NCBI GenBank assembly: GCA_015075305.1
Contig: JABTUS010000007.1
Span: forward strand, 186,001-250,000
Direction of reading: 5' to 3'
DNA length: 64,000 nucleotides
From: Opitutaceae bacterium
GTDB lineage: Bacteria; Verrucomicrobiota; Verrucomicrobiia; Opitutales; Opitutaceae
Shown piece after piece: positions 1 through 64,000 of the stretch. The notes beneath the pieces were generated by a model that did no database searches, was not told where the DNA came from, and saw only the letters and a program-made list of their open reading frames with translations. A program made the translations under genes and the position numbers. Each line of letters opens with the position of its first letter. Within the stretch, counting starts at the first letter, position 1.

Positions 1-102
1 CCGCTGCATCAGCGCGGCAAGGGCGTGGTTGTTCCCCTGCTGCAAGGCGGCCATCAGCGATTCGTCAGACGAGCTCCCGGTGTCACCTTCGACCGGGGGC
101 AT
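1..102 (-). CDS. ECF RNA polymerase sigma factor, N-terminus only (CnrH-like position)
   Basis: The reading frame opens at an ATG (complement of 100-102) and runs off the window edge. It encodes about 34 residues starting MPPVEGDT and continuing DESLMAALQQGNNHALAALM, which matches the start of sigma-70 region 2 in ECF factors (D..LM..l..G...A...L). The start lies inside the end of the upstream metal-sensor gene (20 bp overlap), so the two are probably translationally coupled. Its place after an anti-sigma-like and a sensor-like gene copies the cnrYXH order. Regions 2.2 to 4 lie outside the window, so the sigma group cannot be assigned. Confidence 0.7.
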   Translation of the reverse strand, partial: MPPVEGDTGSSSDESLMAALQQGNNHALAALMQR

Positions 103-586
103 GGTGCGTGGCGTGATTCTGCAGGTCGAGCGACGCGGGAGCGGAGTGGTCGAAGGCGGCTACGCGCGGCAGAACGATGGAGATGTAGCGTTCCCCTTCG
201 CGACCGCCGATCACGGCGGCGACTTCCCGGATGTGCTGCTCAGTGCTGGCCCGGCATTCGGCGTCGACCTCGGCCGACTGTTTCATCGCCGCGGCCACCT
301 CCGATTCGGGCGCTCCGGAGCGGCGCAGCCGCTTCAACGCGGTCCGCGATTCGGCAATGGCCTCGCAGTGGCCGGCGCAGATTTTCTCATAAGACGCGTG
401 CATGGCCTTCACCCTGGCGAATGTGTCGTCCGAGAGTTTGAACTCATCGCGCAGCCAGACAAGTGAATCGTCGTTTGATTCAATGCTGGTCGCCGCTGAT
501 GCCGGACGGAGGCAGAGGTAGGTCAGGCTGCCGGCCGCAAGTGCCACAAGCGCGATCAACCCTGCGGTGAGCCAGCCATATTTCAT
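83..586 (-). CDS. Periplasmic heavy-metal sensor-like protein (CnrX-like)
   Basis: The protein has 167 residues with one N-terminal membrane segment (about residues 7-27) followed by a helical periplasmic domain. The segment around residues 65-78 reads YEKICAGHCEAIAESR, a C-x4-C helix with a nearby His of the kind seen in periplasmic metal-resistance sensors (Metal_resist/CnrX group). A second conserved-looking helix contains EVDAECRASTEQHIREV. The family senses metal in the periplasm and relieves inhibition of a partner sigma factor. The gene overlaps the upstream anti-sigma-like gene by ATGA and the downstream sigma factor start by 20 bp, which supports one functional cassette. Family membership is judged from motifs only; the metal is not determinable here. 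Confidence 0.65.
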   Translation of the reverse strand: MKYGWLTAGLIALVALAAGSLTYLCLRPASAATSIESNDDSLVWLRDEFKLSDDTFARVKAMHASYEKICAGHCEAIAESRTALKRLRRSGAPESEVAAAMKQSAEVDAECRASTEQHIREVAAVIGGREGERYISIVLPRVAAFDHSAPASLDLQNHATHHAPGRR

Positions 587-906
587 GGAGAGGGCGCTGA
601 GCTCAATTGCTGATGGGGATCGATGCTCGCCACGTAGTGTCGGATCTGAGCTTCACGCGCCTGCGCGGCCTGATGGCGGGCGAGGAGGCTTCCTCCTGCG
701 CCGGCGGCGAAAATGCCCACCGCGGCCGCAAAGGCGACCCCGGGAACGTGGAGCCTGAGCCAGCCCGCCCACGTCGCGGGCAAACGCTGCGCCGTATCTA
801 TGCGGGCCCAGACCGCTGCTCGAAACCCGGAACTTGGCTCGGCCGCAGCCGTCCAGCCCCGACGCAGCAGTCGGCGGAGATGTTCATCTTCAAGATTTGA
901 ACTCAT
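583..906 (-). CDS. Small single-pass membrane protein, probable anti-sigma factor (CnrY-like position)
   Basis: The 107-residue product has a cytoplasmic N-terminus (about residues 1-50, beginning MSSNLEDEHLRRLLRRGW), one hydrophobic segment (about residues 53-75, VPGVAFAAAVGIFAAGAGG) and a short C-terminal tail. Short N-in proteins with a cytoplasmic helix and one membrane pass are typical anti-sigma factors of the CnrY type, but the primary sequence is poorly conserved in that group, so the call depends on context. The stop overlaps the start of the sensor gene (ATGA), and the sigma factor follows. It begins 57 bp after the copper ATPase stop on the same strand, so all four genes may be co-transcribed. 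Confidence 0.5.
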   Translation of the reverse strand: MSSNLEDEHLRRLLRRGWTAAAEPSSGFRAAVWARIDTAQRLPATWAGWLRLHVPGVAFAAAVGIFAAGAGGSLLARHQAAQAREAQIRHYVASIDPHQQLSSAPSP

Positions 907-963
907 TTTGGTTTGATTGCCTTACTCCCGGGTTCAGTCGCAACCCTCAGGAATTTGGCGCTG

Positions 964-3357
964 TCATGGTTTGGCGCGGCGCAGGCGCAGTGCATTTGAA
1001 ATGACGGAAACGCTGCTGAGGGCCATCGCCGTGCCGGCGAACATGGGATTCAGCAGCCAGCCGGTAAGCGGGTAGAGGACACCGGCGGCGAGAGGAATGC
1101 CGGCTGCGTTGTAGACAAAGGCAAAAAACAGATTCTGCCGGATGTTCCTCATCGTGATGCGACTGAGCTTCAGTGCGGTCGAGATGCCACGCAGGTCGCC
1201 TTTCACAAGGGTGATGGTCGCGCTTTCGATGGCGACATCCGTGCCCGTGCCCATCGCGATGCCGACATCGGCGGCGGCAAGCGCGGGGGCGTCGTTGATG
1301 CCATCACCGGCCATGGCGACAATCGCGCCCTTCTGACGGTGTTCGCCGATGATGCGAAGCTTGTCCTCGGGCGTGAGATGGGCGCGCACGTCGTCGATGC
1401 CCAGCGTCCTGCCGACAGCCTCCGCAGTTTTCGCATGGTCGCCGGTGAGCATGACAACCCGGATGCCAAGGTCGTGGAGTCGTTGAATCGCATCGGCGGT
1501 CGTGTTTTTGATCCGGTCAGCAAGGGCAAGAATCCCGGCGACCTCCTGTCCGATTGATATCCAGATAACGATGCCACCCTGGGAAAGGAGTTTTTCGGCG
1601 GCGCTGTCGAATTCGGGCGAAATGGTCACGCCCTCCTTTTCGAGCCAAACGCGCTTGCCGGCGCGAACGAAGCTGCCAGCGATGGTGCCGGTGACACCCG
1701 CGCCGGTGACAGACGCAAAACCTTCGGCGGTGGGATTTGTCAGTCCGCGGGCGGCCGCTGCGTTCACGACGGCGCGTGCGAGCGGATGCTCGCTGCCGGC
1801 CTCGAGCGCCGCGGCCCATGCGAGAAGGCGTTCTTCGCCCACCGCGGGATTCGCGTGAAGCCCGGACAGCACAGGCCGCCCCTCGGTGAGGGTTCCGGTC
1901 TTGTCGGTGACAAGATGCGTGACCTTTTCCGCGCGCTGAAGCGCTGCCGCATCGCGAATGAGAATGCCGAGCTGAGCGCCGCGTCCGATGCCGACCATGA
2001 TCGACATCGGCGTCGCCAGTCCGAGTGCGCATGGGCAGGCGATGATGAGAACTGCGACGGCATTGGTGATGGCATAGGAGAGGCTTGGACTGGGTCCCCA
2101 GATCATCCATGCCGCAAAGGTGAGGACGGCGATGGCGATGACGGATGGGACGAAGACGGACGCCACGCGGTCCGCAAGGGCCTGAATGGGTGCGCGGCTG
2201 CGCTGCGCCTGCGCCACCATTTGCACGATTTGCGCGAGCAGCGTGTCCGCCCCCACCTTTTCCGCGCGCATGACGAAGCCTCCGGTCTGGTTGACTGTGG
2301 CGCCAATCACGCGGTCACCGGCGGTTTTTCCGACGGGAATCGGCTCTCCGGTGAGCATGGATTCGTCGATGTTGCTCGATCCCTCCACGATCACACCGTC
2401 GAGCGGGATCTTTTCCCCGGGCCGCACACGGAGCAGATCGCCCACCTGAACATGCTCGAGAAAAACGTCCTCGTCCCGATCGGCGAGCACGCGCCGCGCG
2501 GTCCGGGGAGCGAGGTCGAGCAGCGCGCGAACAGCCCGTCCCGTGCGACGCCGGGCGCGCTCCTGCAGGTATTCACCGAAGATTGCCAGCACGGTGATGA
2601 TCGCCGCCGACTCGAAGTAGAGCCCGGTTTCTCCGCCGTGCCGCATCTCGTGAGGGAAGAAACCGGGCGCGAGCAGGGCGGCGACGCTGAACGCGTACGC
2701 CATGCCGATGCCAAGTCCCAGGAGCGTGTACATGTTGGCGCTGCGGTGTCGCAGGGAATTCCATGCCCTTCGCCAGATGAAATCGCCGGCCCAGAAGAGG
2801 ACGGGTGTCGCGAGGATGAACTCACCCCAGCGGCGCCAGGCGGCGGTTTCGCCTTCCGTCGCCATGCCGGGAATCATCATCACCATGGCCGAGACGAATA
2901 CGGGCAGAGCCAGTGCGCCGCCTATCCAAAGTTTGCGCGCAAGCAGCTTCAATTCGGCTTCGTCGTCCTCGTCATCCGCAACCTGCAGCGCTTCGAGCGG
3001 CATGCCGCATCTTGGACAGTCGCCGGGGCCCTCCTGCCGGACCTCGGGGTGCATGGGGCAGGTGTAGATGGTCTTGGTGGAGCCCGCAAAAGCGGGATTG
3101 CGTTCCAGCGCCATGCCGCAGGTCGGGCAGTCGCCGGGACGGTCGGACTCCACGCCCGGGCACATTGGGCAAAAATAACGGGCCGCGGCCGATGGCACGA
3201 CGTTCATCTCGTGATGGGAGGCATGGTCGTGATGATGCGCTCCGCCTCCGGCATGGCAGCATTTCCCGGGCATCGATTTCATTGCGGCGTGATGCGTTTC
3301 AGGGGAATCCGAGGCATCCTTTGGGGCGTCATGCTTCGAATGGGAGTGAGGATTCAT
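964..3357 (-). CDS. copA: Copper-translocating P1B-type ATPase
   Basis: This 797-residue P-type ATPase exports monovalent copper (or silver) across the inner membrane. The N-terminus is His-rich (residues 1-55, with HHHDHASHH), followed by two metal-binding modules of the CPMCPGVES...CPTCGM and YTCPMHPEV...CPRCGM type instead of classical GMTCxxC domains. Core motifs are all present: transmembrane CPC ([12 protein letters not shown]), phosphorylation site [16 protein letters not shown] in the nucleotide domain and [20 protein letters not shown]. The start was placed at the Met of [10 protein letters not shown] because the 41 codons upstream are low-complexity and unlike the family. That start overlaps the divergent cupin gene start. 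The downstream sensor/sigma genes suggest metal-responsive regulation. Confidence 0.93.
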
Positions 3358-3781
3358 GTGGTTGAGGCGGAGGCTATCGGAGACCATACACCGGAATGAG
3401 GGAGAATCCCGCAAGTTTTTCGAGGGAGCCGGTCTCTGGCGCCTGCCGCCCAGGAGTGCGAACACGCTGCACCGCCACATCCGATCGGAGGAGTTCTACT
3501 TCGTCCTGGAGGGGACAGGCCGCATGCGCGTTGGAGAGACGACGCTGACCGTGCCGCGTCTTGGCGGGGTGTTGGTCGGCCCGCGGGAAATGCGGCAGGT
3601 GTTCAACGACACCGACGAGGAGGTTTTATGGCTGATCATCGGTGGACCCGAGGAGCTGGAGTTTCTTCAGGGGTCGAAATCGAAGATGGATCTTTCGTTG
3701 TTCTACCCGAAGGACCCCACCGAACTGCCTCCGGAGTTGTCGGGTGCGGCCTGGCCACCGGCGAAGAATGATGGTGCGTGA
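3356..3781 (+). CDS. Cupin-domain protein
   Basis: The 141-residue product carries one conserved cupin barrel: [20 protein letters not shown] in motif 1 (about residues 40-59, HxH plus E ligands) and a second motif containing [17 protein letters not shown]. The C-terminal tail ([12 protein letters not shown]) is typical of small cupins whose substrate is unknown. The only ATG that keeps the whole domain starts inside the start codon of the divergent copper ATPase gene (CAT/ATG overlap at 3355-3358), which leaves no intergenic space, so its promoter must lie inside the copA coding sequence or the true start is a non-ATG codon slightly downstream. No catalytic role can be assigned. Confidence 0.75.
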
Positions 3782-3965
3782 TCGAGCGGCATGTGCTTCT
3801 CGACCGTCAGGCAAGGTTGCGAATGTGCTGAGCACTCTCGATTGAACCGCTGAGGAAGCGTTGGCGGTTTTCGTTGAGCTGCCGGGGGGAGCGGGATCGA
3901 TGGGAAATGCGTGGCGGCGACAAATGCTTGGCCAAGCCCGGCCGGGCTGTCTAGTGGACAGATGA

Positions 3966-4859
3966 ATGCTGACTGCTCTTTTTGTGGCGGTGCGGATCCT
4001 GGCGAATCCGCTTTCGAATGTGCTTCAGAAGCAACTGACCCATCGCGGTGTGCATCCGCTGATCGTCATAGCCGTCACGCATGCGCTCCTCACGCCTGTG
4101 GCGGTGCTCCTTTTGATTGGCGTCGAGTGGGGCGGACTGGGACCTGTGTTCTGGCTGAACATGGGGATTTGCGCGGTGCTCGCAGTTGTGGGCAATGCGC
4201 TGATCGTTTATGCACTGAGACAGAGCGACCTTTCGGTCCTCGGGCCGATCAATGCGTACAAGTCGGTGCTCAGCCTTGGCCTCGCGTTTGTGCTGCTCGG
4301 CGAGGTTCCCACGTCCGTCGGATTTGCCGGGGTTGTGCTCGTGCTTGCCGGAAGCCTCTTCGTGGTTGATCGCGCGCCGGGTCAGGCCCGCCGTGGCGCG
4401 ATGGTCGCATTCCTCAGGGACCGTGGCATCCAACTGCGTCTGGCGGCGCTTGTGTTTTCGGCGACGGAGGCGGTGTTTCTCAAGCGGGCGATCCTTGAGG
4501 CAACACCGCTCGTCACGTTACTGTTCTGGTCGATCCTTGGCTTGCCGGTTGCGCTGATCGCTTTAGCCACGCGGAGGCTGGCTTGCGCGGGGTCGGGTGG
4601 GTTGCGCCTGGGCGGGAACATGCGCCATTGCGTCGGACTCGCACTCACGACCGGGCTCATGCAGGCGGCCACGCTCTTCACATTCGGCAAGCTGCAGGTC
4701 GGGTACGCCCTGGCGCTCTTCCAGCTATCGACCCTGCTGAGCGTTTTCTTCGGTCACCACTTCTTTGCGGAGAAGAACATCAGGCGCAGATTGATCGGCT
4801 CGCTCATCATGGTGGTTGGCGCGGTGATGATTGTGAGTTTTGGAAAATCAGGGGCTTGA
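3966..4859 (+). CDS. EamA/DMT-family transporter
   Basis: The 297-residue protein is almost entirely hydrophobic, with about ten predicted membrane helices arranged as two EamA-type halves. The first half ends around AFVLLGEVPTSVGFAGVVLV and the second around LLSVFFGHHFFAEKNIRRRL, the repeated 'gl.lGE..t....G..li..G' pattern of drug/metabolite transporters. Substrate cannot be predicted. It is separated by 184 bp from the cupin gene on the same strand, and the downstream region is non-coding and repeat-rich, so it probably forms a single transcription unit. Confidence 0.85.
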   Translation: MLTALFVAVRILANPLSNVLQKQLTHRGVHPLIVIAVTHALLTPVAVLLLIGVEWGGLGPVFWLNMGICAVLAVVGNALIVYALRQSDLSVLGPINAYKSVLSLGLAFVLLGEVPTSVGFAGVVLVLAGSLFVVDRAPGQARRGAMVAFLRDRGIQLRLAALVFSATEAVFLKRAILEATPLVTLLFWSILGLPVALIALATRRLACAGSGGLRLGGNMRHCVGLALTTGLMQAATLFTFGKLQVGYALALFQLSTLLSVFFGHHFFAEKNIRRRLIGSLIMVVGAVMIVSFGKSGA

Positions 4860-4900
4860 GAACTGGAGAACCGCGGCTGGCGATTCCACTAAGTCGAACA

Positions 4901-4940
4901 GTTTGACCACGGATGGTGCGGATTGCACGGATGCGAATCG
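4901..4940. repeat. Dispersed intergenic repeat, family B (partial copy)
   Basis: The sequence GTTTGACCACGGATGGTGCG followed by GATTGCACGGAT closely matches the ends of two longer copies at 6970-7060 and 7961-8050. The copy lacks the palindromic front half. It lies in the non-coding 4860-5068 interval together with a family A repeat. Confidence 0.6.
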
Positions 4941-4960
4941 AGTGCTGTAAATCATCTGCT

Positions 4961-4986
4961 GGAGGGGCGCGCTCTGTCGTGCCCGG
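4961..4986 (+). repeat. Dispersed intergenic repeat, family A (copy 1)
   Basis: GGAGGGGCGCGCTCTGTCGT plus GCCCGG differs by about four bases from the arm at 40791-40818. Other copies of this arm are at 12535-12559 (inverted) and 40952-40979 (inverted). All four are between genes. Confidence 0.6.
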
Positions 4987-5068
4987 ATTGTTGTCATGTC
5001 CGCGAAGGGACAAATCATGCGCCGGGAGGAATTTCAGAAGTGCGAAAAGTGAGGTTTGACCCCTTTAG

Positions 5069-5248
5069 GCTTGGGAGGCGGATTTTTTGGGTTTGATCCG
5101 TGTTCCCGAAAAGATTCACGGCGCGGGATTGAAACTTTACACATGCACGGTGGACGATCCAGTGGTGGCAAGAGCCGAGGCCGCGGCGGGAGTCGATGGA
5201 ATCACAACCAATCGTCCCGGCTGGCTGCGTGAACAGTTGAAGCGGTGA
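5069..5248 (+). pseudogene. Remnant of glycerophosphodiester phosphodiesterase (C-terminus)
   Basis: An open stretch of about 59 codons without a start encodes the characteristic end of GDPD enzymes: LKLYTCTVDDPVVARAEAAA then GVDGITTNRPGWLREQ and a stop. In intact proteins this is the last beta strand and helix of the TIM barrel (consensus 'v.vWTvND...a..l...GVDgiiTDrP..l'). The frame is closed by a TAG at 5066 and no catalytic H-R-G...E-N-T region exists upstream, so the rest of the gene is deleted. The fragment lies between repeats and a GH10 pseudogene, in a zone of gene decay. Confidence 0.6.
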
Positions 5249-5278
5249 GCGCGCCGCGGCGTTTGCGCCCGGCTCACG

Positions 5279-6756
5279 TCACCCGCCCGGTCCTGATCGT
5301 GACCAATCGAGCGTCATCCTGTGCGTCGCATCAGCCGACCGGAAATGCTTGATCTCGAGTCTCTGGACTTTGCCTCCCACCTGGATCTCGACCTGGTAGG
5401 TTCCGAAAAATCCACGGAATGCCGAGCGACCTGCAGTGTCAGTGTGCGTTTCCGCCCGGGTTGTCCAATCGCGATTGATCAATTGATCCAGTGCCCGGTA
5501 GGCGGGCTTCGGATTGAGATCTGCATCAAGCAACCCGCCCTGGGCTTCCTGCTCACTGGCCAGGGCGGTGCCATCACCCAGGTTCCACCAAGTGATTCCC
5601 GCCATCCCTGGCACACTGAACCACAGTCTGTAATGGGCCCGCACCAGTTCCTCCTGAAGCGCCGCTCCTCCCTCGCCCGCAGAGGGGATTGTGATCTCCG
5701 TGATGTAGAGCGGCAGGCCGAACTCCCCAAGCTTTTGGTAGGATTCGAGCAACCTGCCCGGATTGTTGTCCGGACTGGCGAGAAACTTGTCGAGCTCCCT
5801 GCGGCGGAAATAGTGGTACTGGAGGCCGATGCCGCCAATCCGGGCACCCTGCGCGAGCAACCTCTGGATCTGCGCGAAATAGTCTGCGACTTGAGGCGGG
5901 TAGTTGTAGCTCGTGACCTCGTTGATCATCAGCATGGTCTCCTTCGGAAACAGCGAGGCTGCCTCATGAAAAGCCCAGCCGACGTAGGCGCGGTCCTCGC
6001 TGTAGAGAGGATACGTGGCGGGGCAGACCAGCGACTCGTTCACCGCATCCCAGATTGGGATTTTGGCGGCATATCGAGCGGCGATTTCACGGAATCGCTT
6101 GCGGTAGAGCTCGCGCAGGACATCGGGGTCCTTGGGCAGCCATGATGGATTGTGCAGGTGTCACAGCAGCGGGTGGCCCTTGAGCAGGATCCCGTGCTTG
6201 CCGGCCCACGCGACAAAGTGGTCAGGCGGCGGACGCCTCCAGATTTCCGGCGCGGGTTCCGCATAGCGCAGTTTGCCCTGCTCCGCTCCGTCGCCGCCCA
6301 GTAGAAGGGCACTGTGGTGAAATTGAACAGCCGCAGAAACGCCTTCTCGAAGCGGCGTTCCTTCTCGTCCGGTTTCAACTGGCCGAGCACGAAGGTATTG
6401 GACCCGAAGAGAAACTCGTGACCGGTCTGCTTCAATCTGACGGTGGCGCCGGAAACGGGCTTGCCGCCGACATCCACCACTTCGAGCACGGCATCTCCCT
6501 TGCGATACTTCTCGATGCCGTCGTCGATTTTTTTGTTCAGGGCCGGATCCCGCCAAGCCTCCAGTGCAGCCGCCTGAGTACTGGCGTCGATGGCGGAAGC
6601 CTGTTGCGCCCCGCGGAGCCCAGTCGCGAACGCGTAGGCGAGAGCCAGTGCAGCGATTCGGCGCCAGCAGCGTTCGACCTTGGCGAGGATATCCTGAGCC
6701 CAGGCGGTCCACACAAAGGGCGTTGGCCGATGATTCCATTGATCCATGAAGCGCAT
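5279..6756 (-). pseudogene. Endo-1,4-beta-xylanase (GH10), disrupted
   Basis: The C-terminal two thirds of a GH10 enzyme are readable, including AKIPIWDAVNES (acid/base Glu region), YHYFRRRELDKF and the nucleophile segment LPLYITEITIPS. The N-terminus (signal-peptide-like MRFMDQWN... and GHEFLFGSNTFVL) is in another frame. The frame changes after FYWAATE near 6281-6290, where one C appears to be missing (GAGCGGAGCAG in place of an expected GAGCCGGAGCAG). Further on, a TGA at 6161-6163 replaces the Trp expected in the family segment 'GHPLLWHLHNPSW'. Two independent lesions make sequencing error a less likely explanation. No active enzyme is expected unless both are artefacts. Confidence 0.8.
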
Positions 6757-6787
6757 GGTGGCGTCGATATGAGATGGGGAGCGAGCC

Positions 6788-6805
6788 TAAGACATCAGAG
6801 CTTGA
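6788..6805. repeat. Short repeat paired with 7852-7869
   Basis: TAAGACATCAGAGCTTGA here matches TAAGACATCATAGCTTGA at 7852-7869 with one difference. Each copy precedes a family B repeat (by about 165 and 90 bp), so the two segments look like diverged duplicates flanking the toxin-antitoxin genes. The 6757-7337 interval otherwise holds only repeats and no supported gene. Confidence 0.5.
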
Positions 6806-6969
6806 GGCCCACTCAATACACCGGAGTTGGCGGGTTGCGCGACGAGAAGGTTCGAGTATGGAAACAGAAAAGGTGCGGCTGTGATGGGCGTGGGAGCGAG
6901 GCTGCATATTGGGAACTGCCATGAAGGTGGACTCGGACATCGATTATTTGGGGTGCTTTCGGTTCACAA

Positions 6970-7060
6970 CGCGTTGCCTTTGGCTGTCGTAGTGCGCGCC
7001 ATTGGCGCGTGTTGCGCGGTGTTGAGCCGTTTGACCACGGATGGCACAGATTTCACGGAG
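6970..7060. repeat. Dispersed intergenic repeat, family B (copy 1)
   Basis: The unit contains GCGTTGCC, then the palindromic GTGCGCGCCATTGGCGCG, then GAGCCGTTTGACCACGGATG and GCACAGATTTCACGGA. The same modules in the same order occur at 7961-8050. The palindromic core can form a GC-rich hairpin (GCGCGCCA-T-TGGCGCG). No ORF or transposase is attached, so this is best described as a REP/MITE-like repeat. Confidence 0.65.
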
Positions 7061-7337
7061 CGAATGCAGGGGAAGTGCCTTCGCGATTTGCCGTTTGAAA
7101 ATATCATACGTTGAAGGGCGATGGGCCGCCTTTGGGCATGACAATCCATGGCTCCAAGCCCCAACGGGGCGTGCCAACCCCAACCCATGGCATCGCCATT
7201 GGCTCAGGGGTGAACAATATCCCGAGCCATGAAAAAGCGGCTCAACGCTTCGTCACAACTACCCGCCCATGCCTCATCGATCCATGACGCGTGGACTTGG
7301 GCTTGCGGTTCCAACGATACCTTCTAGCTTCTTTCTC

Positions 7338-7541
7338 ATGGGTGCCGCCGAAATCCGGAAGATGACCACTAGTGAGCGATTGGCAGCGATGGAGCAGCTT
7401 TGGGACGCCCTGTGCCGTGAGGAAACCGAACCAACGTCTCCAGCTTGGCACGATGTCGTGCTGGCGAAGCGGAAGGAGAAGATGAACTCTGGGGAGGCAC
7501 GGTTCTTCACTCTGGACCAGATTCGAGACCAGTTCCACTGA
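7338..7541 (+). CDS. Addiction-module antitoxin (unstable antitoxin family)
   Basis: The 67-residue protein starting MGAAEIRKMTTSERLAAMEQ has the pattern of short antitoxins of the 'addiction module protein' family (helical MT.eerl...e.LwdaL followed by a charged tail with W...v...R). The start was chosen at the Met that begins the conserved helix; codons upstream are unrelated. Its stop overlaps the start of the toxin gene (TGATG), as is usual for such pairs. The antitoxin should bind and neutralise the downstream ParE/RelE-type toxin and probably represses the pair. It sits between two repeat copies in a degraded region. Confidence 0.75.
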   Translation: MGAAEIRKMTTSERLAAMEQLWDALCREETEPTSPAWHDVVLAKRKEKMNSGEARFFTLDQIRDQFH

Positions 7542-7864
7542 TGCGCGTCCGCGCGGTCATCATCCTTTCGGAAGCCGCGGGGGATTTGGAGGCCGGACGT
7601 ACTTTCTACGACGAGCGGGAGCCCGGTGTGGGGCGATACTTTTTGGACTGCCTCTTTTCCGACCTCGAGTCGCTGCGGCTCCATGCTGGCATCCACTCTA
7701 TCCACTTTGAATTCCACCGCCTTCTGTCGCGCCGATTCCCATTCGCCATCTATTACGACGTGACCGATGATCTCGCACGCGTGGCCGCGATATTGGACAT
7801 GCGTCGAGATCCTGCTTGGATTCGAAAAGAACTAAATGAAAGAGTCAGGCTTAAGACATCATAG
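7541..7864 (+). CDS. ParE/RelE-family toxin
   Basis: The 107-residue product begins MRVRAVIILSEAAGDLEAGR and includes FYDEREPGVGRYFLDCLFSD and RFPFAIYYDVTDDLARVAAI, then LDMRRDPAWIRK. This is the ParE/RelE fold pattern: an N-terminal 'A..dl..a..yY....pg...yF...i' helix pair and a terminal beta segment with D.RrdP..i. The start is the ATG that overlaps the antitoxin stop. Family members either cleave mRNA on ribosomes or poison gyrase; which applies here is not visible. The 3' end of the gene runs into the repeat at 7852-7869. Confidence 0.8.
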   Translation: MRVRAVIILSEAAGDLEAGRTFYDEREPGVGRYFLDCLFSDLESLRLHAGIHSIHFEFHRLLSRRFPFAIYYDVTDDLARVAAILDMRRDPAWIRKELNERVRLKTS

Positions 7865-7869
7865 CTTGA
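7852..7869. repeat. Short repeat paired with 6788-6805
   Basis: TAAGACATCATAGCTTGA overlaps the toxin stop codon and matches 6788-6805 with one mismatch, so the last codons of the toxin gene come from, or recombined with, a repeat. Confidence 0.5.
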
Positions 7870-7960
7870 CAACCTGCTGTGCACTGCGCGCTGGCGGTGC
7901 TTGAGGAAAAATTATCCGCGCTTTCAGGGCTCAGTTCTGCAAACGCGCTCAGTTCCGAAG

Positions 7961-8050
7961 GCGTTGCCTTGTAATCTCGTAGTGCGCGCCATTGGCGCGC
8001 AGTGCGCGGAGTCGAGCCGTTTGACCACGGATGGCACAGATTGCACGGAT
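7961..8050. repeat. Dispersed intergenic repeat, family B (copy 2)
   Basis: The repeat has the same modules as 6970-7060: GGCGTTGCC, the perfect inverted repeat TGCGCGCCATTGGCGCGCA (7983-8001), GAGCCGTTTGACCACGGATG and GCACAGATTGCACGGAT. It fills most of the 7865-8178 gap upstream of the exporter gene, where no other feature is seen. Confidence 0.65.
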
Positions 8051-8178
8051 CGGAAATGTTCGACCACAGGGAGGTCAAGTTGCGCGGATGGGAGGTGAAA
8101 TTCGGGGGGCGGAGGGCTGGTTGTCGATTCAAGTGGGGATTGCGCGCGGGGTGGGAAGGGGTCAGACATGGAGCCTTC

Positions 8179-9723
8179 ATGGAAAGCGATTCGGAGCAGC
8201 GAGCGGCGGACAATTTGACAGCAATCGCTGCGGGCCGGTTCTCGGCAAGGGATCGGAAACGGGTTCTGATCATTCTGCTCCTTGCGATCTTCATGTCGCT
8301 GATCGACGTCAGCATCGTCAATGTCGCCCTGCCTTCGATCCAGCATGCGCTGGGGGCGACGCTGTCGGATCTGCAATGGGTGCTGTCGGGCTATGCGCTG
8401 ACGTTTGGAGTGGTGCTGGTGGCGGCGGGGAGGGCCGGGGACATCATGGGCCGCGGAGGGATTTTTCTCATCGGTGTCGTCATTTTCACCCTGTCCTCCG
8501 TGGCGGCAGGCATGGCGCCGAATGCCGACTGGCTGAATGGTGCCCGCTTTGTGCAGGGTGTGGGCTCGGGCATTCTGAATCCCCAGGGAGTCGGCATGAT
8601 TCAGGAGTTCTTTCGCGGGGATGAACGTGCCCGTGCCTTTGGCCATCTCGGCACGACGGTTGGGTTTTCCGTGGCCGTCGGGCCGGTTCTCGGAGGATTT
8701 CTCATCCATCTTGGCGGACCGGAAATGGGGTGGAGGCTGACGTTTCTGGTCAACCTTCCGATCGGCATCCTGATTGTGATTCTGGGACTGCTTTGGTTTC
8801 CAAAGCCCTTGATCCAGGATGGGGTCCAATCCCGGCGGAACGGCGCGGCGCGGGCCGGCGCATTGTTGCGCTCGCTCGATCCGATGGGTTCGCTGCTGCT
8901 TTGCCTCGCGGTGCTTGCGATCCTCTTTCCGTTTGTTGAGTCCCGCGCGTCACCACTGACCTGGATGCTTCTTCCCGCGGGCATTGTGCTGTGCTTCCTC
9001 TGGGTGAAATGGGAGAGGCGTCATGCGCGGCGCGGCCTCAGCCCCATGGTTGATTTGAATATTTTCCTGACGCCGAGTTTTGCCAATGGAGCGACGATCA
9101 TGACGCTGTGTTTTCTCGGCATGTCGAGCATCTGGGTGCTCGTCATGCTCTATGTGCAGGAAGGCAGCGGCAAATCGGCGCTCGAGGCGGGCACGTTTGG
9201 CATTCCGGCGGCGCTGCTTTCCGCGTATTCGGCGCACTGGTCGGGCAGGCGCGTCATGCGGCATGGACGCAGGATTGTCATTGGCGGCCTGTGGCTGGCC
9301 GTCTTCGGGCTGGCTTCAACCGCAGCCATCATGCTTCTGCATGCCGCAGGACTTCTGAATGTCTGGTGGCTCATGGCCTCGCTTGCGTTCATTGGACTCG
9401 CGCAGGGATCGATCATCAGCCCGAATCAGGCGCTGACGCTGAACGAGGTTCCCGTGGAATATGCCGGGAGTTCAGGTGCCGTTATGCAGACGGGACAGCG
9501 CATCGGGACGTCGGTGGGCATTGCGATCATCACGGCAATTGTCTTCGGCATGCTCGCGGTTTCGAACTGGGCGACTGCGGTGGCGACGGGATTCGGCGCC
9601 ATCATCCTGGTGGTGTTCGCCGCACTTGGATTTGCGTACAAGGACCAGCGCGATCGATTGAAGAACGGCCAGCGTGAACATGGCTCGATCGTGCCGTCGC
9701 TGGCGCCGCCGACGCTTGATTAG
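8179..9723 (+). CDS. MFS drug exporter, DHA2 family (EmrB/QacA type)
   Basis: The 514-residue protein has about 14 membrane helices. The first helix reads IFMSLIDVSIVNVALPSIQ (family motif D1, 'lD.tivnvALP.i'), motif A is modified to GRAGDIMGRGG, the antiporter motif C region reads TVGFSVAVGPVLGGF, and the central WRLTFLVNLPIGI is typical of the 14-helix exporters. Such proteins expel drugs or metabolites in exchange for protons. The start is the ATG of MESDSEQRA, because the longer frame upstream translates a repeat. No EmrA-type membrane fusion partner or regulator is adjacent. Confidence 0.88.
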   Translation: MESDSEQRAADNLTAIAAGRFSARDRKRVLIILLLAIFMSLIDVSIVNVALPSIQHALGATLSDLQWVLSGYALTFGVVLVAAGRAGDIMGRGGIFLIGVVIFTLSSVAAGMAPNADWLNGARFVQGVGSGILNPQGVGMIQEFFRGDERARAFGHLGTTVGFSVAVGPVLGGFLIHLGGPEMGWRLTFLVNLPIGILIVILGLLWFPKPLIQDGVQSRRNGAARAGALLRSLDPMGSLLLCLAVLAILFPFVESRASPLTWMLLPAGIVLCFLWVKWERRHARRGLSPMVDLNIFLTPSFANGATIMTLCFLGMSSIWVLVMLYVQEGSGKSALEAGTFGIPAALLSAYSAHWSGRRVMRHGRRIVIGGLWLAVFGLASTAAIMLLHAAGLLNVWWLMASLAFIGLAQGSIISPNQALTLNEVPVEYAGSSGAVMQTGQRIGTSVGIAIITAIVFGMLAVSNWATAVATGFGAIILVVFAALGFAYKDQRDRLKNGQREHGSIVPSLAPPTLD

Positions 9724-9812
9724 CACGGGGCGGACAGGGACAGGCCGCGGGACTTGAGGATTGCGCGGAGGTTTGGTGACACGCAGGGTGATGGAGAGAA
9801 CCCTTTATACCC

Positions 9813-11177
9813 ATGAATCGCCTGATCCTGCTGCTCGCCGCCATCGTCCTGATTCCGGTCGCAAACGCCGCTCCCGCACGTCCGCCGAACATCATAATCA
9901 TCCTTGCCGACGACATGGGATATGGCGACCTGGGATGCTACGGAGCGCCGACAATCCGCACACCGAATCTTGATCGCATGGCTGCGGACGGGCTGCGCTT
10001 CACTGATTTCTATTCGGCTGCTGAGGTGTGCACGCCGAGCCGCGCCGGACTTCTGACCGGGCGCTATCCGGTTCGCAGCGGCATGGTCGGTGCGCGACGG
10101 GTTCTGTTTCCCGACTCAACCGGCGGCCTGCCGCAGGAGGAGATCACGATTGCGCGTGCGCTGAAGCAGCGCGGGTATGCCACGGCGCATCTGGGCAAGT
10201 GGCATCTGGGCATCCATCCCGGCGGGCGGCCGGGTGATCATGGATTCGACTATTCGTTCGGGCTTCCCTATTCGAACGACATGGACCGGCGTACCGACGT
10301 GCCATCCAGCGCATCGGGTTCATCCAATCCGCCCGCGGATGGCTGGATGGTGCCGGTTTACCGCAATGGTGAGATTGTCGAAAAGCCCGCGGACCAGACG
10401 ACGCTGACGCGTCGCTACACGGAAGAGGCGGTGAAATTCATTCGTGAACACAGGAAGACTCCGTTCTTTCTGTATTTTGCGCACACGTTTCCGCATGTGC
10501 CGTTGTTTGCGTCGCCGGCGTTCAAGGGAAAAAGCCGTCGCGGCATCTATGGGGACACAATCGAGGAGATCGACTGGAGCGTGGGGCAGGTGATGGCAGC
10601 TCTGCGTGCGCAGGGATTGGAGAAGAACACGCTGGTCTTCTTCACCAGCGACAACGGCCCCTGGCTCATCATGAAGCAGCAAGGCGGCAGCGCCGGACCA
10701 TTGCGGGAAGGCAAGGGCAGCACCTGGGAGGGAGGCCAGCGTGTTCCAGGAATCGCCTGGTGGCCGGGAAGAGTTGCGCCGGGCATCACTGGTGAACCGG
10801 CGAGCGGGATGGACCTGTTTGCGACAGCGCTCACGTTGGGAGGTGCACCGCTTCCCTCGGATCGGGTGATCGACGGCCGGGATATTTCGTCACTGCTGTT
10901 CAAGCGAAAGACACTGCCGGAACATCCCTATTTCTTTTATCGCGGCGGCAAGCTGTTTGCCTGTCGGCTTGGGCAGTACAAGGCGCACTTCTTCACGCAG
11001 CCGTCATACGGGCAGCCGAAAGCGGAGGCGCATGAACCACCCCTGCTTTATGATCTGGGCACGGATCCGGGAGAGCAGTTCGACATCGCCGCCGCTCATC
11101 CGGATGTTGTGGAGAAGATCCGCGCCGCGGTGGCGGATCACCAGCGCGCGATGGTGCCCGGCAAGGAGCAGCTCTGA
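9813..11177 (+). CDS. Secreted sulfatase (formylglycine-dependent, S1 type)
   Basis: The 454-residue protein starts with a signal peptide (MNRLILLLAAIVLIPVANA, cleavage near residue 19). Family hallmarks are clear: metal ligands in ILADDMGYGDLG (residues 30-41), the formylglycine signature C73-T-P-S-R77 followed by AGLLTGRYP, GKWHLG near residue 130, and FFTSDNGP. Cys73 must be converted to formylglycine by a maturase that is not in this window. Substrates of this group are sulfated polysaccharides or sulfate esters; specificity cannot be read. It is convergent with the ABC ATPase gene (13 bp apart) and looks like a single gene. Confidence 0.92.
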   Translation: MNRLILLLAAIVLIPVANAAPARPPNIIIILADDMGYGDLGCYGAPTIRTPNLDRMAADGLRFTDFYSAAEVCTPSRAGLLTGRYPVRSGMVGARRVLFPDSTGGLPQEEITIARALKQRGYATAHLGKWHLGIHPGGRPGDHGFDYSFGLPYSNDMDRRTDVPSSASGSSNPPADGWMVPVYRNGEIVEKPADQTTLTRRYTEEAVKFIREHRKTPFFLYFAHTFPHVPLFASPAFKGKSRRGIYGDTIEEIDWSVGQVMAALRAQGLEKNTLVFFTSDNGPWLIMKQQGGSAGPLREGKGSTWEGGQRVPGIAWWPGRVAPGITGEPASGMDLFATALTLGGAPLPSDRVIDGRDISSLLFKRKTLPEHPYFFYRGGKLFACRLGQYKAHFFTQPSYGQPKAEAHEPPLLYDLGTDPGEQFDIAAAHPDVVEKIRAAVADHQRAMVPGKEQL

Positions 11178-11190
11178 AGTCGGGTGCGTG

Positions 11191-12174
11191 CTACTGGGAG
11201 AAGAGCTTTTCGATGATGTTCTCGAGGGGCTCCTCCTCAATGGTGATGTCGGCGATCGGTGTCGTGGACATGATCTCCTGGATCGCGCGGGAAATGGATT
11301 CGGCCTTCGCCTGAACGACAATCTTTCCGGTCACGGCATCGCGGCGGGTTTCGCCGAACGAGGATTTCCATGATGGCGGCACCGACGTCGGATCCTGCGG
11401 AATAAAGATCACCTGCCGCACGCGTGATTTTCGCTCCCCTTCGAGGCTGGAGAGGCTTCCATCGTAGACCTTCGCGCCCTTGTGGATGACAATCACACGC
11501 TCACACAGCTCCTCGATATCCGCCATGTAGTGACTGGTCAGCAGGATGGTCACCCGGTGTTTCCTGTTGTATTCACGAAGGAAGGAGCGGACCGCCTTCT
11601 GAGAAATGATGTCGAGGCCGATGGTCGGTTCGTCGAGAAACAGAACACGGGGCTTGTGGAGCAGGGCGGCGATCAGCTCCATCTTCATGCGTTCGCCGAG
11701 GGAAAGTTCCCGAACCATGACATCCAGTTTTTTCTCGACGCCCAGCAGCGAGACAAGTTCTGCGAGCGTTTGCTCGTACGTGGCGGCCGGGATGTCGTAG
11801 ATGTGCCGCAACAGGGTGAACGATTCGCTTGCCGGCAGGTCCCACCAGAGCTGGTTCTTCTGTCCGAGCACGAGCGAGAAAATGCGCCGGTAGGTGTTGT
11901 CGCGCCTGACAGGATTGAATCCCGCTATGTTTGCGGTGCCGCTGGTTGGGTAGATCAAACCGGCCAGCATCTTGAGCGTGGTGGTCTTGCCCGCTCCGTT
12001 GGGGCCGAGGAAACCCACAAACTCCCCCTCATCGATTGCGAAACTGATGTCGCGCGCGGCCCAGATTTCCTCGTATTTGCGATTGAACAGACCGACAACG
12101 CCGCCCCAGAAGCCGGGGCGCTTCTTGTAGGTGCGAAAGACGCGGCTCAGTCCGTTGACCTCGATCAAGGGCAT
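11191..12174 (-). CDS. ABC transporter ATP-binding protein (ABC-2/viologen-exporter type)
   Basis: The 327-residue ATPase has Walker A GFLGPNGAGKTTTLKML, a Q-loop segment VLGQKNQLWWDLP, signature LSLGERMKMELIAALLH and Walker B RVLFLDEPTIGLD. The N-terminal insertion FWGGVVGLFNRKYEEIWAAR and the 'QLWWDLP' region are typical of the ATPases that pair with two ABC-2-type permeases. No permease gene follows: the next gene downstream is the convergent sulfatase. The start overlaps the stop of the small upstream gene by ATGA, so the pair is translationally coupled. Partner permeases must be encoded elsewhere or were lost. Confidence 0.88.
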   Translation of the reverse strand: MPLIEVNGLSRVFRTYKKRPGFWGGVVGLFNRKYEEIWAARDISFAIDEGEFVGFLGPNGAGKTTTLKMLAGLIYPTSGTANIAGFNPVRRDNTYRRIFSLVLGQKNQLWWDLPASESFTLLRHIYDIPAATYEQTLAELVSLLGVEKKLDVMVRELSLGERMKMELIAALLHKPRVLFLDEPTIGLDIISQKAVRSFLREYNRKHRVTILLTSHYMADIEELCERVIVIHKGAKVYDGSLSSLEGERKSRVRQVIFIPQDPTSVPPSWKSSFGETRRDAVTGKIVVQAKAESISRAIQEIMSTTPIADITIEEEPLENIIEKLFSQ

Positions 12175-12473
12175 CAGGTGGTGTAGGTCATGTCCTGATA
12201 CTTGATCCTGCCCTGTTCCATCAATTTGTGAAAATGCCCACGAACGTGACGGGCTCCCTTGGGATGGTGCAGTGCCTGGCAGAGGTCGTTGATATGGTAG
12301 ACACGATTGCTGGAGATGTACTCGAGAATTGCGGCATCCAACTCATCGTCGCTGGGCATGTCCTCCCTGCCGGGCAGAACGATTGAATCACCCGCGGGCG
12401 TTTTCCGGCGGATGGCCCGCCAGAGCACGACAGTGATGCAACCGGCAAGGAATGCGATCAGGTGGGTGATCAT
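12174..12473 (-). CDS. Small membrane-anchored winged-helix-like protein
   Basis: The 99-residue product has one N-terminal membrane segment ([18 protein letters not shown]) and a soluble C-terminal part (about residues 45-97) that looks like a helix-turn-helix/winged-helix fold: [20 protein letters not shown], then [19 protein letters not shown] do not recognise a named family. Its stop overlaps the start of the ABC ATPase (ATGA), and it lies 149 bp downstream of pnp on the same strand. It could be a membrane-tethered regulator or accessory factor for the transporter; this is inference from coupling only. Confidence 0.6.
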
Positions 12474-12534
12474 GGGCGCGAGGCGGTCTCGTCGGTTGAA
12501 CCTGGAGGGCGCGCGAAATTGCGATCGACGAACC

Positions 12535-12559
12535 GGTCACGACGGAGCGTGCCCATCCA
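12535..12559 (-). repeat. Dispersed intergenic repeat, family A (copy 2)
   Basis: GGTCACGACGGAGCGTGCCC plus ATCCA is the reverse complement of the arm at 40791-40815 with a single mismatch. It lies in the 149-bp gap between pnp and the small membrane protein gene. Confidence 0.65.
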
Positions 12560-12622
12560 GCGGACCGTGGTTGGCTTGCGGGATGGACTACCTGGCGTAC
12601 CCGGCTCGTTCGATGGTGTGAG

Positions 12623-14824
12623 TCAGGAGCCGGCGGCTGATCCTTCGTCGGACCCACCTGCATCGGCAGCGGGCGCTGACTGCTGCTGTTGCTCGCGTTC
12701 CTTCATGGCCGCCTTGCGGGAGAGACGGACCTTGCCGGACTTTTCATCGATTCCAACGCATTTGACCCAGATGGTTTCGCCCATCTTGACGACATCCTCG
12801 GTGCGGCGCACGCGCATGTCGGCGAGTTCGCTGATGTGGCATAGGCCCTCCTTGCCGGGGAGGCACTCGACGAAGCAGCCGAACTCCTTGATGCCGGTGA
12901 CGCGGCCCTGGTAGATTTTGCCAATCTCGATCTGGGCGCCGCCGCCGCAGAGGGAGTCGATTTCCTGCACGGCGCGATTCATCGCGTCGGCGTTGTTGGA
13001 GTAGATGAAGACCTTGCCGGAGTCGTCGTCGGCGATGTCGATCTGAGCGCCGGTGGTTTCGACGATGCGGCGGATGGTCTTGCCACCGGGGCCGATGAGC
13101 AGGCCGATCTTTTCCGGATCGATCTGGATCGTCTGGATGCGCGGGGCGTACTTGGAGAGATCCTTGCGCGGAGCCGGGAGCGCCGAAAGCATGAGTTTCA
13201 GGATCTCAATGCGGGCTTCGCGGGCCTGGTAGATGGCAGCCTTGGCAATTTCAAAGGGAAGGCCGTTGATCTTGAGGTCGAGTTGGAAACCCGTGATGCC
13301 CTTGGTGGTGCCGGCGAGCTTGAAATCCATGTCGCCGAAATGATCCTCCTCACCGAGGATGTCCGTGATGGTGGTCCACTTCGCGATCGAGCCGTCGCTT
13401 GCGTTCTCGGTCATGAGTCCGCAGGAAATGCCGGCGACCGGGGCGATGATGGGAACACCGGCGTCCATGAGGGCGAGACAGCCGCCGCAGATGGAGGCCA
13501 TCGAGGTCGATCCATTGGACGCCATGATCTCGGACACGACGCGGATTGAGTAGGGGAAGACGTCCTCCGGGGGAAGAACCGGAACGAGCGAGCGCTCAGC
13601 GAGGGCGCCGTGGCCGATTTCACGGCGGCCCGGGCCGGTGAAGCGGCCCGTCTCACCGACGGAGAATGGCGGGAAATTGTAGTGCAGAATGAAGGACTTC
13701 GACGTCGCGCCACCCGTGAGGCCATCCATGTCCTGGGCCTCCTTGGTGGGGCCCAGTGTGGTGATGGCGATGTTCTGGGTGTCGCCGCGCTGGAACATGG
13801 CGGAGCCATGCACGCGGGGGAGGACGCCGACGTTCGCCTGCAGCGGGCGGATGCTTCGGGCATCGCGGCCGTCGGCGCGCACGCCGCGCTCAAGCACGGT
13901 CCTGCGGTAGGCCTTGTATTGCAGATCCTCGAAAACGACGTTGAGGTCGACATCGGTGAACTTGCCTTCGCCAAGCTCGGCGAGCAGTGCGGTCTTTGCC
14001 TCCTCCTTCAGCACCTTGACAGCGGCACCGCGGGCCGCCTTCTCCTTGCCGAAGATCGCCTCGGCAATGCGTTCGGCGGGCACCACGCGTTCGATGATGG
14101 CGCGGGCATCAGGGGTCGCGCCCACGAGTGGAAATGTGGACTTGGGTTTTCCGCAGAGGGCGACGAGTTCCCTGATGGCATTCAGGATCGGCTGGATGGC
14201 CTGATGGCCAAACGCGAGGGCCTCGATGAAGCGCTCCTCGCTGATCTGGTCGGCCGAGCCTTCGATCATGAGCATGTCCTTCTCGGTGCCGACATAGATC
14301 AGGTCGAGCGTGCTGGAGAACATCTGCTCGATGGTCGGGTTGGCCACGAATTGACCGTCGATCTGGGCGACGCGCACGGCGGCGATGGGACCGGCCCAGG
14401 GGATGTCCGAGATCGCGAGCGCGGCGGATGCGCCGTTGACCATGGGGATGTCAGCCTCGTTCATCTGGTCGGCCGACATCAGCTGGCCGATGATCTGAAC
14501 CTCGTTCAGGAAGCCTTCCGGGAAAAGCGGGCGGCAGGGGCGGTCGCAGAGGCGGGAGGTGAGAATCTCCTTTTCGGAGGGGCGGCCTTCGCGCTTGAAG
14601 TAGCCGCCGGGAAAGCGACCGGCCGCGGCGTATTTTTCGCGGTAGTCGACGGTCAGCGGGAAGAAGTCCTGGCCGGGCCGCATGCTTTGGGCGACGCAGG
14701 CGGTGACGAAGACATTGGTTTCGCCGACGCATACGTTGACAGCGCCATTGGCGAGCTGGGCGATTGATCCGGTGGAGAACGTGATTCCCAAACCGGGAAC
14801 GGTGACAGTGTATTTCTGATTCAT
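12623..14824 (-). CDS. pnp: Polyribonucleotide nucleotidyltransferase
   Basis: The 733-residue protein is the phosphate-dependent 3'-5' exoribonuclease of the RNA degradosome. Two RNase PH-like halves are present (first: [20 protein letters not shown] and [16 protein letters not shown]; second: [34 protein letters not shown] and [16 protein letters not shown]), followed by a KH domain ([20 protein letters not shown]) and an S1 domain ([20 protein letters not shown]) with a short charged tail. The start is the ATG of MNQKYTVTV; an in-frame ATG six codons upstream is an alternative. It follows rpsO, a classical arrangement, with a terminator and a palindromic leader between them. Confidence 0.96.
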
Positions 14825-14896
14825 AGTTGATGGTTTTGTCATCCAGCGCACCAAGACCGTGCCAGATAGTGGGCTGACGGAGGGGCGGATGAGCTT

Positions 14897-14915
14897 ACAT
14901 GCGGGTCCCGCATGT
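14897..14915. promoter_or_regulatory. Perfect palindrome in the pnp leader
   Basis: ACATGCGGG-T-CCCGCATGT is a perfect inverted repeat with 9-bp arms, about 75 bp upstream of the pnp start and downstream of the rpsO terminator. It is not followed by a T run in the pnp direction, so it is not an intrinsic terminator. It may be an RNA hairpin in the pnp 5' leader or a protein-binding site. The rest of the 14825-15079 gap shows no ORF. Confidence 0.4.
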
Positions 14916-15079
14916 TCGGGTTGACCCCGCCGACGCTGCAAATGCAGCCGTGTGGCGAGGGTTTCTCAATATTCTCGTCAGCCGCGAGAAATTTCCGGTT
15001 AGATCCATGTGCCATTACGAGGAACCGGCCATGGCGCTATTCGGAAATGTCCCGGTCTGAGTCGAGGTCCGAAAAGGAC

Positions 15080-15110
15080 TGCGGGCGATCCGCCTATCGG
15101 ATCGCCCGCA
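15080..15110 (-). terminator. Intrinsic terminator after rpsO
   Basis: TGCGGGCGATCCG (15080-15092) pairs perfectly with CGGATCGCCCGCA (15098-15110) around a 5-nt loop. On the minus strand the stem is followed by GTCCTTTTC. It begins 10 bp after the rpsO stop codon. Confidence 0.8.
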
Positions 15111-15120
15111 AGCGGAGAAA

Positions 15121-15384
15121 CTATTTGCGGAGATTCAGCTTTTGCAGAAGCTCCGTATACTTCGCCAGATCGTGGCGTTTCAAGTAGTCGAGGAGCTTGC
15201 GGCGGCGGCTGGCCATTTGAAGCAGGCCACGGCGGCTGTGAAAATCCTTCCGATGCGACCGCAGGTGCTCAGTCAGATGATTGATGCGCGCGGAGAGCAG
15301 GGCGATTTGAACTTCGGACGAGCCGGTGTCCTTTTCGTGGATCTTGTATTGGGCGATTATTTCGGGTTTTACGACAGTAGACAT
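15121..15384 (-). CDS. rpsO: 30S ribosomal protein S15
   Basis: The 87-residue protein matches S15 throughout: [40 protein letters not shown] and [21 protein letters not shown]15 binds the central domain of 16S rRNA early in small-subunit assembly. The start at MSTVVKPEI gives the normal family length; seven codons upstream of it are not conserved. It is followed by a strong terminator and then by pnp, and is preceded by a 223-bp gap (15385-15607) in which I see only a short hairpin (GCCCGT...ACGGGC at 15527-15544). Confidence 0.97.
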
Positions 15385-15607
15385 GGTTATTTGATGATGT
15401 TGCACGCCTGCAGGGGAGTGGCTTGGGGCTGCTCCCGTGTCACCCGCTTCACCTGCGGGGAGAACCGCAAATTAGGCCGATGGCACCGTTCCAATCCCGC
15501 GGAATGCGGGACCAGGCATGGTGGGCGCCCGTAACCGGACGGGCATCCACTAACGCAAGAGACGAGATTTCCGACCCATCAATGGCTGTGCAAGCGCAAA
15601 CTTGCGC

Positions 15608-15997
15608 TCAGCCGCTTCGGAGAATGATTTCACGAATCGCTTCGCATCCAGGAAGTTTTCGCAATTTATCAACGATGTTTTTCCGATGAAGAAAAAGTTC
15701 ATTGCGAATGATTGCGTGGCTCGTGAACACGATGAGCCGTCCTCGGGGATCGATCTGCCCGGCGTGCGAATAGGAAGCATTTGCAGATCCGACGATTTCC
15801 GCCCACTGTTCGCGGATGACATGCTCAGGGGTTTCCAGTCCTATGCCGTACTTGACCTGGAGCTCGCCAATGAGATGCGACAACTCGTGAATCGGGCGAC
15901 GTCGAAGTCCCCTAGGATCGTCATTCGGAATGCGGCGCAGGGATCCGATCAGTTCTTCGGCGATCCTGCTGAATTTTGGAGGGTCCTGGTCGGTCAT
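15608..15997 (-). CDS. DUF721/DciA-like protein
   Basis: The 129-residue protein carries a DUF721 (DciA) domain in its C-terminal half: EQWAEIVGSANASYSHAGQI, then RGRLIVFTSHAIIRNELFLH and a terminal CEAIREIILRSG. The pattern 'W..ivG..la.h..p......L.v.t.s....eL......i...l......i..i..r.g' is diagnostic. DciA is the ancestral bacterial loader/partner of the replicative helicase DnaB. The gene starts 20 bp after the glycosyltransferase stop on the same strand. The N-terminal 50 residues are rich in charge and family-variable. Confidence 0.75.
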   Translation of the reverse strand: MTDQDPPKFSRIAEELIGSLRRIPNDDPRGLRRRPIHELSHLIGELQVKYGIGLETPEHVIREQWAEIVGSANASYSHAGQIDPRGRLIVFTSHAIIRNELFLHRKNIVDKLRKLPGCEAIREIILRSG

Positions 15998-16017
15998 CCG
16001 GAATTGTGAAGCGGATG

Positions 16018-16866
16018 CTATCGCGAAACCGGCGTGAGGCGCTCCGCGCGCGAAGGTGTTGGAGGTTGCGGAGGTGAAGTGGACAGGGGTGGGGGCTCCC
16101 TGTGGCGTTCAGCCTCAAAGAGCCTGCTGCCGCGTACAAAAACACTGAAGGCATTGGCACCGGCAATGTACAGGCCTGGATAACCGTCCATGAAACCCAG
16201 CCTCAGAATATATCCCCGAAAGAAGCGCCACGCGGAACGAAAGAGCGTGTTGATCAGGGAGAACTCCGCTCCGCGAGCCTCCTGTTGCCGGACATAAAGT
16301 TCGGCAAACATGTTTATCTTTCCCACCTGCCGGGCAAGGCTGGAGAAAGAATAATGGTGCAGATCGCCGTGAAGTCGAAGAACAGGGCCGTTGCATTCCA
16401 TTTTTTCGTGCACGAATGCGTCGCCTCCCCATCGGGATCTGCGCCGGTCGACCAATCGCAGGGACAAGTCCGGATACCAGTCTCCGTGGGTGATCCATCG
16501 ATCGATGAACCAGACTTTCCTGGGAAAACGCACGCCTGCGTACGTGGAACTCGTGCCGTCGCGAAAGAAGCGCTCGATTTCCCCCCGCAAATGCACGGAA
16601 ACTTCCTCGTCGGCGTCGAGGCACAATGCCCAGGTATTTTCGGCGAGATCAAGCGCGGCATTCTTCGTGTCGCGAAATCCCTTCCATTCAAGAGTGATCA
16701 CCCTGGCGCCAAAATGTTCTGCAATGTCCGGGCTCTCATCGTCGGTATTGTTGAGGGCGACGATGATTTCAGAGACCCATCCGTACACGCTTGCCAGGCA
16801 GCGCGGCAGGTTGCTGGCTTCATTGCGGGCAACAACCACGACGGAAATTGGGAGCGGTGACACCAC
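16018..16866 (-). CDS. Glycosyltransferase family 2 (LPS-core type)
   Basis: The 282-residue product has a GT-A fold: PISVVVVARNEASNLPRCLA at the N-terminus, VYGWVSEIIVALNNTDDESP, then the acidic metal-binding segment LCLDADEEV and DLSLRLVDRRRSRWGG. It resembles WaaE/KdtX-type enzymes that add sugars to the LPS core. No ATG precedes the conserved part closely; tandem GTG codons at 16866 and 16863 are the best starts, and the frame is open further upstream to 17052 but that extension looks non-coding. It follows a GT9 gene and an MsbA exporter, so a role in envelope glycan assembly is likely. Confidence 0.8.
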   Translation of the reverse strand: MVSPLPISVVVVARNEASNLPRCLASVYGWVSEIIVALNNTDDESPDIAEHFGARVITLEWKGFRDTKNAALDLAENTWALCLDADEEVSVHLRGEIERFFRDGTSSTYAGVRFPRKVWFIDRWITHGDWYPDLSLRLVDRRRSRWGGDAFVHEKMECNGPVLRLHGDLHHYSFSSLARQVGKINMFAELYVRQQEARGAEFSLINTLFRSAWRFFRGYILRLGFMDGYPGLYIAGANAFSVFVRGSRLFEAERHREPPPLSTSPPQPPTPSRAERLTPVSR

Positions 16867-17068
16867 AGGGGAAATAAGGATGGGAATACAGCGCCCTTTT
16901 CTTAGAGCCCACGGACACGCGGTGCGCCAAATGTGAATTTCGTGCGCTCTGCAAAGACCAGTTGAAGGGTGCTCGAGGTGAAAATGAACTGACGTTCCAT
17001 GCGATGACAAGTCTGCGCAAGATGTTCGATCTCGCAATCTCCTCACATCCAATAAATCGGCGGAGGGT

Positions 17069-18148
17069 TCATTTTGACATCATGCAGTTCAGTTGTGATT
17101 CCGCGGCGTCAAATACGCGCTCCACGGAGAGTTTCCTGACGCAGTAGGATCGATAGGAATCAAGAGGGATGCAGGCTGCCGGCAATTGTGTCGCGGGAAA
17201 ACAGGAGCAGGGAAGGTCGGTTTGGAGGGAAACATGGTGGGTGCCGTGTGGTTTCCAAATGGCTGCATTCTGTGAACCGAAGAGCGCGACAACCGGTGTG
17301 CCGACTGCGGCTGAAATGTGCATGGGGCCGCTGTCATGACAGATGAACAGATCACATTGGGCGACAAGCGCCGCGAAGTTTTCGACCGAAAACGCATTGT
17401 TCAGGGACACCGCATGCGTCCGGGTCAACTGGTGGATTTTTCGGATGGTGGCTTGTTCCCCGGGACCGCCCACAACAAAAACCTGCGCACCGAGACGCTC
17501 CTGGATTCTGTCGATGAGTTCCGCGAATCGGTCCACCGGCCAAAGCCGAAATGGACTGCGCGTGCCGGGATGGACAAGCACCTTCCGGCACGGCCCGGAA
17601 ATCAGTCTTTTCGCCTGGATTCGCGCCTCTTCACTCACGATGAGTCGAAGATCCTGGAGTGGCGTGGGAATTCCTGACGCCTGAAGCAGGTCATGGTACG
17701 TGTCTATTGCAGACTGGGAGTCGCGTACTGCCTTTGGGAGCGCTGCCAGAAGGGTGTAGAGCCATGGAAAACGGGTCCTTCGGTTCTCGTGTGTGTATGT
17801 CGCACGAAACGCCGCACCGGTTGCGCCGGAGATCACCGCTGTGCGCTCGGCATTGTCGAAATCAAAGACGTGTGTAAAGCGCTCACGCCTTATGCGAAGC
17901 AGGAAGCCGGGCCACGCCGTCGCGGATGCAGGAAGCAGATGGGTCTCGCTGACATGCGGGATCAATGGTGGAACCTCGCGATACGCATGTTCGACGAGGA
18001 CCGCGATTGTCGCGCCGGGCCAGTGGCGATGCAGGTTCGCGATAGTCGTGCCGAGCAGGACAATGTCGCCGAGGTAGCGGCGTCGGATTACGAGGATCCG
18101 CACGGCGACCGACGCATCATCAGGGCTGGGTCTTTCCATGGAGGCCAC
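17069..18148 (-). CDS. Glycosyltransferase family 9 (heptosyltransferase-like)
   Basis: The 359-residue protein shows the two Rossmann halves of GT-B enzymes. The start of the first half reads RILVIRRRYLGDIVLLGTTI. The second half has KVLVHPGTRSPFRLWPVDRF and the ADP-sugar-binding signature FICHDSGPMHISAAVGTPVV followed by ALFGSQNAAIWKPHG. GT9 enzymes transfer heptose or related sugars to the LPS inner core. The gene is 38 bp downstream of the MsbA-type exporter and upstream of a GT2 gene on the same strand, a typical LPS assembly arrangement. Confidence 0.9.
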   Translation of the reverse strand: MASMERPSPDDASVAVRILVIRRRYLGDIVLLGTTIANLHRHWPGATIAVLVEHAYREVPPLIPHVSETHLLPASATAWPGFLLRIRRERFTHVFDFDNAERTAVISGATGAAFRATYTHENRRTRFPWLYTLLAALPKAVRDSQSAIDTYHDLLQASGIPTPLQDLRLIVSEEARIQAKRLISGPCRKVLVHPGTRSPFRLWPVDRFAELIDRIQERLGAQVFVVGGPGEQATIRKIHQLTRTHAVSLNNAFSVENFAALVAQCDLFICHDSGPMHISAAVGTPVVALFGSQNAAIWKPHGTHHVSLQTDLPCSCFPATQLPAACIPLDSYRSYCVRKLSVERVFDAAESQLNCMMSK

Positions 18149-18186
18149 CGAATGGGTCGAGAGCCGGCTGGTGGAGCGCCGCGCTC

Positions 18187-19938
18187 CTATCTGTGCCCGG
18201 CCTGACCATCATAGAGCGTCCGGTAGAGCGGACAGTCCGCATGGAGTGCGGCATGATCGCCCTTGGCGACGAGGCGTCCGCTTTCGAAGACCAGGATCAG
18301 GGATGCGTCGCGAATGGTCGAGAACCGGTGAGCGATGATCAGAACGGTTTTTCCAACGACGAGCTTCTGCAGCGCCCGCTGAATGTAGGATTCGCTTTCG
18401 CTGTCGAGCGCGCTCGTGGCCTCGTCGAGAATCAGGATCGGCGCGTTGCGAAGAAACGCGCGCGCGAGGGCAATCCGCTGCTTCTGTCCACCCGAGAGCC
18501 GAAGCCCGCGCTCACCGACGATCGTCTCGTAGCCATCCCGCTCCGCCGTGATGAAATCGTGCGCAAATGCGTTGGAGGCGGCGTCGAGGACCTGTTCGCG
18601 GGTCGCGTCGGGTCGTCCGACGAGGAGGTTGTTGTAGATGGTGTCGTTGAAGAGAACCGGGTCCTGGGAAACGATGGCGATGTTGCGGCGAAGGTCCGCG
18701 AGGCGCATGGAGCGGACATCGATGCCGTCGATGCTTACGGCGCCACTCGTGACCTCAAAAAAGCGCGGAACGAGATTCGCGAAGGTGCTCTTGCCTGCAC
18801 CCGACGGACCCACCAGGGCGCAGGTGGTGCCGGCCGGAATCTCGACAGTGACATCCTTCAGCACGGGGTTGCCCTCGCTGTACTCGAAGGAGACGCCGTC
18901 GAAGGCAACCGTACCGCCAAGTCGCTGCACGGGTGCTGGGTCCTTCGGATCCGCAATCGACACGGGTTCGTTCAGGACGACTTCGAGACGATCGAGGGAT
19001 GCCTCCGCACGTTTCAGATCGTTGTTCAGAGAGCCCATCTTCTTCACCGGTTCGTAGGCGAGGAAGAGAGCGGTGACTATGCCCAGAAAAGTGTCCTTTG
19101 AAATCTGCGCATGGTACGCAAAGAGCAGGGTGCCTGCCACGCCCATCGCGGCGATCACCTCGATGGCCGGGCTGAGCGCCTGGGCGTATTTCACGATCTT
19201 GAGCTGGTGCTTGAAGAGCTGCTCGGAGAGTGCGGCGAGGCGGCCGATCTCGCGGTTCTCGAGTCCATAGGCGCGAACCTCGCGTGCAGCGGAGAGGTTT
19301 TCCGAGAAGAGCGCGGCGACTGCTCCGAGCTTTCCCTGCACCTGCTGTGCGCGCTTCACGACCTTCCTGCCGACGTACCGGATGGGAAAAACGGCCAGCG
19401 GAACGGCGGCGAGGCAGAGGAGCATCATGCTGACACCATTGGCGTCGAGCGCCTTTGCCGCGAGGTAGCCCAGGGCGCCCAGCAGGGTGAAGGGCTGCTT
19501 GATGCCGTCATTGGCAAGCTGGGTCAGCGTGAACTGAAGCTGGGCGGTGTCGGTGAGGCCGCGGGCGAGCAGGTCGCCGGACTGCCTGCCCTGCACGAAG
19601 GAGAGGGGAAGATACTGCAGTTTCCGAAAATAGTCCTCGCGCAGCCGTTCGAGGATTCGCGTGCCGGCCGACTGGATCAGGTAGGAATTCAGGTATCCGG
19701 CGACTCCGCGGATCAGGAAGTTTGCGGGAATGTAGGCGGCGATCAGGATGACGGCCTCCCACGAGAGCCGGTTTTCCGCGGCGGTGAAGATTCGGGGAAA
19801 CACGTTCTCGGTCAGCCAGGGAATGCCGATGCCGGTCGTGGCTGCGTAGATGATGCCGCACACAATCGCCCAGGCGATCCGTCCTCGGACAAGCCTCAGG
19901 TAGTGGAGATGGGGGCGGAGCCTTCGCAGCGATCGCAT
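18187..19938 (-). CDS. ABC exporter with fused membrane and ATPase domains (MsbA-like lipid exporter)
   Basis: The 583-residue half-transporter has six membrane helices in the first 310 residues (including GRQSGDLLARGLTDTAQLQF, the 'GDl..r...D' motif of type IV exporters) and a complete ATPase domain: Walker A GPSGAGKSTFANLVPRFFEV, Q-loop IAIVSQDPVLFNDTI, signature LRLSGGQKQRIALARA, Walker B ILILDEATSALDSESE and H-loop LIIAHRFSTIR. Such proteins act as homodimers. The neighbouring LPS-type glycosyltransferases make a lipid A-core flippase the best guess. It starts 15 bp after the oppC stop, so it may be read from the opp transcript. Confidence 0.88.
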   Translation of the reverse strand: MRSLRRLRPHLHYLRLVRGRIAWAIVCGIIYAATTGIGIPWLTENVFPRIFTAAENRLSWEAVILIAAYIPANFLIRGVAGYLNSYLIQSAGTRILERLREDYFRKLQYLPLSFVQGRQSGDLLARGLTDTAQLQFTLTQLANDGIKQPFTLLGALGYLAAKALDANGVSMMLLCLAAVPLAVFPIRYVGRKVVKRAQQVQGKLGAVAALFSENLSAAREVRAYGLENREIGRLAALSEQLFKHQLKIVKYAQALSPAIEVIAAMGVAGTLLFAYHAQISKDTFLGIVTALFLAYEPVKKMGSLNNDLKRAEASLDRLEVVLNEPVSIADPKDPAPVQRLGGTVAFDGVSFEYSEGNPVLKDVTVEIPAGTTCALVGPSGAGKSTFANLVPRFFEVTSGAVSIDGIDVRSMRLADLRRNIAIVSQDPVLFNDTIYNNLLVGRPDATREQVLDAASNAFAHDFITAERDGYETIVGERGLRLSGGQKQRIALARAFLRNAPILILDEATSALDSESESYIQRALQKLVVGKTVLIIAHRFSTIRDASLILVFESGRLVAKGDHAALHADCPLYRTLYDGQAGHR

Positions 19939-19953
19939 GGAGGAACCGGTGTC

Positions 19954-20865
19954 TCAGTCCTTGCTGGAACGCACGTCCAGGGCGTCGCGCAGACCGTCCC
20001 CGAGGAAGTTGAGCGAGAACAGGGTGAGTGAAAAAACGGCACCGGGGAAATAGAGCAGCCAGGGGAACTCCTCCATCTTTTCCGCACCATCCTTGATCAG
20101 CACGCCCCATGAACTCATGGGTGCCTGCACGCCCAGCCCGAGAAAACTGAGGAACGCCTCGAGCAGCATCACGCTCGGGATGGTGAGCGTGGTGTACACG
20201 ATGATCGGTCCGACGATATTGGGAAGGATGTGGCGAAAGATCAGCCGTCCTCTTCCGAAGCCCAGCGAGCGCGCCGCCTCGACGAATTCCATGCGTTTCA
20301 CCGACATGACCTGCGCGCGCACGATGCGAGCCATGGTCAGCCACTCGACGGCGCCGATCGCGACAAAGAGCAGGATGATCTCCCGCCCGAAGAACACCAT
20401 GAGCAGAATGACGAAGATGGTGAACGGCAGCGAATACATGATGTCGACAATGCGCATCATCACGGCGTCCACCTTGCCCTCGAAGAACCCGGCGACCGCC
20501 CCGTAGACGACGCCGATGGTCACGGCGACGAGCGTGGCGACCAGGCCGACCGCCAGGGAAATGCGCCCGCCATAGAGGGTGCGCACCAGAAGATCGCGCC
20601 CGAGCGTGTCCGTTCCCAGCCAGTGCTGCGCACTCGGCGCGGAGGCACCAAGCTCAAGCGATTGATCCTCGTACCCATAGGCGCTGAAGAAGGGACCGAC
20701 CAGGCAGGCGATGGAAACGACGATGAGCGCGCTGACGCCGAATATTGCGAGTCGATTCTTGCGAAGGCGCAGCCAGGCATCCTGCCACAGCGAGCTTCCC
20801 TGCTCGATCGCGGTGGATTCTTCTGATGGCGGGGACGGAGGGGCGGCCGATGCGATCGTGGACAT
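19954..20865 (-). CDS. oppC: Oligopeptide/dipeptide ABC transporter permease (OppC/DppC)
   Basis: The 303-residue inner-membrane permease has an N-terminal OppC-type region (RLRKNRLAIFGVSALIVVSI), the subfamily signature HWLGTDTLGRDLLVRTLYGG and the EAA loop VEAARSLGFGRGRLIFRHIL PN followed by several membrane helices. It would pair with the OppB-type permease encoded 11 bp upstream and receive peptides from one or both of the OppA-type lipoproteins. No OppD/OppF ATPase genes are in the window, so the ATPases must be supplied from another locus. Confidence 0.92.
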   Translation of the reverse strand: MSTIASAAPPSPPSEESTAIEQGSSLWQDAWLRLRKNRLAIFGVSALIVVSIACLVGPFFSAYGYEDQSLELGASAPSAQHWLGTDTLGRDLLVRTLYGGRISLAVGLVATLVAVTIGVVYGAVAGFFEGKVDAVMMRIVDIMYSLPFTIFVILLMVFFGREIILLFVAIGAVEWLTMARIVRAQVMSVKRMEFVEAARSLGFGRGRLIFRHILPNIVGPIIVYTTLTIPSVMLLEAFLSFLGLGVQAPMSSWGVLIKDGAEKMEEFPWLLYFPGAVFSLTLFSLNFLGDGLRDALDVRSSKD

Positions 20866-20876
20866 GGGATGCGAGG

Positions 20877-21797
20877 TCAGCGTGCGAGCCTCACCTTGGG
20901 ATTCATCCAGGCCTGCGCAATGTCCACGGCGAGGTTGAGCGCCATGATCAGTGCGGCGTAGAGTATGACCGTGCCGAGCACGAGGGTGTAGTCGCGGTTG
21001 AACGCGCTGTTCACGAATTCGCGTCCGAGGCCCGGAATCTGGAAGATGGTCTCGATCACGAATGAGCCGGTCAGGATGCCCGCGATGGCGGGGCCGAGGT
21101 AGGACACGACGGGCAGGAGTCCGCCGCGCAGGCAGTGCTTGAAGACGACGCGAAGTTCAGAGGCTCCCTTGGCCCGGGCGGTGCGGATGAAATCCTGGCT
21201 GAGAATCTCGAGCATGCCGCCGCGCGTCAGGCGCGAAATCGGCGCGGCGTAGGCGAAGCCGAGAACCAGCGACGGCAGCACGCGGTCTTCCGGGGAATAC
21301 CAGCCGGAGGCATTGAACCATCCCATGTGGATGCTGAGCGCGAGGACCAAAAGCGGGGCGACCACGAAGGTCGGGACCGAAAGTCCGATCACGCCGAAGG
21401 TGGATGCACCGTAGTCTATCCATGAGTTCTGCCGGGTCGCCGCAATGATCCCGAGCGGAATGCCCATCAGGAGCGCGACAGCCAGCGAGAGCACGCCGAG
21501 TTCGAGAGAAACGGGAAGTTTGTCACCGAGAATCTCGTTCACCGTGCGGTTGGGATACTTGAAGGAGGGACCGAAATCGCCCTGGAGCAGGCTGCCCAGG
21601 TAGTCCGCGTACTGTTTCCAGAGCGGCTGGTTGAGTCCGTAGTGCTCCTCCAGATTGCGAAGAATCTCGGGCGTGACGGCCTTTTCCGCGGTGAACGGGC
21701 CGCCTGGCACGAACCGCAGCATGAAAAAGGTCGCCGTGATGATGATGAACAACGCGAGGGCTGACTGGAGCAGGCGCGACGCGAAGAATCGGAACAT
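20877..21797 (-). CDS. oppB: Oligopeptide/dipeptide ABC transporter permease (OppB/DppB)
   Basis: The 306-residue permease begins with the OppB signature MFRFFASRLLQSALALFIII, then TFFMLRFVPGGPF and a periplasmic loop. Six membrane helices and an EAA loop (FIRTARAKGASELRVVFKHC LR) are visible. It lies between the oppA genes and oppC in the same operon. Together with OppC it forms the membrane channel of a peptide importer; the missing ATPase genes are a gap in the local operon. Confidence 0.92.
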   Translation of the reverse strand: MFRFFASRLLQSALALFIIITATFFMLRFVPGGPFTAEKAVTPEILRNLEEHYGLNQPLWKQYADYLGSLLQGDFGPSFKYPNRTVNEILGDKLPVSLELGVLSLAVALLMGIPLGIIAATRQNSWIDYGASTFGVIGLSVPTFVVAPLLVLALSIHMGWFNASGWYSPEDRVLPSLVLGFAYAAPISRLTRGGMLEILSQDFIRTARAKGASELRVVFKHCLRGGLLPVVSYLGPAIAGILTGSFVIETIFQIPGLGREFVNSAFNRDYTLVLGTVILYAALIMALNLAVDIAQAWMNPKVRLAR

Positions 21798-21863
21798 GCC
21801 CGGAAAGCTTCAATCATTTGCCCTTGATGGCAAGGCACCAAAACTTTCGACGAAGCGCGGGGT

Positions 21864-23477
21864 CTATTTCCAATAGATGAACTTCCAATTGGGGGTTTCG
21901 ACCAGGTTCTTCGGATAGTTGAGCTTGGGGTTGATCGCGTAGGCCCGCGTGTAGAAATAGACCGGGATCAGCGGCACCTCGTCCATCAGGATGGCGTCCA
22001 TCTTCACGTAGTTTGCCATGCGCTCGGCCTCGGAGCTGGAGTTGAGGGCCGACTGGAGCAGGCGATCGTATTCGGCATTGGAGAAACCCGTGTCATTGTT
22101 TCCATCGCCGGTCCTCCAGATGTCAAAGAAGGTGTTGGGATCGACATAGTCCGCAATCCAGCCGGCGCGACACATGTCGTAGCTGAGCGTATCCTGGGAA
22201 TCGAGGTACACCTTCCATTCCTGGTTCGCGAGCCCGACGTTGATTCCGAGGTTGACGCGCCACATCTGCTGCACGGCCTCCGCGATCTTCCGATGATTCT
22301 GGCTGGTGTTGTAGAGAAGGTCGACTTTCGGAAAGCCTTTTCCGCCGGGATAACCAGCTTCGGCAAGCAGGCGTTTTGCGAGAGCCAGATCGCCTTCGAG
22401 CCTGACGGGTGAGGTGAACGACGCCATTGGGGGACAGGCATTGTAGGCGGGCTGCTGGTCCTGCTTGGTGACGCGCTGCACGATCTGTTCGCGATTGATC
22501 GCCAGCGCCAGCGCCTTGCGCACGCGCTTGTCGTTGAGCGGAGGTTTGGTGGTGTTGATGCGAAAAAAGTAGATGCCTAGCAGTGGATCGATCCTGAGAT
22601 TGCTGTGCGGATCCCTGCGGTAGGCGTCGGTCTTGTCGATGGGGAGGTCGTTGGTCTTGTCCAACTGCCCGGTGCGAAACATGCGTTCCTCGGTGTCGAT
22701 GTTCTCTGTGGGGAAGAACGTGATTTTCGTGAGCTTGATCGAATCCCTGTCCCAGTAGGTCGGCGATTTCTCGACGACCAGGCGCTGCTGCATGGACCAT
22801 TCCTTGAGAGCGAAGGGGCCGTTGCCGACGAGATTGCCGGCGCGCGTCCATGCGCTGCCCTTGCGGGTCAGGCCGCCGAATTTCTCAATCGTGGCGATCG
22901 GCACGGGGAACCAGGCGTAGTGCTTCATCGATTCGATCAGGAACGAAGTGCGATGCCTGAGCGTGATCTGAAGCGTGTGGTCATCGATGGCGCGGAAACC
23001 CGTCTGTGAGAAGTCCTTCAATGCGCCTCGATTGAACTCCTCGGCACCGGCGACCGGATAAAGCTTGTTGGCGTACTCGGACGCGAGTTCCGGAGTCAGG
23101 ATCCGCTGGTAGGATCGGACGAAGTCCGTGGCAGTCACGGGTTCGCCATTGGACCATCTGCCCTCGGGCTGAAGCTTGAAGGTGTACACGAGCCCGTCGT
23201 CGGAAATGGTCCAGCTCGCCGCGGCGGCGGGCACGGTGCCCTGGCCCTTCGGTCCATAGGCGACGAGCCCTTCGAAGAGCGCGTTGATGATCCTGTTTTC
23301 GGGCACGCCCGTGACCACCTGGGGGTCGAGGTCCTGCGGTTCGGTGCCATTGCCGAAGTTGAGGTCCGTCCGGGCTGTGGGCGCGGATTCAGATGCTGAG
23401 GGCCGGTCGAGCTTCCTGCCGCAACCTGACAGGAAGATAGAAGCGAGAACGATGGGCAGCCACGCGCGATGGATCAT
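21864..23477 (-). CDS. oppA: Peptide ABC transporter substrate-binding lipoprotein (OppA-like, copy 1)
   Basis: The 537-residue protein has a lipoprotein signal (MIHRAWLPIVLASIFLSGC, lipobox LSGC) and an SBP family 5 domain: FGNGTEPQDLDPQVVTGVPE, then IINALFEGLVAY, TYTF-type segment LVYTFKLQPEGRWSNGEPVT and a C-terminal WIADYVDPNTFFDIW. SBP5 proteins capture peptides in the periplasm. A second, clearly related gene precedes it by 98 bp, so the locus has a tandem receptor pair serving one OppBC channel. The divergence between the two copies suggests different ligand ranges. Confidence 0.92.
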   Translation of the reverse strand: MIHRAWLPIVLASIFLSGCGRKLDRPSASESAPTARTDLNFGNGTEPQDLDPQVVTGVPENRIINALFEGLVAYGPKGQGTVPAAAASWTISDDGLVYTFKLQPEGRWSNGEPVTATDFVRSYQRILTPELASEYANKLYPVAGAEEFNRGALKDFSQTGFRAIDDHTLQITLRHRTSFLIESMKHYAWFPVPIATIEKFGGLTRKGSAWTRAGNLVGNGPFALKEWSMQQRLVVEKSPTYWDRDSIKLTKITFFPTENIDTEERMFRTGQLDKTNDLPIDKTDAYRRDPHSNLRIDPLLGIYFFRINTTKPPLNDKRVRKALALAINREQIVQRVTKQDQQPAYNACPPMASFTSPVRLEGDLALAKRLLAEAGYPGGKGFPKVDLLYNTSQNHRKIAEAVQQMWRVNLGINVGLANQEWKVYLDSQDTLSYDMCRAGWIADYVDPNTFFDIWRTGDGNNDTGFSNAEYDRLLQSALNSSSEAERMANYVKMDAILMDEVPLIPVYFYTRAYAINPKLNYPKNLVETPNWKFIYWK

Positions 23478-23575
23478 TGTGCCATCAGAACAGGCCGGCC
23501 AACCCAGGCAAGGTCGGGATGAAGATCACCGTTGTGCAAACGGCGTTGTCGAAGGCGGCGCTCCTGCATTCCGCT

Positions 23576-25216
23576 CTATTGACCCGATGGTTGGATCAGG
23601 CGCACGTGCTTGTACGGGTGGTGATCCAATGGCGTCGCATGCCATCCCTGGACGGCCGGATTGATGAGGAAAACATGCGTATAGTGATAGAGAGGAATCA
23701 CCGGCGATTCGTTGAGCAGCAGTTCCTCCGCGCGTTGAAGAATCCGGTTGCGCGCCTGCCGCTCCGGAGTCCGTTCGGCCTCGTAGAGCAGGCGATCGTA
23801 GGCAGGGTTCGCCCAATGCGTGTGGTTGTTTCCACTGTCGCTGCGCCAGATTCCGAGAAATGTCATCGGGTCATTGTAGTCGGCAATCCAGCTCGAGCGC
23901 AGAATCTGGTAACTGCCCGTGCTGCGCGCGTTCAGCACGCTCTTGTTCTCCATGTTTCGGAGCTCGGTCTCCAATCCGAGTTCCCGGCGCCACATCTCCT
24001 GGATGGCCTCGGCGATGACGCGGTGATTCTCGGAATTGTTGTAAAGCAGCTCGATGACGGGTGCGCCCCTGCCTCCTGAAAATCCCGCATGCGCCAGCAA
24101 TGTTCGTGCTGCGCCGGGATCATGCGTGATTCCTGCGGGGGGGACATATCCCGCCATGCCGCGGGGAGTGAACGTACCTGCCGGAATCTGGCCGCCGTGC
24201 AGGAGGCTTCCGGCCAGCGCCTCCCGGTCGATCGCGAGAGAAAGCGCGCGTCGGACGTCCACCGATTTCAGAAAGTCGTGCGACACATTGATGCGATAGA
24301 AATACGTGCCGAGATACGGATCGATTCGCAGGAATTCGGGTGCGTGCGTGCGGTAGCTGTCGATCTTGGCGAGTGGAAGGGCCTCGGTGATGTGCAACTG
24401 CCCTGCGCGGAATGCGCGTTCCTCGGCGTTGACGTCATCGATCGTGTGGAAATGGATTCCGTTGAGCTGCACGTTTGCGGCGTCCCAGTAGGTTTTCGAT
24501 TTCTCGACGATGATCCGCTGGCCCGTGCGCCACTCCTTGAGTGTGAAGGGGCCGTTGCCCACGAGCGTTCCCGGGCGCGCCCAGCGGTTGCCGCGCGAGT
24601 CGATCGGTCCGGATTTTTTCAGCGTCGCCATGGGCACCGGCCACCAGACCCAGTGTTGAAGCATGGACAGAAAATGGGGCGTCGGTCGTTCGAGCGTGAT
24701 GCGCACGGTGCGGGCGTCAGGCGCAAAAAGGCCCACATCACGGAAGTTTCCTGTCGTTCCGCGATGGTAGGCTTCGGCACCCTGGACTGGAAAAAGCAGG
24801 CTGGCATTGTCCGCCTGCAGCGTCGGGGACAGCGCCCGTTTCCAGGACGCGAGAAAATCGTCGGCGGTAACGGGTTCGCCGTTGGACCAGCGGGCGTCGG
24901 CTCGCAATTGAAACGTGTAGGTCAGGCCGTCCGGTGAGACCGTCCACCGCTCGGCGACGCCTGGAGCAGGACTGAGATCCTTCGGATCCTCGGTTATGAG
25001 TCCTTCGAAGAGGGCGGACAGGACGCTGTGCTCGCTCGGACCTGTTGCCAGTTGAGGATCGAGGTTTGAAATGTCAGGGCCGATGCCGCGATGGAGAATT
25101 TTCAGGCGGTTTCCCTCCTCGACCGCTGTCTCGCGTGGCGAACAGGCCGCGAGCAGTGTCAGCAGGACGGAGACAAACGCGGCACCGTGCAGCCAGGAAA
25201 AACGGCGTCGGTCCAT
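23576..25216 (-). CDS. oppA: Peptide ABC transporter substrate-binding lipoprotein (OppA-like, copy 2)
   Basis: The 546-residue protein carries a lipoprotein signal (hydrophobic AAFVSVLLTLLAAC, lipobox LAAC) and an SBP5 domain parallel to copy 1: ISNLDPQLATGPSEHSVLSA, LTYTFQLRADARWSNGEPVT and SSWIADYNDPMTFLGIW. The start overlaps the ispF stop (ATGA), so the peptide transport genes are read through from isoprenoid and pyrimidine genes. Side-by-side similarity with copy 1 shows an old tandem duplication. Confidence 0.92.
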   Translation of the reverse strand: MDRRRFSWLHGAAFVSVLLTLLAACSPRETAVEEGNRLKILHRGIGPDISNLDPQLATGPSEHSVLSALFEGLITEDPKDLSPAPGVAERWTVSPDGLTYTFQLRADARWSNGEPVTADDFLASWKRALSPTLQADNASLLFPVQGAEAYHRGTTGNFRDVGLFAPDARTVRITLERPTPHFLSMLQHWVWWPVPMATLKKSGPIDSRGNRWARPGTLVGNGPFTLKEWRTGQRIIVEKSKTYWDAANVQLNGIHFHTIDDVNAEERAFRAGQLHITEALPLAKIDSYRTHAPEFLRIDPYLGTYFYRINVSHDFLKSVDVRRALSLAIDREALAGSLLHGGQIPAGTFTPRGMAGYVPPAGITHDPGAARTLLAHAGFSGGRGAPVIELLYNNSENHRVIAEAIQEMWRRELGLETELRNMENKSVLNARSTGSYQILRSSWIADYNDPMTFLGIWRSDSGNNHTHWANPAYDRLLYEAERTPERQARNRILQRAEELLLNESPVIPLYHYTHVFLINPAVQGWHATPLDHHPYKHVRLIQPSGQ

Positions 25217-25725
25217 CAGGAAGTGCGATGAATCAGGGCCACGGCGTGGGCGGCTATGGCGAGCCCGCGGCCGATGTCGTCGCTGCCCTCATTCGTTGTG
25301 GCCTTGAGGCCGATCGCGTCGACGGGCAGGCCGGTGGACGCGGCGAGTGAGGACTTCATTTCCGCAAGCCTGGGTAGGATCCTCGGCTTTTCCGCGATCA
25401 GCGTGGAATCGATGTTGGCGGGCTGCCAGCCCCGCGAGGCGAGTTCAGCGACAACGCGTTTGAGGAGGATCTGGGAGTCAATGTTCAGGAAGGCGGGGTC
25501 GGAGGGCGGGAAAAAGTGTCCGATGTCGGGCAGACCCGCGGCACCAAGTAGGGCGTCGCAGATGGCGTGGGTCAGGCAGTCGGCATCACTGTGGCCATCG
25601 AGGCCGAAATCGCAGTCGAAGCGAACTCCACCCAGCACGAGGGGTCTGCCCTTCACGGTCCGATGGATATCGTAGCCGTGGCCGATGCGCATTGCCGTTA
25701 ATGGCTGGACAGGTGCTGGCTTCAT
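25216..25725 (-). CDS. ispF: 2-C-methyl-D-erythritol 2,4-cyclodiphosphate synthase
   Basis: The enzyme catalyses the fifth step of the MEP isoprenoid pathway. The conserved core starts at MRIGHGYDIHR (25692), has the zinc ligands in GYDIHR and the signature GGVRFDCDFGLDGHSDADC, followed by LTHAICDALLGAAGLPDIGH FF and the terminal KATTNEGSDDIGRGLAIAAH. I list the start at 25725 because it overlaps the ispD stop (ATGA), giving 169 residues with an 11-residue extension; the ATG at 25692 gives the usual family length of 158. The 3' end overlaps the start of an oppA gene. Confidence 0.94.
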   Translation of the reverse strand: MKPAPVQPLTAMRIGHGYDIHRTVKGRPLVLGGVRFDCDFGLDGHSDADCLTHAICDALLGAAGLPDIGHFFPPSDPAFLNIDSQILLKRVVAELASRGWQPANIDSTLIAEKPRILPRLAEMKSSLAASTGLPVDAIGLKATTNEGSDDIGRGLAIAAHAVALIHRTS

Positions 25726-26405
25726 CGGGCCGGATGGGTTTGCACGAGAGAATTGCACCAGGCGAGATCCGCGGGCGTGGTCAGTTTGGGATTGGGGTGC
25801 GGATTTTCGAGGAGGGCGATCGGGTGGTTGAGTCCCTCGACGGCCTGCGCGTCATCGGTGATGGAGAGCCGCCGCCTGGAGACGCGAGCGTAGGCGCGGA
25901 CAATGAGATCGCGGGCAAACACCTGGGGCGTTTCCATGGCCCAGAGTTTGGAGCGGTCCAGCGTGCGGAGCCGTCCAGTTTCGTGATGCACCTTGATGGT
26001 GTCGGTCACCCGGTGCGCGAGGACGACGGCGCGCTCGCGGCGGACGATCTTGTGCAGGGCGATCAACTGCTCGGCGCGAATGAAAGGGCGGGCGCAGTCA
26101 TGGATGAAAACGTAGTCCACGTCGTCCGGCAGGGCGTCGAGCGCGCGCGCGACCGAGTGCTGGCGCTCGGATCCACCCTTGACGAAGAGCGCGGGCGTGG
26201 GTGCGTAGGCGGAGAGCTGGATCGACTGCGGAGCATCGCGGTAGACGATGATGAAGAAGTCGGCGACACCGCTCTCAAGAAACGCTCCGGCCGAGTGGGC
26301 GAACGCAGGTCTGCCGCCGACGGGGGCGAGGATCTTGTCCCCCACGGCGCCCTGCATGCGGTGGCCGCTGCCGGCGGCGAGGAGAATGGCGGCGTTTCGG
26401 CTCAT
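25722..26405 (-). CDS. ispD: 2-C-methyl-D-erythritol 4-phosphate cytidylyltransferase
   Basis: The 227-residue enzyme makes CDP-methylerythritol, the third step of the MEP pathway. It has the CTP-binding N-terminus AAILLAAGSGHRMQG, the segment VKGGSERQHSVARALDALP, the acidic FIHDCARPFIR and METPQVFARDLIVRAYARV followed by TDDAQAVEGLNHPIALLENP. The start ATG (MSRNAAIL) lies 38 bp after the pyrF stop. It is coupled to ispF by an ATGA overlap. With ispE on the opposite strand nearby, three of the MEP genes are clustered. Confidence 0.94.
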   Translation of the reverse strand: MSRNAAILLAAGSGHRMQGAVGDKILAPVGGRPAFAHSAGAFLESGVADFFIIVYRDAPQSIQLSAYAPTPALFVKGGSERQHSVARALDALPDDVDYVFIHDCARPFIRAEQLIALHKIVRRERAVVLAHRVTDTIKVHHETGRLRTLDRSKLWAMETPQVFARDLIVRAYARVSRRRLSITDDAQAVEGLNHPIALLENPHPNPKLTTPADLAWCNSLVQTHPAR

Positions 26406-26443
26406 GGAAAATGGGTGTGTTGAATGGGCAGACCGCGATCGGG

Positions 26444-27145
26444 TCAGGCGGTTGCGTGGCCCGTCGAGCGAAGGATCTCGCGAGCGGCGGCGACGGGATT
26501 CGCGGCGTGGGAAATCGGCCGGCCGACGACAAGGTAGTTTGCTCCGGCGGCGACCGCCTGAGCCGGTGTGAGTATGCGAGTCTGATCGTCCGACTTTGCC
26601 CCGGCTGGACGGATCCCCGGGACGACCAGGTCGAGTCCGGAGGGAAACCGCTTGCGCAATGGAGCGATCTCCAAGGGAGAACACACGAGCCCCTTCATTC
26701 CGGAATCGACGGCCAGCGACGCCAGATTCAGGACCTGGGCTTCGGGTGTGGAGCTGACTCCGGTTTGCCGGAGATCCGACTCACTCATGGACGTGAGCAC
26801 GGACACGCCAAGTAGCAGGAGATCCGGCTTCGCAGCCTGCTGGGCGGCGACGGCTCCCCGCATCATTGGGCCGCCGCCACACGTGTGGAGCGTGAGCATG
26901 TGAATCGGAAGCCGGGCGGCGGATTCGACGGCGCGCGCGACGGTATTGGGAATATCGTGAAGTTTGAGGTCGAGGAACACCTTGAAGCCGAGATCCGCGA
27001 TACGTCTGACGCAGTCGGGGCCGCAGGCGGTGAACATCTGCAGGCCGATCTTGACCCAGCGGACCTCGCCCGCGAGCTGCTTGAGGAGCGGCTCCACGGC
27101 AGCGGGGCTCGGTTCATCGAGGACCAGGATCAAATCGCACGGCAT
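26444..27145 (-). CDS. pyrF: Orotidine 5'-phosphate decarboxylase
   Basis: The 233-residue TIM-barrel enzyme performs the last step of UMP synthesis. The catalytic D-x-K-x-x-D signature is present in VFLDLKLHDIPNT (Asp59, Lys61, Asp64), after the first strand LILVLDEPS and the KIGLQMFTACGP segment; the phosphate-binding end reads VVPGIRPAGAKSDDQTRI and ANYLVVGRPI. It is the first gene of the long minus-strand run and diverges from ispE across an 80-bp gap that should hold both promoters. Confidence 0.95.
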   Translation of the reverse strand: MPCDLILVLDEPSPAAVEPLLKQLAGEVRWVKIGLQMFTACGPDCVRRIADLGFKVFLDLKLHDIPNTVARAVESAARLPIHMLTLHTCGGGPMMRGAVAAQQAAKPDLLLLGVSVLTSMSESDLRQTGVSSTPEAQVLNLASLAVDSGMKGLVCSPLEIAPLRKRFPSGLDLVVPGIRPAGAKSDDQTRILTPAQAVAAGANYLVVGRPISHAANPVAAAREILRSTGHATA

Positions 27146-27225
27146 GGGTTTGTAAGTCGAATGGAGTATTGTCCGGATTTCGCTTCAAATCAGCGGAAAA
27201 TAAAGTGGATTAGCAACACTCCGCC

Positions 27226-28140
27226 TTGTCCTCTCTCACCCTGACCTCTCCCGCCAAGCTCAATCTTTTTCTCGCAGTCACAGGCATGCGGGCGGATGGG
27301 TATCACGATCTCGTGTCCCTCGTATCGCCGGTGGAGTTTGGCGATGAGCTGCACGTCGAGCTGACGACCGGACGGGAAATCACTCTGGTGTGCGACGATC
27401 CCGCGCTGGCGACCGATGAAAGCAATCTGATCGTGCGTGCGGCGATGGCATTCAAGCGACAAGCGCCGTTTGAGGGCGGAGCGCGATTTGTACTGAAGAA
27501 GCGGATACCGCTGGGGGCGGGGCTGGGTGGTGGGAGCAGCAATGCCGCAGCGGCATTGCTGGCGCTCAACCGTCTGACAGGCTCGCCGCTTGCCGATGGC
27601 AGGCTTTCGGCGCTGGCTTCTGACATCGGATCGGACTGCGCGCTCTTTCTTGCGGGAGATGCGGTGGTGATGCGCGGCAGGGGCGAGATCATTGAAGGCC
27701 TTCCTCTGGCCGCAAGGAGTCGGCTGGTCGGAAGGAATGTGTGGATCATCAAGCCGTCGGTCGGCGTTTCCACGCCCTGGGCCTACCGCATGCTGGCCGC
27801 GGAGGCACCCCGATCGTACCTACCGGCGGTGGAGGCGGAGCAACGCCTCGGGAAATGGATCGATACGCCGGCGCTTCCGCTCTCAAGCCTCCTTTTCAAT
27901 TCCTTCGAGCCGGTTGTTTTTCGAAAGTTCATTGCGCTGCCACTGCTGCTGAAGCAGCTTGCAGATGCGTTCGGATTTGCCGCGTTGCTGAGTGGAAGTG
28001 GAAGCGCCTGTTTTCTTTTTGCCCGCGAGGGATCAGTTGAACCGCCGGCGGCCGCAGTTGAGGACATGGTCAGGTCTGCTTGGGGCCGCGAGGCATTTGT
28101 GGTCGAAACGAGGCTGCTCCACGGCCAGGGACAACGTTGA
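27226..28140 (+). CDS. ispE: 4-diphosphocytidyl-2-C-methyl-D-erythritol kinase
   Basis: The 304-residue GHMP kinase phosphorylates CDP-methylerythritol in the MEP pathway. Motif 1 is SPAKLNLFLAVTGMRADGYH, motif 2 (ATP) is IPLGAGLGGGSSNAAAALLA and motif 3 is the C-terminal ALLSGSGSACFLFA. The frame has no ATG before motif 1; the start is a TTG at 27226, giving the normal N-terminus (M)SSLTLTSPAK. It is 101 bp upstream of ptsI on the same strand. Confidence 0.93.
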   Translation: MSSLTLTSPAKLNLFLAVTGMRADGYHDLVSLVSPVEFGDELHVELTTGREITLVCDDPALATDESNLIVRAAMAFKRQAPFEGGARFVLKKRIPLGAGLGGGSSNAAAALLALNRLTGSPLADGRLSALASDIGSDCALFLAGDAVVMRGRGEIIEGLPLAARSRLVGRNVWIIKPSVGVSTPWAYRMLAAEAPRSYLPAVEAEQRLGKWIDTPALPLSSLLFNSFEPVVFRKFIALPLLLKQLADAFGFAALLSGSGSACFLFAREGSVEPPAAAVEDMVRSAWGREAFVVETRLLHGQGQR

Positions 28141-28148
28141 TTGAACAA

Positions 28149-28165
28149 GGATTTCCTGGAAATCC
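28149..28165. promoter_or_regulatory. Perfect 17-bp palindrome between ispE and ptsI
   Basis: GGATTTCC-T-GGAAATCC begins 9 bp after the ispE stop. The central spacing is too short for a strong hairpin and there is no T run, so it is either a weak attenuating hairpin or a dimeric protein-binding site upstream of ptsI. Confidence 0.3.
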
Positions 28166-28241
28166 GCGTTGACCGGGGGCCATGGCGGGCCCTTAACCTC
28201 CCACGCCGCCGGATCCGTTCCGGCGCGTTGTCGCAAACCGC

Positions 28242-30011
28242 ATGACCGAAGCCGATCCAGCGAAGCCTGAGTTCAAGGTGCAAGGCCTGTCCGCCTCGCA
28301 GGGCATCGCCTACGGACAGGTGTTCTTGTTTCTGCAGAGCGACCTGGAGCTGCCATCGTACCAGGTGGATCAGGACAAGCGCCCGGCCGAAGTGGCTCGA
28401 TTTGAGCAGGCGCTGCTGGTTACCCGCGGCCAGATCCAGAAGATCCGGGATGAGGTGGAGAAAAACCTCAGCTCAAATGAGGCGCGGATCTTTGACGCCC
28501 ACCTCCTGGTGCTGGAGGACCAGGCGCTGATTGCCGAGACAATCCGGGATTTTGAGGGTTCGGGACGAAACATTGAAGCCTGCTTCAACGCGGTCGCGCA
28601 GCGATACATCCGGGCGTTTTCGGAGATCGATGACGAATACCTGAGGGAGCGCACCGGTGACATTCGCGACGTCGTGCAGCGGGTGCTTTCCAATCTCCTT
28701 GGACAGTCGGCGGCGAGTTTGTCGCGTTTGGCCGACAAGCGCATTGTTGTAGCAAACGACATTTCCCCGTCAGATGCGGCGGGCATCGATCGAAGCAATG
28801 CGCTGGCGGTGATCACCGATTCGGGAAGCAGGACCAGCCATGCGGTGATTGTGGCGCGTTCCATGAAGGTCCCCGCAGTCGTGGGAACGAGGGAGCTCGT
28901 GACCCGGGTGAAGAACGGGGACTGGGTGCTTGTCGACGGCTACGAGGGCCTTGTGATCATCAACCCGAACGAGCAGACGCTGTTCCGGTACGGAAAGATC
29001 CAGAGTCACAAGAAGTCGATCGAGCAGCGTCTCTACAAGGCGAACCGTCTGCCGTCGGTCACATTGGACGGCGTGGCGGTCGTGCTGCGCGCGAACATCG
29101 AAAAGGAGAGTGAAGCGGAGCTGGTGAAGGAGTACCTCGGTTCGGGAGTGGGGTTGTTTCGCACCGAGTTCCTGTACCTGGGGAGTCAGAGGATTCCGTC
29201 CGAAGAGGAGCAGGTGAAGGCGTACCGCACGGTGGCGGAAAAGCTTTCACCCGCGCCCGTGGTGATTCGCACGCTCGATCTCGGGGGCGACAAGCCGATC
29301 ACCGCGGCGCCGTCGCTTTTCCCCCGGGAGGACAATCCATTCCTGGGATTCCGTGCGATCCGGTTCTGCCTGGAGAACACGGCCATTTTCAAGGATCAGC
29401 TCCGGGCGATTCTGCGCGCGAGTGTTGTCGGCAACATCAAGCTGATGTATCCGATGATCAGTGGAAGCGAGGAGCTCGCGCGGGCCAATGCGGTTCTCGA
29501 CGAATGCCGCCGGGAACTGCGGGCACAGGGTGTTCCCTTCGACGAAAAGATGCCCGTGGGCACCATGATCGAGATCCCGAGCGCGGCATACACCGTGGAC
29601 ATACTCGCGGCGCAGAATGATTTTCTCAGCATCGGCACCAACGATCTCATCCAGTACCTGCTGGCGATCGACCGCGTGAACAACCGGATCGCACATCTCT
29701 ACGAGCCCACGCATCCGGCCGTGGTCAGAACACTGAAGCACATCGTCGACGAGGCGCATCGAAAGAAGCTGAAGGTCAGCGTCTGCGGTGAGATGGCGGC
29801 CGATCCCGTGCTCGCCCCGCTGCTTGTCGGTCTGGGAGTCGACGAACTCAGCATGACTCCGCCGCTGATTCCGGCGGTCAAGTATTCCATTCGAGCCATG
29901 TCGCATGCGGATGCAAGACGCCTGGCGGAGGAGTCGCTCACCAAGACGACGGCCGGAGAGATCTTCGCCCTCTGCAACCGGTTTTGCCAGGATCGGCTCC
30001 CGCCCGAGTAG
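28242..30011 (+). CDS. ptsI: Phosphoenolpyruvate-protein phosphotransferase (PTS enzyme I)
   Basis: The 589-residue cytosolic enzyme transfers phosphate from PEP to HPr. The N-terminal domain contains the phosphorylated histidine in DSGSRTSHAVIVARSMKVPA (His200, matching 'GG.TSH.aI.AR'). The C-terminal PEP-binding barrel has VGLFRTEFLYLG, VVIRTLDLGGDKP, MYPMISGSEEL, GTMIEIPSAA, FLSIGTNDLIQYLLAIDR and VSVCGEMAADP with the catalytic Cys. HPr and HPr kinase genes are not in the window. In genomes without sugar EIIs, this system often acts mainly in regulation; that cannot be judged here. Confidence 0.95.
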   Translation: MTEADPAKPEFKVQGLSASQGIAYGQVFLFLQSDLELPSYQVDQDKRPAEVARFEQALLVTRGQIQKIRDEVEKNLSSNEARIFDAHLLVLEDQALIAETIRDFEGSGRNIEACFNAVAQRYIRAFSEIDDEYLRERTGDIRDVVQRVLSNLLGQSAASLSRLADKRIVVANDISPSDAAGIDRSNALAVITDSGSRTSHAVIVARSMKVPAVVGTRELVTRVKNGDWVLVDGYEGLVIINPNEQTLFRYGKIQSHKKSIEQRLYKANRLPSVTLDGVAVVLRANIEKESEAELVKEYLGSGVGLFRTEFLYLGSQRIPSEEEQVKAYRTVAEKLSPAPVVIRTLDLGGDKPITAAPSLFPREDNPFLGFRAIRFCLENTAIFKDQLRAILRASVVGNIKLMYPMISGSEELARANAVLDECRRELRAQGVPFDEKMPVGTMIEIPSAAYTVDILAAQNDFLSIGTNDLIQYLLAIDRVNNRIAHLYEPTHPAVVRTLKHIVDEAHRKKLKVSVCGEMAADPVLAPLLVGLGVDELSMTPPLIPAVKYSIRAMSHADARRLAEESLTKTTAGEIFALCNRFCQDRLPPE

Positions 30012-30023
30012 GACGGACGGGGG

Positions 30024-30956
30024 CTAACTTTCCGGCCGGTAGCCGGCGGCGAGCAGCGTCTCGAAGTGCGGCTCGACCGGTTCGCGGGCAACCGTGGAGA
30101 TTTCGATGTGGTCAAATCCCGCCGTCGTGAGGAAGCGGTGAAGCGTGCTTTCGCGGAATCCCAGCCATACGTCGGCGTAGAGTTCGCGCGCCTTTTCGAA
30201 TCCGTGCTCCTTGAGGTCGAGGATCACAATCTGGCCGCCGGGCCGGAGGATGCGAAAGGCCTCCTGCACGGCGGCCTGCGGGTGAAGCGCGTGGTGAAGC
30301 GCCTGGCTGAGGATCGCAAGGTCGACGGACCCGTCGGGCAGGGGCACGTCCTCGATGTCGCCGAGCTTGTAGGTCAGATTGGACAGCCCGTTCTTTCTCG
30401 CGAACTCCGTGCCGACCTCGACCATGCGGGGCGAGTTGTCGATGCACCACACGGCCCTTGCGCGGCGGGCCAGAAGCTGGGAGATGAGTCCTTCGCCGGC
30501 GCCGAGGTCGGCGATGACGATGGGTGGCGCGAGTCGAAGCGCGAGATGGCCGATGGCCTCCCAGGACCTGCCCGGGCAGTAATTGCGCCCCAGTTTGCCC
30601 GCGATGAGATTGAAGTACTGCTCCTGGTGCGCGCGGCGCTTTCGAAGGATGCGCTCGAGATTGATGCGATCGTCGGCGATTTCGGCGGCGACCGCATTGC
30701 AGGCCGCGCGGAGGAGAGCAGTCTGCTCCTTAGGAAGCCCGGCCCTGTTTGAATAGAAGGCCTTCTTTCCCTCCCTGCGGTCGACAACGAGATCGGCCTG
30801 GCGCAGCAGGGCGAGCTGCGAGGAGATGCGCGACTGCGCCATGCCCAGGATTTCCTGCAGCTCCGCCACGGAGAGCTCCTCATGCAGCAGGAGCGCGAGA
30901 AGTCTGAGGCGGGTGGGATCGGCGAGAAGCTTCAGCAGATCCCAGGAGGCATTCAC
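30024..30956 (-). CDS. ArsR-type regulator fused to a SAM-dependent methyltransferase
   Basis: The 310-residue protein has an ArsR/SmtB winged helix (residues 1-85: LLKLLADPTRLRLLALLLHE, ELSVAELQEILGMAQSRISS, QLALLRQADLV) and a class I methyltransferase domain (about 140-300: PPIVIADLGAGEGLISQLLA, IDNSPRMVEVG, ILSQALHHALHPQAAVQEAF RILRPGG). The ArsR metal-binding motif ELCVCDL is replaced by ELSVAEL, so the usual alpha-3 Cys site is absent. The only in-frame start near the domain is a GTG at 30956, 20 bp after the preceding stop. It may regulate a pathway whose product its methyltransferase domain senses or modifies; target unknown. Confidence 0.85.
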   Translation of the reverse strand: MNASWDLLKLLADPTRLRLLALLLHEELSVAELQEILGMAQSRISSQLALLRQADLVVDRREGKKAFYSNRAGLPKEQTALLRAACNAVAAEIADDRINLERILRKRRAHQEQYFNLIAGKLGRNYCPGRSWEAIGHLALRLAPPIVIADLGAGEGLISQLLARRARAVWCIDNSPRMVEVGTEFARKNGLSNLTYKLGDIEDVPLPDGSVDLAILSQALHHALHPQAAVQEAFRILRPGGQIVILDLKEHGFEKARELYADVWLGFRESTLHRFLTTAGFDHIEISTVAREPVEPHFETLLAAGYRPES

Positions 30957-30976
30957 GCGGCTGGAGTCGCGTCGTT

Positions 30977-31336
30977 CTACTTGATGAATTTGAATGAGAA
31001 CGGATACCGGTAAACTTCGCCCTTGTTGGCCTTGAGCGAGGCCAGAATGATCAGCACGAGATCGGCGATGCCGAGTGCAAAAAGGAGCGGTATTCCGATG
31101 ACAACGAAGGCCAGGGCAATGCAGATGATCGCCGCTATGGCCACGGTGATCTGAAAGTTGATCGCCTCCTTGCCCTGATCGTCGACGATGGGAAATTCCG
31201 CCTTTTTCATCTGCCAGATGATGAGCGGACCGATGATGCTGCCGAAGGGAATGATGTAACCGGCCAAGGCGGAGAGATGGCAGAGCATCGCCCACATGTT
31301 GGCGTCGTTCTTCGCTGGAGTACTGGGGGAGTCCAT
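30977..31336 (-). CDS. DUF4870 membrane protein
   Basis: The 119-residue protein has an N-terminal soluble stub, then about three membrane helices with the DUF4870 pattern MWAMLCHLSALAGYIIPFGS, IIGPLIIWQMKKAEFPIVDD QGKEAINFQI and a terminal KGEVYRYPFSFKFI. Function of the family is unknown. The start is the ATG of MDSPSTPAKN; upstream codons in the same frame are unlike protein. It is the first gene of a two-gene unit with the ArsR-methyltransferase fusion. Confidence 0.85.
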   Translation of the reverse strand: MDSPSTPAKNDANMWAMLCHLSALAGYIIPFGSIIGPLIIWQMKKAEFPIVDDQGKEAINFQITVAIAAIICIALAFVVIGIPLLFALGIADLVLIILASLKANKGEVYRYPFSFKFIK

Positions 31337-31434
31337 GGAGGAAGCTATGGACGATCGCAACCGCCGCGTCAACCTTCGCGCGGGCAAGGACATGCCGCGT
31401 GTATGGATTGGGGCCCTTTGAGCCGAAAATGAAA

Positions 31435-31465
31435 AGGCGTCCCCCTTGAATTTTCGGGGACGCCT
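31435..31465 (-). terminator. Intrinsic terminator after the TonB-dependent receptor gene
   Basis: AGGCGTCCCC (31435-31444) pairs with GGGGACGCCT (31456-31465), an uninterrupted 10-bp stem with an 11-nt loop. On the minus strand it is followed by TTTTCATTTTCGG. It lies about 40 bp beyond the receptor stop codon. Confidence 0.8.
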
Positions 31466-31506
31466 GGGTGGCGAAGCGGAATGGATCCCGCCAATGCCGT
31501 GGCTGC

Positions 31507-33681
31507 CTAGAAGCTGTATTTCGCTGTCAGGCTGAAGGTCCGCGGTGTCGAGGGATACACGACGAAGCGGCTGTTGCCACCGGCAGCGTAGTCCTCGTCG
31601 AGGACATTGTTGATGCCGAGGTTGAAGCTCCACTCCTTGTGCGTGTAGGTCGCGAAGACGTTGTAGACGTCAAAGGCGGGAAACGCCGCCAGGGGGCGCT
31701 GGTAGGTGGCGCCCATGTGGAAGAGATTTGCGCCGATGCCGAAGCCCTTGAGCGGGCCGTCGGTGAAGTCGTACTTGGTGAGCAGACTCCAGGTCTTCCG
31801 GTAGGTGCGCACGAGCGTGGCACCGGTTTGATCGTGGGTGCCGCGGCCATCGAACAGAGTGGCGATCACGGTCCATCCATCCACGGGGCGAATGTTGAGA
31901 TCGTATTCGACACCTTCCGTCCGCACGCTTCCGGCGGGCAGGGCATAGACATTGGGCTGGCCCAGGTTGAAGCGGACCGGCAGGTTTTTGGCGTCGTTCC
32001 GGAACCAGACGATGCTTGCCGTCACCCTGCCATTGAGCGCGGCCGTCTTCACGCCGAGTTCCTGCACCTTGCCGAGGGTCGGAGGCAGGGGAACGCCGTT
32101 GGGATCGCGGTCGTCAGCGCCCGCGGGAGCAAAATTGGTGGCCTGCGAAGCGAAGAAGGACAGGTCGGCGCGGGGCTTGTAGACGAGACCGATCTTGTAG
32201 ACGCCCTTGTCTCCCTTGCTCTCCTTGTGAACGGCGTTGAGGACGTCGAGGTGGGACGTATTGCTGCTCCAGCTCCAGCTTCCACCGGCGGTTGCGATCA
32301 GGCGGTCCTGAATCAGGTGCGCCTGGTGCTGCACGTAGATGTTGGCGGCGCTGCGGCGCTGAATGGTGTTCGCGGTGCCGGGAATGATCGCGTCGGCGGG
32401 GTTTGCCGGCCAGACGGGATTGATGATGCTGAACCGGGTGGTGCCGGTTTCGGGCGAGATCAGCGGCGTAAAGACAAGTCCTTGCTGATCCGCGACGGAA
32501 CTGGCGGCCCATCCGAAGTTCGTCTGCTGCTGGCGACCAGCGACATTGAAGACCGAGATGTAGTCATTCACGACGCTGAACATCTTCTGCATTTGATGCA
32601 GCGTCAGAAGATTGAACTGCATGTAGTCGGTCGCATCCACGACGCCGTTGGCGCCGAGGAGGGTGTTATTGTTCACGTTTGAACGGCTGTCATGATCGTA
32701 GCGGCGCTCGGAGAAAAAGGCGACCTGCAACTTCGATTCAAAATTGGAGGTGATGCGATGCGTGATCGTGCCCTCGAGCTCGTGTTTGGTGAAAGTGGAC
32801 AGACTCCAGGGGGCCTTGTAGCCCTGCTTGCGTCCGCCGATGTAGGAGAGCTGGTTGTTCTGATCGAGAAAGTTGTTGGGAAAGAGGCCGCTCGTCTCGA
32901 TCCGCGAGTACTCGTAGCGCAGGCGCACGGTCGTGTCCTTCCAGTCGAGCTGAAGGGTCGGCGAGAGGACGGTGCGGTCGTCGAAGATGCCGTCCTGGTA
33001 GAATTTTCCGGCCTGCTGAGCGCCGACAAAGCGGTAGGCGGCGCGAGCGCCGCCGATGTCGGCGTCCAGCGGTCCCGTGAGATCGAACTCACCGCGAAGC
33101 ATGCCGTTGCTGTCGACGAGCGCCCGCACCGAGCCCTTGCGGGTGTAGAGGGGGACCTTTGTCGTGCGCAGGAGCATGCCCTGGGTGACGGGGCGGGTGC
33201 CGAAGAGCACGGCTTGCGCGCCCTTCACAACCTCCATCGTCTCGGTCGTGACATCGTCGTCGATCGAGGGGAAGTACTCGACACCGTTCTTGAACGTGCG
33301 GGTGAGACGCTCGCCGCGCATGTAGAAGAGGTTGTTGCCGCCGAAGGACGAGAGGCCGCTGGAGATGTACTTGGCGAAATCGCTCGGGTACGGGAAGTTT
33401 CCGAGATCCTCGATCAGGTTGCGCGGGACGATCTGGATGGAGCCGGGGATGTCGATGAGCTCCTGGCGGGTTTTGAGACCGGCGGTGGCCGTGGTCAGGT
33501 TGTAGCTTCGGTCGGTCTTCGAGCTGACCTCGAATCGCGACATGACGATGGTCTCGTCATCCGCATCCGTCGCTCGCGCGGCCTGCGCGCAAAGGGAGAC
33601 GGGGAGGGAGGAGAGCACGGCGACGGCCACGAGGGTGGCGGCGACTGGCGAGCCGGGCAGGGTGACAGGTGTCATTTTCAT
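31507..33681 (-). CDS. TonB-dependent outer-membrane receptor
   Basis: The 724-residue protein has a signal peptide (to about residue 35) and a mature N-terminus ETIVMSRFEVSSK resembling the TonB-box region of Opitutales receptors. The plug domain includes ELIDIPGSIQIVPRNLIEDL and TMEVVKGAQAVLFG; the rest is a 22-strand beta-barrel, ending with the C-terminal Phe strand TPRFFSLTAKYSF-like (TPRTFSLTAKYSF). Ligand is unknown. The nearby regulator and sialate-type catabolic genes suggest uptake of a sugar acid or glycan, but these genes are not on one transcript. A strong terminator follows. Confidence 0.92.
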   Translation of the reverse strand: MKMTPVTLPGSPVAATLVAVAVLSSLPVSLCAQAARATDADDETIVMSRFEVSSKTDRSYNLTTATAGLKTRQELIDIPGSIQIVPRNLIEDLGNFPYPSDFAKYISSGLSSFGGNNLFYMRGERLTRTFKNGVEYFPSIDDDVTTETMEVVKGAQAVLFGTRPVTQGMLLRTTKVPLYTRKGSVRALVDSNGMLRGEFDLTGPLDADIGGARAAYRFVGAQQAGKFYQDGIFDDRTVLSPTLQLDWKDTTVRLRYEYSRIETSGLFPNNFLDQNNQLSYIGGRKQGYKAPWSLSTFTKHELEGTITHRITSNFESKLQVAFFSERRYDHDSRSNVNNNTLLGANGVVDATDYMQFNLLTLHQMQKMFSVVNDYISVFNVAGRQQQTNFGWAASSVADQQGLVFTPLISPETGTTRFSIINPVWPANPADAIIPGTANTIQRRSAANIYVQHQAHLIQDRLIATAGGSWSWSSNTSHLDVLNAVHKESKGDKGVYKIGLVYKPRADLSFFASQATNFAPAGADDRDPNGVPLPPTLGKVQELGVKTAALNGRVTASIVWFRNDAKNLPVRFNLGQPNVYALPAGSVRTEGVEYDLNIRPVDGWTVIATLFDGRGTHDQTGATLVRTYRKTWSLLTKYDFTDGPLKGFGIGANLFHMGATYQRPLAAFPAFDVYNVFATYTHKEWSFNLGINNVLDEDYAAGGNSRFVVYPSTPRTFSLTAKYSF

Positions 33682-33843
33682 GGGATATGCCGGGTAGGGC
33701 GGATTCCGAAAAAAATTAAAAATCCTACGAGGTCAAAATTATTGTCAATGTTTGAGCATTTTTATGGTAACAGGCGTCTCCATGTGAAGCGATGGAGGCG
33801 GGTTGCGTGCCCCGCAGGGCGCCGCGGAGGGCTGAACGGGCGC

Positions 33844-34917
33844 CTAGGGCTCCGACAGTTCGATCGGGATGACGACCTGGCCGGGCGAGGAGCGCGGATC
33901 TGTCACGCGCGAGGCCAGGAGCCGGCCGATGGCTGCGCCGATCTCCTCGGGGCGCAGGGTGGGGAAGAGGTACGGCAGGGAATTCCCGCCGGCGGGCCGC
34001 TGGTGCAGGCCGCTGACGAGGAGCCTGGGGCGGCGCCTGCCCTTGAGTCCCAGGCGGTCGATGGCTGCGAGCGCGGCCTCGGCCTTCGCCTCCGACCGGC
34101 AGAGCAGGCAGAGATCCGTGGGGTGTCGCTGGACGATCGCCGTCACCTCGGACATGATGGCGTGATGGTCGTCGGGCAGGTGCGAAATGGAGTACTCGCC
34201 CGCCTTGTAGCCGGCGTTGCCCAGCAGCCGCCCCAGTTCGCTGAGCACGACGTTGTCGCCGGGGAACATCACCTCCCGGGTGAGGGCGCAGACATGCCGG
34301 CACCGGTGGCTTGAGGCGTAGCTGCTGACCAGGCGGGCGATGCCAAGATTGTCCTGCTCCACCCAGGGCAGGCCCTCGATCGAAGGGTAAAGGGAGCCAT
34401 GAACGACCGCGGGCAGCCCGCTGTGCCTGATGGCGCGTTGCACGACGAAAGGCACCTTGGTGAGGACCACGCCGGAGGGTTCCTTCGATCTCAGGATCTC
34501 GCCGATGAGGGAGTCGACATAGTCCGCGGGGTCGGTCGCCGGGAGGAAATTGAACTGCACGTCCGCGCCGGGGAGGACTCCCTGTATGCCGACGAGGACG
34601 CCGTCCGCGACGCGCCCCTCCTGCCTGAGGTAATTCCGGTGCACCACCATGAACACCCGCTTGAGCAGACCGGGGCTCGCCTCCCGCTTGAGGGAGCCGA
34701 TGAACGTTCCCCGCCGCTGCACCCGTTCGAGGATGCCGCGCTGGGAAAGCAGTTGAAGGGCGCGGTTCGCGGTCGAGGAACCGACGCCGAGCATGCGGGC
34801 GGCCTCCGCCAGCGGCAGGTAGGCGTCGCCCGGCTTCAACTGCCGGCGCCGGATGTCGGCCTCGAGCTGCTGGGCAAGCTCCATGATGCGCGGTGTCTGG
34901 GAGTATCCGGAAGTCAT
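33844..34917 (-). CDS. GntR/LacI-hybrid transcriptional regulator of the sialate-like operon
   Basis: The 357-residue protein has a GntR-type winged helix (RIMELAQQLEADIRRRQLKP, AARMLGVGSSTANRALQLLS, QRGILERVQRRGTFIG) joined to a LacI/periplasmic-binding-like effector domain (from about residue 85: RVFMVVHRNYL, GVVLTKVPFVVQRAIRHSG, AIVQRHPTDLCLLCRSE). This architecture is used by AraR-like sugar regulators. It is divergent from the N-acetylneuraminate lyase-like gene, and a perfect 9-bp inverted repeat lies between them. The start MTSGYSQTPR was chosen because the 13 codons upstream are not conserved in character. Confidence 0.85.
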   Translation of the reverse strand: MTSGYSQTPRIMELAQQLEADIRRRQLKPGDAYLPLAEAARMLGVGSSTANRALQLLSQRGILERVQRRGTFIGSLKREASPGLLKRVFMVVHRNYLRQEGRVADGVLVGIQGVLPGADVQFNFLPATDPADYVDSLIGEILRSKEPSGVVLTKVPFVVQRAIRHSGLPAVVHGSLYPSIEGLPWVEQDNLGIARLVSSYASSHRCRHVCALTREVMFPGDNVVLSELGRLLGNAGYKAGEYSISHLPDDHHAIMSEVTAIVQRHPTDLCLLCRSEAKAEAALAAIDRLGLKGRRRPRLLVSGLHQRPAGGNSLPYLFPTLRPEEIGAAIGRLLASRVTDPRSSPGQVVIPIELSEP

Positions 34918-34992
34918 TGCGGTGAGTGAAGGGAACGGCGCGCGCCGGGCGGGCAATCCCGGGCATGGAAAATAAAATCATGGTCTTTTCGA

Positions 34993-35017
34993 TATAATTC
35001 TTGCACGAAAGAATTAT
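34993..35017 (+). promoter_or_regulatory. Operator and -10 box of the sialate-like operon
   Basis: ATAATTCTT (34994-35002) and AAGAATTAT (35009-35017) form perfect 9-bp inverted arms around GCACGA. A consensus TATAAT (34993-34998) overlaps the left arm, and the lyase gene start is 10 bp beyond the right arm. A dimeric GntR-type repressor bound here would block the promoter. I see no good -35 hexamer, which suggests an activator-independent but weak, or otherwise unusual, promoter. Confidence 0.6.
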
Positions 35018-35027
35018 TTATGCCGCG

Positions 35028-35972
35028 ATGACAGCCATGGCAAAGAGCAAATCCCCCCATGCGACCTTCCAGTTGCGCGGTCTGATCGCCGCGACATTCA
35101 CGCCCTTCCGCGCCGACGGATCGATTGATCTGAGGCGGATCAAGCCGGTGGTGGACGCCGTGATCGGCCAGGGCGCCGGCGGTCTCTATGTCTGCGGAAG
35201 CACGGGGGAGGGGCCGCTGCTCTCGACGGAGGAGCGGCTGCGCGTCGCGGAGGCGAGCGTGAAGGCGGCCGCGGGGCGCGTGCCCGTGGTGATCCAGGTG
35301 GGGCACAACAGCATCGAGGAGGCGCGGGGCATCGCCGCGCACGCCCAGCGCATCGGCGCGGACGCGGTTTCCGCGACCCCTCCGGGCTATTTCAAGCCCG
35401 ATTCGCTCGGCAATTTCGTCCAGTGCATGGCTCATATCGCTGACGGCGCGCCGAAGCTGCCGTTTTACTACTATCACATCCCGGTTCTTTCAGGCGTGCG
35501 CTTTGACATGGTTGACTTCCTGCAGGCCGGCGGTGCGTGCATTCCGACGTTGCGGGGCATCAAGTTCTCCGACACCCATCTCCATGAAATGCTCGCGTGC
35601 GTGGAGTTCGAGGACGGACGGTACGACATTCTCTTCGGCGTCGACGAGATGCTGCTCGCCGGCCTCGCCTTCGGCGCGCGCGGAGCGGTGGGCTCGACCT
35701 TCAATTTCGCCGCCCCGCTTTACAGGAGGATCATCGCGGCGTTTGAAGCCGGGGACATGAACGAGGCGCGGCGGCTGCAGTCGCTGTCCGCCAGAATGGT
35801 GCGGATCATCGTCGGCAACGGCGGCCGCGGCGGGCTCAAGGCCGCGATGGAGCTCATCGGCGCGGACTGCGGGCACAGTCGCCTGCCGACGGTGACCACC
35901 TCGCAGGCGCAGCGGGTGAAAATGAGGAGGGAGCTCGGCGCGCTGGGCTTCTTCGAGTGGGCGGTGAAGTGA
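35028..35972 (+). CDS. N-acetylneuraminate lyase-like (DapA/NanA family) aldolase
   Basis: The 314-residue TIM-barrel aldolase has the family signature YVCGSTGEGPLLSTEERL, the catalytic tyrosine segment PFYYYHIPV and the Schiff-base lysine in LRGIKFSDTHLHEM. The GSTGE and YYYHIP forms are those of sialate lyases more than of dihydrodipicolinate synthases. The reaction would split N-acetylneuraminate to ManNAc and pyruvate. The ATG at 35028 is taken as start; a TTG at 35001 lies inside the operator and is unlikely, and ATG 35037 is possible. NanM- and AGE-type genes follow with overlapping start/stop codons, which supports a sialate pathway. Confidence 0.8.
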   Translation: MTAMAKSKSPHATFQLRGLIAATFTPFRADGSIDLRRIKPVVDAVIGQGAGGLYVCGSTGEGPLLSTEERLRVAEASVKAAAGRVPVVIQVGHNSIEEARGIAAHAQRIGADAVSATPPGYFKPDSLGNFVQCMAHIADGAPKLPFYYYHIPVLSGVRFDMVDFLQAGGACIPTLRGIKFSDTHLHEMLACVEFEDGRYDILFGVDEMLLAGLAFGARGAVGSTFNFAAPLYRRIIAAFEAGDMNEARRLQSLSARMVRIIVGNGGRGGLKAAMELIGADCGHSRLPTVTTSQAQRVKMRRELGALGFFEWAVK

Positions 35973-37039
35973 AGGCGCCGGGGTTCATCCTGCTGGTGGC
36001 GGTCATTGCGACCTGTCATGGAAAAATGAATACACCTGCGCCCCGGCTTTCTGCACTGGAGCCGCTTCCCGATGTCCATGGTTATGCGGGCATGTTTGCC
36101 GGGGTCTCCGGCGGCGCGCTGCTCTGCGCGGGCGGAGCAAATTTTCCGGACAAACCGCTGTCGCAGGGCGGGAAAAAGGTCTGGCACGACCAGGTGTTTG
36201 TCCTGGAGGCGCCCGACCAGGCCTGGCGTGCCGCCGGCCGCCTGCCCCGGGCGAATGGCTACGGGGTGTCGGCGACCTGGCGCGATGGCATTGTCCTTGC
36301 CGGGGGCGGTGATGCGAACGCGAATTTCCGCGAGTGCCGCATGATGCGCTGGGACGGCAGACAGCTCACTTTCCTTCCCCTGCCGTCCCTCCCCGCTGCG
36401 GTGGCGAATGCCTGCGGGGCACTTGTCGGTGACAGCCTGTTCATCGCCGGCGGTCAGGAAACGCCGTCGGCCACTTCAACGCTTGCGCGGTGTTTTGTCC
36501 TGGACCTTGCCGCGGCGGAACGCGCCTGGCGTGAAGTGCCCTGGCCGCGGGGCGCGCCCGGTCGCGTGCTGGGTGTCGCGGCTGCCCTGGACGGATGGTT
36601 TTATCTTTTCAGCGGCACGGACCTGTACGCCGGCCCGACGGGAGCGGCTGAGCGCCGCTACCTGAACGACGCGTGGCGGTACCGCGAGGATGCGGGCTGG
36701 CAGCGTCTGGCGGATCTGCCCCATGCGGTGGTGGCGGCGCCTTCACCGGCGATGGCTGCCGGGCGCGGCAATCTTGCGATTGCGGGTGGAGTGTGGCCCG
36801 AATACCTGGCAGCGATTCCACCGAACGCGCCGCATCCTGGATTTTCCAGAGGGATGCTGGTCTATGACAGCGGGGCCGATCGCTGGATTTCGATTGAAGC
36901 GGGCGGCCTGCCGCCCGGCGCTCCGCCGAGGGTGACTGCGCCTCTGGTTGCGTGGCGGGACCGCCATGTTGTCACCAGCGGGGAAGTGGTGCCAGGCGTG
37001 CGCACGCCGAGTGTCCTTACCTTCCGGTTTCCTCCATGA
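35969..37039 (+). CDS. Kelch-repeat protein, N-acetylneuraminate epimerase-like (NanM-like)
   Basis: The 356-residue product starts at a GTG that overlaps the lyase stop (GTGA) and begins with a signal-peptide-like stretch (MKAPGFILLVAVIATC). Kelch-type blades follow: GALLCAGGANFPDKPLSQGG, VWHDQVFVLE, DSLFIAGGQETPS and NLAIAGGVWPEYL. NanM-like proteins convert the alpha to the beta anomer (or act on anhydro forms) of sialic acid in the periplasm. The segment 'GGANFP...GGKKVWHD' is characteristic of that group. An ATG at 36026 would remove the signal peptide and is less likely. Confidence 0.75.
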   Translation: MKAPGFILLVAVIATCHGKMNTPAPRLSALEPLPDVHGYAGMFAGVSGGALLCAGGANFPDKPLSQGGKKVWHDQVFVLEAPDQAWRAAGRLPRANGYGVSATWRDGIVLAGGGDANANFRECRMMRWDGRQLTFLPLPSLPAAVANACGALVGDSLFIAGGQETPSATSTLARCFVLDLAAAERAWREVPWPRGAPGRVLGVAAALDGWFYLFSGTDLYAGPTGAAERRYLNDAWRYREDAGWQRLADLPHAVVAAPSPAMAAGRGNLAIAGGVWPEYLAAIPPNAPHPGFSRGMLVYDSGADRWISIEAGGLPPGAPPRVTAPLVAWRDRHVVTSGEVVPGVRTPSVLTFRFPP

Positions 37040-38244
37040 GTCTCTCCGTTCACCGCCTCGGGCAACTGCGTCGCGCGTATTCCGGCGACCTTCTGGAAAG
37101 CACGATTCCCTTCTGGCTGCGGCACGGGCTCGATCACGAGCATGGCGGCCTGCTCTCCGGACTTGGCGAGGATGGATCGGTGATCGACACCGACAAGGCG
37201 GTCTGGCTGCAGGGCCGGGCGGCCTGGACCTTTGCGACGCTGTACAACACGGTTGCCAGGCAGCCGGAATGGCTTGCCGCGTCGAAGCAGTGTCTGGATT
37301 TCATCCGGGCGCACTGCCGGGGGCCGGGGGGGAAACTGTATTTCACGGTGACGCGGGATGGCCGGCCACTGCGCATGCGACGCTACGTGTACAGCGAGTG
37401 CTTCGCGGCGATCGGAAACGCGGCCTACTCAAAGGCGTCGGGTGACGCGCGCGCCGCGGAGGAGGCGCTCCAGTATTTTGCGACCTACCTTCACCACAGT
37501 TTCACGCCCGGCGTGATGCCTGCGAAGACCGATCCGGCGACGCGCCCGATGAAGGGAGTCGCGCCCCACATGATCGCCATTGTCACCGCGCAGGAGATTC
37601 GTGCGCTGCTTGGCGATGTGGCGGTTGGAGGTGCGACCTGCACGCAATGGATCGACCGTTCGCTTGCGGCCATAGAAAAGGACTTTTTCAAACCCCAGCA
37701 TGGCGCGCTGATGGAGATTGTGGGCGCGGATGGAGCCGTGCTCGACACGTTCGACGGCCGCACGCTCAATCCCGGTCACGCTCTCGAATGCGCGTGGTTC
37801 ATCCTTCACGAGGCGAAGCTTCGGGGTCGCGACGCGCGGCTGCTGCGGCTGGGGCTGTCGATCCTCGACTGCATGTGGGAGCGCGGGTGGGACACCGAGT
37901 TTGGCGGACTGCTGTATTTCACCGATCTTTTCGGGAAACCGGTGCAGGAGTATTGGGCGGAGATGAAGTTCTGGTGGCCGCACAATGAGGCCGAGATTGC
38001 GACACTGCTGGCCTATCAGCTCACGAAGGATGCGAAATACGCGGCCTGGCACACGGAGGTGCATGACTGGTCGCACCGCGTTTTTGCCGATCCCGTGCAC
38101 GGCGAGTGGTTCGGCTACGCGCATCGGGACGGGCGCATCTCAACGCGACTCAAGGGCAACACCTGGAAGGGACCGTTTCACCTGCCCCGCATGCAGTGGT
38201 ACTGCGCACGCCTGGTTTCGGAAATGATGCCTGCGGCAACGTAG
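37036..38244 (+). CDS. N-acylglucosamine 2-epimerase family protein
   Basis: The 402-residue (alpha/alpha)6-barrel protein starts at an ATG overlapping the preceding stop (ATGA). It has family motifs WLRHGLDHEHGGLLSGLGED, RMRRYVYSECFAAIGNAAYS, the His-containing GVAPHMIAIV and LNPGHALECAWF, and EYWAEMKFWWPHNEAEIATL. Enzymes of this type interconvert ManNAc and GlcNAc, the step after sialate lyase. No GlcNAc kinase, NagA or NagB gene is nearby, so later steps are encoded elsewhere. Confidence 0.88.
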   Translation: MSLSVHRLGQLRRAYSGDLLESTIPFWLRHGLDHEHGGLLSGLGEDGSVIDTDKAVWLQGRAAWTFATLYNTVARQPEWLAASKQCLDFIRAHCRGPGGKLYFTVTRDGRPLRMRRYVYSECFAAIGNAAYSKASGDARAAEEALQYFATYLHHSFTPGVMPAKTDPATRPMKGVAPHMIAIVTAQEIRALLGDVAVGGATCTQWIDRSLAAIEKDFFKPQHGALMEIVGADGAVLDTFDGRTLNPGHALECAWFILHEAKLRGRDARLLRLGLSILDCMWERGWDTEFGGLLYFTDLFGKPVQEYWAEMKFWWPHNEAEIATLLAYQLTKDAKYAAWHTEVHDWSHRVFADPVHGEWFGYAHRDGRISTRLKGNTWKGPFHLPRMQWYCARLVSEMMPAAT

Positions 38245-38353
38245 GCGGTGGGGAGTTTTGGCCTGGCACCTGGCGGCGGGGAGACGGCTGCCGGCTCCGG
38301 CCGATCAGGCACTGACGGATTGCGTTGCGCGGGCGAGGCGCTTCGATGGGTCG

Positions 38354-39670
38354 ATGGCCTCTTTCTTTCGGCACATTCCCCTTCGCATCACGTTTGCCAT
38401 GACCGCTCTCATGGTTTCACGGATCCCATCGGCGGCGACTCCCGCGCCCGCGATCGAGGATGAATCAAAGGTTGTGCCCTACACGCTGCCCGATCCGTTG
38501 CTCGCGGAGGACGGCACGCGCATTCAGACCTCCGCTCAGTGGATGGCGAAGCGCAGGCCGGAACTGCTCGAGCTGTTCTCGAAAGATGTCTATGGCCGCA
38601 CGCCGACGCGCAGACTCAAGGCTGTGCACGCTGAAGTGACATCGACTGACACAAATGCCCTGGGAGGAAAGGCGACGCGCAAGGAGGTGACGATCTGGTT
38701 CACGAAAGGCAGGGAAGGTCCGCGCATGCGCCTGCTGATGTACGTGCCGAATCACGTGAAGCAGGCGCCGCCGGTGTTTCTCGGACTCAATTTCTATGGA
38801 AACCACACGGTGGACAACGATCCCGGGATTGCGTTGGCGGATCCGATCTCTGTTTTCGCGCCGGGGAAGCCGCTGCCGACCACGCCCCGGGGAAAGGATC
38901 GGCCGCCGATGGGACGCGGCGGCCAGGCGGACCGCTGGCAGGTCGGAATGGTGGTCGACCACGGGTACTCCACGGTGACGGCTTGGTACACCGACCTTTG
39001 TCCCGACCGCATCGGTGGACTCGACGAGAATGTTGCGTCGATTTTTTCCACGGGCGGGACGGAAGGCCGGGCGGATGACGCCTGGGGGGCGATCGGAATC
39101 TGGGCCTGGGGCCTGAGTCGCGCGCTGGATTACCTGGAAACGGACCGGAGCGTGGATGCGCGACGCGTGGCGGTGCACGGTCACTCGCGTCTGGGCAAGG
39201 CTGCGCTTTGGGCCGGCGCGCAGGATCCGCGTTTTGCGATGGTGATTTCGAATGACAGCGGCTGCGGAGGCGCGGCGCTCAGCAAGCGCGTGTTTGGCGA
39301 GACGGTGGGACTCATCAACAAGACCTTTCCCCATTGGTTCGCGAAGCGTTTCCGAGCCTATGACGACAATGAGGCCGCCCTGCCGGTGGACCAGCATGAG
39401 CTGCTGGCCTTGGTTGCGCCTCGTCCGCTGTATGTGGCGAGTGCGAGCGAGGATCTATGGGCTGATCCCAAGGGCGAATTTCTGAGCGCGAAGCTTGCGG
39501 GACCCGTTTACGCGCTTTTCGGAAAGACCGGGGTGGGCGTCGACGAAATGCCTCCCGTCGACTCACCCGTGGGTGGAACGATCGCCTATCACCTGCGCAC
39601 GGGAAAGCATGACATCACCGCCTACGATTGGGCGCAGTACCTGAAGTTTGCGGACCGACATCTGCGCTGA
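38354..39670 (+). CDS. Glucuronoyl esterase-like secreted hydrolase (CE15 type)
   Basis: The 438-residue alpha/beta hydrolase has an N-terminal signal peptide (MASFFRHIPLRITFAMTALM). Catalytic elements are the nucleophile serine in VAVHGHSRLGKAALWAG, the oxyanion-like SNDSGCGGAALSKR, the acidic ASASEDLWADPKGEF and the terminal His in GKHDITAYDW. The GHSRxGK and GCGGAAL motifs are those of bacterial CE15 4-O-methyl-glucuronoyl esterases, which cut lignin-xylan ester links. It lies 109 bp after the AGE gene on the same strand but its substrate is unrelated to sialate, so co-regulation is uncertain. The longer frame back to a TTG was rejected. Confidence 0.82.
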   Translation: MASFFRHIPLRITFAMTALMVSRIPSAATPAPAIEDESKVVPYTLPDPLLAEDGTRIQTSAQWMAKRRPELLELFSKDVYGRTPTRRLKAVHAEVTSTDTNALGGKATRKEVTIWFTKGREGPRMRLLMYVPNHVKQAPPVFLGLNFYGNHTVDNDPGIALADPISVFAPGKPLPTTPRGKDRPPMGRGGQADRWQVGMVVDHGYSTVTAWYTDLCPDRIGGLDENVASIFSTGGTEGRADDAWGAIGIWAWGLSRALDYLETDRSVDARRVAVHGHSRLGKAALWAGAQDPRFAMVISNDSGCGGAALSKRVFGETVGLINKTFPHWFAKRFRAYDDNEAALPVDQHELLALVAPRPLYVASASEDLWADPKGEFLSAKLAGPVYALFGKTGVGVDEMPPVDSPVGGTIAYHLRTGKHDITAYDWAQYLKFADRHLR

Positions 39671-39801
39671 AATCGTGAGCGTGAGGCCTACATGAAGCAG
39701 ATCGACGCCGAGTCGGCGGCGCGGGGGGAGCCAGGAAAGAAGCGGAACCAGCGGGCGTCGGAAAGCTGATGCAATTGCTGCATTCCGAGACGACAAGGCG
39801 G

Positions 39802-40080
39802 TCAAAAGACTGATCGGAGCTCAAGGTAGATCAAGACGAGGACGAGTGCTACTCCGACGATCCACCAGAATCGCGAAATGCCCAGGGAGGTTTGAGTTCG
39901 TCGGGGGCGGTGTGCTGAAAGCTCATCCTCGGACGGGGGGAGGTCCAGGCCGTCGTAGCGCGTGGCCTCCTCGTTCCAGCCGGATCGCTCATCGGCACCG
40001 CACTCCGGGCAGGCGCGGGCGTTGGGAGGAACATCGGCGCCGCAGTTGGGACATTCCGAAGGCGTGCGGGAGCGTTTCAC
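39802..40080 (-). CDS. Small zinc-ribbon membrane protein
   Basis: The roughly 92-residue protein has an N-terminal zinc ribbon, CPNCGADVPPNARACPECGA, of the double-CxxC type, a polar linker and one C-terminal membrane helix (FWWIVGVALVLVLIYLEL). The start is uncertain; GTG at 40080 places the ribbon close to the N-terminus, while a TTG at 40098 adds six residues. Function is unknown; similar ribbon-plus-helix proteins are common in Verrucomicrobia and Planctomycetes. Confidence 0.65.
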   Translation of the reverse strand: MKRSRTPSECPNCGADVPPNARACPECGADERSGWNEEATRYDGLDLPPSEDELSAHRPRRTQTSLGISRFWWIVGVALVLVLIYLELRSVF

Positions 40081-40253
40081 AGTACCAATCAAACGCAAGT
40101 TGCGGGGATTTCAAGAGGAGCAGAGGGGACTTTAGGCGAACGGCTTCAGGCTTGAAGGATCATGGTTTCGGGTGCAGCATTTGACCTCTCGGAAGCATTG
40201 GATTCCCTTTCCATTCAGCAAAATCCGCGTGCCGTCCAACACCCCCCTGCTCT

Positions 40254-40748
40254 ATGATCACTCTCAGTATCAATGGCGTTGAAAAGCAGGTGGATGTGGA
40301 CCCGGAGACGCCGTTGCTGTGGGTCCTTCGCGATCACCTGAGTCTTGCCGGAACCAAGTACGGCTGCGGCATGGCCATGTGCGGGGCGTGCACGGTCCAT
40401 CTCGACGGAGAGGCCGAGCGGTCCTGTTCGATTCCCGTGGGCAAGGTTGGCGGCAGGAAAATTGTCACGATCGAGGGTCTCGCGGCGGACTCAAAGCGGA
40501 TTCTTCACCCGCTGCAGCAGGTTTGGATCGATGACGACGTTGCCCAGTGCGGCTACTGCCAGGCGGGCCAGATCATGAGTGCAGCGGCCCTGCTGGCGAA
40601 GAATCCGAAGCCATCCGATGCGGACATCGATTCCGCCATGTCGGGAAATCTATGCCGCTGCGGAACCTACCAGCGCATTCGAGCCGGCATTCATCGGGCC
40701 GCTGAGCTCGCGGCACGGTCGAAGACGGAAATCGCGACGGTGAACTGA
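40254..40748 (+). CDS. [2Fe-2S] small subunit of a molybdenum hydroxylase (IorA/CoxS-like), orphan
   Basis: The 164-residue protein has both [2Fe-2S] clusters of xanthine-oxidase-type small subunits: plant-ferredoxin Cys motif [17 protein letters not shown] with a preceding GTKYGCG, and the alpha-helical domain motif [11 protein letters not shown]...[13 protein letters not shown]. It matches the short IorA-type subunit that partners an IorB-type molybdopterin subunit. Normally the large subunit follows immediately; here the gene is followed by a repeat element and then by convergent xylA. Either the large subunit is elsewhere or the operon was broken at the repeat. Confidence 0.9.
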
Positions 40749-40780
40749 GCCGGCGGTCGATCGCGTGGAGGGATGAGTGC

Positions 40781-40990
40781 GCTCCGCCATGGAGGGGCAC
40801 GCTCCGTCGTGACCAGGGGACGTGCGACGCGAAACGGCGCCGGAATTTTTCACGCGGAGGCGCGGAGCACGCGGAGAAGAGGAAGTGGAGTTCGAGAAGC
40901 GTTGCGATACGTTGGACGCGAAATGACCGGCGTCTTGGCGCGACGCGCGAACCCTGGGCATGACAAAGCGTGCCCCTCCAACGGAGGGGG
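40781..40990. repeat. Palindromic repeat element, family A arms inverted (MITE-like)
   Basis: The left arm 40791-40818 (GGAGGGGCACGCTCCGTCGT then GACCAGGG) and the right arm 40952-40979 (CCCTGGGCATGACAAAGCGT then GCCCCTCC) are inverted copies with about four mismatches in 28 positions. They enclose about 130 bp with GCGGAGGCGCGGAGCACGCG and no ORF. Single arms of the same family occur at 4961 and 12535. This fills the 40749-41078 gap. Confidence 0.65.
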
Positions 40991-41078
40991 GAATGCATGA
41001 TCATCCAACGGTGGTGGATGGATGCGATGATGGCGAGGCGGCGGGCGCTTGAAGGTGGCGCCTCGATCGCCGCGGAGC

Positions 41079-42413
41079 CTACGGGTGCAGGTAGCGGTTG
41101 AGCAGGTTTTCCAGGTATTCCTGGCGTCCGCTGCGTGGCGTGGGCTCTCCCAGCTTCGTGAGGACGAGTTTTTCGAGCTCCTTGAAACCGATTTTCCGGG
41201 TTTCAATCTGCCGGCCAAAGCTGGAGTCGAAACTTGAATAACGATCAGCAACGAAATTCTCAAACCGGCCATCGGCGAGGATTGAGCGGGCGATCTTGAA
41301 TGCCGCGACATAGGCGTCCATGCCGCCGATGTGGGCGTGGAAGAGATCCTCCGGATCAATGCTCTGGCGGCGGAGTTTGGCGTCGAAGTTGAATCCGCCT
41401 GAACCGAGGCCGCCCGCCCTCAGGATGGAAATCATCGCGAGCGTCAGCTCCCTGACATCAGTGTTGAACTGGTCGGTGTCCCAGCCGAGCAGGAGATCGC
41501 CAGCATTGGCATCGATCGAGCCGAGCATGCCCTGGGCGGCCGCCACCTCGATCTCGTGCTGGAAGGTGTGGCCCGCGAGGGTGGCGTGGTTGGTTTCGAT
41601 GTTGAACTTGAAGACCTTTTCGAGCCCGAAGGTGCGCAGGAAGGCGATGCCGCTGGCGACGTCGAAGTCGTACTGGTGCTTGGTCGGCTCCTTGGGTTTG
41701 GGTTCGATCAGGAACTGCCCGTCGAAGCCGATGCTGCGAGCGTAGTCTTTCGCCATGTGCATGAACGCCGCCAGGTGCTCCTGTTCGCGCTTGAGATTGG
41801 TGTTGAGCAGCGTCTCGTAGCCTTCGCGGCCGCCCCAGAAGACATAGTTTTCACCGCCGAGTGCATGCGTGATTTCGAGCGCCTTCTTCACCTGGGCCGC
41901 GGCGTAGGCGAAAACGTGCGCGTCGGGATTGGTGGCGGCACCCGACATGTAGCGGGGATTCGAGAAAAGATTTGCCGTGCCCCAAAGCAGCTTCACGCCG
42001 GTGGCCTTTTGGAGCTGCTTCGCGTGGCTGACAATCTGGTCGAGGATCCGGTTGGTCTCCGCGAGCGTCCGGCCCTCGGGTGCGATGTCGCGGTCGTGGA
42101 AGCACCAGAACGGTGCCTTGATCTTTTGGAAGAATTCGAAGCCCGCCTCGAGGCGGACCTTGGCCACGCTGACAGGATCCTTGCCGCGCTCCCAGGGGCG
42201 CACAATCGTGCCGGGACCGAACGGATCACTGCCGGTGCCGCGGAAGGAATGCCAGTAGGCGATGGAGAAACGCATGTGGTCACTGACGGTTTTGCCGTCG
42301 ATGACCTCATCCGGATTGTAGTGGCGGAACGCCAGCGGGTTGTCTGAGTCGGCGCCTTCGTAGGCGATCGACGGAATGCTGCTGAAATAGGACTTCTTCG
42401 AGGACTTGGCCAT
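41079..42413 (-). CDS. xylA: Xylose isomerase
   Basis: The 444-residue enzyme interconverts D-xylose and D-xylulose. Catalytic His/Asp appear in [14 protein letters not shown]; metal ligands lie in [19 protein letters not shown] (Glu, and Lys for substrate), [19 protein letters not shown] and the C-terminal [20 protein letters not shown]. The start is the ATG of [10 protein letters not shown], at the usual length; upstream codons in frame are unlike the family. A xylulokinase gene is not adjacent. The gene is divergent from DUF4202 and could serve xylan breakdown together with the (now broken) GH10 and the CE15 esterase. Confidence 0.96.
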
Positions 42414-42554
42414 GGGATGAAACGAAAGGCTGGGAGGGATGGACAAGGGTTCAGCCAATCGCCGGGCGGGCCGGAAAACCAGCCGAATTTTTCGGTGAAG
42501 GCAGTTCCGGCGTGAGTTCACAGCGCTGATGGTCAATACTTGTGATGAGCAAAC

Positions 42555-43142
42555 ATGTCGGACACCCCCTATTCCCGCGCCCGGATTCTGATTGACCAGG
42601 CTCACGCGGCTGACCCGCAGCGGACGGCTGATGGCCGGCCGGCCGAGCTTGCCTATGCGGATGCGATGGAGGCCTGGGTGGCCCGGCTTGATCCTCTGGC
42701 GTCATCGCTCCTTCGGCTTGGGGCCCGGTGCCAGCACCTCGAACGCTGGTCGGTGCCGCGGTCGACGTTTCCCCTGGGCAAGGTGGGGTATCACAAGTGG
42801 CGGCGGCTCCTGTATGTTCGCCAGGCGGAGCGCGCCCGTGAACTTCTGCTTCAGGCGGGCGTGCCGGAACACGAGGTTGCCGATGTCGCCACCTGGGTGG
42901 GCAAGAGCGGGCTCAAGGACAACCCGGGGACGCAGATGCTGGAGGATGCGGCCTGCCTGGTTTTTCTGGAGAAGGAAATCAGCGGATTTGCCGCGCAGCA
43001 TGCGGACTACCCGCGGGAGAAGTTCATCGACATCCTGCGCAAGACCTGGCGGAAGATGAGCCCGCGCGCGCAGCTCGCCGGACTTGCCTTGGATCTGCCT
43101 CCTGACATTGCCGCGCTGGTGCGTGATGCCGTGACGAACTGA
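42555..43142 (+). CDS. DUF4202 protein
   Basis: The 195-residue protein matches DUF4202: an N-terminal [14 protein letters not shown], the segment [20 protein letters not shown] and [20 protein letters not shown], then [30 protein letters not shown]. His/Asp residues in 'RcQHi.RW..pR..yp....gY..WR' are conserved in the family and suggest a metal-dependent HD-like site. Function is unknown. It is divergent from xylA with a 141-bp gap. Confidence 0.85.
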
Positions 43143-43169
43143 TTTGGCGGGCGTGCACCCGCTTCGCGA

Positions 43170-43700
43170 TCAGCCCGCCACAAGCGGCGGCGGCGACTCC
43201 GGCGTGCGTGGCGCGCGTTTCATGAAGGCGGCGATGATGAGCGAAAAGACCGTGCCCATGATCGGCACCACAAAGACCATGACGATAAGGAACCAAAGCG
43301 GGCTTGCGAAAAACCTGAGCATGCCCTCGACGGCATGCAATTTATCCGCGGGCACCTTCTGCCTGGCGTTTTCCAAAACGAGTTCGTGGAATGCGGGGTT
43401 GATCAGCGTGCCGTAGACGTAGGCGAGCACGCCGCCGATCACGCCTTGAAAGACTGAAGTGAGTGCCCCCGTACCGACAGCCCTGCCGTAGCTGAGCGAG
43501 CCGTCGGGTGAAGAGTCGCGAACCGCACGCATCGTGAGTACCAAACCGACGATCGAAACCGCAAACCCGCCGATCATGCCGATGGTCTGGCCAGTTTGGA
43601 ATCTGGCCATATCGTTGTGAAAACCCAGCAGGTACTCGACCAAGGTCACCAAGGTTCCCGCCACCGCCATTGCCGAACCATAGAGAAGGGCAGTTTTCAT
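43170..43700 (-). CDS. DUF4199-like membrane protein
   Basis: The 176-residue protein has four membrane helices: near residues 5-27, 40-60, 78-100 and 130-158. The DUF4199 arrangement (N-terminal helix, a polar 'G.l.fg.a...g' loop here SLSYGRAVGTGALTSVFQG and a short periplasmic helix FHELVLENARQK) is recognisable. Function is unknown. It is convergent with the DUF4202 gene (27 bp). Confidence 0.75.
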   Translation of the reverse strand: MKTALLYGSAMAVAGTLVTLVEYLLGFHNDMARFQTGQTIGMIGGFAVSIVGLVLTMRAVRDSSPDGSLSYGRAVGTGALTSVFQGVIGGVLAYVYGTLINPAFHELVLENARQKVPADKLHAVEGMLRFFASPLWFLIVMVFVVPIMGTVFSLIIAAFMKRAPRTPESPPPLVAG

Positions 43701-43808
43701 TCTGACAGGTTAACGGCGCTTCGGCGTGGAAGCGATCCTGATTTTTGTCCTGTCACCGTGAGGAACGCTGAAGCCGATTGGTGATTCAGGCATGCAGTCG
43801 CGTGCCCG

Positions 43809-46800
43809 TCAGGTTGCCAGCGGCTGAACTCCGAGGGTGCCGATCAGGCTCTCGCGGTAGGCGGGAGACTCGACGCGGGCCTTTCCGGCCTTCGCGTGCG
43901 AGAGGCGGTCCCGGATCTTCATCCTTTCGGCGACATCCGCACAACCGGGCCGGTCGATGAAGAGTTCCAGCGACTCGACGTGCTTCCGCCAGAGCTGGCT
44001 GTCGAGCATCTGCTTTGCGTCGAGCCGGGCGCGGTACCAATCGCTGGCCATCAGATGATCACGGGTGAAGAGCTCGCGCACGGAATTGTCACCGAGCGAC
44101 TGGCCGCCGCTGGTCCTGCCGTTGACCATGATTTCAAGAACCGCCCGCAGGGGAGGGCAGGCCATGGCGATGCTTCCGTCGGCGAAGTAGCTCTCCGCGA
44201 TGCGCCGGTGTGTCGACAGGATGTTGTCGATCCCGTCCGCGAAAACCGCCATGTCCTGCAGTTCAGGCCTCAGCATGTCGTCGGTGAACACAACGTGCGG
44301 GTAGGCAAACACGCGTCCGAAATAAATGCGGACGAAGCGCGCGGTGATGCGGTAGCCCAGCCTGCTGGCGGGAACAGGCCTGCCTTCAAACTCAAGATCG
44401 GGGCACCGTTCCAGGCATCCGTCGGCGATCAGGGCCTTCGCAGAGCGTTCCGCAGGGCTCATGCGCGCAAAGACCTCGGGCACCAGCAGGCTGATGTCGT
44501 GATCAACCCGCATCCTCGGACCGACATGCCCGGCGGCTGTGAGAAACACATCATGCCCGGTGAGAACGAGCGAAACCAGCGCGGCGTTGAGATCGATGAT
44601 GGGCGGAAGCGCATTGAACGGAGCCTTGGTCAGGGCGCCCTCGGAGCCCGCGCCGGTTGTGGATGGCGACTTTCCGGTCATTGAGCTGATGAACTCCATG
44701 AAGAGCTCCGGCAGCTCGAGATGGTGGATCGGATTGAACACGCAGAGCGGACGGATGCCGGGCTCTGGCGGATTGTTGCGGCGGCCCGGGACGACGACGT
44801 GCACGGGAGTCAGGGGGTCGCTGATGTCCGCGGGCAGTTTGCGATGCAGGCACTGGCTGAGATGAGCGAGCGCGGTGGAGTGAGGATCCGCGAGATCCTG
44901 GCGGAGCTGCAGGTAGCGGGGATTTCTCGAGGGCTTTCCGTCGACGATGCGCGGATGGGCCGAGGAAACGAAATACCGCGGTGATTCACCGTCGGGAGCC
45001 GATGCCGCGGCACGGATCAGGTCCTGCATGGGCTGCGTGAAGGCCGAAAAGCCTATGGCGTCCTCGACGAGCGCACGGGCGTCCTCCGAGGTCAGGGGCG
45101 CGTAGTTGGACAGGAAGTTTCCCGGAGCCGCGATGTCGCCTTCCGCCTGGCCGTCGTATCCGCGGTGTATGCATTCATCGGGGCGCTGGAAGAGCATGCG
45201 CTCGCAGTTCCGCACGAATTTCAGGGACGGGGGAGCATCGCCGCCATTGCCGGCTGTCGCACGGAGCGCCTGCGCCACCTGAGGCGCGGGCACCACCGCG
45301 GAGGCGGTGATGTCGTCCTCGATCTGAACCTTTGCGGCGGGGTGAAAATCATGACGCAGACCGAACACCCGCCACGCCCCGTCGGCGTTGAATCCGACCC
45401 GGAGTGTATTCACTATGACACTACGCCCCTCATGCCGGAGGATGTTCGCCGGCCGTCCATTGATCTGGTCGACGGAAAACCGCGGGCGCCAGTCGCCCCC
45501 CCAGGAAGGCTGGTAGAAGCGCTTGACGACGAAGACGAGTTCCTTGATGTGCGGAGGGATCGAGCGCAGCCACTCGTTGTACTCCGGAGTAAACTCGCGC
45601 GTCGAGGGCGTGAGCAGCTTGATGACGCTGCCGAAGGAGCGCTCGGCGCTGAGGATCGGGCGTGTGTCGAGGCTTCGGCTCGTGTCCAGAAACCGCTTCG
45701 AATAATCGCGGGCCAGGATGGCCTCAACCTGGTCCATGTCTGCGTCGAAATCCGCGACGAAGACCGTGCCGCTGAGGATGGCGTCGGAGATCGCCTTGGA
45801 GATCTCCGATTTGCCGCCGCCTGAAACGGTGCTGGGCTTGTGACACACCGTGCCGTCGGCGACCGTGCCGACGAGGCGCCAGAGTCCGGGACCATGGGGC
45901 ACGGGCTCGAGATGAACGCGGTAGCCGCCCGGCCGCACATAGGTTTTTCCGGCGAGTAGCTTGATCTGGCGCCGTTCACCGCCGCAGTCCGTCCAGGTTA
46001 TCGCCTGGTTGCGCAGGCTGAAGTGCGCCTGCTCGGGCACGAGCACGACATCCGCCAGAAGCGTGTCCGTGGCGTGTCCCTCCGGGTGCGGCTGGAAGCG
46101 GCCGGGGTGGCGCGCGATGACATCGGCGACGCTGTAGCGTTCGGGCACGCCATAGGCGTCGAATTCATTGCCGAGATCGTAGCTGGGAAAAACCAGCGCA
46201 CCGCCCGCATGCTCCTCCTCGGCGGATCCATAAAGGTTGGCGGCATAGCTGATCTGCGTCTTCACCTCCTTCTTGCAGTAGCCGAAGTAGTTGTCGGCGA
46301 TGAGCGTGACCATGGTCCCCCGTGCATCGCGCGCGCACACCTTGAACGCCGTGCCATTGTTGTAGCGTTCATCCGGAGTTTTCCAGCACATGCCGTCGCG
46401 GCGCTGGCGGGGCGTGGCGAGATTCCAGTGGGGAAGCCCGAGCGTGTGCTTGGGAATGCCGACGAGATGCGGCGCGAGAATGACGCAGCCACTGTGGCCC
46501 GTCCAGCCGTCGACATCGAGGGCGGCGTCGTTTTCCGGCAGGTAGGGGTCACCGGCGTTGCCGAAAATGCTTTCGACGAAATCGAGGTTGGAAACCAGCG
46601 AGCCTGGTGCGAAAAACCGGATCTCCATTCGTTTTTCCCGAGTGAATCCGGGGATCGCCGGCACCACCAGCGGGCGAAGGAGGAGCGAGACGATGCACTC
46701 GGCGGAAGGTGCCTGGCTCTCGGTGAACGGCAGTCGCTGCAGATCCGCGGGAGGACTGAGGGCAATTTCGAGCAGCCGGGCGAAGGTTGCCTTGGGCACG

Positions 46801-47255
46801 CAGAATTTGTCATCGGGGACGGCGATGCCGCCGTCGGCGATGTGAAAGACGCCCTGGGTCGTGCGGCGGTCGCTCGCAGGATTGTGGAGAACCCCGTTTC
46901 GCAGCCGGTAGCTTTTCAGCATCGGGGACTCATGGGAGTCACCATGCGCCGGCAGGGAGAGTTCGCGGGCGAGGCCGGGCAGGTCCAGAATGAATGTGCG
47001 CGCAGGCAGCCGGGGTGCCGGGCCGATATCGGCCAGATACAGGTTGAGAAAGTGCTGAATGCGTCCGTCGGCGGGACACAAGCGGTCCGTCAGTTGTCGC
47101 GTGATCTCTCGGTGGCGGGCGAATATGGGGGCGGTGAGTTTGCTCCAGGCCGCGCCCTGGGCATCGTCGATCGTTGGGCAGCCGAGGAGGGCCAGGCGCA
47201 GGTTGATGGCATGATGCAGGGTGTTGAGGGTCGCGGAGTCAGGGCTGGTCGGCAT
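43809..47255 (-). CDS. Large cytosolic enzyme, tentatively PPi-dependent phosphoenolpyruvate carboxykinase
   Basis: The 1148-residue protein (start ATG 47255; in-frame ATGs at 47327 and 47345 would lengthen it) has no signal peptide. Striking motifs are ADNYFGYCKKEVKTQISYAA with NLYGSAEEEHAGGALVFPSY (about residues 325-360), HKPSTVSGGGKSEISKAI (about 470-490) and VFVADFDADMDQVEAILARD. From memory, these and the size of about 130 kDa fit the PPi-type PEP carboxykinases of Entamoeba and Propionibacterium, which are unrelated in length to the ATP and GTP forms. The enzyme would interconvert oxaloacetate plus PPi with PEP, CO2 and Pi. I could not verify the match; otherwise it is an uncharacterised giant enzyme. 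It is divergent from exoD. Confidence 0.55.
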   Translation of the reverse strand: MPTSPDSATLNTLHHAINLRLALLGCPTIDDAQGAAWSKLTAPIFARHREITRQLTDRLCPADGRIQHFLNLYLADIGPAPRLPARTFILDLPGLARELSLPAHGDSHESPMLKSYRLRNGVLHNPASDRRTTQGVFHIADGGIAVPDDKFCVPKATFARLLEIALSPPADLQRLPFTESQAPSAECIVSLLLRPLVVPAIPGFTREKRMEIRFFAPGSLVSNLDFVESIFGNAGDPYLPENDAALDVDGWTGHSGCVILAPHLVGIPKHTLGLPHWNLATPRQRRDGMCWKTPDERYNNGTAFKVCARDARGTMVTLIADNYFGYCKKEVKTQISYAANLYGSAEEEHAGGALVFPSYDLGNEFDAYGVPERYSVADVIARHPGRFQPHPEGHATDTLLADVVLVPEQAHFSLRNQAITWTDCGGERRQIKLLAGKTYVRPGGYRVHLEPVPHGPGLWRLVGTVADGTVCHKPSTVSGGGKSEISKAISDAILSGTVFVADFDADMDQVEAILARDYSKRFLDTSRSLDTRPILSAERSFGSVIKLLTPSTREFTPEYNEWLRSIPPHIKELVFVVKRFYQPSWGGDWRPRFSVDQINGRPANILRHEGRSVIVNTLRVGFNADGAWRVFGLRHDFHPAAKVQIEDDITASAVVPAPQVAQALRATAGNGGDAPPSLKFVRNCERMLFQRPDECIHRGYDGQAEGDIAAPGNFLSNYAPLTSEDARALVEDAIGFSAFTQPMQDLIRAAASAPDGESPRYFVSSAHPRIVDGKPSRNPRYLQLRQDLADPHSTALAHLSQCLHRKLPADISDPLTPVHVVVPGRRNNPPEPGIRPLCVFNPIHHLELPELFMEFISSMTGKSPSTTGAGSEGALTKAPFNALPPIIDLNAALVSLVLTGHDVFLTAAGHVGPRMRVDHDISLLVPEVFARMSPAERSAKALIADGCLERCPDLEFEGRPVPASRLGYRITARFVRIYFGRVFAYPHVVFTDDMLRPELQDMAVFADGIDNILSTHRRIAESYFADGSIAMACPPLRAVLEIMVNGRTSGGQSLGDNSVRELFTRDHLMASDWYRARLDAKQMLDSQLWRKHVESLELFIDRPGCADVAERMKIRDRLSHAKAGKARVESPAYRESLIGTLGVQPLAT

Positions 47256-47343
47256 GCTGTGCAGGGATGTGGCGGCGGGTGAAATCAGGACAGAGGGAGG
47301 AAGGATTGATGCCGCAGTTGGGTGCATTCTACAAGTTCTTGCC

Positions 47344-48090
47344 ATGATCGCCATTGCTTTGCCCGGGGAAAGAAATGGAATTTTCGCGATTCACTCCATT
47401 GCAGTCGCGGTCTTTATCGACAGTTTGCATTCCACATTCACGCCCTTGAAGCCGCCGTCGAGAAATGGCGCCCGCGAGACGCTTTCTCAGAAGCTTCATG
47501 CGCTGGCGGCTGGGACTCCCGCCCAGGGATGGACGCTGGGAGAATTGATGGACGCGCTGGGTGCGCGGGCGTCCGCACTGCTGATGATTGTGTGCGCGCT
47601 TCCTTTTTGTGCGCCGGTCGCGATTCCAGGTCTTTCCACGCCCTTCGGACTGGTGATCCTTGTGCTGTCGTTCCGATATGCGCTCGGCCGTCCGCCCTGG
47701 CTGCCGCAGCGGCTGCGGCGGGTTGCGTTGCCGCCGAAGGGACTGGTGAGGATACTCGATGCTGGAAGCCGCGTGATCGGATGGATCGAGCGTCGCATGC
47801 GCGTGCGCTGGCTGCCGCTTGTCGTGCCGCGCTGGAAACTGCGGGTGCATGCGGTGGTCATCATGCTGAGTGCGATTGTGCTGATGCTGCCGCTTCCGCC
47901 CATTCCGCCGTTCACGAACACGCTGCCGGCGCTCACAATTGTGGTCATGGCAATGAGCACGCTGGAGCGGGATGGCGCGGGCATTGTGACGGGATACGGA
48001 ATTTTTTTTGGGATGATTGTCTATTTTGCACTGTGGGCAAAAGTGCTGGTCGATGGATTCCTGCGCATTGCGGAGCGGTTCGGATTCTAG
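47344..48090 (+). CDS. ExoD-family membrane protein
   Basis: The 248-residue protein belongs to the ExoD (exopolysaccharide synthesis) family: TLGELMDALGARASALLMIV, CALPFCAPVAIPGLSTPFGL, VILVLSFRYALGRPPWLPQR and VVIMLSAIVLMLPLPPIPPF TNTLPALTIV. About five to six membrane helices are present. ExoD affects exopolysaccharide production and alkaline tolerance in rhizobia; mechanism is unknown. The start is an ATG; its 5' end may overlap long versions of the divergent gene. Confidence 0.85.
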   Translation: MIAIALPGERNGIFAIHSIAVAVFIDSLHSTFTPLKPPSRNGARETLSQKLHALAAGTPAQGWTLGELMDALGARASALLMIVCALPFCAPVAIPGLSTPFGLVILVLSFRYALGRPPWLPQRLRRVALPPKGLVRILDAGSRVIGWIERRMRVRWLPLVVPRWKLRVHAVVIMLSAIVLMLPLPPIPPFTNTLPALTIVVMAMSTLERDGAGIVTGYGIFFGMIVYFALWAKVLVDGFLRIAERFGF

Positions 48091-48198
48091 ATGCGGGTGC
48101 AAGATGGGCTGCCGATCAAAACACACCGGCTGTGCAAGTGTCCGCGACATTGTCATGAGCGGGATCGTCCACCCCGCTGCACCACGTGGAGTTGAACG

Positions 48199-49017
48199 AT
48201 GATTCGCTCCGGTCAAAACCCGCTCGCACGCCCGGTGACGCTGACGCGGTGGGAAGGCACGACTCATCGGGAGATCAATGATTTCGTGGCGGTGGAGGAG
48301 CCTCTGGAGATCCGGCTGGGAGAGCGGAGCCTCGCCCTCGTGATGCGCACACCGGGAAACGACCGTGAACTGGCCGCCGGCTTTCTTGTCAGCGAAGGGA
48401 TCGTTCGCCATGCGAATGACGTTCTCGACATTGTCCGCTGCGGGCAGGGTGCCGAGGCTGAGCCCAATGTGCTGACTGTGCACCTTGCTCCACGGGTTCA
48501 GGTCGATTGGGACCGTTTGACCCGCCACACCTTCGCTTCGTCGAGCTGCGGCCTTTGCGGCAAGACATCGATTGATGCCGTCAGAACGATGGCTTTGGCC
48601 CTTGAGTCGCGGCCGGTCCATTCCCGGTCCGTGCTGGAGGGAATTTCCCATGTGTTGAGGGAACGCCAGCAGGCCTTCGCGCTCACGGGCGGCGTGCACG
48701 CGAGCGGGCTGTTTGCCGCTGACGGGAAGCTGATCGCCCTGCGGGAGGATGTCGGCCGGCACAATGCCCTCGACAAGGTGACTGGCTGGGCGTTGCTTGC
48801 GGGCCGGCTGCCGTTGTCCGAATGCATCCTCTTCGTGAGCGGGCGCGTTTCGTTTGAATTGATGCAGAAGGCGCTGATGGCGGGCATCCCGACAGTGGCG
48901 GCGGTCTCGGCTCCCACGAGTCTAGCGGTTGAGTTTTCGCGTGAGAGCGGGCAGACGCTGATCGGATTTGTGCGGGGTGGGCGAATGAATGTTTATTCGG
49001 GCACAATCGATGGGTAG
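48199..49017 (+). CDS. fdhD: Formate dehydrogenase accessory sulfurtransferase
   Basis: The 272-residue protein transfers sulfur from a cysteine desulfurase to the molybdenum cofactor of formate dehydrogenase. Family features are VAVEEPLEIRLGERSLALVM RTPGNDRELAAGFLVSEGI, the catalytic CxxC loop SSSCGLCGKTSID and VHASGLFAADGKLIALREDV GRHNALDKVTG. No formate dehydrogenase gene is in the window. An ORF with a signal peptide starts shortly downstream on the same strand. Confidence 0.95.
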   Translation: MIRSGQNPLARPVTLTRWEGTTHREINDFVAVEEPLEIRLGERSLALVMRTPGNDRELAAGFLVSEGIVRHANDVLDIVRCGQGAEAEPNVLTVHLAPRVQVDWDRLTRHTFASSSCGLCGKTSIDAVRTMALALESRPVHSRSVLEGISHVLRERQQAFALTGGVHASGLFAADGKLIALREDVGRHNALDKVTGWALLAGRLPLSECILFVSGRVSFELMQKALMAGIPTVAAVSAPTSLAVEFSRESGQTLIGFVRGGRMNVYSGTIDG

Positions 49018-49096
49018 GAGGGTCAGAATCGATGCTTCCACAATGACTGAGCGAGCGCACTTTCAGGCAGCAGTCGCACCGGCTGCTGATACGATC

Positions 49097-49939
49097 ATGT
49101 TTCGAATGCTGAGACTTCTGTTCCTGCCACTGGTGATCATCTGCCTGCATCCGCCGGCCCGGGCCGAACCGCCAGCCGGTGCGGAAGAGGCATTGGCGGA
49201 ACTGGCGGGCCGGCAGAAGGACCTGCTCCAGTCCGCGGCGAAGAAGGGCTCGCAGACGGAATTGGAGGACCTGCGCCAGCCGCTTCAGGAGCTTTGTTAT
49301 GCGTACGAGGACTTCCTGAGGAAATATCCGTCGTACGCGCTCGGTTATGTGAGTTACGCGATGCTGCTGGACAATCCGGTGATTGATGAGCGGCGTCGCT
49401 CGACGGCGCTTTTCCTGAAGGCCAATCAGCTCGATCCGGACATTGCGCTGGTGAAGAACCAGCTCGGCAATCACATCGCGGAGCAGGGGCAGCCTCTGGA
49501 GGCGCTCAACTACTTTCTTGCGGCGGTGCGGCTGGCTCCGAAGGAGCCGCTCTACCACTACCAGGTGGGCACGCTGCTGGCGGAGGCGCGCGATGATTTT
49601 CTCAAGAGCGGTGAGTGGACGGCCGCCAAGATCGACGAGGCGATGCAGAAGGCGTTTCTGCAGGCGTCCCTGCTCACGCCGGGCGAGTGGCGTTATGCGT
49701 ACCGGTACGGGTTGTCGTTTTACGACGTGGCTTCACCTGACTGGGAAACGGCGCTGAAATTCTGGACCCAGTTTGAAGGTGGATTGAAGCCCGGCGTCGA
49801 GCAGCAGACGTGCCGCCTGCATCGCGCGAAGGCGCTGCTCGAACTGGGACGGCGCGGAGAGGCCCGGGAAATCTTGAAGACCGTCACCGAGCCCATTCTC
49901 GAGCGTGAGAAAATCAAGCTGGAGAAGCAGGGTGGCTGA
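49097..49939 (+). CDS. Secreted TPR-like protein
   Basis: The 280-residue protein has an N-terminal signal peptide (MFRMLRLLFLPLVIICLHPP ARA) and helical repeats of TPR character: YAYEDFLRKYPSYALGYVSY, ALFLKANQLDPDIALVKNQL GNHIAEQGQPLEALNYFLAA and LHRAKALLELGRRGEAREIL. Such proteins mediate protein-protein contacts in the periplasm; partner unknown. The start was set at the Met of the signal peptide; the longer frame overlaps fdhD. The gene ends just before a hairpin. Confidence 0.75.
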   Translation: MFRMLRLLFLPLVIICLHPPARAEPPAGAEEALAELAGRQKDLLQSAAKKGSQTELEDLRQPLQELCYAYEDFLRKYPSYALGYVSYAMLLDNPVIDERRRSTALFLKANQLDPDIALVKNQLGNHIAEQGQPLEALNYFLAAVRLAPKEPLYHYQVGTLLAEARDDFLKSGEWTAAKIDEAMQKAFLQASLLTPGEWRYAYRYGLSFYDVASPDWETALKFWTQFEGGLKPGVEQQTCRLHRAKALLELGRRGEAREILKTVTEPILEREKIKLEKQGG

Positions 49940-49950
49940 GATCAGCTTTC

Positions 49951-49969
49951 GGCTGGCGTGCCGCCAGCC
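49951..49969. terminator. Hairpin between convergent genes
   Basis: GGCTGGCG (49951-49958) pairs with CGCCAGCC (49962-49969) around TGC. It lies between the convergent TPR-like and GH2 genes, about 12 bp after the TPR gene stop and 38 bp beyond the GH2 stop. There is no T run, so its strength as an intrinsic terminator is doubtful. Confidence 0.45.
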
Positions 49970-50007
49970 TCTCCGGCCGTTGCGGTCCTGTCGTGACGCA
50001 AAAGCGG

Positions 50008-52197
50008 TCAGGGTGCCGCTGCTGCCACCTTGAAGTCGCGCAGGCTGCGCGTCGGCGGTGCGTCGGGATGGACGAGGGCGGCCTCGAGGATGTAGTCGCC
50101 GGTAGCGGACGGTGCCGCAAAGGCAAAGCTGAAGCGGCGGTCGCCGTAGGAGTCGATGGTGCAGGGCTGGGTCTGCTCGGAGACCACTTCCGCGCCGCGC
50201 AGGACGCGCAGTCGCAGACCGCCTGTCCAGTCAGTCGGAAGATCGTTGATGACGATGACAGGCATCTCTCGCTTCTCGCCGGACGAGAGTTTGTCGGCCC
50301 AGAAATCCAACATGAGTCCAACCGGTGCGAAGGCCTCTTTCACGAATTCGGCAAAGTGCGGTTCAAAACGCAGGGAAGGCACATCGATCCAGTCGTCGCT
50401 GGTGGCACCGCCCTCGGGCGTGGGTTTGGATCCATCGCGTGAATAGCCCAGACTGCAAAAGTGCATGACTCCCGCGGCCTGGCGGTGACATCTCCAGAAT
50501 TCGGTGAGTGCGGCTACATAACGCGCATGGAGACGGCGGCGCTGCTCGACCGTGGAGCCGGGACCGAGCAGACTGGCATAGACGCGACCTGTGAGGGCGG
50601 TGGGATCGCCTTCGCGATTCAGCCAGAGCCAGTCGTATTCATTGATGATGATGGGTTCGTTTTTCCAGCGCTGCTCGGGAAGGATTTTCGGATGGACCGA
50701 GGTGGTCGCGAGTTCGGACAAAAAGAAAGGTTCGCCGGTTCCCTTTCCTCCGAGGTTCAGCAAACGGCTGAACAGGTACGGATGCGATTCGACCGGGTCG
50801 GTGGGCCGTCCGGGCGGCGACCAGCCGTTGTCCCAGGGGCGGTCCGAGAGATCGAGGTGGCGCACGGCGTCGCGCGCCTTGCCGGTCTCCGGGGTCACGC
50901 TTTCGTTCTGTCCGTCCCAGATGACGACGCAGGGGTGGTTCCAGCGTTCGCGCATCCAGGCGGTGTACTCCGAGATGATCTTCTCCGCCACGGGGTTTTC
51001 GGGCGGTCTCCTCGATCCTCGGGTGGTGCGCAGCAGCCAGATGGGAAATTCGTCCTGGATGAGGATGCCCTCCTCGTCGGCGATGTCGTACCAGAACTCC
51101 GGCGGAAACCCGATGCAGTAGCGCAGCGAGTTCCAGTTCATCGCCTTCATCTGTTGGTGCAACCTGCGCACCCAGGCGGCGTCCCAGGGCAGTTCGCCGC
51201 GCGCCGCATCCTCCGAGAAACGCTCGATGGTGATGTTGCTGCCGCGCAGAAAATACGGCCGCCCGTTCAGAAGCGGGCGTTTTGTGGCCGGATCAAAGCT
51301 GAAACTGCGCAAACCGAAACGCACGCGCGCGGCGTCAGCACCAGTTGCCAGCCGCAGCTCGTAGAGGAAGGGGTCCTCCGGCGACCAGAGCCGGGGCTCC
51401 GCAATCGGGAGAACAAAATCGACGACCTTCTCCTCCCGCGCGGCGAGTCGCACGGGTGTGGCCGCACTGCCGGCAGGGGCGCGGGACTTGTCGGCCACGA
51501 CTTCTGTTTGCAGAGTGAACTCCACGGGCTGCGCGCCGGCCACGACCTCGGCGACGATGCGCACTGATCCGGCCACGGGGTCGGGCACGGTCTGGACATT
51601 GCGCAGGAACGGCGCGCTGGACAGGATGAGTTCAACCTGGTCATTGATGCCGGGAATGAACAGGTATTTCTCGAAATCCCAGCCCGTGGGTTGGTCGAAC
51701 GGCAACGATTCGCGATTGGCGCCGAGCCGGATCAGCACCTCGTTGTCGCCCCTGCGAAGATACGGTTTGGCGTCGAACTCGACCGGCGTGAAGCATGGCA
51801 GATGTTCGCCGACCCGCTTTCCGTTGAGCCAGACCTCGGTCCCGTAACGCGCCTTGTGCAGTTTGAGCAGGGCGATCGCCGGGATCGGTTGATCAACGCG
51901 AAAGCTGCGCCGATACCAGAACGCCTGGCGTTGGGCGCTGACGCTGCCCACCTCGGTGAAAGCAGGCTGGGCGAGATCGACGAGACCGGGCACGCGCACA
52001 GTGCGGGTGAACACGGCGGGCGGCGCGTCCATGCCGCCCTGCTCAATCTGCCAGGTGCCGTCGAGCGAAAGGGACTGGCGCGGTGCGATCGGTTTCAGCG
52101 CCGAGGCCTGCGCCAGCGGCGCACCAGCCGCGAGGCTTAGGACAAGCGTGAGCGCGGGCAGAGCAAGCGTGTGAAGGGACGAGATCAAGTCTGACAC
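50008..52197 (-). CDS. Glycoside hydrolase family 2 enzyme (secreted)
   Basis: The 729-residue protein starts at a GTG (MSDLISSLHTLALPALTLVL signal peptide); no ATG lies near. It has an N-terminal jelly roll (QSLSLDGTWQIEQGG, FWYRRSFRVDQ, YGTEVWLNGKRVGEHL), an Ig-like domain and a TIM barrel with acid/base Glu in HPCVVIWDGQNES and a likely nucleophile in PIIINEYDWLWLNREG. The 'vIWdGqNE' form is nearer to beta-mannosidase-like GH2 branches than to beta-galactosidases, but specificity is open. It ends the operon of hexose-phosphate enzymes, which supports release of a hexose such as mannose. Confidence 0.85.
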   Translation of the reverse strand: MSDLISSLHTLALPALTLVLSLAAGAPLAQASALKPIAPRQSLSLDGTWQIEQGGMDAPPAVFTRTVRVPGLVDLAQPAFTEVGSVSAQRQAFWYRRSFRVDQPIPAIALLKLHKARYGTEVWLNGKRVGEHLPCFTPVEFDAKPYLRRGDNEVLIRLGANRESLPFDQPTGWDFEKYLFIPGINDQVELILSSAPFLRNVQTVPDPVAGSVRIVAEVVAGAQPVEFTLQTEVVADKSRAPAGSAATPVRLAAREEKVVDFVLPIAEPRLWSPEDPFLYELRLATGADAARVRFGLRSFSFDPATKRPLLNGRPYFLRGSNITIERFSEDAARGELPWDAAWVRRLHQQMKAMNWNSLRYCIGFPPEFWYDIADEEGILIQDEFPIWLLRTTRGSRRPPENPVAEKIISEYTAWMRERWNHPCVVIWDGQNESVTPETGKARDAVRHLDLSDRPWDNGWSPPGRPTDPVESHPYLFSRLLNLGGKGTGEPFFLSELATTSVHPKILPEQRWKNEPIIINEYDWLWLNREGDPTALTGRVYASLLGPGSTVEQRRRLHARYVAALTEFWRCHRQAAGVMHFCSLGYSRDGSKPTPEGGATSDDWIDVPSLRFEPHFAEFVKEAFAPVGLMLDFWADKLSSGEKREMPVIVINDLPTDWTGGLRLRVLRGAEVVSEQTQPCTIDSYGDRRFSFAFAAPSATGDYILEAALVHPDAPPTRSLRDFKVAAAAP

Positions 52198-52258
52198 GGC
52201 GTGGAAGGGAAGAGTCGGAGGATGTGGTCTATGGTGTCTGCGAGGCGCATCGGCCGAA

Positions 52259-52657
52259 CTATTCGCCGTGCGCCGCTCGTTTGAAGTCGTCTTCATAGCG
52301 GGTGATGTCGGCCTGCTGCCAGTTGCCGAAGGCGACTTCGAGCACCCGCACGGGGCGGGTGCCGGCATGGCAGCTGAGGCGGTGCCTTTCCTGTGCGGGA
52401 ATCCAGATCTCGTCGCCCGCGCGGCATTCGCGGATGGCGTCGCCCACCTGGACAACGGCGCCGTCGTCGAGCACGATCCACAATTCCGCGCGCCCCGTGT
52501 GGGACTGCAGGCTCAGGCGCTGGCCCGGAAGCACGGTCATGAGACTCACCGTGCAGTCGCGATTGTGCGCGTATTGTTTGAACGAACCCCACGGGCGCTC
52601 GACAATCTCAACCGGAGGCTTTTGGGCGGGGATGGGTTTGGTGATGTAGCTGGTCAT
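52259..52657 (-). CDS. Cupin, ManC C-terminal-like (type II mannose-6-phosphate isomerase domain)
   Basis: The 132-residue protein is a stand-alone form of the C-terminal isomerase domain of bifunctional PMI/GMP enzymes. It shows VERPWGSFKQYAHNRDCTVS, LPGQRLSLQSHTGRAELWIV (metal ligands Q, H, E), AGDEIWIPAQERHRLSC and the C-terminal signature QQADITRYEDDFKR. If active, it converts mannose-6-P and fructose-6-P, duplicating the class I enzyme encoded two genes upstream. It lies 61 bp upstream of the GH2 gene and appears to belong to the same operon. Confidence 0.8.
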   Translation of the reverse strand: MTSYITKPIPAQKPPVEIVERPWGSFKQYAHNRDCTVSLMTVLPGQRLSLQSHTGRAELWIVLDDGAVVQVGDAIRECRAGDEIWIPAQERHRLSCHAGTRPVRVLEVAFGNWQQADITRYEDDFKRAAHGE

Positions 52658-52826
52658 GTTTGTGCGTGAAAACTCGGACCGACGCGCGTGCGAGCGCCTG
52701 CCGGCCCGATTCCTTCACCTCAGCCTCATTGCGGATGGGTCTGTCGCTGACTGGCGCGGCATGGAGTCCGGCGAAGGAGAGACGGACCAGGCTGAGGCTT
52801 GAAAGGATTGGACGGCGGATTGTCAT
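52608..52826 (-). pseudogene. Possible N-terminal fragment of a secreted protein
   Basis: A 72-codon frame starts at an ATG that overlaps the stop of the glucose-6-phosphate isomerase gene (ATGA). Its first 30 residues look like a signal peptide (MTIRRPILSSLSLVRLSFAG LHAAP), but the rest has no recognisable fold and overlaps the start of the next cupin gene by 50 bp. It may be the remnant of a deleted extracellular enzyme, or chance coding in a 165-bp gap. Confidence 0.3.
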
Positions 52827-53428
52827 GACGGGTCTCTGCGTTGGTGTTCGCTGCGCTGGCGCATCGCAGGTCCGTTGGGCCCGGCCACGACAATGCAGCG
52901 AAAGTTCTTCTGCGCGATGGTACCGTAGTCGTGACCCGCGCGCGCGGGATAGACACCCAGGTAGGTGAGTGGCACGGTGCCGGTGTTGATCGTGCGATGG
53001 GCGGTGAAGCCCGGCACATAGACGGCTTGATTTGGACGAAGGGGCGCCAGACGGCTTTCGCCGGTGGATTCGTCTTCGAGCAGCATCATCCCCTCACCGG
53101 TGAGACCGAAATAGAATTCCGCGGCCGGTCGCCACGCGTGCAGGTGGCCCTTGGTCAGGTAGTACTCGTCGCCGATTTTGCCCGGCATGAGGCATCCGAT
53201 TCCGTAGTGCAGGTCGCCTTCGCCCGAGGCGGGTTCGACACTGGCGACGCGATAGAGCAGTGGGTTGCCCTTTGCGAGTGCAGCCTCATACGCGGCGGTG
53301 TCCGCGAAGCAGCCGCGCAGGTCCGCGAGGTAACGCTCGACAGGTTTGACACCATCGAGTTCGCCGGTGGCTGGATTGTAGCGCGACAACAGGCGGTTCG
53401 CGTCGAGCATGGTGGATTGAGGGATCAT
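52823..53428 (-). CDS. Cupin-type glucose-6-phosphate isomerase
   Basis: The 201-residue protein belongs to the cupin GPI family known first from Archaea. Metal-binding residues appear in YYLTKGHLHAWRPAAEFYFG (HxH...E) and in FTAHRTINTG (second His); DLHYGIGCLMPGKIGDEYY precedes them. It interconverts fructose-6-P and glucose-6-P. Its start overlaps the stop of the class I mannose-6-phosphate isomerase gene (ATGA), so the two are made together and carry flux from mannose-6-P to glucose-6-P. Confidence 0.9.
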   Translation of the reverse strand: MIPQSTMLDANRLLSRYNPATGELDGVKPVERYLADLRGCFADTAAYEAALAKGNPLLYRVASVEPASGEGDLHYGIGCLMPGKIGDEYYLTKGHLHAWRPAAEFYFGLTGEGMMLLEDESTGESRLAPLRPNQAVYVPGFTAHRTINTGTVPLTYLGVYPARAGHDYGTIAQKNFRCIVVAGPNGPAMRQRSEHQRRDPS

Positions 53429-55179
53429 GTGCGCACAAAGGCCTTCAGGGTTGCGCATTCGGTTCCGACTGCCGGACCATGCGGCCGGATCGTGTAGGCT
53501 CCGACAGCGGCGGGAACGATGAACGTCTCCGCGTAGTGGACGACGAATGGCTGAAAGGCGCCGGTTGGACTTTCGACAATCGCCTCCTCGCCGTGCACGA
53601 GGTTGATCACGTTCACGCCGCCATGCGTGTCGTGCGACACGGCTTTCGTGAACCAGTGGCGGCGGGTTTCGATGAACTCGCGCTCGTGCAGGCCGGTGCG
53701 TTCCTCGCGCCAGCCGTCTCCGCTGCCGATGGGGGTGATGGCATTGACCAGATGTTTTTTTGCCCATGAGGCCGTGCGGTCCCATTGGATGTTTGCCGCG
53801 CCGTGGGCGAGATGGATCGGGCGCGGTTTGCCGTCGAGGCCGAGGCGGGTCCAGTCCCAGAGTTTGAACGTGAAGATGTAGGGCGTGGCGCTGATTTCGA
53901 GCACCATGGTGCCCGCCGCCGAGCAGTGAACGGTGCCTGCGGGGATGAGGAAGTGGTCATGGGCTTTCGCCGGCAGGCGGCTGGCGTGGCGATCGGCGTC
54001 GAATGGCGCGCCGCCCGCCTGCGCCGTCGCGAGATCGCGCAGCATCGCCGCGGAGTCCACACCTTCCTTGAGCCCCAGATACACGGTGCCAGCGGGCTCG
54101 GCGTGCAGCAGGTAGTAACTCTCGTCCTGCGTGTAGTGCATGCCGAAATTCCGCTGGATGTATTCGGTCAGTGGATGCACCTGGAGCGACAGATTGCCGC
54201 CGCCCACGGTGTCGAGCAGGTCGAAGCGGATCGGAAATTCATCGCCGAAACGCGCGTGAACCGCTTCGCCGAGCAGTGCGCGCGGCTGGTCGAACACGAC
54301 GTTGATGGACGGCAGCTCCATCCGCACTCCGCCGAGATCGAGCAGCAGGCTGTTCTCCTCGGGCACGCAGTCAAAACACCAGCCGTAGTTCCTGGCGTTG
54401 CGATCGAGATCGCAGGTCTCCTTCATCCACTGTCCGCCCCAGGGCGCGGGATCGAAGAACGGCACGACGCGGAAAGGACGGGTGACCGCGTGGCGCAGGC
54501 CGCGCCGGACGGATTCGCCGTCGGCGAGCTTCGGCGTGCCGCGATCGTGCGTGTCGAGAACGAAGTCCCACTTTGCAATCAGGGGCCGCTTCCAGCGGTC
54601 GGCGACGCGCCAGTCGACGAAGAATGCGCGCTTGTACTTGAGGTTGGCGGCCAGGGTGTGGTTGGCGACGCCGAGGTTGGCGGACTCGTTGCGACGGAAG
54701 CGCAACTGAGCCTCCCAGCGCGCGAGGTCGGCGTACACGAGCACATCGCCGTCGGCGACGAGCCGGGCGCCGCAGCCGACCACCAGCGCGAGTCCCGCGG
54801 GGAGCGCGGCGACCCGGGCGCGCAACCGATCCAGCTTCGTCGGATCGAAGAACTGCGGCAGCGTCAGGCTGGTGATGTATCCAAAAACTGGATCATCGCC
54901 GCCAAGAAAGGGAGCGACCAGGGATTCGATCCGGTCGGGCTGCAAAAGGGCTTCGCGCGAATCGACGACCAGCGCCGGGGCAAGGCGGGAGGTCAGCTCG
55001 GTGCGCACCTGCACCTCGTCCACCCCGGGATAGCATTCCACCACCAGGACGCGGCGGCCGCCAGGCGATGGAGATGCCCTGTCCCGCAGCCTTGCCGCGA
55101 TCGCGTTCCAGCCGGTCGCGCATGCACTGGCGCCCGGCACGGGCAGATGAGGAAACTTGTCGTAGTTGGATTTTCTCAT
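53425..55179 (-). CDS. Mannose-6-phosphate isomerase, class I, with degenerate kinase-like N-terminal domain
   Basis: The 584-residue protein has two parts. Residues 1-about 215 resemble the uridine-kinase-like P-loop domain attached to some class I PMIs, but the P-loop is degenerate (RVLVVECYPGVDEVQVRTEL, no GKS/T). The C-terminal 350 residues are a type I PMI: FFDPAPWGGQWMKETCDLDR, zinc ligands in GGNLSLQVHPLTEYIQRNFG and DESYYLLHAEPAGTVYLGL, then FLIPAGTVHCSAAGTMVLEI. It makes fructose-6-P from mannose-6-P. The gene is flanked by the ROK kinase (33 bp) and the isomerase gene (ATGA overlap). Confidence 0.85.
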   Translation of the reverse strand: MRKSNYDKFPHLPVPGASACATGWNAIAARLRDRASPSPGGRRVLVVECYPGVDEVQVRTELTSRLAPALVVDSREALLQPDRIESLVAPFLGGDDPVFGYITSLTLPQFFDPTKLDRLRARVAALPAGLALVVGCGARLVADGDVLVYADLARWEAQLRFRRNESANLGVANHTLAANLKYKRAFFVDWRVADRWKRPLIAKWDFVLDTHDRGTPKLADGESVRRGLRHAVTRPFRVVPFFDPAPWGGQWMKETCDLDRNARNYGWCFDCVPEENSLLLDLGGVRMELPSINVVFDQPRALLGEAVHARFGDEFPIRFDLLDTVGGGNLSLQVHPLTEYIQRNFGMHYTQDESYYLLHAEPAGTVYLGLKEGVDSAAMLRDLATAQAGGAPFDADRHASRLPAKAHDHFLIPAGTVHCSAAGTMVLEISATPYIFTFKLWDWTRLGLDGKPRPIHLAHGAANIQWDRTASWAKKHLVNAITPIGSGDGWREERTGLHEREFIETRRHWFTKAVSHDTHGGVNVINLVHGEEAIVESPTGAFQPFVVHYAETFIVPAAVGAYTIRPHGPAVGTECATLKAFVRT

Positions 55180-55212
55180 GAAACATTCCTTTCCTTTGAC
55201 GCAGCCTGCGTG

Positions 55213-56154
55213 TCAGCGGGCCGCGGATTCCTTCAGCAGCCACTCGCCGGCGACAAGGGCGGCGTTGTCGCCCAGGGAGGAGGGCACGATGCGGACCTTT
55301 CCCCAGGGAGTGTGGGCATGCCGGTTCACATAATCGGCGATCGCGGGCAGAATCTGATCTCCGCTCGACATGATTCCCCCTCCGAGAATGAGCATCTCGG
55401 GGTCGTAGGCGTGTATGAGATTCACCGCGAGCGAGCTCCAGACAAGCAGGCTGTGATCGCGCAGCGCGACGGCGCACGCGTCGCCGGCGGTGGCCTGCGC
55501 GAAGACATTGGCGTAGTCGAGCGGGAGCGAGCGCAGGGAGCTCCGTTCCCAGTCGGGCGAGGACTCCGCGAGTTGGCGGAGAAAAGCCGTCGATGCCTCG
55601 GCCTCGGCGCAGCCTAGATTGCCGCAGGTGCAGGGCCGCCCCCCGTAGCGCACCGTCAGATGCCCGCCGAGCACGCCGGCCTGGCCGTGTTTGCCGCGCA
55701 GCACACGGCCCTCGATGATTGCGCACACGCCGAGCCCCGTGCCGAGGGTGATCATGACAAGGTTGTCGCAGCCGCGACCCGCCCCGGCGCGCCATTCGCC
55801 GATCAGCGCCATGCGGGCGTCGTTCTCGATGACGAGCGGCAGACCCAGCTCGGTCCGCACCCACGCGCGCATGTCGATGCCCAGCGAGTCGGCGTACTTT
55901 CCATAGACCACGAGGATGCGCCCCGTTTCCTTGTCTATGAGACTGGGAAACGCCACCGACGCACCGGCACAGTCGGAGAGCTTTAGGTTGAGCCCGTGCA
56001 GCAGGCGGAGCCAGGCGTCCTTCAAGACGGGCAGGCGCAGTGCGAGACCGTGCTGGGAGTGGGCGGGCTCGACGGTGTGCGCGAGGACCCGGCCGTCGCG
56101 CACGACGCCGATCTTCAGGCGCGTGCCACCGAGATCACAAGCGAGGTATGTCAT
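55213..56154 (-). CDS. ROK-family sugar kinase
   Basis: The 313-residue protein begins with the ATP-binding ACDLGGTRLKIGVVRDG and has no N-terminal helix-turn-helix, so it is a kinase rather than a repressor. The substrate site ENDARMALIGEW, the phosphate-binding VMITLGTGLGVCAIIEGRVL and the zinc motif RPCTCGNLGCAEAEAS are intact. Its start overlaps the end of the sugar transporter gene by 20 bp. With mannose-6-phosphate isomerase next door, mannose or another hexose is the likely substrate. Confidence 0.9.
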   Translation of the reverse strand: MTYLACDLGGTRLKIGVVRDGRVLAHTVEPAHSQHGLALRLPVLKDAWLRLLHGLNLKLSDCAGASVAFPSLIDKETGRILVVYGKYADSLGIDMRAWVRTELGLPLVIENDARMALIGEWRAGAGRGCDNLVMITLGTGLGVCAIIEGRVLRGKHGQAGVLGGHLTVRYGGRPCTCGNLGCAEAEASTAFLRQLAESSPDWERSSLRSLPLDYANVFAQATAGDACAVALRDHSLLVWSSLAVNLIHAYDPEMLILGGGIMSSGDQILPAIADYVNRHAHTPWGKVRIVPSSLGDNAALVAGEWLLKESAAR

Positions 56155-57547
56155 GACGAGGGTTCATTTGCTTCGGGGACGGCGCCGGCGTCCGCCACAT
56201 GCGGCCGATTTCCTCCAGGGTGCGGCCCTTGGTTTCAGGAATGAGGGTCAGCACGAAAAGGAAGGAAACGAGGCTGACCGTGGCATAGAGCCAGAAGGTC
56301 ATGGCGGGGCCGACTGCGGGACTGTCGTTGAGGATCGGAAAAGTCTGGGCCACGATGTAGCAGGCCACCCAGATGACGAAGGTGGCGACGGACATGGCGC
56401 GTCCGCGGATTTCATTGGGGAAAATCTCCGAGCAGAAGATCCACGTGATCGGGCCCATTCCCATCGCGAACGCGGCGATGAAAAGCACCACGCCTCCGAG
56501 CAGCAGGGGGCCCTGCTGACCGGAATGGAAGAGCCAGCCCACCAGCAGCAAGGAAATGGACTGAACGGCCGTGCCGATGAGCAGCAGCGGGCGACGTCCG
56601 AGCCGGTCGACAAACGCGATGGCGACAAACGTGAAGATGAGGTTGATCAATCCGACCCAGACCGAGGAGGTGAAGGCGGCGTTCTTCACGGCGCCTGCGG
56701 TCTCGAAGATTTTGGTCGAATAGTACATGATCGCGTTGATGCCGCAGAACTGCTGGAAGAGCGCGAGCAGTGCGGCCAGCGCGAGCGGGCGGCGAAAGTT
56801 CCGGGAAAAAAGTGCGGAAAAGGGTGCCTCGGCGCTGGGGGCGGCTGACTGTATCGCGGTCATTTCCCGCTCCGCGTGCGCAGGACCGTCCACTTTGGAC
56901 AGAATGGACCGGGCCTCGTCGGTGCGCCCGCGACGTGCCAGCCAGCGGGGGCTCTCCGGAACGGTGAAGAGCAGGCCGATGAAGGCGATGGCCGGCACGA
57001 CCTCCATGCCGAGCATCCAGCGCCACCCGAAGGCGGTGTTCCACTCCTCGTCTCCCATGCCCTGGATGACGTGGTTGACGAACAGTGTGAGGAAAATGCC
57101 CGTGACGATGCCGAGCTGGAAGAGGGAGCCGAGGCGGCCGCGCCATCTTTCCGGAGCAATCTCGGCGATGTAGACGGGGCAGATCATGGATGATGCGCCG
57201 ATGCCGAGACCGCTGATGATGCGGGCCGCGAGGAACTCCTCGAACGTGCGCGGAATGGCTGAGAGCAGGCCCGACACGGCGTAGAGGATGGCGCAGAGGA
57301 AGAGCATCTTCCGGCGTCCGAACCGGTCGCTGAGAAAACCGGCGAACATGGCGCCGGGTATGCAGCCGAGGATGGCGCTCGCGCCGGCGAGTCCCTCCTC
57401 GGCGGGCGTCAATCCGAGGTGCGCGGTCAGGTACGAGTTGGCGCCGTTGATGACGGCCGTGTCGTAGCCGAAGAGAAATCCGCCGATGGCGGTCACACCC
57501 GTGGCGAAGAGGACGAAGCGGTGGGAATGTGGGGACGGGGCGGTCAT
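56135..57547 (-). CDS. Sugar-proton symporter, MFS sugar porter family
   Basis: The 470-residue protein has 12 membrane helices and the sugar-porter motifs: GGFLFGYDTAVINGA in helix 1, SDRFGRRKMLFLCAILYAVS, the central PESPRWLARRGRTDEARSIL, FQQFCGINAIMYYSTKIF in helix 7, VDRLGRRPLLLIGT and the C-terminal PETKGRTLEEIGR. It resembles XylE/GalP-type importers. It follows the GntR gene by 22 bp and overlaps the ROK kinase gene by 20 bp, so import and phosphorylation are coupled. Confidence 0.92.
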   Translation of the reverse strand: MTAPSPHSHRFVLFATGVTAIGGFLFGYDTAVINGANSYLTAHLGLTPAEEGLAGASAILGCIPGAMFAGFLSDRFGRRKMLFLCAILYAVSGLLSAIPRTFEEFLAARIISGLGIGASSMICPVYIAEIAPERWRGRLGSLFQLGIVTGIFLTLFVNHVIQGMGDEEWNTAFGWRWMLGMEVVPAIAFIGLLFTVPESPRWLARRGRTDEARSILSKVDGPAHAEREMTAIQSAAPSAEAPFSALFSRNFRRPLALAALLALFQQFCGINAIMYYSTKIFETAGAVKNAAFTSSVWVGLINLIFTFVAIAFVDRLGRRPLLLIGTAVQSISLLLVGWLFHSGQQGPLLLGGVVLFIAAFAMGMGPITWIFCSEIFPNEIRGRAMSVATFVIWVACYIVAQTFPILNDSPAVGPAMTFWLYATVSLVSFLFVLTLIPETKGRTLEEIGRMWRTPAPSPKQMNPRHDIPRL

Positions 57548-57569
57548 GGGAGGAGCGGTGCGGATGGGT

Positions 57570-58352
57570 TCAACTGGGGCGCAGCGTCAGGCTGAGCTCG
57601 AAGCGATCGCCGCGGTAGTGGACAATTGAATACTCGATCGGCTTACGGCGGGTGTCGAAGACGGTGCGTGTTCTCAGCAGCAGCGGAGCTCCGGGTGCCA
57701 CCCGGAGCGCGCGGGCGAGCCTTTGATCGGCGGCGACGGCGGAAAGGGCGTCCTCGGATTGATCTGCGATGACTCCGCAGCGGCTTCTAATCAATTCGTA
57801 GAGGGGCTGGCTGAAGTCGTCACCGACCTTCAGCTTCAGGCGCGGGTGAAGGTAGGAGCGGAAGCGCACGACGGGGGTGGCATCCCAGCCGCGAATGCGA
57901 TCGAGGCAGATCACTTCGGCTCCCGGTTTGAGATGAAGCCGGCGGGCGACCTCCTCCGGGGCGGTCAGCGAGCGGGTTGACACCGTGTAGGTTTCAACGC
58001 GCACGCCCTTTGACTCCATTTCGCGGGTGAAACTCTGCCATGCGCCGACGCCGGAGTGCACCTTGGGCTCCAGCACGCGCGTGCCCACGCCGGCCCTGCG
58101 GTCGAGCCTTCCCTCGCTCACCAGGCGGGCGATCGCGGCCCGCAGCGTGTTGCGGCTGACGCCCATGGCGTTGGCCAGTGAGACTTCGTCGGGCAGCAGC
58201 GTGCCGGGGGCCTGGGCGGGCTGGGCCAGGAGAGCACGCAGGGACTGCTCAGCCTGGGCATGAAGCGGCAGGGAGTTGCCCGGATCCAGTCGCAGTCCTT
58301 TCAGAATTCCGGATGGGGCTGTCGATGGAGTGGGGGAAATCGAGCGCATCAT
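57570..58352 (-). CDS. GntR-family regulator with UTRA effector domain
   Basis: The 260-residue protein has a winged helix (about residues 20-95: LPLHAQAEQSLRALLAQPAQ, LANAMGVSRNTLRAAIARLV SEGRLDRRAGVGTRV) and a UTRA domain (REMESKGVRVETYTVSTRSL, LHLKPGAEVICLDRIRGWDA, YELIRSRCGVIADQSEDALS). UTRA domains bind sugar phosphates. It is the first gene of the hexose operon. Two tandem ATGs (58352, 58349) are possible starts; both lie just 3-6 bp beyond an operator-like palindrome, with no Shine-Dalgarno sequence, so the transcript may be nearly leaderless and autoregulated. Confidence 0.88.
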   Translation of the reverse strand: MMRSISPTPSTAPSGILKGLRLDPGNSLPLHAQAEQSLRALLAQPAQAPGTLLPDEVSLANAMGVSRNTLRAAIARLVSEGRLDRRAGVGTRVLEPKVHSGVGAWQSFTREMESKGVRVETYTVSTRSLTAPEEVARRLHLKPGAEVICLDRIRGWDATPVVRFRSYLHPRLKLKVGDDFSQPLYELIRSRCGVIADQSEDALSAVAADQRLARALRVAPGAPLLLRTRTVFDTRRKPIEYSIVHYRGDRFELSLTLRPS

Positions 58353-58354
58353 AC

Positions 58355-58392
58355 TTTGTTCAAACAAACTGATCGAATGATGGCGCTGTCAA
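58355..58392 (-). promoter_or_regulatory. Operator/promoter of the gntR-led hexose operon
   Basis: On the minus strand TTGACA (58387-58392) is followed after 18 bp by TTTGTTTGAACAAA (58355-58368), a near-palindrome with half-sites TTTGTT/AACAAA. The palindrome covers the expected -10/start region and ends 2 bp before the first possible start codon of the regulator gene. A second copy is at 60889-60925. Confidence 0.6.
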
Positions 58393-58546
58393 TCCCGCAG
58401 TTGGGCGGTGCCCCGGGCGTCGCCATCGGGTTCCCGATTGTCGCTGCCGTCATCTGTTGTTGCGTGTCCTGGCGGGACACGAGAGGGGGAATGCGGAAAT
58501 TTCAGGAACGCCATGGGATCCGGGCGCAGTGGATTCAGGACGCGGA

Positions 58547-60763
58547 TCAGCCTCTGTGTTTGCCGACGTACAGTGGTACATGGGTTTGCTCCGAATACTG
58601 GCCCCCTTCGCGGAACGGACCGGCACCCTGAAAGAGAATGCGTTTTGGGAGCGAACTTTTCAACAGCACCCTTTCCCGACCATTGATCTTCTCACTGGCG
58701 AATGGCGCCTGGTGAAGGAAATTGGATTTTCCGTTGGAGGCGCATGAGATCGAGACTGATGATTCGTCATTGATGACGAAGGGATTGTCATTTCCGCCGA
58801 AATTGACAACGCCTCCAAGCACTTCGGTCGATCCACCGTTCTTCGTGAGAAACCCGACTCCGCGCCCTTCGGTCTTGAATCCCAGTACCCAAAGCTGCGA
58901 ACCGTCGTTGATCACCTCGGGGTTTGCACGCTCGGGATTCAACTGCCGCGCCCAGACCGACTGCCCCTTGAACTGGTAGCAGTTGGGGTTGGGCGGGAAC
59001 TGGTCGGTGCAACAGATGTTTTCGATGAACACTTTTCCACCGCTCACCGTGTTGAGGTACATCGCCCCCGTTTGTGCATGAAGGTCGCTGAGAACCAGGG
59101 TGCGCCTTGAAGCGTGCTCGACAAGGTACTGCTCTCCCCTGAACTCCTCGAAGGCGAAAAGATCCTCGATGAGGAGCGGCGTTGATGATTCGCCGTCGAC
59201 ACGAAAGGTGCCGCGGTTCTTCGCTTGCTTCAGATTCTCACCCGACACGAGATCGCAGAACATGAAATTGATCCGCTCGACTGTCGCCGGAACGCGAATG
59301 GCTCCGTTGATGAGGTATCGACCCGGTTGAAAGTAGATGACTGATTTCCCCGAATCCAGCGCCGACTGGATCGCCTGGGTGCAGTCCGTTGTCCCGTCTC
59401 CTTTCGCTCCAAATTCGTTGACGCTTACCCATCGGTTCATGTCCTGCTCCCAGGGGATTTCAGGCGTCTCCTCAATGCGCAGATTGAGGGACCGCTTTTC
59501 CTGCTCTGAACGCAGTGTCTGGACGCCATGAGAGGAGTGCTCTTCGATGATCGGGCCGCTGAGGAGCGTGCTGTCGAACCTTCCGATTGCGGCCGGGTAT
59601 CCGGATGTCCTCACGTTTCTGGCAAAGAGCACGCCGTTGATGTGCTCGATTGCAGGCACCGCCCCGCCTGTTTCCGTTCGGTCCGTCGGATCGGACTCGA
59701 ACGCCAATTCGCTGTCGACGAGGACGACGTGGGCGGGCGATCCCGCGATTGTGAGGGCAGGCACCTGGTTCCTGCTTCGCAATCCACGGATCGAAACGGG
59801 GGTTTCGTCGACAAGAAATCCCGCAATCTTCTGGTGGCTGAGTGTGATGTGCTCAAAGACCGTGTACATTCGGTATGGCAGTGCCTGGATGCCATAGTCG
59901 AAGCCCTCCACGGTGACATGTTTGAAGTAGCAGCCTGAAAGGTTGTGGCGGTCGCATAGGAGTCCGACGGCTCCGACCTTGCCGGGATCCCCGGATCGGA
60001 TGGTGACGTGTCGGACGGCGGCCATGTTGTTGCCGAAAAAGCGGAGGCCCGACGCCCCGGGATTGCCGATGCCGGTGTCAATCGAGATGTTCTCAAAGAG
60101 ATTCGCCATTGAAACGTTCGATGTCGACTTCCTCATGAAACTGAAGACCGGCTTGTTGGAGCCTCTTTCGAAGCCGGGGCATGCATCCTTCAGTCTGATC
60201 ACGGCACCCCGCTCGCTCTGGCCGCGAATGATGATCTGCCGGTTCAGCTCCCCACCAGAGGTGTTGTGCAGATCGGCAAACGTGTAGCACAGGGTGTCGC
60301 TCACCAGGTAGGTCCCGTTCGGGAAGTAGAGAATTCTCGACTGCTCCGGCCGTGCGGGAAATACGACGCGAATGCGTCCGTTTGCCTTGAGTGTTTCGAC
60401 GCTGATGGGATGATGGAAATCCTGACGGGGGTCATCGGCCATTTCCTTTTCCAGCGCTTTTTCCGCTTCGAGCGTGGGACGGAGAATGTCATCGAGCGCG
60501 CGAATCAACGCTTCGGTGCAGTCCTTCCTTCCCTGATTGTCGCAGTGATAGGGTGCCTTGGTGACATCAATCACCGCAAGTGCGGCGGCGGGATAGACGC
60601 AGTTCTCCCCGCGATGCTCCGCTGGCGTTGCGCCACGCTCCGCCCCCTTTGTGCTTCCGGACTTGCGGCTGCCATCTGTTTCCTTCGAGGAGGCCGTTGA
60701 GGGAATCAGGGCGCCTGCCAGCGAAGCAATGCCGGTGGTCGTGATGAAGGTTCTTCTTTTCAT
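58547..60763 (-). CDS. Pectate-lyase-fold (right-handed beta-helix) secreted protein
   Basis: The 738-residue protein begins with a signal that resembles a Tat signal (MKRRTFITTTGIASLAGALI). Two Pectate_lyase_3-type modules are visible: DCTEALIRALDDIL followed by RILYFPNGTYLVSDTLCYTF (first), and SVNEFGAKGDGTTDCTQAIQ SALDSGKSVIYFQPGRYLI (second). Many short beta-helix coils lie between. The fold is used by polysaccharide lyases and GH28-like hydrolases; no catalytic residues can be assigned with confidence. It shares an operator-like site with the downstream GntR gene, which suggests it acts on the glycan that feeds that operon. The start MKRRTF was preferred to an upstream frame of 54 codons. 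Confidence 0.8.
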   Translation of the reverse strand: MKRRTFITTTGIASLAGALIPSTASSKETDGSRKSGSTKGAERGATPAEHRGENCVYPAAALAVIDVTKAPYHCDNQGRKDCTEALIRALDDILRPTLEAEKALEKEMADDPRQDFHHPISVETLKANGRIRVVFPARPEQSRILYFPNGTYLVSDTLCYTFADLHNTSGGELNRQIIIRGQSERGAVIRLKDACPGFERGSNKPVFSFMRKSTSNVSMANLFENISIDTGIGNPGASGLRFFGNNMAAVRHVTIRSGDPGKVGAVGLLCDRHNLSGCYFKHVTVEGFDYGIQALPYRMYTVFEHITLSHQKIAGFLVDETPVSIRGLRSRNQVPALTIAGSPAHVVLVDSELAFESDPTDRTETGGAVPAIEHINGVLFARNVRTSGYPAAIGRFDSTLLSGPIIEEHSSHGVQTLRSEQEKRSLNLRIEETPEIPWEQDMNRWVSVNEFGAKGDGTTDCTQAIQSALDSGKSVIYFQPGRYLINGAIRVPATVERINFMFCDLVSGENLKQAKNRGTFRVDGESSTPLLIEDLFAFEEFRGEQYLVEHASRRTLVLSDLHAQTGAMYLNTVSGGKVFIENICCTDQFPPNPNCYQFKGQSVWARQLNPERANPEVINDGSQLWVLGFKTEGRGVGFLTKNGGSTEVLGGVVNFGGNDNPFVINDESSVSISCASNGKSNFLHQAPFASEKINGRERVLLKSSLPKRILFQGAGPFREGGQYSEQTHVPLYVGKHRG

Positions 60764-60888
60764 GACTGATGAGGATGATTGGGGGTGATGCTGCGCGTGA
60801 TTGTCCGCTGCGGACGCTGCCAAACCCAGCCATCTGTTGATGAGCAGAGCCAGGGCAATGGTCTTGTTGAGCGCGGGGTGCTTTGGTA

Positions 60889-60925
60889 TTTGTTCAAACA
60901 ATCGATCAAATAGAATCGATGTCAA
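60889..60925 (-). promoter_or_regulatory. Operator/promoter upstream of the pectate-lyase-like gene
   Basis: On the minus strand TTGACA (60920-60925) is followed after 17 bp by ATTGTTTGAACAAA (60889-60902), almost identical in sequence and spacing to 58355-58392. It lies about 125 bp upstream of the MKRRTF start, in the 278-bp gap before the GH2 gene. Confidence 0.6.
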
Positions 60926-61041
60926 CCACTCAATCGTCCGCCGGATGCCTCGGTGGCGCGCATCGGGGCCGCGTCGCGTCCCGACGGGGTCGGTCGTATG
61001 GATACGCCTGCGGGCGCGACGGCGCGCGCGGGCGCGGCGGG

Positions 61042-63558
61042 TCAGTTGTTTTCCGGCCTGATTCGGATGCGGGCGCCTGCGGGCTGGAGGCCTTCCGCGG
61101 AGACGGTCAGTTCGGCGGAGCCCGCCTCGTCAGTCGCCTGGCAGATGGCCAGGCACATGCCCATGAAAGCATTTCTTGCGGAGGATGGCGCGGGTGAATG
61201 ATCGAGCACGTCGCCGTTCCCGGTTCCCAGTAGCTTCAGGGGACCGCGGACCGAATAGGTGATGCGATTGTCCGCGGCGGGCACGAGCACGCCGTGTTCG
61301 TCAACGATGCGGACTGTCGCGTGCAGGGCGTCGCGATGATTCGCGCGCATGGTCGTGCGATCGATTTCGAGCGTGAGCCGTTTCGCGGGACCAGCCGTCT
61401 GCTGAATAGTTTCGGCCATCGCGCGGCCATTGCGATAGGCGACGGCCTTGAGCACGCCAGGCCGATAGGGCACGTTCCAGACGATCTGCCAGGCGAGCGT
61501 CATGGGCTGGCGTCCGAGGGAGCGGCCGTCCTGGAAGAGTTCCACCTCCTCGGCGTTGGAGTAGGCGACGACCGGAATCGTGACGCCTTCCTTGCCCGGA
61601 TGGGTCCAGTGCGGGAGCAGGTGGACCATTGGCTTCGTGGTCCAGAGGCTTTGATAGAGATAGTAATGGTCCTTGGGAAATCCCGCGAGATCGAGAATGC
61701 CCGCGGATGACGCGCGGCTGGGCCAGCTTGATTCGCCGAGGTAGTCGATGCCGGTCCAGCGAAACTCCCCCATCACATGGGGCAGGCTGGCGGTGAGCCG
61801 CCAGGAGTCGCGCGCATTCAGGTAGACGTAGTTGTTGTCGTAGGAGGAACTCAGTGTCGGGCGTTCCGTGCCGAGGTCCCGGACCTCTGTGAAGACCTCC
61901 TGCGGTGCGAGATCGGGGATTGGCGGGTAGCCCGGGATCTTTTCCCGCATGCGGGTGGTGGTGCGATAAACTCCCCGGGTCTGGCTTGTGTGCGGATGCT
62001 CGGTGCCGATGAAGAGTCGTTTGGGAAATTTCTGGCGATCCTCGCGGTAGAGGAAAACGGATCCGCCGCCGTCATTGTAGCCGGCGACGTCGAAGACATC
62101 CGCGAAACCCGATTGGTTGGCCTGGTCCATGTAGTTGATGCCGCAGGTCACCGGCCGCGTGGAGTCGATCTCGTGCACGGCGTCGCGAAGCCGGCGCGCG
62201 TCGGCGACGCCCTCCGGTTTGCCGAGTTCGCGCACTTCGTTGCCCACGCTCCACATGAAGACGCACGGGTGGTTGCGATCGCGGAGAATGGCGTCCTGGA
62301 CGTCGCGCACGGCCCATTCGGCGAACAGCTGGTTGTAGCCGCCGGCGGCCATGTCCTTCTTGGCGATGCGCCATTCGTCGAGGGTTTCACCCATGACCAG
62401 GATGCCCATTTCATCGCAGAGGTCGTAGAACTCGCTCGCCATCGGGGCGTGGCCGGTGCGGATCGCGTTGCAGCCGGCCTCCTGCAGGAGGCGCAGTCTC
62501 CGCCGCAGGACGTCCTCGGGGACGGCCGCGCCGACGGGCCCGGCGTCGTGATGCAGGCACACGCCCTTCAGCTTGGTGTTGCGACCGTTCAGGAAGAATC
62601 CCTGCCCGGTGGTGAATTCGAGGCGGCGGATTCCGAAACGGGTTTCAACCCGGTCGACGAGTTTTCCACCGGCGCGCACGGTGGTTTCGAGCAGGTAGAG
62701 TGCCGGTGATTCGGGTGACCAGAGTTCGGGGGCGTGGAGTTTGATCGTCTGGTTGAAGGCCAGCGAACCCTCTGCGCCGATGGTCTGTGAAGTCGGGGTG
62801 AATGTGGCGATGCGGCGGCCGTTCCTCAGGACGGCGTGTTCGACAGTCACGCCGATTGGCGCACGGTTCTGATGTTTGACCGAAGTTTGCACGCGGATTT
62901 CCGCGAGTTCGGAGGTCGCCTCGGGTGTTGTGACAAAGATGCCGTTGGGTTCCACGTGGGTGGCATTTGTGGCCGTGAGCCAGACGTGCCGGTAGATGCC
63001 GCAGCCGGTGTACCAGCGGGAACTGGGCTGGACGGAATTGTCGACCCGCACGGCGAGCACATTGGGATTGCCGTCGCTGCGGAGAAACGGGGTGAGATCG
63101 TGGCTGAAACTGACGTAGCCGTAGGGGCGGCGGCCGAGGGGGTGTCCGTTGATCCAGACGTCGGCATTCATGTAGACGCCGTCGAAGGTGATGCGCACGT
63201 GTTTCCCGGCGAATGCGGGGGACAGGTTGAAGGACTTTCGATACCAGCCGACACCGCCCGGGTAGTAGCCCATGCGACCGATGCCGGGATGTGTTTTTGC
63301 GATGGGGCCGCGAATGGCCCAGTCGTGCGGGAGAAGCACCGGCTCCCAAGAGGCATCGGCAAAGGCCGGCGCTTCGGCGCCTGCGGGGTCGGAGAGGATG
63401 AATCTCCAGCCGTCGTCCCAGTTCAGGTGAATCCGGGGTGCAGTTGCCGATTCTGCGCGAACCGAGGCAGGAAGAGCGAACAGACAGATGGCCGCGAGGG
63501 CGAGACAGGCCCGTCTGTGGCAGGAGCGGGGGAGGAAGGGGAGAGCAAGTGATGTCAT
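61042..63558 (-). CDS. Glycoside hydrolase family 2 enzyme (beta-galactosidase-like, secreted)
   Basis: The 838-residue protein has a signal peptide (to about residue 36) and the full GH2 architecture: jelly roll (WDDGWRFILSDPAGAEAPAF, MGYYPGGVGWYRKSFNLSPA, VWINGHPLGRRPYGYVSF), Ig-like domain, TIM barrel with acid/base Glu in CVFMWSVGNEVRELG (about residue 440) and nucleophile Glu in PHVMGEFRWTGIDYLGES, then C-terminal Ig-like domains (GVLKAVAYRNGRAMAE). This layout is common in beta-galactosidases of Bacteroidetes and Verrucomicrobia. An ATG three codons earlier (63567) is also possible. It is 278 bp upstream of the pectate-lyase-like gene on the same strand. Confidence 0.9.
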   Translation of the reverse strand: MTSLALPFLPRSCHRRACLALAAICLFALPASVRAESATAPRIHLNWDDGWRFILSDPAGAEAPAFADASWEPVLLPHDWAIRGPIAKTHPGIGRMGYYPGGVGWYRKSFNLSPAFAGKHVRITFDGVYMNADVWINGHPLGRRPYGYVSFSHDLTPFLRSDGNPNVLAVRVDNSVQPSSRWYTGCGIYRHVWLTATNATHVEPNGIFVTTPEATSELAEIRVQTSVKHQNRAPIGVTVEHAVLRNGRRIATFTPTSQTIGAEGSLAFNQTIKLHAPELWSPESPALYLLETTVRAGGKLVDRVETRFGIRRLEFTTGQGFFLNGRNTKLKGVCLHHDAGPVGAAVPEDVLRRRLRLLQEAGCNAIRTGHAPMASEFYDLCDEMGILVMGETLDEWRIAKKDMAAGGYNQLFAEWAVRDVQDAILRDRNHPCVFMWSVGNEVRELGKPEGVADARRLRDAVHEIDSTRPVTCGINYMDQANQSGFADVFDVAGYNDGGGSVFLYREDRQKFPKRLFIGTEHPHTSQTRGVYRTTTRMREKIPGYPPIPDLAPQEVFTEVRDLGTERPTLSSSYDNNYVYLNARDSWRLTASLPHVMGEFRWTGIDYLGESSWPSRASSAGILDLAGFPKDHYYLYQSLWTTKPMVHLLPHWTHPGKEGVTIPVVAYSNAEEVELFQDGRSLGRQPMTLAWQIVWNVPYRPGVLKAVAYRNGRAMAETIQQTAGPAKRLTLEIDRTTMRANHRDALHATVRIVDEHGVLVPAADNRITYSVRGPLKLLGTGNGDVLDHSPAPSSARNAFMGMCLAICQATDEAGSAELTVSAEGLQPAGARIRIRPENN

Positions 63559-63595
63559 GTGGTGCAACGGCCTGGTTCGCGAAGTGGTCCTGGGG

Positions 63596-63651
63596 CGGCA
63601 GGGTGCGTGCGCGCCATGGGCGGTGGCATTCTAGCACGGCAGGGTGCGTGC
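63596..63651 (+). repeat. Short direct repeat
   Basis: CGGCAGGGTGCGTGC occurs at 63596-63610 and again at 63637-63651 in the gap between the GH2 gene and the glucoamylase-family gene; the interval contains GCGCGCCATGGGCGGTGGCA, which resembles the palindromic core of the family B repeat. No gene is seen in 63568-63708. Confidence 0.4.
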
Positions 63652-63708
63652 TTCACATCCCCCAGAATGCGTGGGTTGATGACCGGCAGCGCGGCGGGAT
63701 TGCGGCGC

Positions 63709-64000
63709 CTACATCAGCCAGTCGGCGGTGAAACCGGAAAGTTTCAGACCCTTTTGGATGTAGGGACTGCGCTTCATCACCTCCCAGACGAATCCTGTGC
63801 GGTGATTTTCAGTCATGAGCAGGATGGGCCCCTGATCGATGCCGAGCTGCCTGTCATCAAACCAGCCGTGCTCGGGGTGGATGATCCCGTGAGCCGCCGG
63901 TCCCCATTCCTCCCTGTAGGTGGGATTGAAGGCATCGAGAAATCCATGATGGTTGAAAAGAAGGTCACCGAAGTGTTCGTGCATTGCCATCAGGGCCGGA
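63709..64000 (-). CDS. Glucoamylase-family protein (PF10091-like), C-terminal part
   Basis: About 97 residues are visible and the frame continues beyond the window edge. The sequence HHGFLDAFNPTYREEWGPAA, then DDRQLGIDQGPILLMTENHR TGFVWEVMKRSPYIQKGL is the characteristic end of 'Glycoamylase' domain proteins, which have an (alpha/alpha)6-barrel and are found next to beta-glucan or cellulose degradation genes. The ATG at 63990 is internal. It may be co-regulated with the adjacent GH2 gene, 151 bp downstream on the same strand. Confidence 0.75.
   Translation of the reverse strand, partial: PALMAMHEHFGDLLFNHHGFLDAFNPTYREEWGPAAHGIIHPEHGWFDDRQLGIDQGPILLMTENHRTGFVWEVMKRSPYIQKGLKLSGFTADWLM

What the first reader, a model, noticed from the sequence alone, without database searches (positions are those of the whole stretch)
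58355..60925. Twin operator-promoter units linking a pectate-lyase-like gene to the GntR hexose operon
TTGACA followed by 17-18 bp and then TTGTTTGAACAAA occurs twice on the minus strand, at 58355-58392 before gntR and 60889-60925 before the pectate-lyase-like gene, with extra similarity in the spacer (ATTCGATC versus TTTGATCG). The palindrome covers the presumed -10/start region in both. I did not find a third copy in the window. This defines a probable regulator-target pair directly from sequence. At gntR the operator ends 2 bp before the start codon with no ribosome-binding site, so the message may be leaderless.
Basis: seen in the sequence. Interest (0 to 1): 0.6.

Follow-up and report, generated by a model that had tools for sequence, protein, structure and literature searches.

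The report
Two operators of a mannose-type repressor
Two matching promoter-operator units in a bacterium of the Opitutaceae very probably let one sugar-sensing repressor control both its own mannose-use operon and a neighbouring secreted carbohydrate-active enzyme; it is a clear example of a known kind of gene switch, not a new kind.

Summary
On the minus strand TTGACA stands 19 and 18 nt before TTGTTTGAACAAA at gntR and at the pectate-lyase-like gene (PEL). In 252 family genomes the combined motif occurs 7 times, in 5 genomes, reversed control 0; all 7 lie before gntR, PEL or the sugar transporter. The regulator is the only UTRA protein found in the genome. The palindrome is a HutC-type GT-N4-AC site; a strict or relaxed version lies upstream of gntR or its operon in 17 of 17 orthologous loci. 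Gene content points to a mannose regulator like Bacteroides ManR. Corrections: lack of a ribosome-binding site is no sign of leaderlessness, since 0 of 36 window ORFs have one; but 35-40 nt from TTGACA to the start codon in gntR of the window and six close loci does suggest a leader of about 0-5 nt. PEL is nearer to GH55-type double beta-helix enzymes than to pectate lyases, and its operator is seen in one genome only; in two relatives the transporter is the second target. New member of a known kind.

The parts
58355..58368 (-). Operator O1, TTTGTTTGAACAAA, ending 2 bp before the gntR start codon
58387..58392 (-). TTGACA, presumed -35 box of the gntR operon
   Evidence: 6 of 6 TTGACA in 11 of 15 units examined; rate at random places 0.2%
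57570..58352 (-). gntR: GntR/HutC-subfamily regulator with UTRA domain, 260 aa (P0001)
60889..60902 (-). Operator O2, ATTGTTTGAACAAA, 125 nt before the likely PEL start codon
60920..60925 (-). TTGACA, presumed -35 box of the PEL transcript
58547..60763 (-). PEL: probably secreted (KRRTFIT, twin-arginine-like, motif recalled) protein with two PF12708 stretches; nearest solved relatives by sequence are GH55 beta-1,3-glucanases
56135..57547 (-). MFS sugar-porter-family transporter; has its own TTGACA-operator unit in two relatives (G005, G007)
55213..56154 (-). ROK-family sugar kinase
53425..55179 (-). 584-aa protein with a mannose-6-phosphate-isomerase-like part (residues 234-460)
   Evidence: 1qwr, E 6.8e-11; no Pfam or NCBIfam hit
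52823..53341 (-). Cupin-type glucose-6-phosphate isomerase (PF06560); start approximate
52259..52657 (-). Small cupin, mannose-6-phosphate isomerase C-terminal type (PF01050)
50008..52455 (-). GH2-family glycosidase at the far end of the gene row
61042..63567 (-). GH2 glycosidase (GalA/GalB-like, below their cut-offs) upstream of PEL; in G007 and L031 it lies just before an operator

Best explanation
The two palindromes are operators of the adjacent GntR/HutC (UTRA) regulator, a mannose-type repressor. Without its ligand (most likely a hexose phosphate such as mannose-6-phosphate) the dimer sits on TTGTTTGAACAA, just downstream of the TTGACA -35 box and over the start-site region, and blocks RNA polymerase at its own operon (gntR-MFS-ROK-isomerases-GH2) and at PEL. 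With ligand both open together: a secreted glycan-acting enzyme plus uptake and conversion to fructose-6-phosphate. At gntR the message has a leader of about 0-5 nt, so the operator touches or overlaps the start codon. Shown here by sequence: the sites, their specificity, their conservation with the regulator, the gene content. Inferred: binding, repression, ligand, operon extent, transcription starts.
For: Combined motif: 7 places in 5 of 252 family genomes, control 0, before gntR (4), MFS (2) or PEL (1). UTRA protein and combined motif agree in 10 of 11 genomes checked (4 both, 6 neither, 1 motif only); G184 was put into that set because it had the motif, the others are the ten genomes of the genus in the first list. 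It is the only UTRA protein found in the genome. GT-N4-AC is the spacing of most HutC-subfamily sites (PMC4494728, passages). Operator upstream in 17 of 17 orthologous loci: strict WTGTTYRAACAW starting within 35 nt before the gene in 12; strict, 169 nt before the first gene of the presumed operon, in 1 (L041); relaxed WTGTNYRNACAW in 4 (L042, L045, L046, L047). In 15 Bacteroidales gntR loci 20 relaxed sites against 0.86 expected, maximum 4 of 100 shuffles. In G007 the transporter lies on another contig than gntR and carries the same kind of TTGACA-operator unit. Extra sites lie before a GH38 alpha-mannosidase gene (L121) and at the start of a GH92 gene (L044) in relatives.
Against: No expression, binding or start-site data. 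No consensus -10 box was found. The 12-mer without TTGACA is not specific: it occurs in 14 of 19 genomes (own and relatives), also in some with no UTRA protein, and in the whole genomes of L041, L043 and L044 counts are near the control (15/15, 9/7, 18/12). G005 has the unit before its transporter but no UTRA protein in a 91%-complete genome. 5 of the 15 Bacteroidales loci have no relaxed site within 1.5 kb (L135, L136, L137, L143, L145). The PEL operator is seen in one genome only; in G005 PEL lies upstream of the operator, not downstream.
Confidence: 0.82

Rival explanations
1. O1 is a working operator, but O2 is a leftover: PEL came to lie behind an operator that earlier served another gene (the transporter), and PEL regulation by it is accidental or weak.
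For: The PEL spacer matches the G005 and G007 transporter spacers at 11 and 12 of 18 positions but its own gntR spacer at 4 (counted from the operator side without gaps; a 1-nt shift lowers the last figure). In G007, L031 and this window an operator follows the GH2 gene directly. PEL has no match at 1e-8 in any of the 17 named loci.
Against: The PEL spacer matches the L035 gntR spacer nearly as well, 10 of 18, so the kinship to the transporter unit is weak evidence. TTGACA and the 12-bp palindrome are intact. A captured promoter would by itself place PEL under the regulator.
Confidence: 0.3
2. The palindrome is a promoter element (an unusual -10 box) read by the sigma factor, not an operator.
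For: It starts 16-19 nt after the TTGACA-like box in the window and L031-L036.
Against: A promoter element should be common; with TTGACA it is found only 7 times in 252 genomes. Its distance to the TTGACA-like box is 21-25 nt in L037-L040. The symmetric variant TTGTTCAAACAT, and the palindrome in Bacteroidota and a Planctomycetota genome, keep the symmetry.
Confidence: 0.05
3. Another transcription factor of the genome, not this GntR, owns the palindrome.
For: G005 keeps the unit without this regulator.
Against: Sites lie next to this regulator's gene or operon in 17 of 17 loci, and it is the only UTRA protein found in the genome. G005 is 91% complete, so the gene may be unassembled or recently lost.
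Confidence: 0.08

Closest known systems
ManR (BT2103) regulon of Bacteroides thetaiotaomicron, GntR family, predicted (PMC3878776; passages seen)
   Same: GntR-family regulator of mannose uptake and conversion to fructose-6-phosphate, with extracellular glycosidases in the same regulon; here transporter, kinase, mannose-6-phosphate isomerase, and in relatives alpha-mannosidase genes with sites.
   Different: Orthology to BT2103 and identity with its published logo could not be tested (sequence and figure not held). In this window the extra target is a double beta-helix protein, not an alpha-mannosidase or a SusC/D system.
HutC-subfamily regulators with solved structures, such as YvoA (4u0v) and DasR (4zs8); best match 2ra5, unnamed
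   Same: GntR helix-turn-helix plus UTRA domain; palindromic operator with GT-N4-AC; sugar-phosphate-responsive repressors (ligand recalled).
   Different: Operator core TGTTYRAACA instead of the TGGTCTAGACCA type (recalled); different pathway; below the cut-off of every NCBIfam model listed.
acuR-acuI-dddL operon of Rhodobacter sphaeroides (PMC3017554; passages including the abstract)
   Same: Autoregulating repressor as first gene of a leaderless operon, with an inverted-repeat operator over the promoter.
   Different: AcuR is of the TetR family, responds to acrylate, and its 5' end was mapped; here leaderlessness is only inferred.
GH55 beta-1,3-glucanases (PDB 5m5z, 3eqn), for PEL
   Same: Two PF12708-type stretches; best profile matches among solved structures.
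   Different: Only stretches of about 50-185 residues align, some of them weakly; catalytic residues not tested.

Membership tests
GntR family, HutC subfamily | GntR helix-turn-helix followed by UTRA domain | tested here: met
   PF00392 E 1.6e-15 and PF07702 E 1.1e-30, both over the curated cut-off
GntR family, HutC subfamily | Palindromic site with GT and AC 4 nt apart | tested here: met
   TT-GT-TTGA-AC-AA; spacing stated in PMC4494728
ManR-type mannose regulon | Controls mannose uptake and conversion to fructose-6-phosphate | tested here: inconclusive
   By annotation it fits: sugar-porter MFS, ROK kinase, protein with a mannose-6-phosphate isomerase part (1qwr), cupin isomerases behind gntR, similar gene rows in relatives; sugar specificity not tested
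ManR-type mannose regulon | Includes extracellular mannosidases | tested here: inconclusive
   The combined motif has no such place in this genome; sites before GH38 in L121 and at the start of GH92 in L044 in relatives
ManR-type mannose regulon | Orthology to BT2103 | not tested
   BT2103 not available by name; 15 of 247 genomes of L044's order, its own included, carry a relative of the L044 protein at E <= 1e-20, the 14 others 48-59% identical
ManR-type mannose regulon | Same operator logo as published | not testable with these tools
   The logo is in a figure, which is not held
Leaderless transcript | 5' end within 8 nt of the start codon | not testable with these tools
   Needs 5'-end mapping; geometry only: 35-40 nt from the TTGACA-like box to the first start outside the operator in 7 of 7 close gntR genes
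Pectate lyase | Match to a polysaccharide-lyase family | tested here: not met
   Only the generic PF12708 reaches significance in Pfam; nothing in NCBIfam; a weaker match to one 'putative pectin lyase' structure (7chu) among others
GH55 glucanase | Two tandem beta-helix domains, GH55 catalytic residues | tested here: inconclusive
   Two PF12708 stretches and best profile hits to GH55; catalytic residues not tested; single-sequence fold unusable, pLDDT 38

The most novel reading that the evidence does not exclude
One mannose regulon, with regulator and operator kept recognisably alike across Verrucomicrobiota, Planctomycetota and Bacteroidota, in which the repressor's operator has merged with the start codon of its own leaderless message, and which in this lineage has captured a new double beta-helix enzyme by placing it behind an operator of the regulon. 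PEL would then be an enzyme for a mannose-containing glycan of unknown kind.
Probability: 0.25. Interest if true: 0.5.

Novelty: new member of a known kind. Interest (0 to 1): 0.36.

Why it matters
It gives a concrete, testable operator and target list for a sugar regulator in Opitutaceae, where my two searches for such work listed nothing on point, ties a poorly described, probably secreted beta-helix protein to mannose use, and offers a clean case for testing leaderless translation in bacteria whose genes seem to lack Shine-Dalgarno sequences. It is otherwise a normal bacterial switch.

Tried and rejected
Absence of a ribosome-binding site as evidence for leaderlessness: rejected, because 0 of 36 window ORFs have one. 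TATGAT at the gntR start as a -10 box: rejected, since it overlaps the start codon and the next ATG, GTG or TTG codon is residue 63. A start codon inside the operator (TTG 58367 here; TTG or ATG at the first base of the 12-mer in 8 of the 11 relatives' loci listed) is in frame; judged unlikely because in L031-L035 it lies only 22-24 nt after the first base of TTGACA, upstream of any start site that box could give; not excluded. Consensus promoter scan: nothing found. Fold of PEL from its single sequence: pLDDT 38, unusable, no fold search made. The two other WTGTTYRAACAW sites of the own genome: one inside a 672-aa ORF, one with no ORF over 100 codons within 300 bp; neither has TTGACA at the right distance. 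Strict sites fetched from six relatives' genomes (14 stretches): 7 of 14 lie inside an ORF of 120 codons or more by the script; one of these, L130, is the L038 gntR site itself, under an antisense ORF. Of the other 7: L120 stands before a sulfatase gene, L121 before a GH38 gene, L122 24 nt before the start of a glycosyltransferase ORF on the other strand, L126 before a transposase gene; L119, L123 and L128 gave no near glycan gene, not every neighbouring ORF being scanned. Paper searches for novelty; absence is limited to that library.

Full report
What is there. On the minus strand of the window two units read TTGACA - 19 nt - TTGTTTGAACAAA - GT - ATG (gntR, 58392 to 58350) and TTGACA - 18 nt - TTGTTTGAACAAA (PEL, 60925 to 60889). 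The gntR 14-mer is a perfect 6-2-6 palindrome; at PEL the inner 12 bases are.

More than chance. In the window, exact and near matches exceed shuffles (5 rows against mean 0.46, maximum 3 of 100). In the whole genome the loose pattern TTTGTTNNAACAAA with one mismatch has 4 places, 2 of them these, but its reversed control has 3; strict WTGTTYRAACAW has 4 places against 0. The 12-mer alone is not a reliable mark: it is found in 14 of 19 genomes (own and relatives), also in some without the regulator. The combined motif TTGACA-N13-20-TTGTTTGAACAA was sought in 252 genomes of the family: 7 places in 5 genomes, control 0. Four are before gntR (G000, G007, G008, G184; the first three by the gntR places, G184 because its letters equal the L035 unit and its UTRA match lies behind it), two before the MFS transporter gene (G005, G007) and one before PEL (G000).

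Which regulator. The gene behind O1 encodes a GntR helix-turn-helix plus UTRA protein, of the HutC subfamily, most of whose sites have GT and AC 4 nt apart (PMC4494728, passages); TTGTTTGAACAA fits. It is the only UTRA protein found in the 97.6%-complete genome. Of 11 genomes checked (G000-G009, and G184 added because it has the motif), 4 have a UTRA protein and the combined motif, 6 have neither, and G005 has the motif without the protein. G005 also lacks a close relative of the 584-aa isomerase-like protein (best match 34% over part). It is 91% complete, so loss and missing sequence cannot be told apart.

Conservation. A scan of species genomes gave 17 loci with relatives of the regulator (37-82% identity), titled Opitutaceae, Opitutia, Verrucomicrobia/Verrucomicrobiota, Planctomycetota or Bacteroidota genera, one just 'bacterium'. 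Strict WTGTTYRAACAW starts within 35 nt before the gene in 12 of 17 (L031-L040, L043, L044); in L041 it lies 169 nt before the first gene of the presumed operon, and again before the isomerase-like gene; in L042, L045, L046 and L047 only the relaxed form WTGTNYRNACAW is found. In 15 Bacteroidales loci (L044's own genome included) 20 relaxed sites were found against 0.86 expected, maximum 4 of 100 shuffles; 5 of the 15 loci had none. In L045-L047 the sites lie between gntR and the divergent isomerase-like gene. Over the whole genomes of L041, L043 and L044 the strict 12-mer is near its control, so sites away from gntR there mean little by themselves.

What it controls. Behind gntR come an MFS sugar porter, a ROK kinase, a 584-aa protein with a mannose-6-phosphate-isomerase part, a cupin glucose-6-phosphate isomerase, a small cupin of the mannose-6-phosphate isomerase type and a GH2; the row is largely kept in relatives, though some lack the transporter at this place and some loci end early. 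In relatives, sites lie 44 nt before a GH38 alpha-mannosidase gene (L121), at the start of a GH92 gene (L044), before a sulfatase gene (L120) and beside a glycosyltransferase ORF (L122). In L044 the longest GH92 ORF starts 14 nt before the site, so the true start is probably further on (inference). The best name is therefore a mannose-type regulator like the ManR predicted for Bacteroides (PMC3878776, passages). Membership in ManR as an ortholog was not tested.

How it most likely works. TTGACA with 6 of 6 matches lies 10-25 nt before the operator in 11 of 15 units examined: window gntR and PEL, L031-L035, L037, L038, and the G005 and G007 MFS units. Two more have 5 of 6 (L036, L039) and two 4 of 6 (L040, L042); each figure is the best of 16 places. 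The chance rate for 6 of 6 is 0.2% per unit (42 of 19,998 random places). L041 and L043-L047 were left out of this count, as other phyla. The gap to the 12-mer is 16-19 nt in the window, L031-L036 and the MFS units, and 21-25 nt in L037-L040. An operator just downstream of a -35 box implies repression by blocking polymerase; UTRA regulators usually let go on binding a small ligand (general knowledge of the family; ligand here inferred as mannose-6-phosphate or a related hexose phosphate). No -10 box of consensus type was found, so the promoter rests on the -35 box alone.

The start codon. In gntR the only ATG, GTG or TTG codons before residue 63 are the two ATGs at 58352 and 58349, apart from an in-frame TTG at 58367 inside the operator. 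From the first base of TTGACA (TTGACC in L036) to the first start codon outside the operator it is 40 nt in the window and 35, 35, 40, 40, 36 and 35 in L031-L036 (GTG in L036; L032 and L034 also have a later in-frame ATG), which puts a normal transcription start 0-5 nt before the codon. In L031, L032 and L035 the start codon follows the 12-mer directly (TTGTTTGAACAAATG). In L037-L040 the distance is 43, 54, 65 and 50 nt, so a short leader is likelier there. A comparable, experimentally mapped case is the leaderless acuR operon (PMC3017554).

The second target. PEL has no match at 1e-8 in the 17 named loci, which are 3.9-16.8 kb long. Among the 56 other genomes searched only G005 has a close homolog (82%), with distant ones (29-37%) in G016, G045 and G056. 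In G005 the order is GH2 - PEL - operator - MFS; in G007 GH2 - operator - MFS, on another contig than gntR; in L031 GH2 - operator - gntR - MFS; here GH2 - operator - PEL - operator - gntR - MFS. The PEL spacer matches the transporter spacers at 11-12 of 18, its own gntR spacer at 4 (ungapped) and the L035 gntR spacer at 10, so its ancestry stays open. A simple history is that PEL came in next to the operator that follows the GH2 gene, on opposite sides in the two genomes; this is inference. PEL has two PF12708 stretches and its best solved relatives by sequence are GH55 beta-1,3-glucanases; no lyase family was hit. The likely start is ATG 60763, with a twin-arginine-like signal (recalled motif); the longer ORF begins at a TTG at 60925, the first base of the -35 box.

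Verdict. Observation confirmed; interpretation largely right about the pair, wrong in its reason for leaderlessness, imprecise about the enzyme. It is a known kind of switch in a little-studied group. I have no RNA or binding data, so binding, repression, ligand and start sites are inferred.

Noticed in passing
window, 36 ORFs of 200 aa or more: No Shine-Dalgarno 5-mers upstream of starts (0 of 36; 6% of all ATGs), while TCCTCC-like pyrimidine runs lie within 12 nt of ATG in 17% against 2%; in related Opitutaceae loci only 5% against 2%. PMC10783764 lists some Verrucomicrobia as SD-scarce (passages).
   Followed up: partly
L073 (G005:C38): A relative keeps GH2 - PEL - operator - transporter but no UTRA protein was found in its assembly.
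   Followed up: partly
L043 7977-7988: In Chitinophaga rupis the stretch TATGTTTGAACAT contains TAnnTTTG, the Bacteroidota -7 box as I recall it, so the operator may cover the promoter core there.
   Followed up: no
L120 2496 and L121 2410: Operator-like sites before a sulfatase gene and a GH38 alpha-mannosidase gene in other Verrucomicrobiota that have the regulator.
   Followed up: partly
L033 7977 and L034 7977: The operator itself begins with an in-frame ATG (ATGTTTAAACAA), so operator and possible start codon overlap fully there.
   Followed up: no
   Followed up: no
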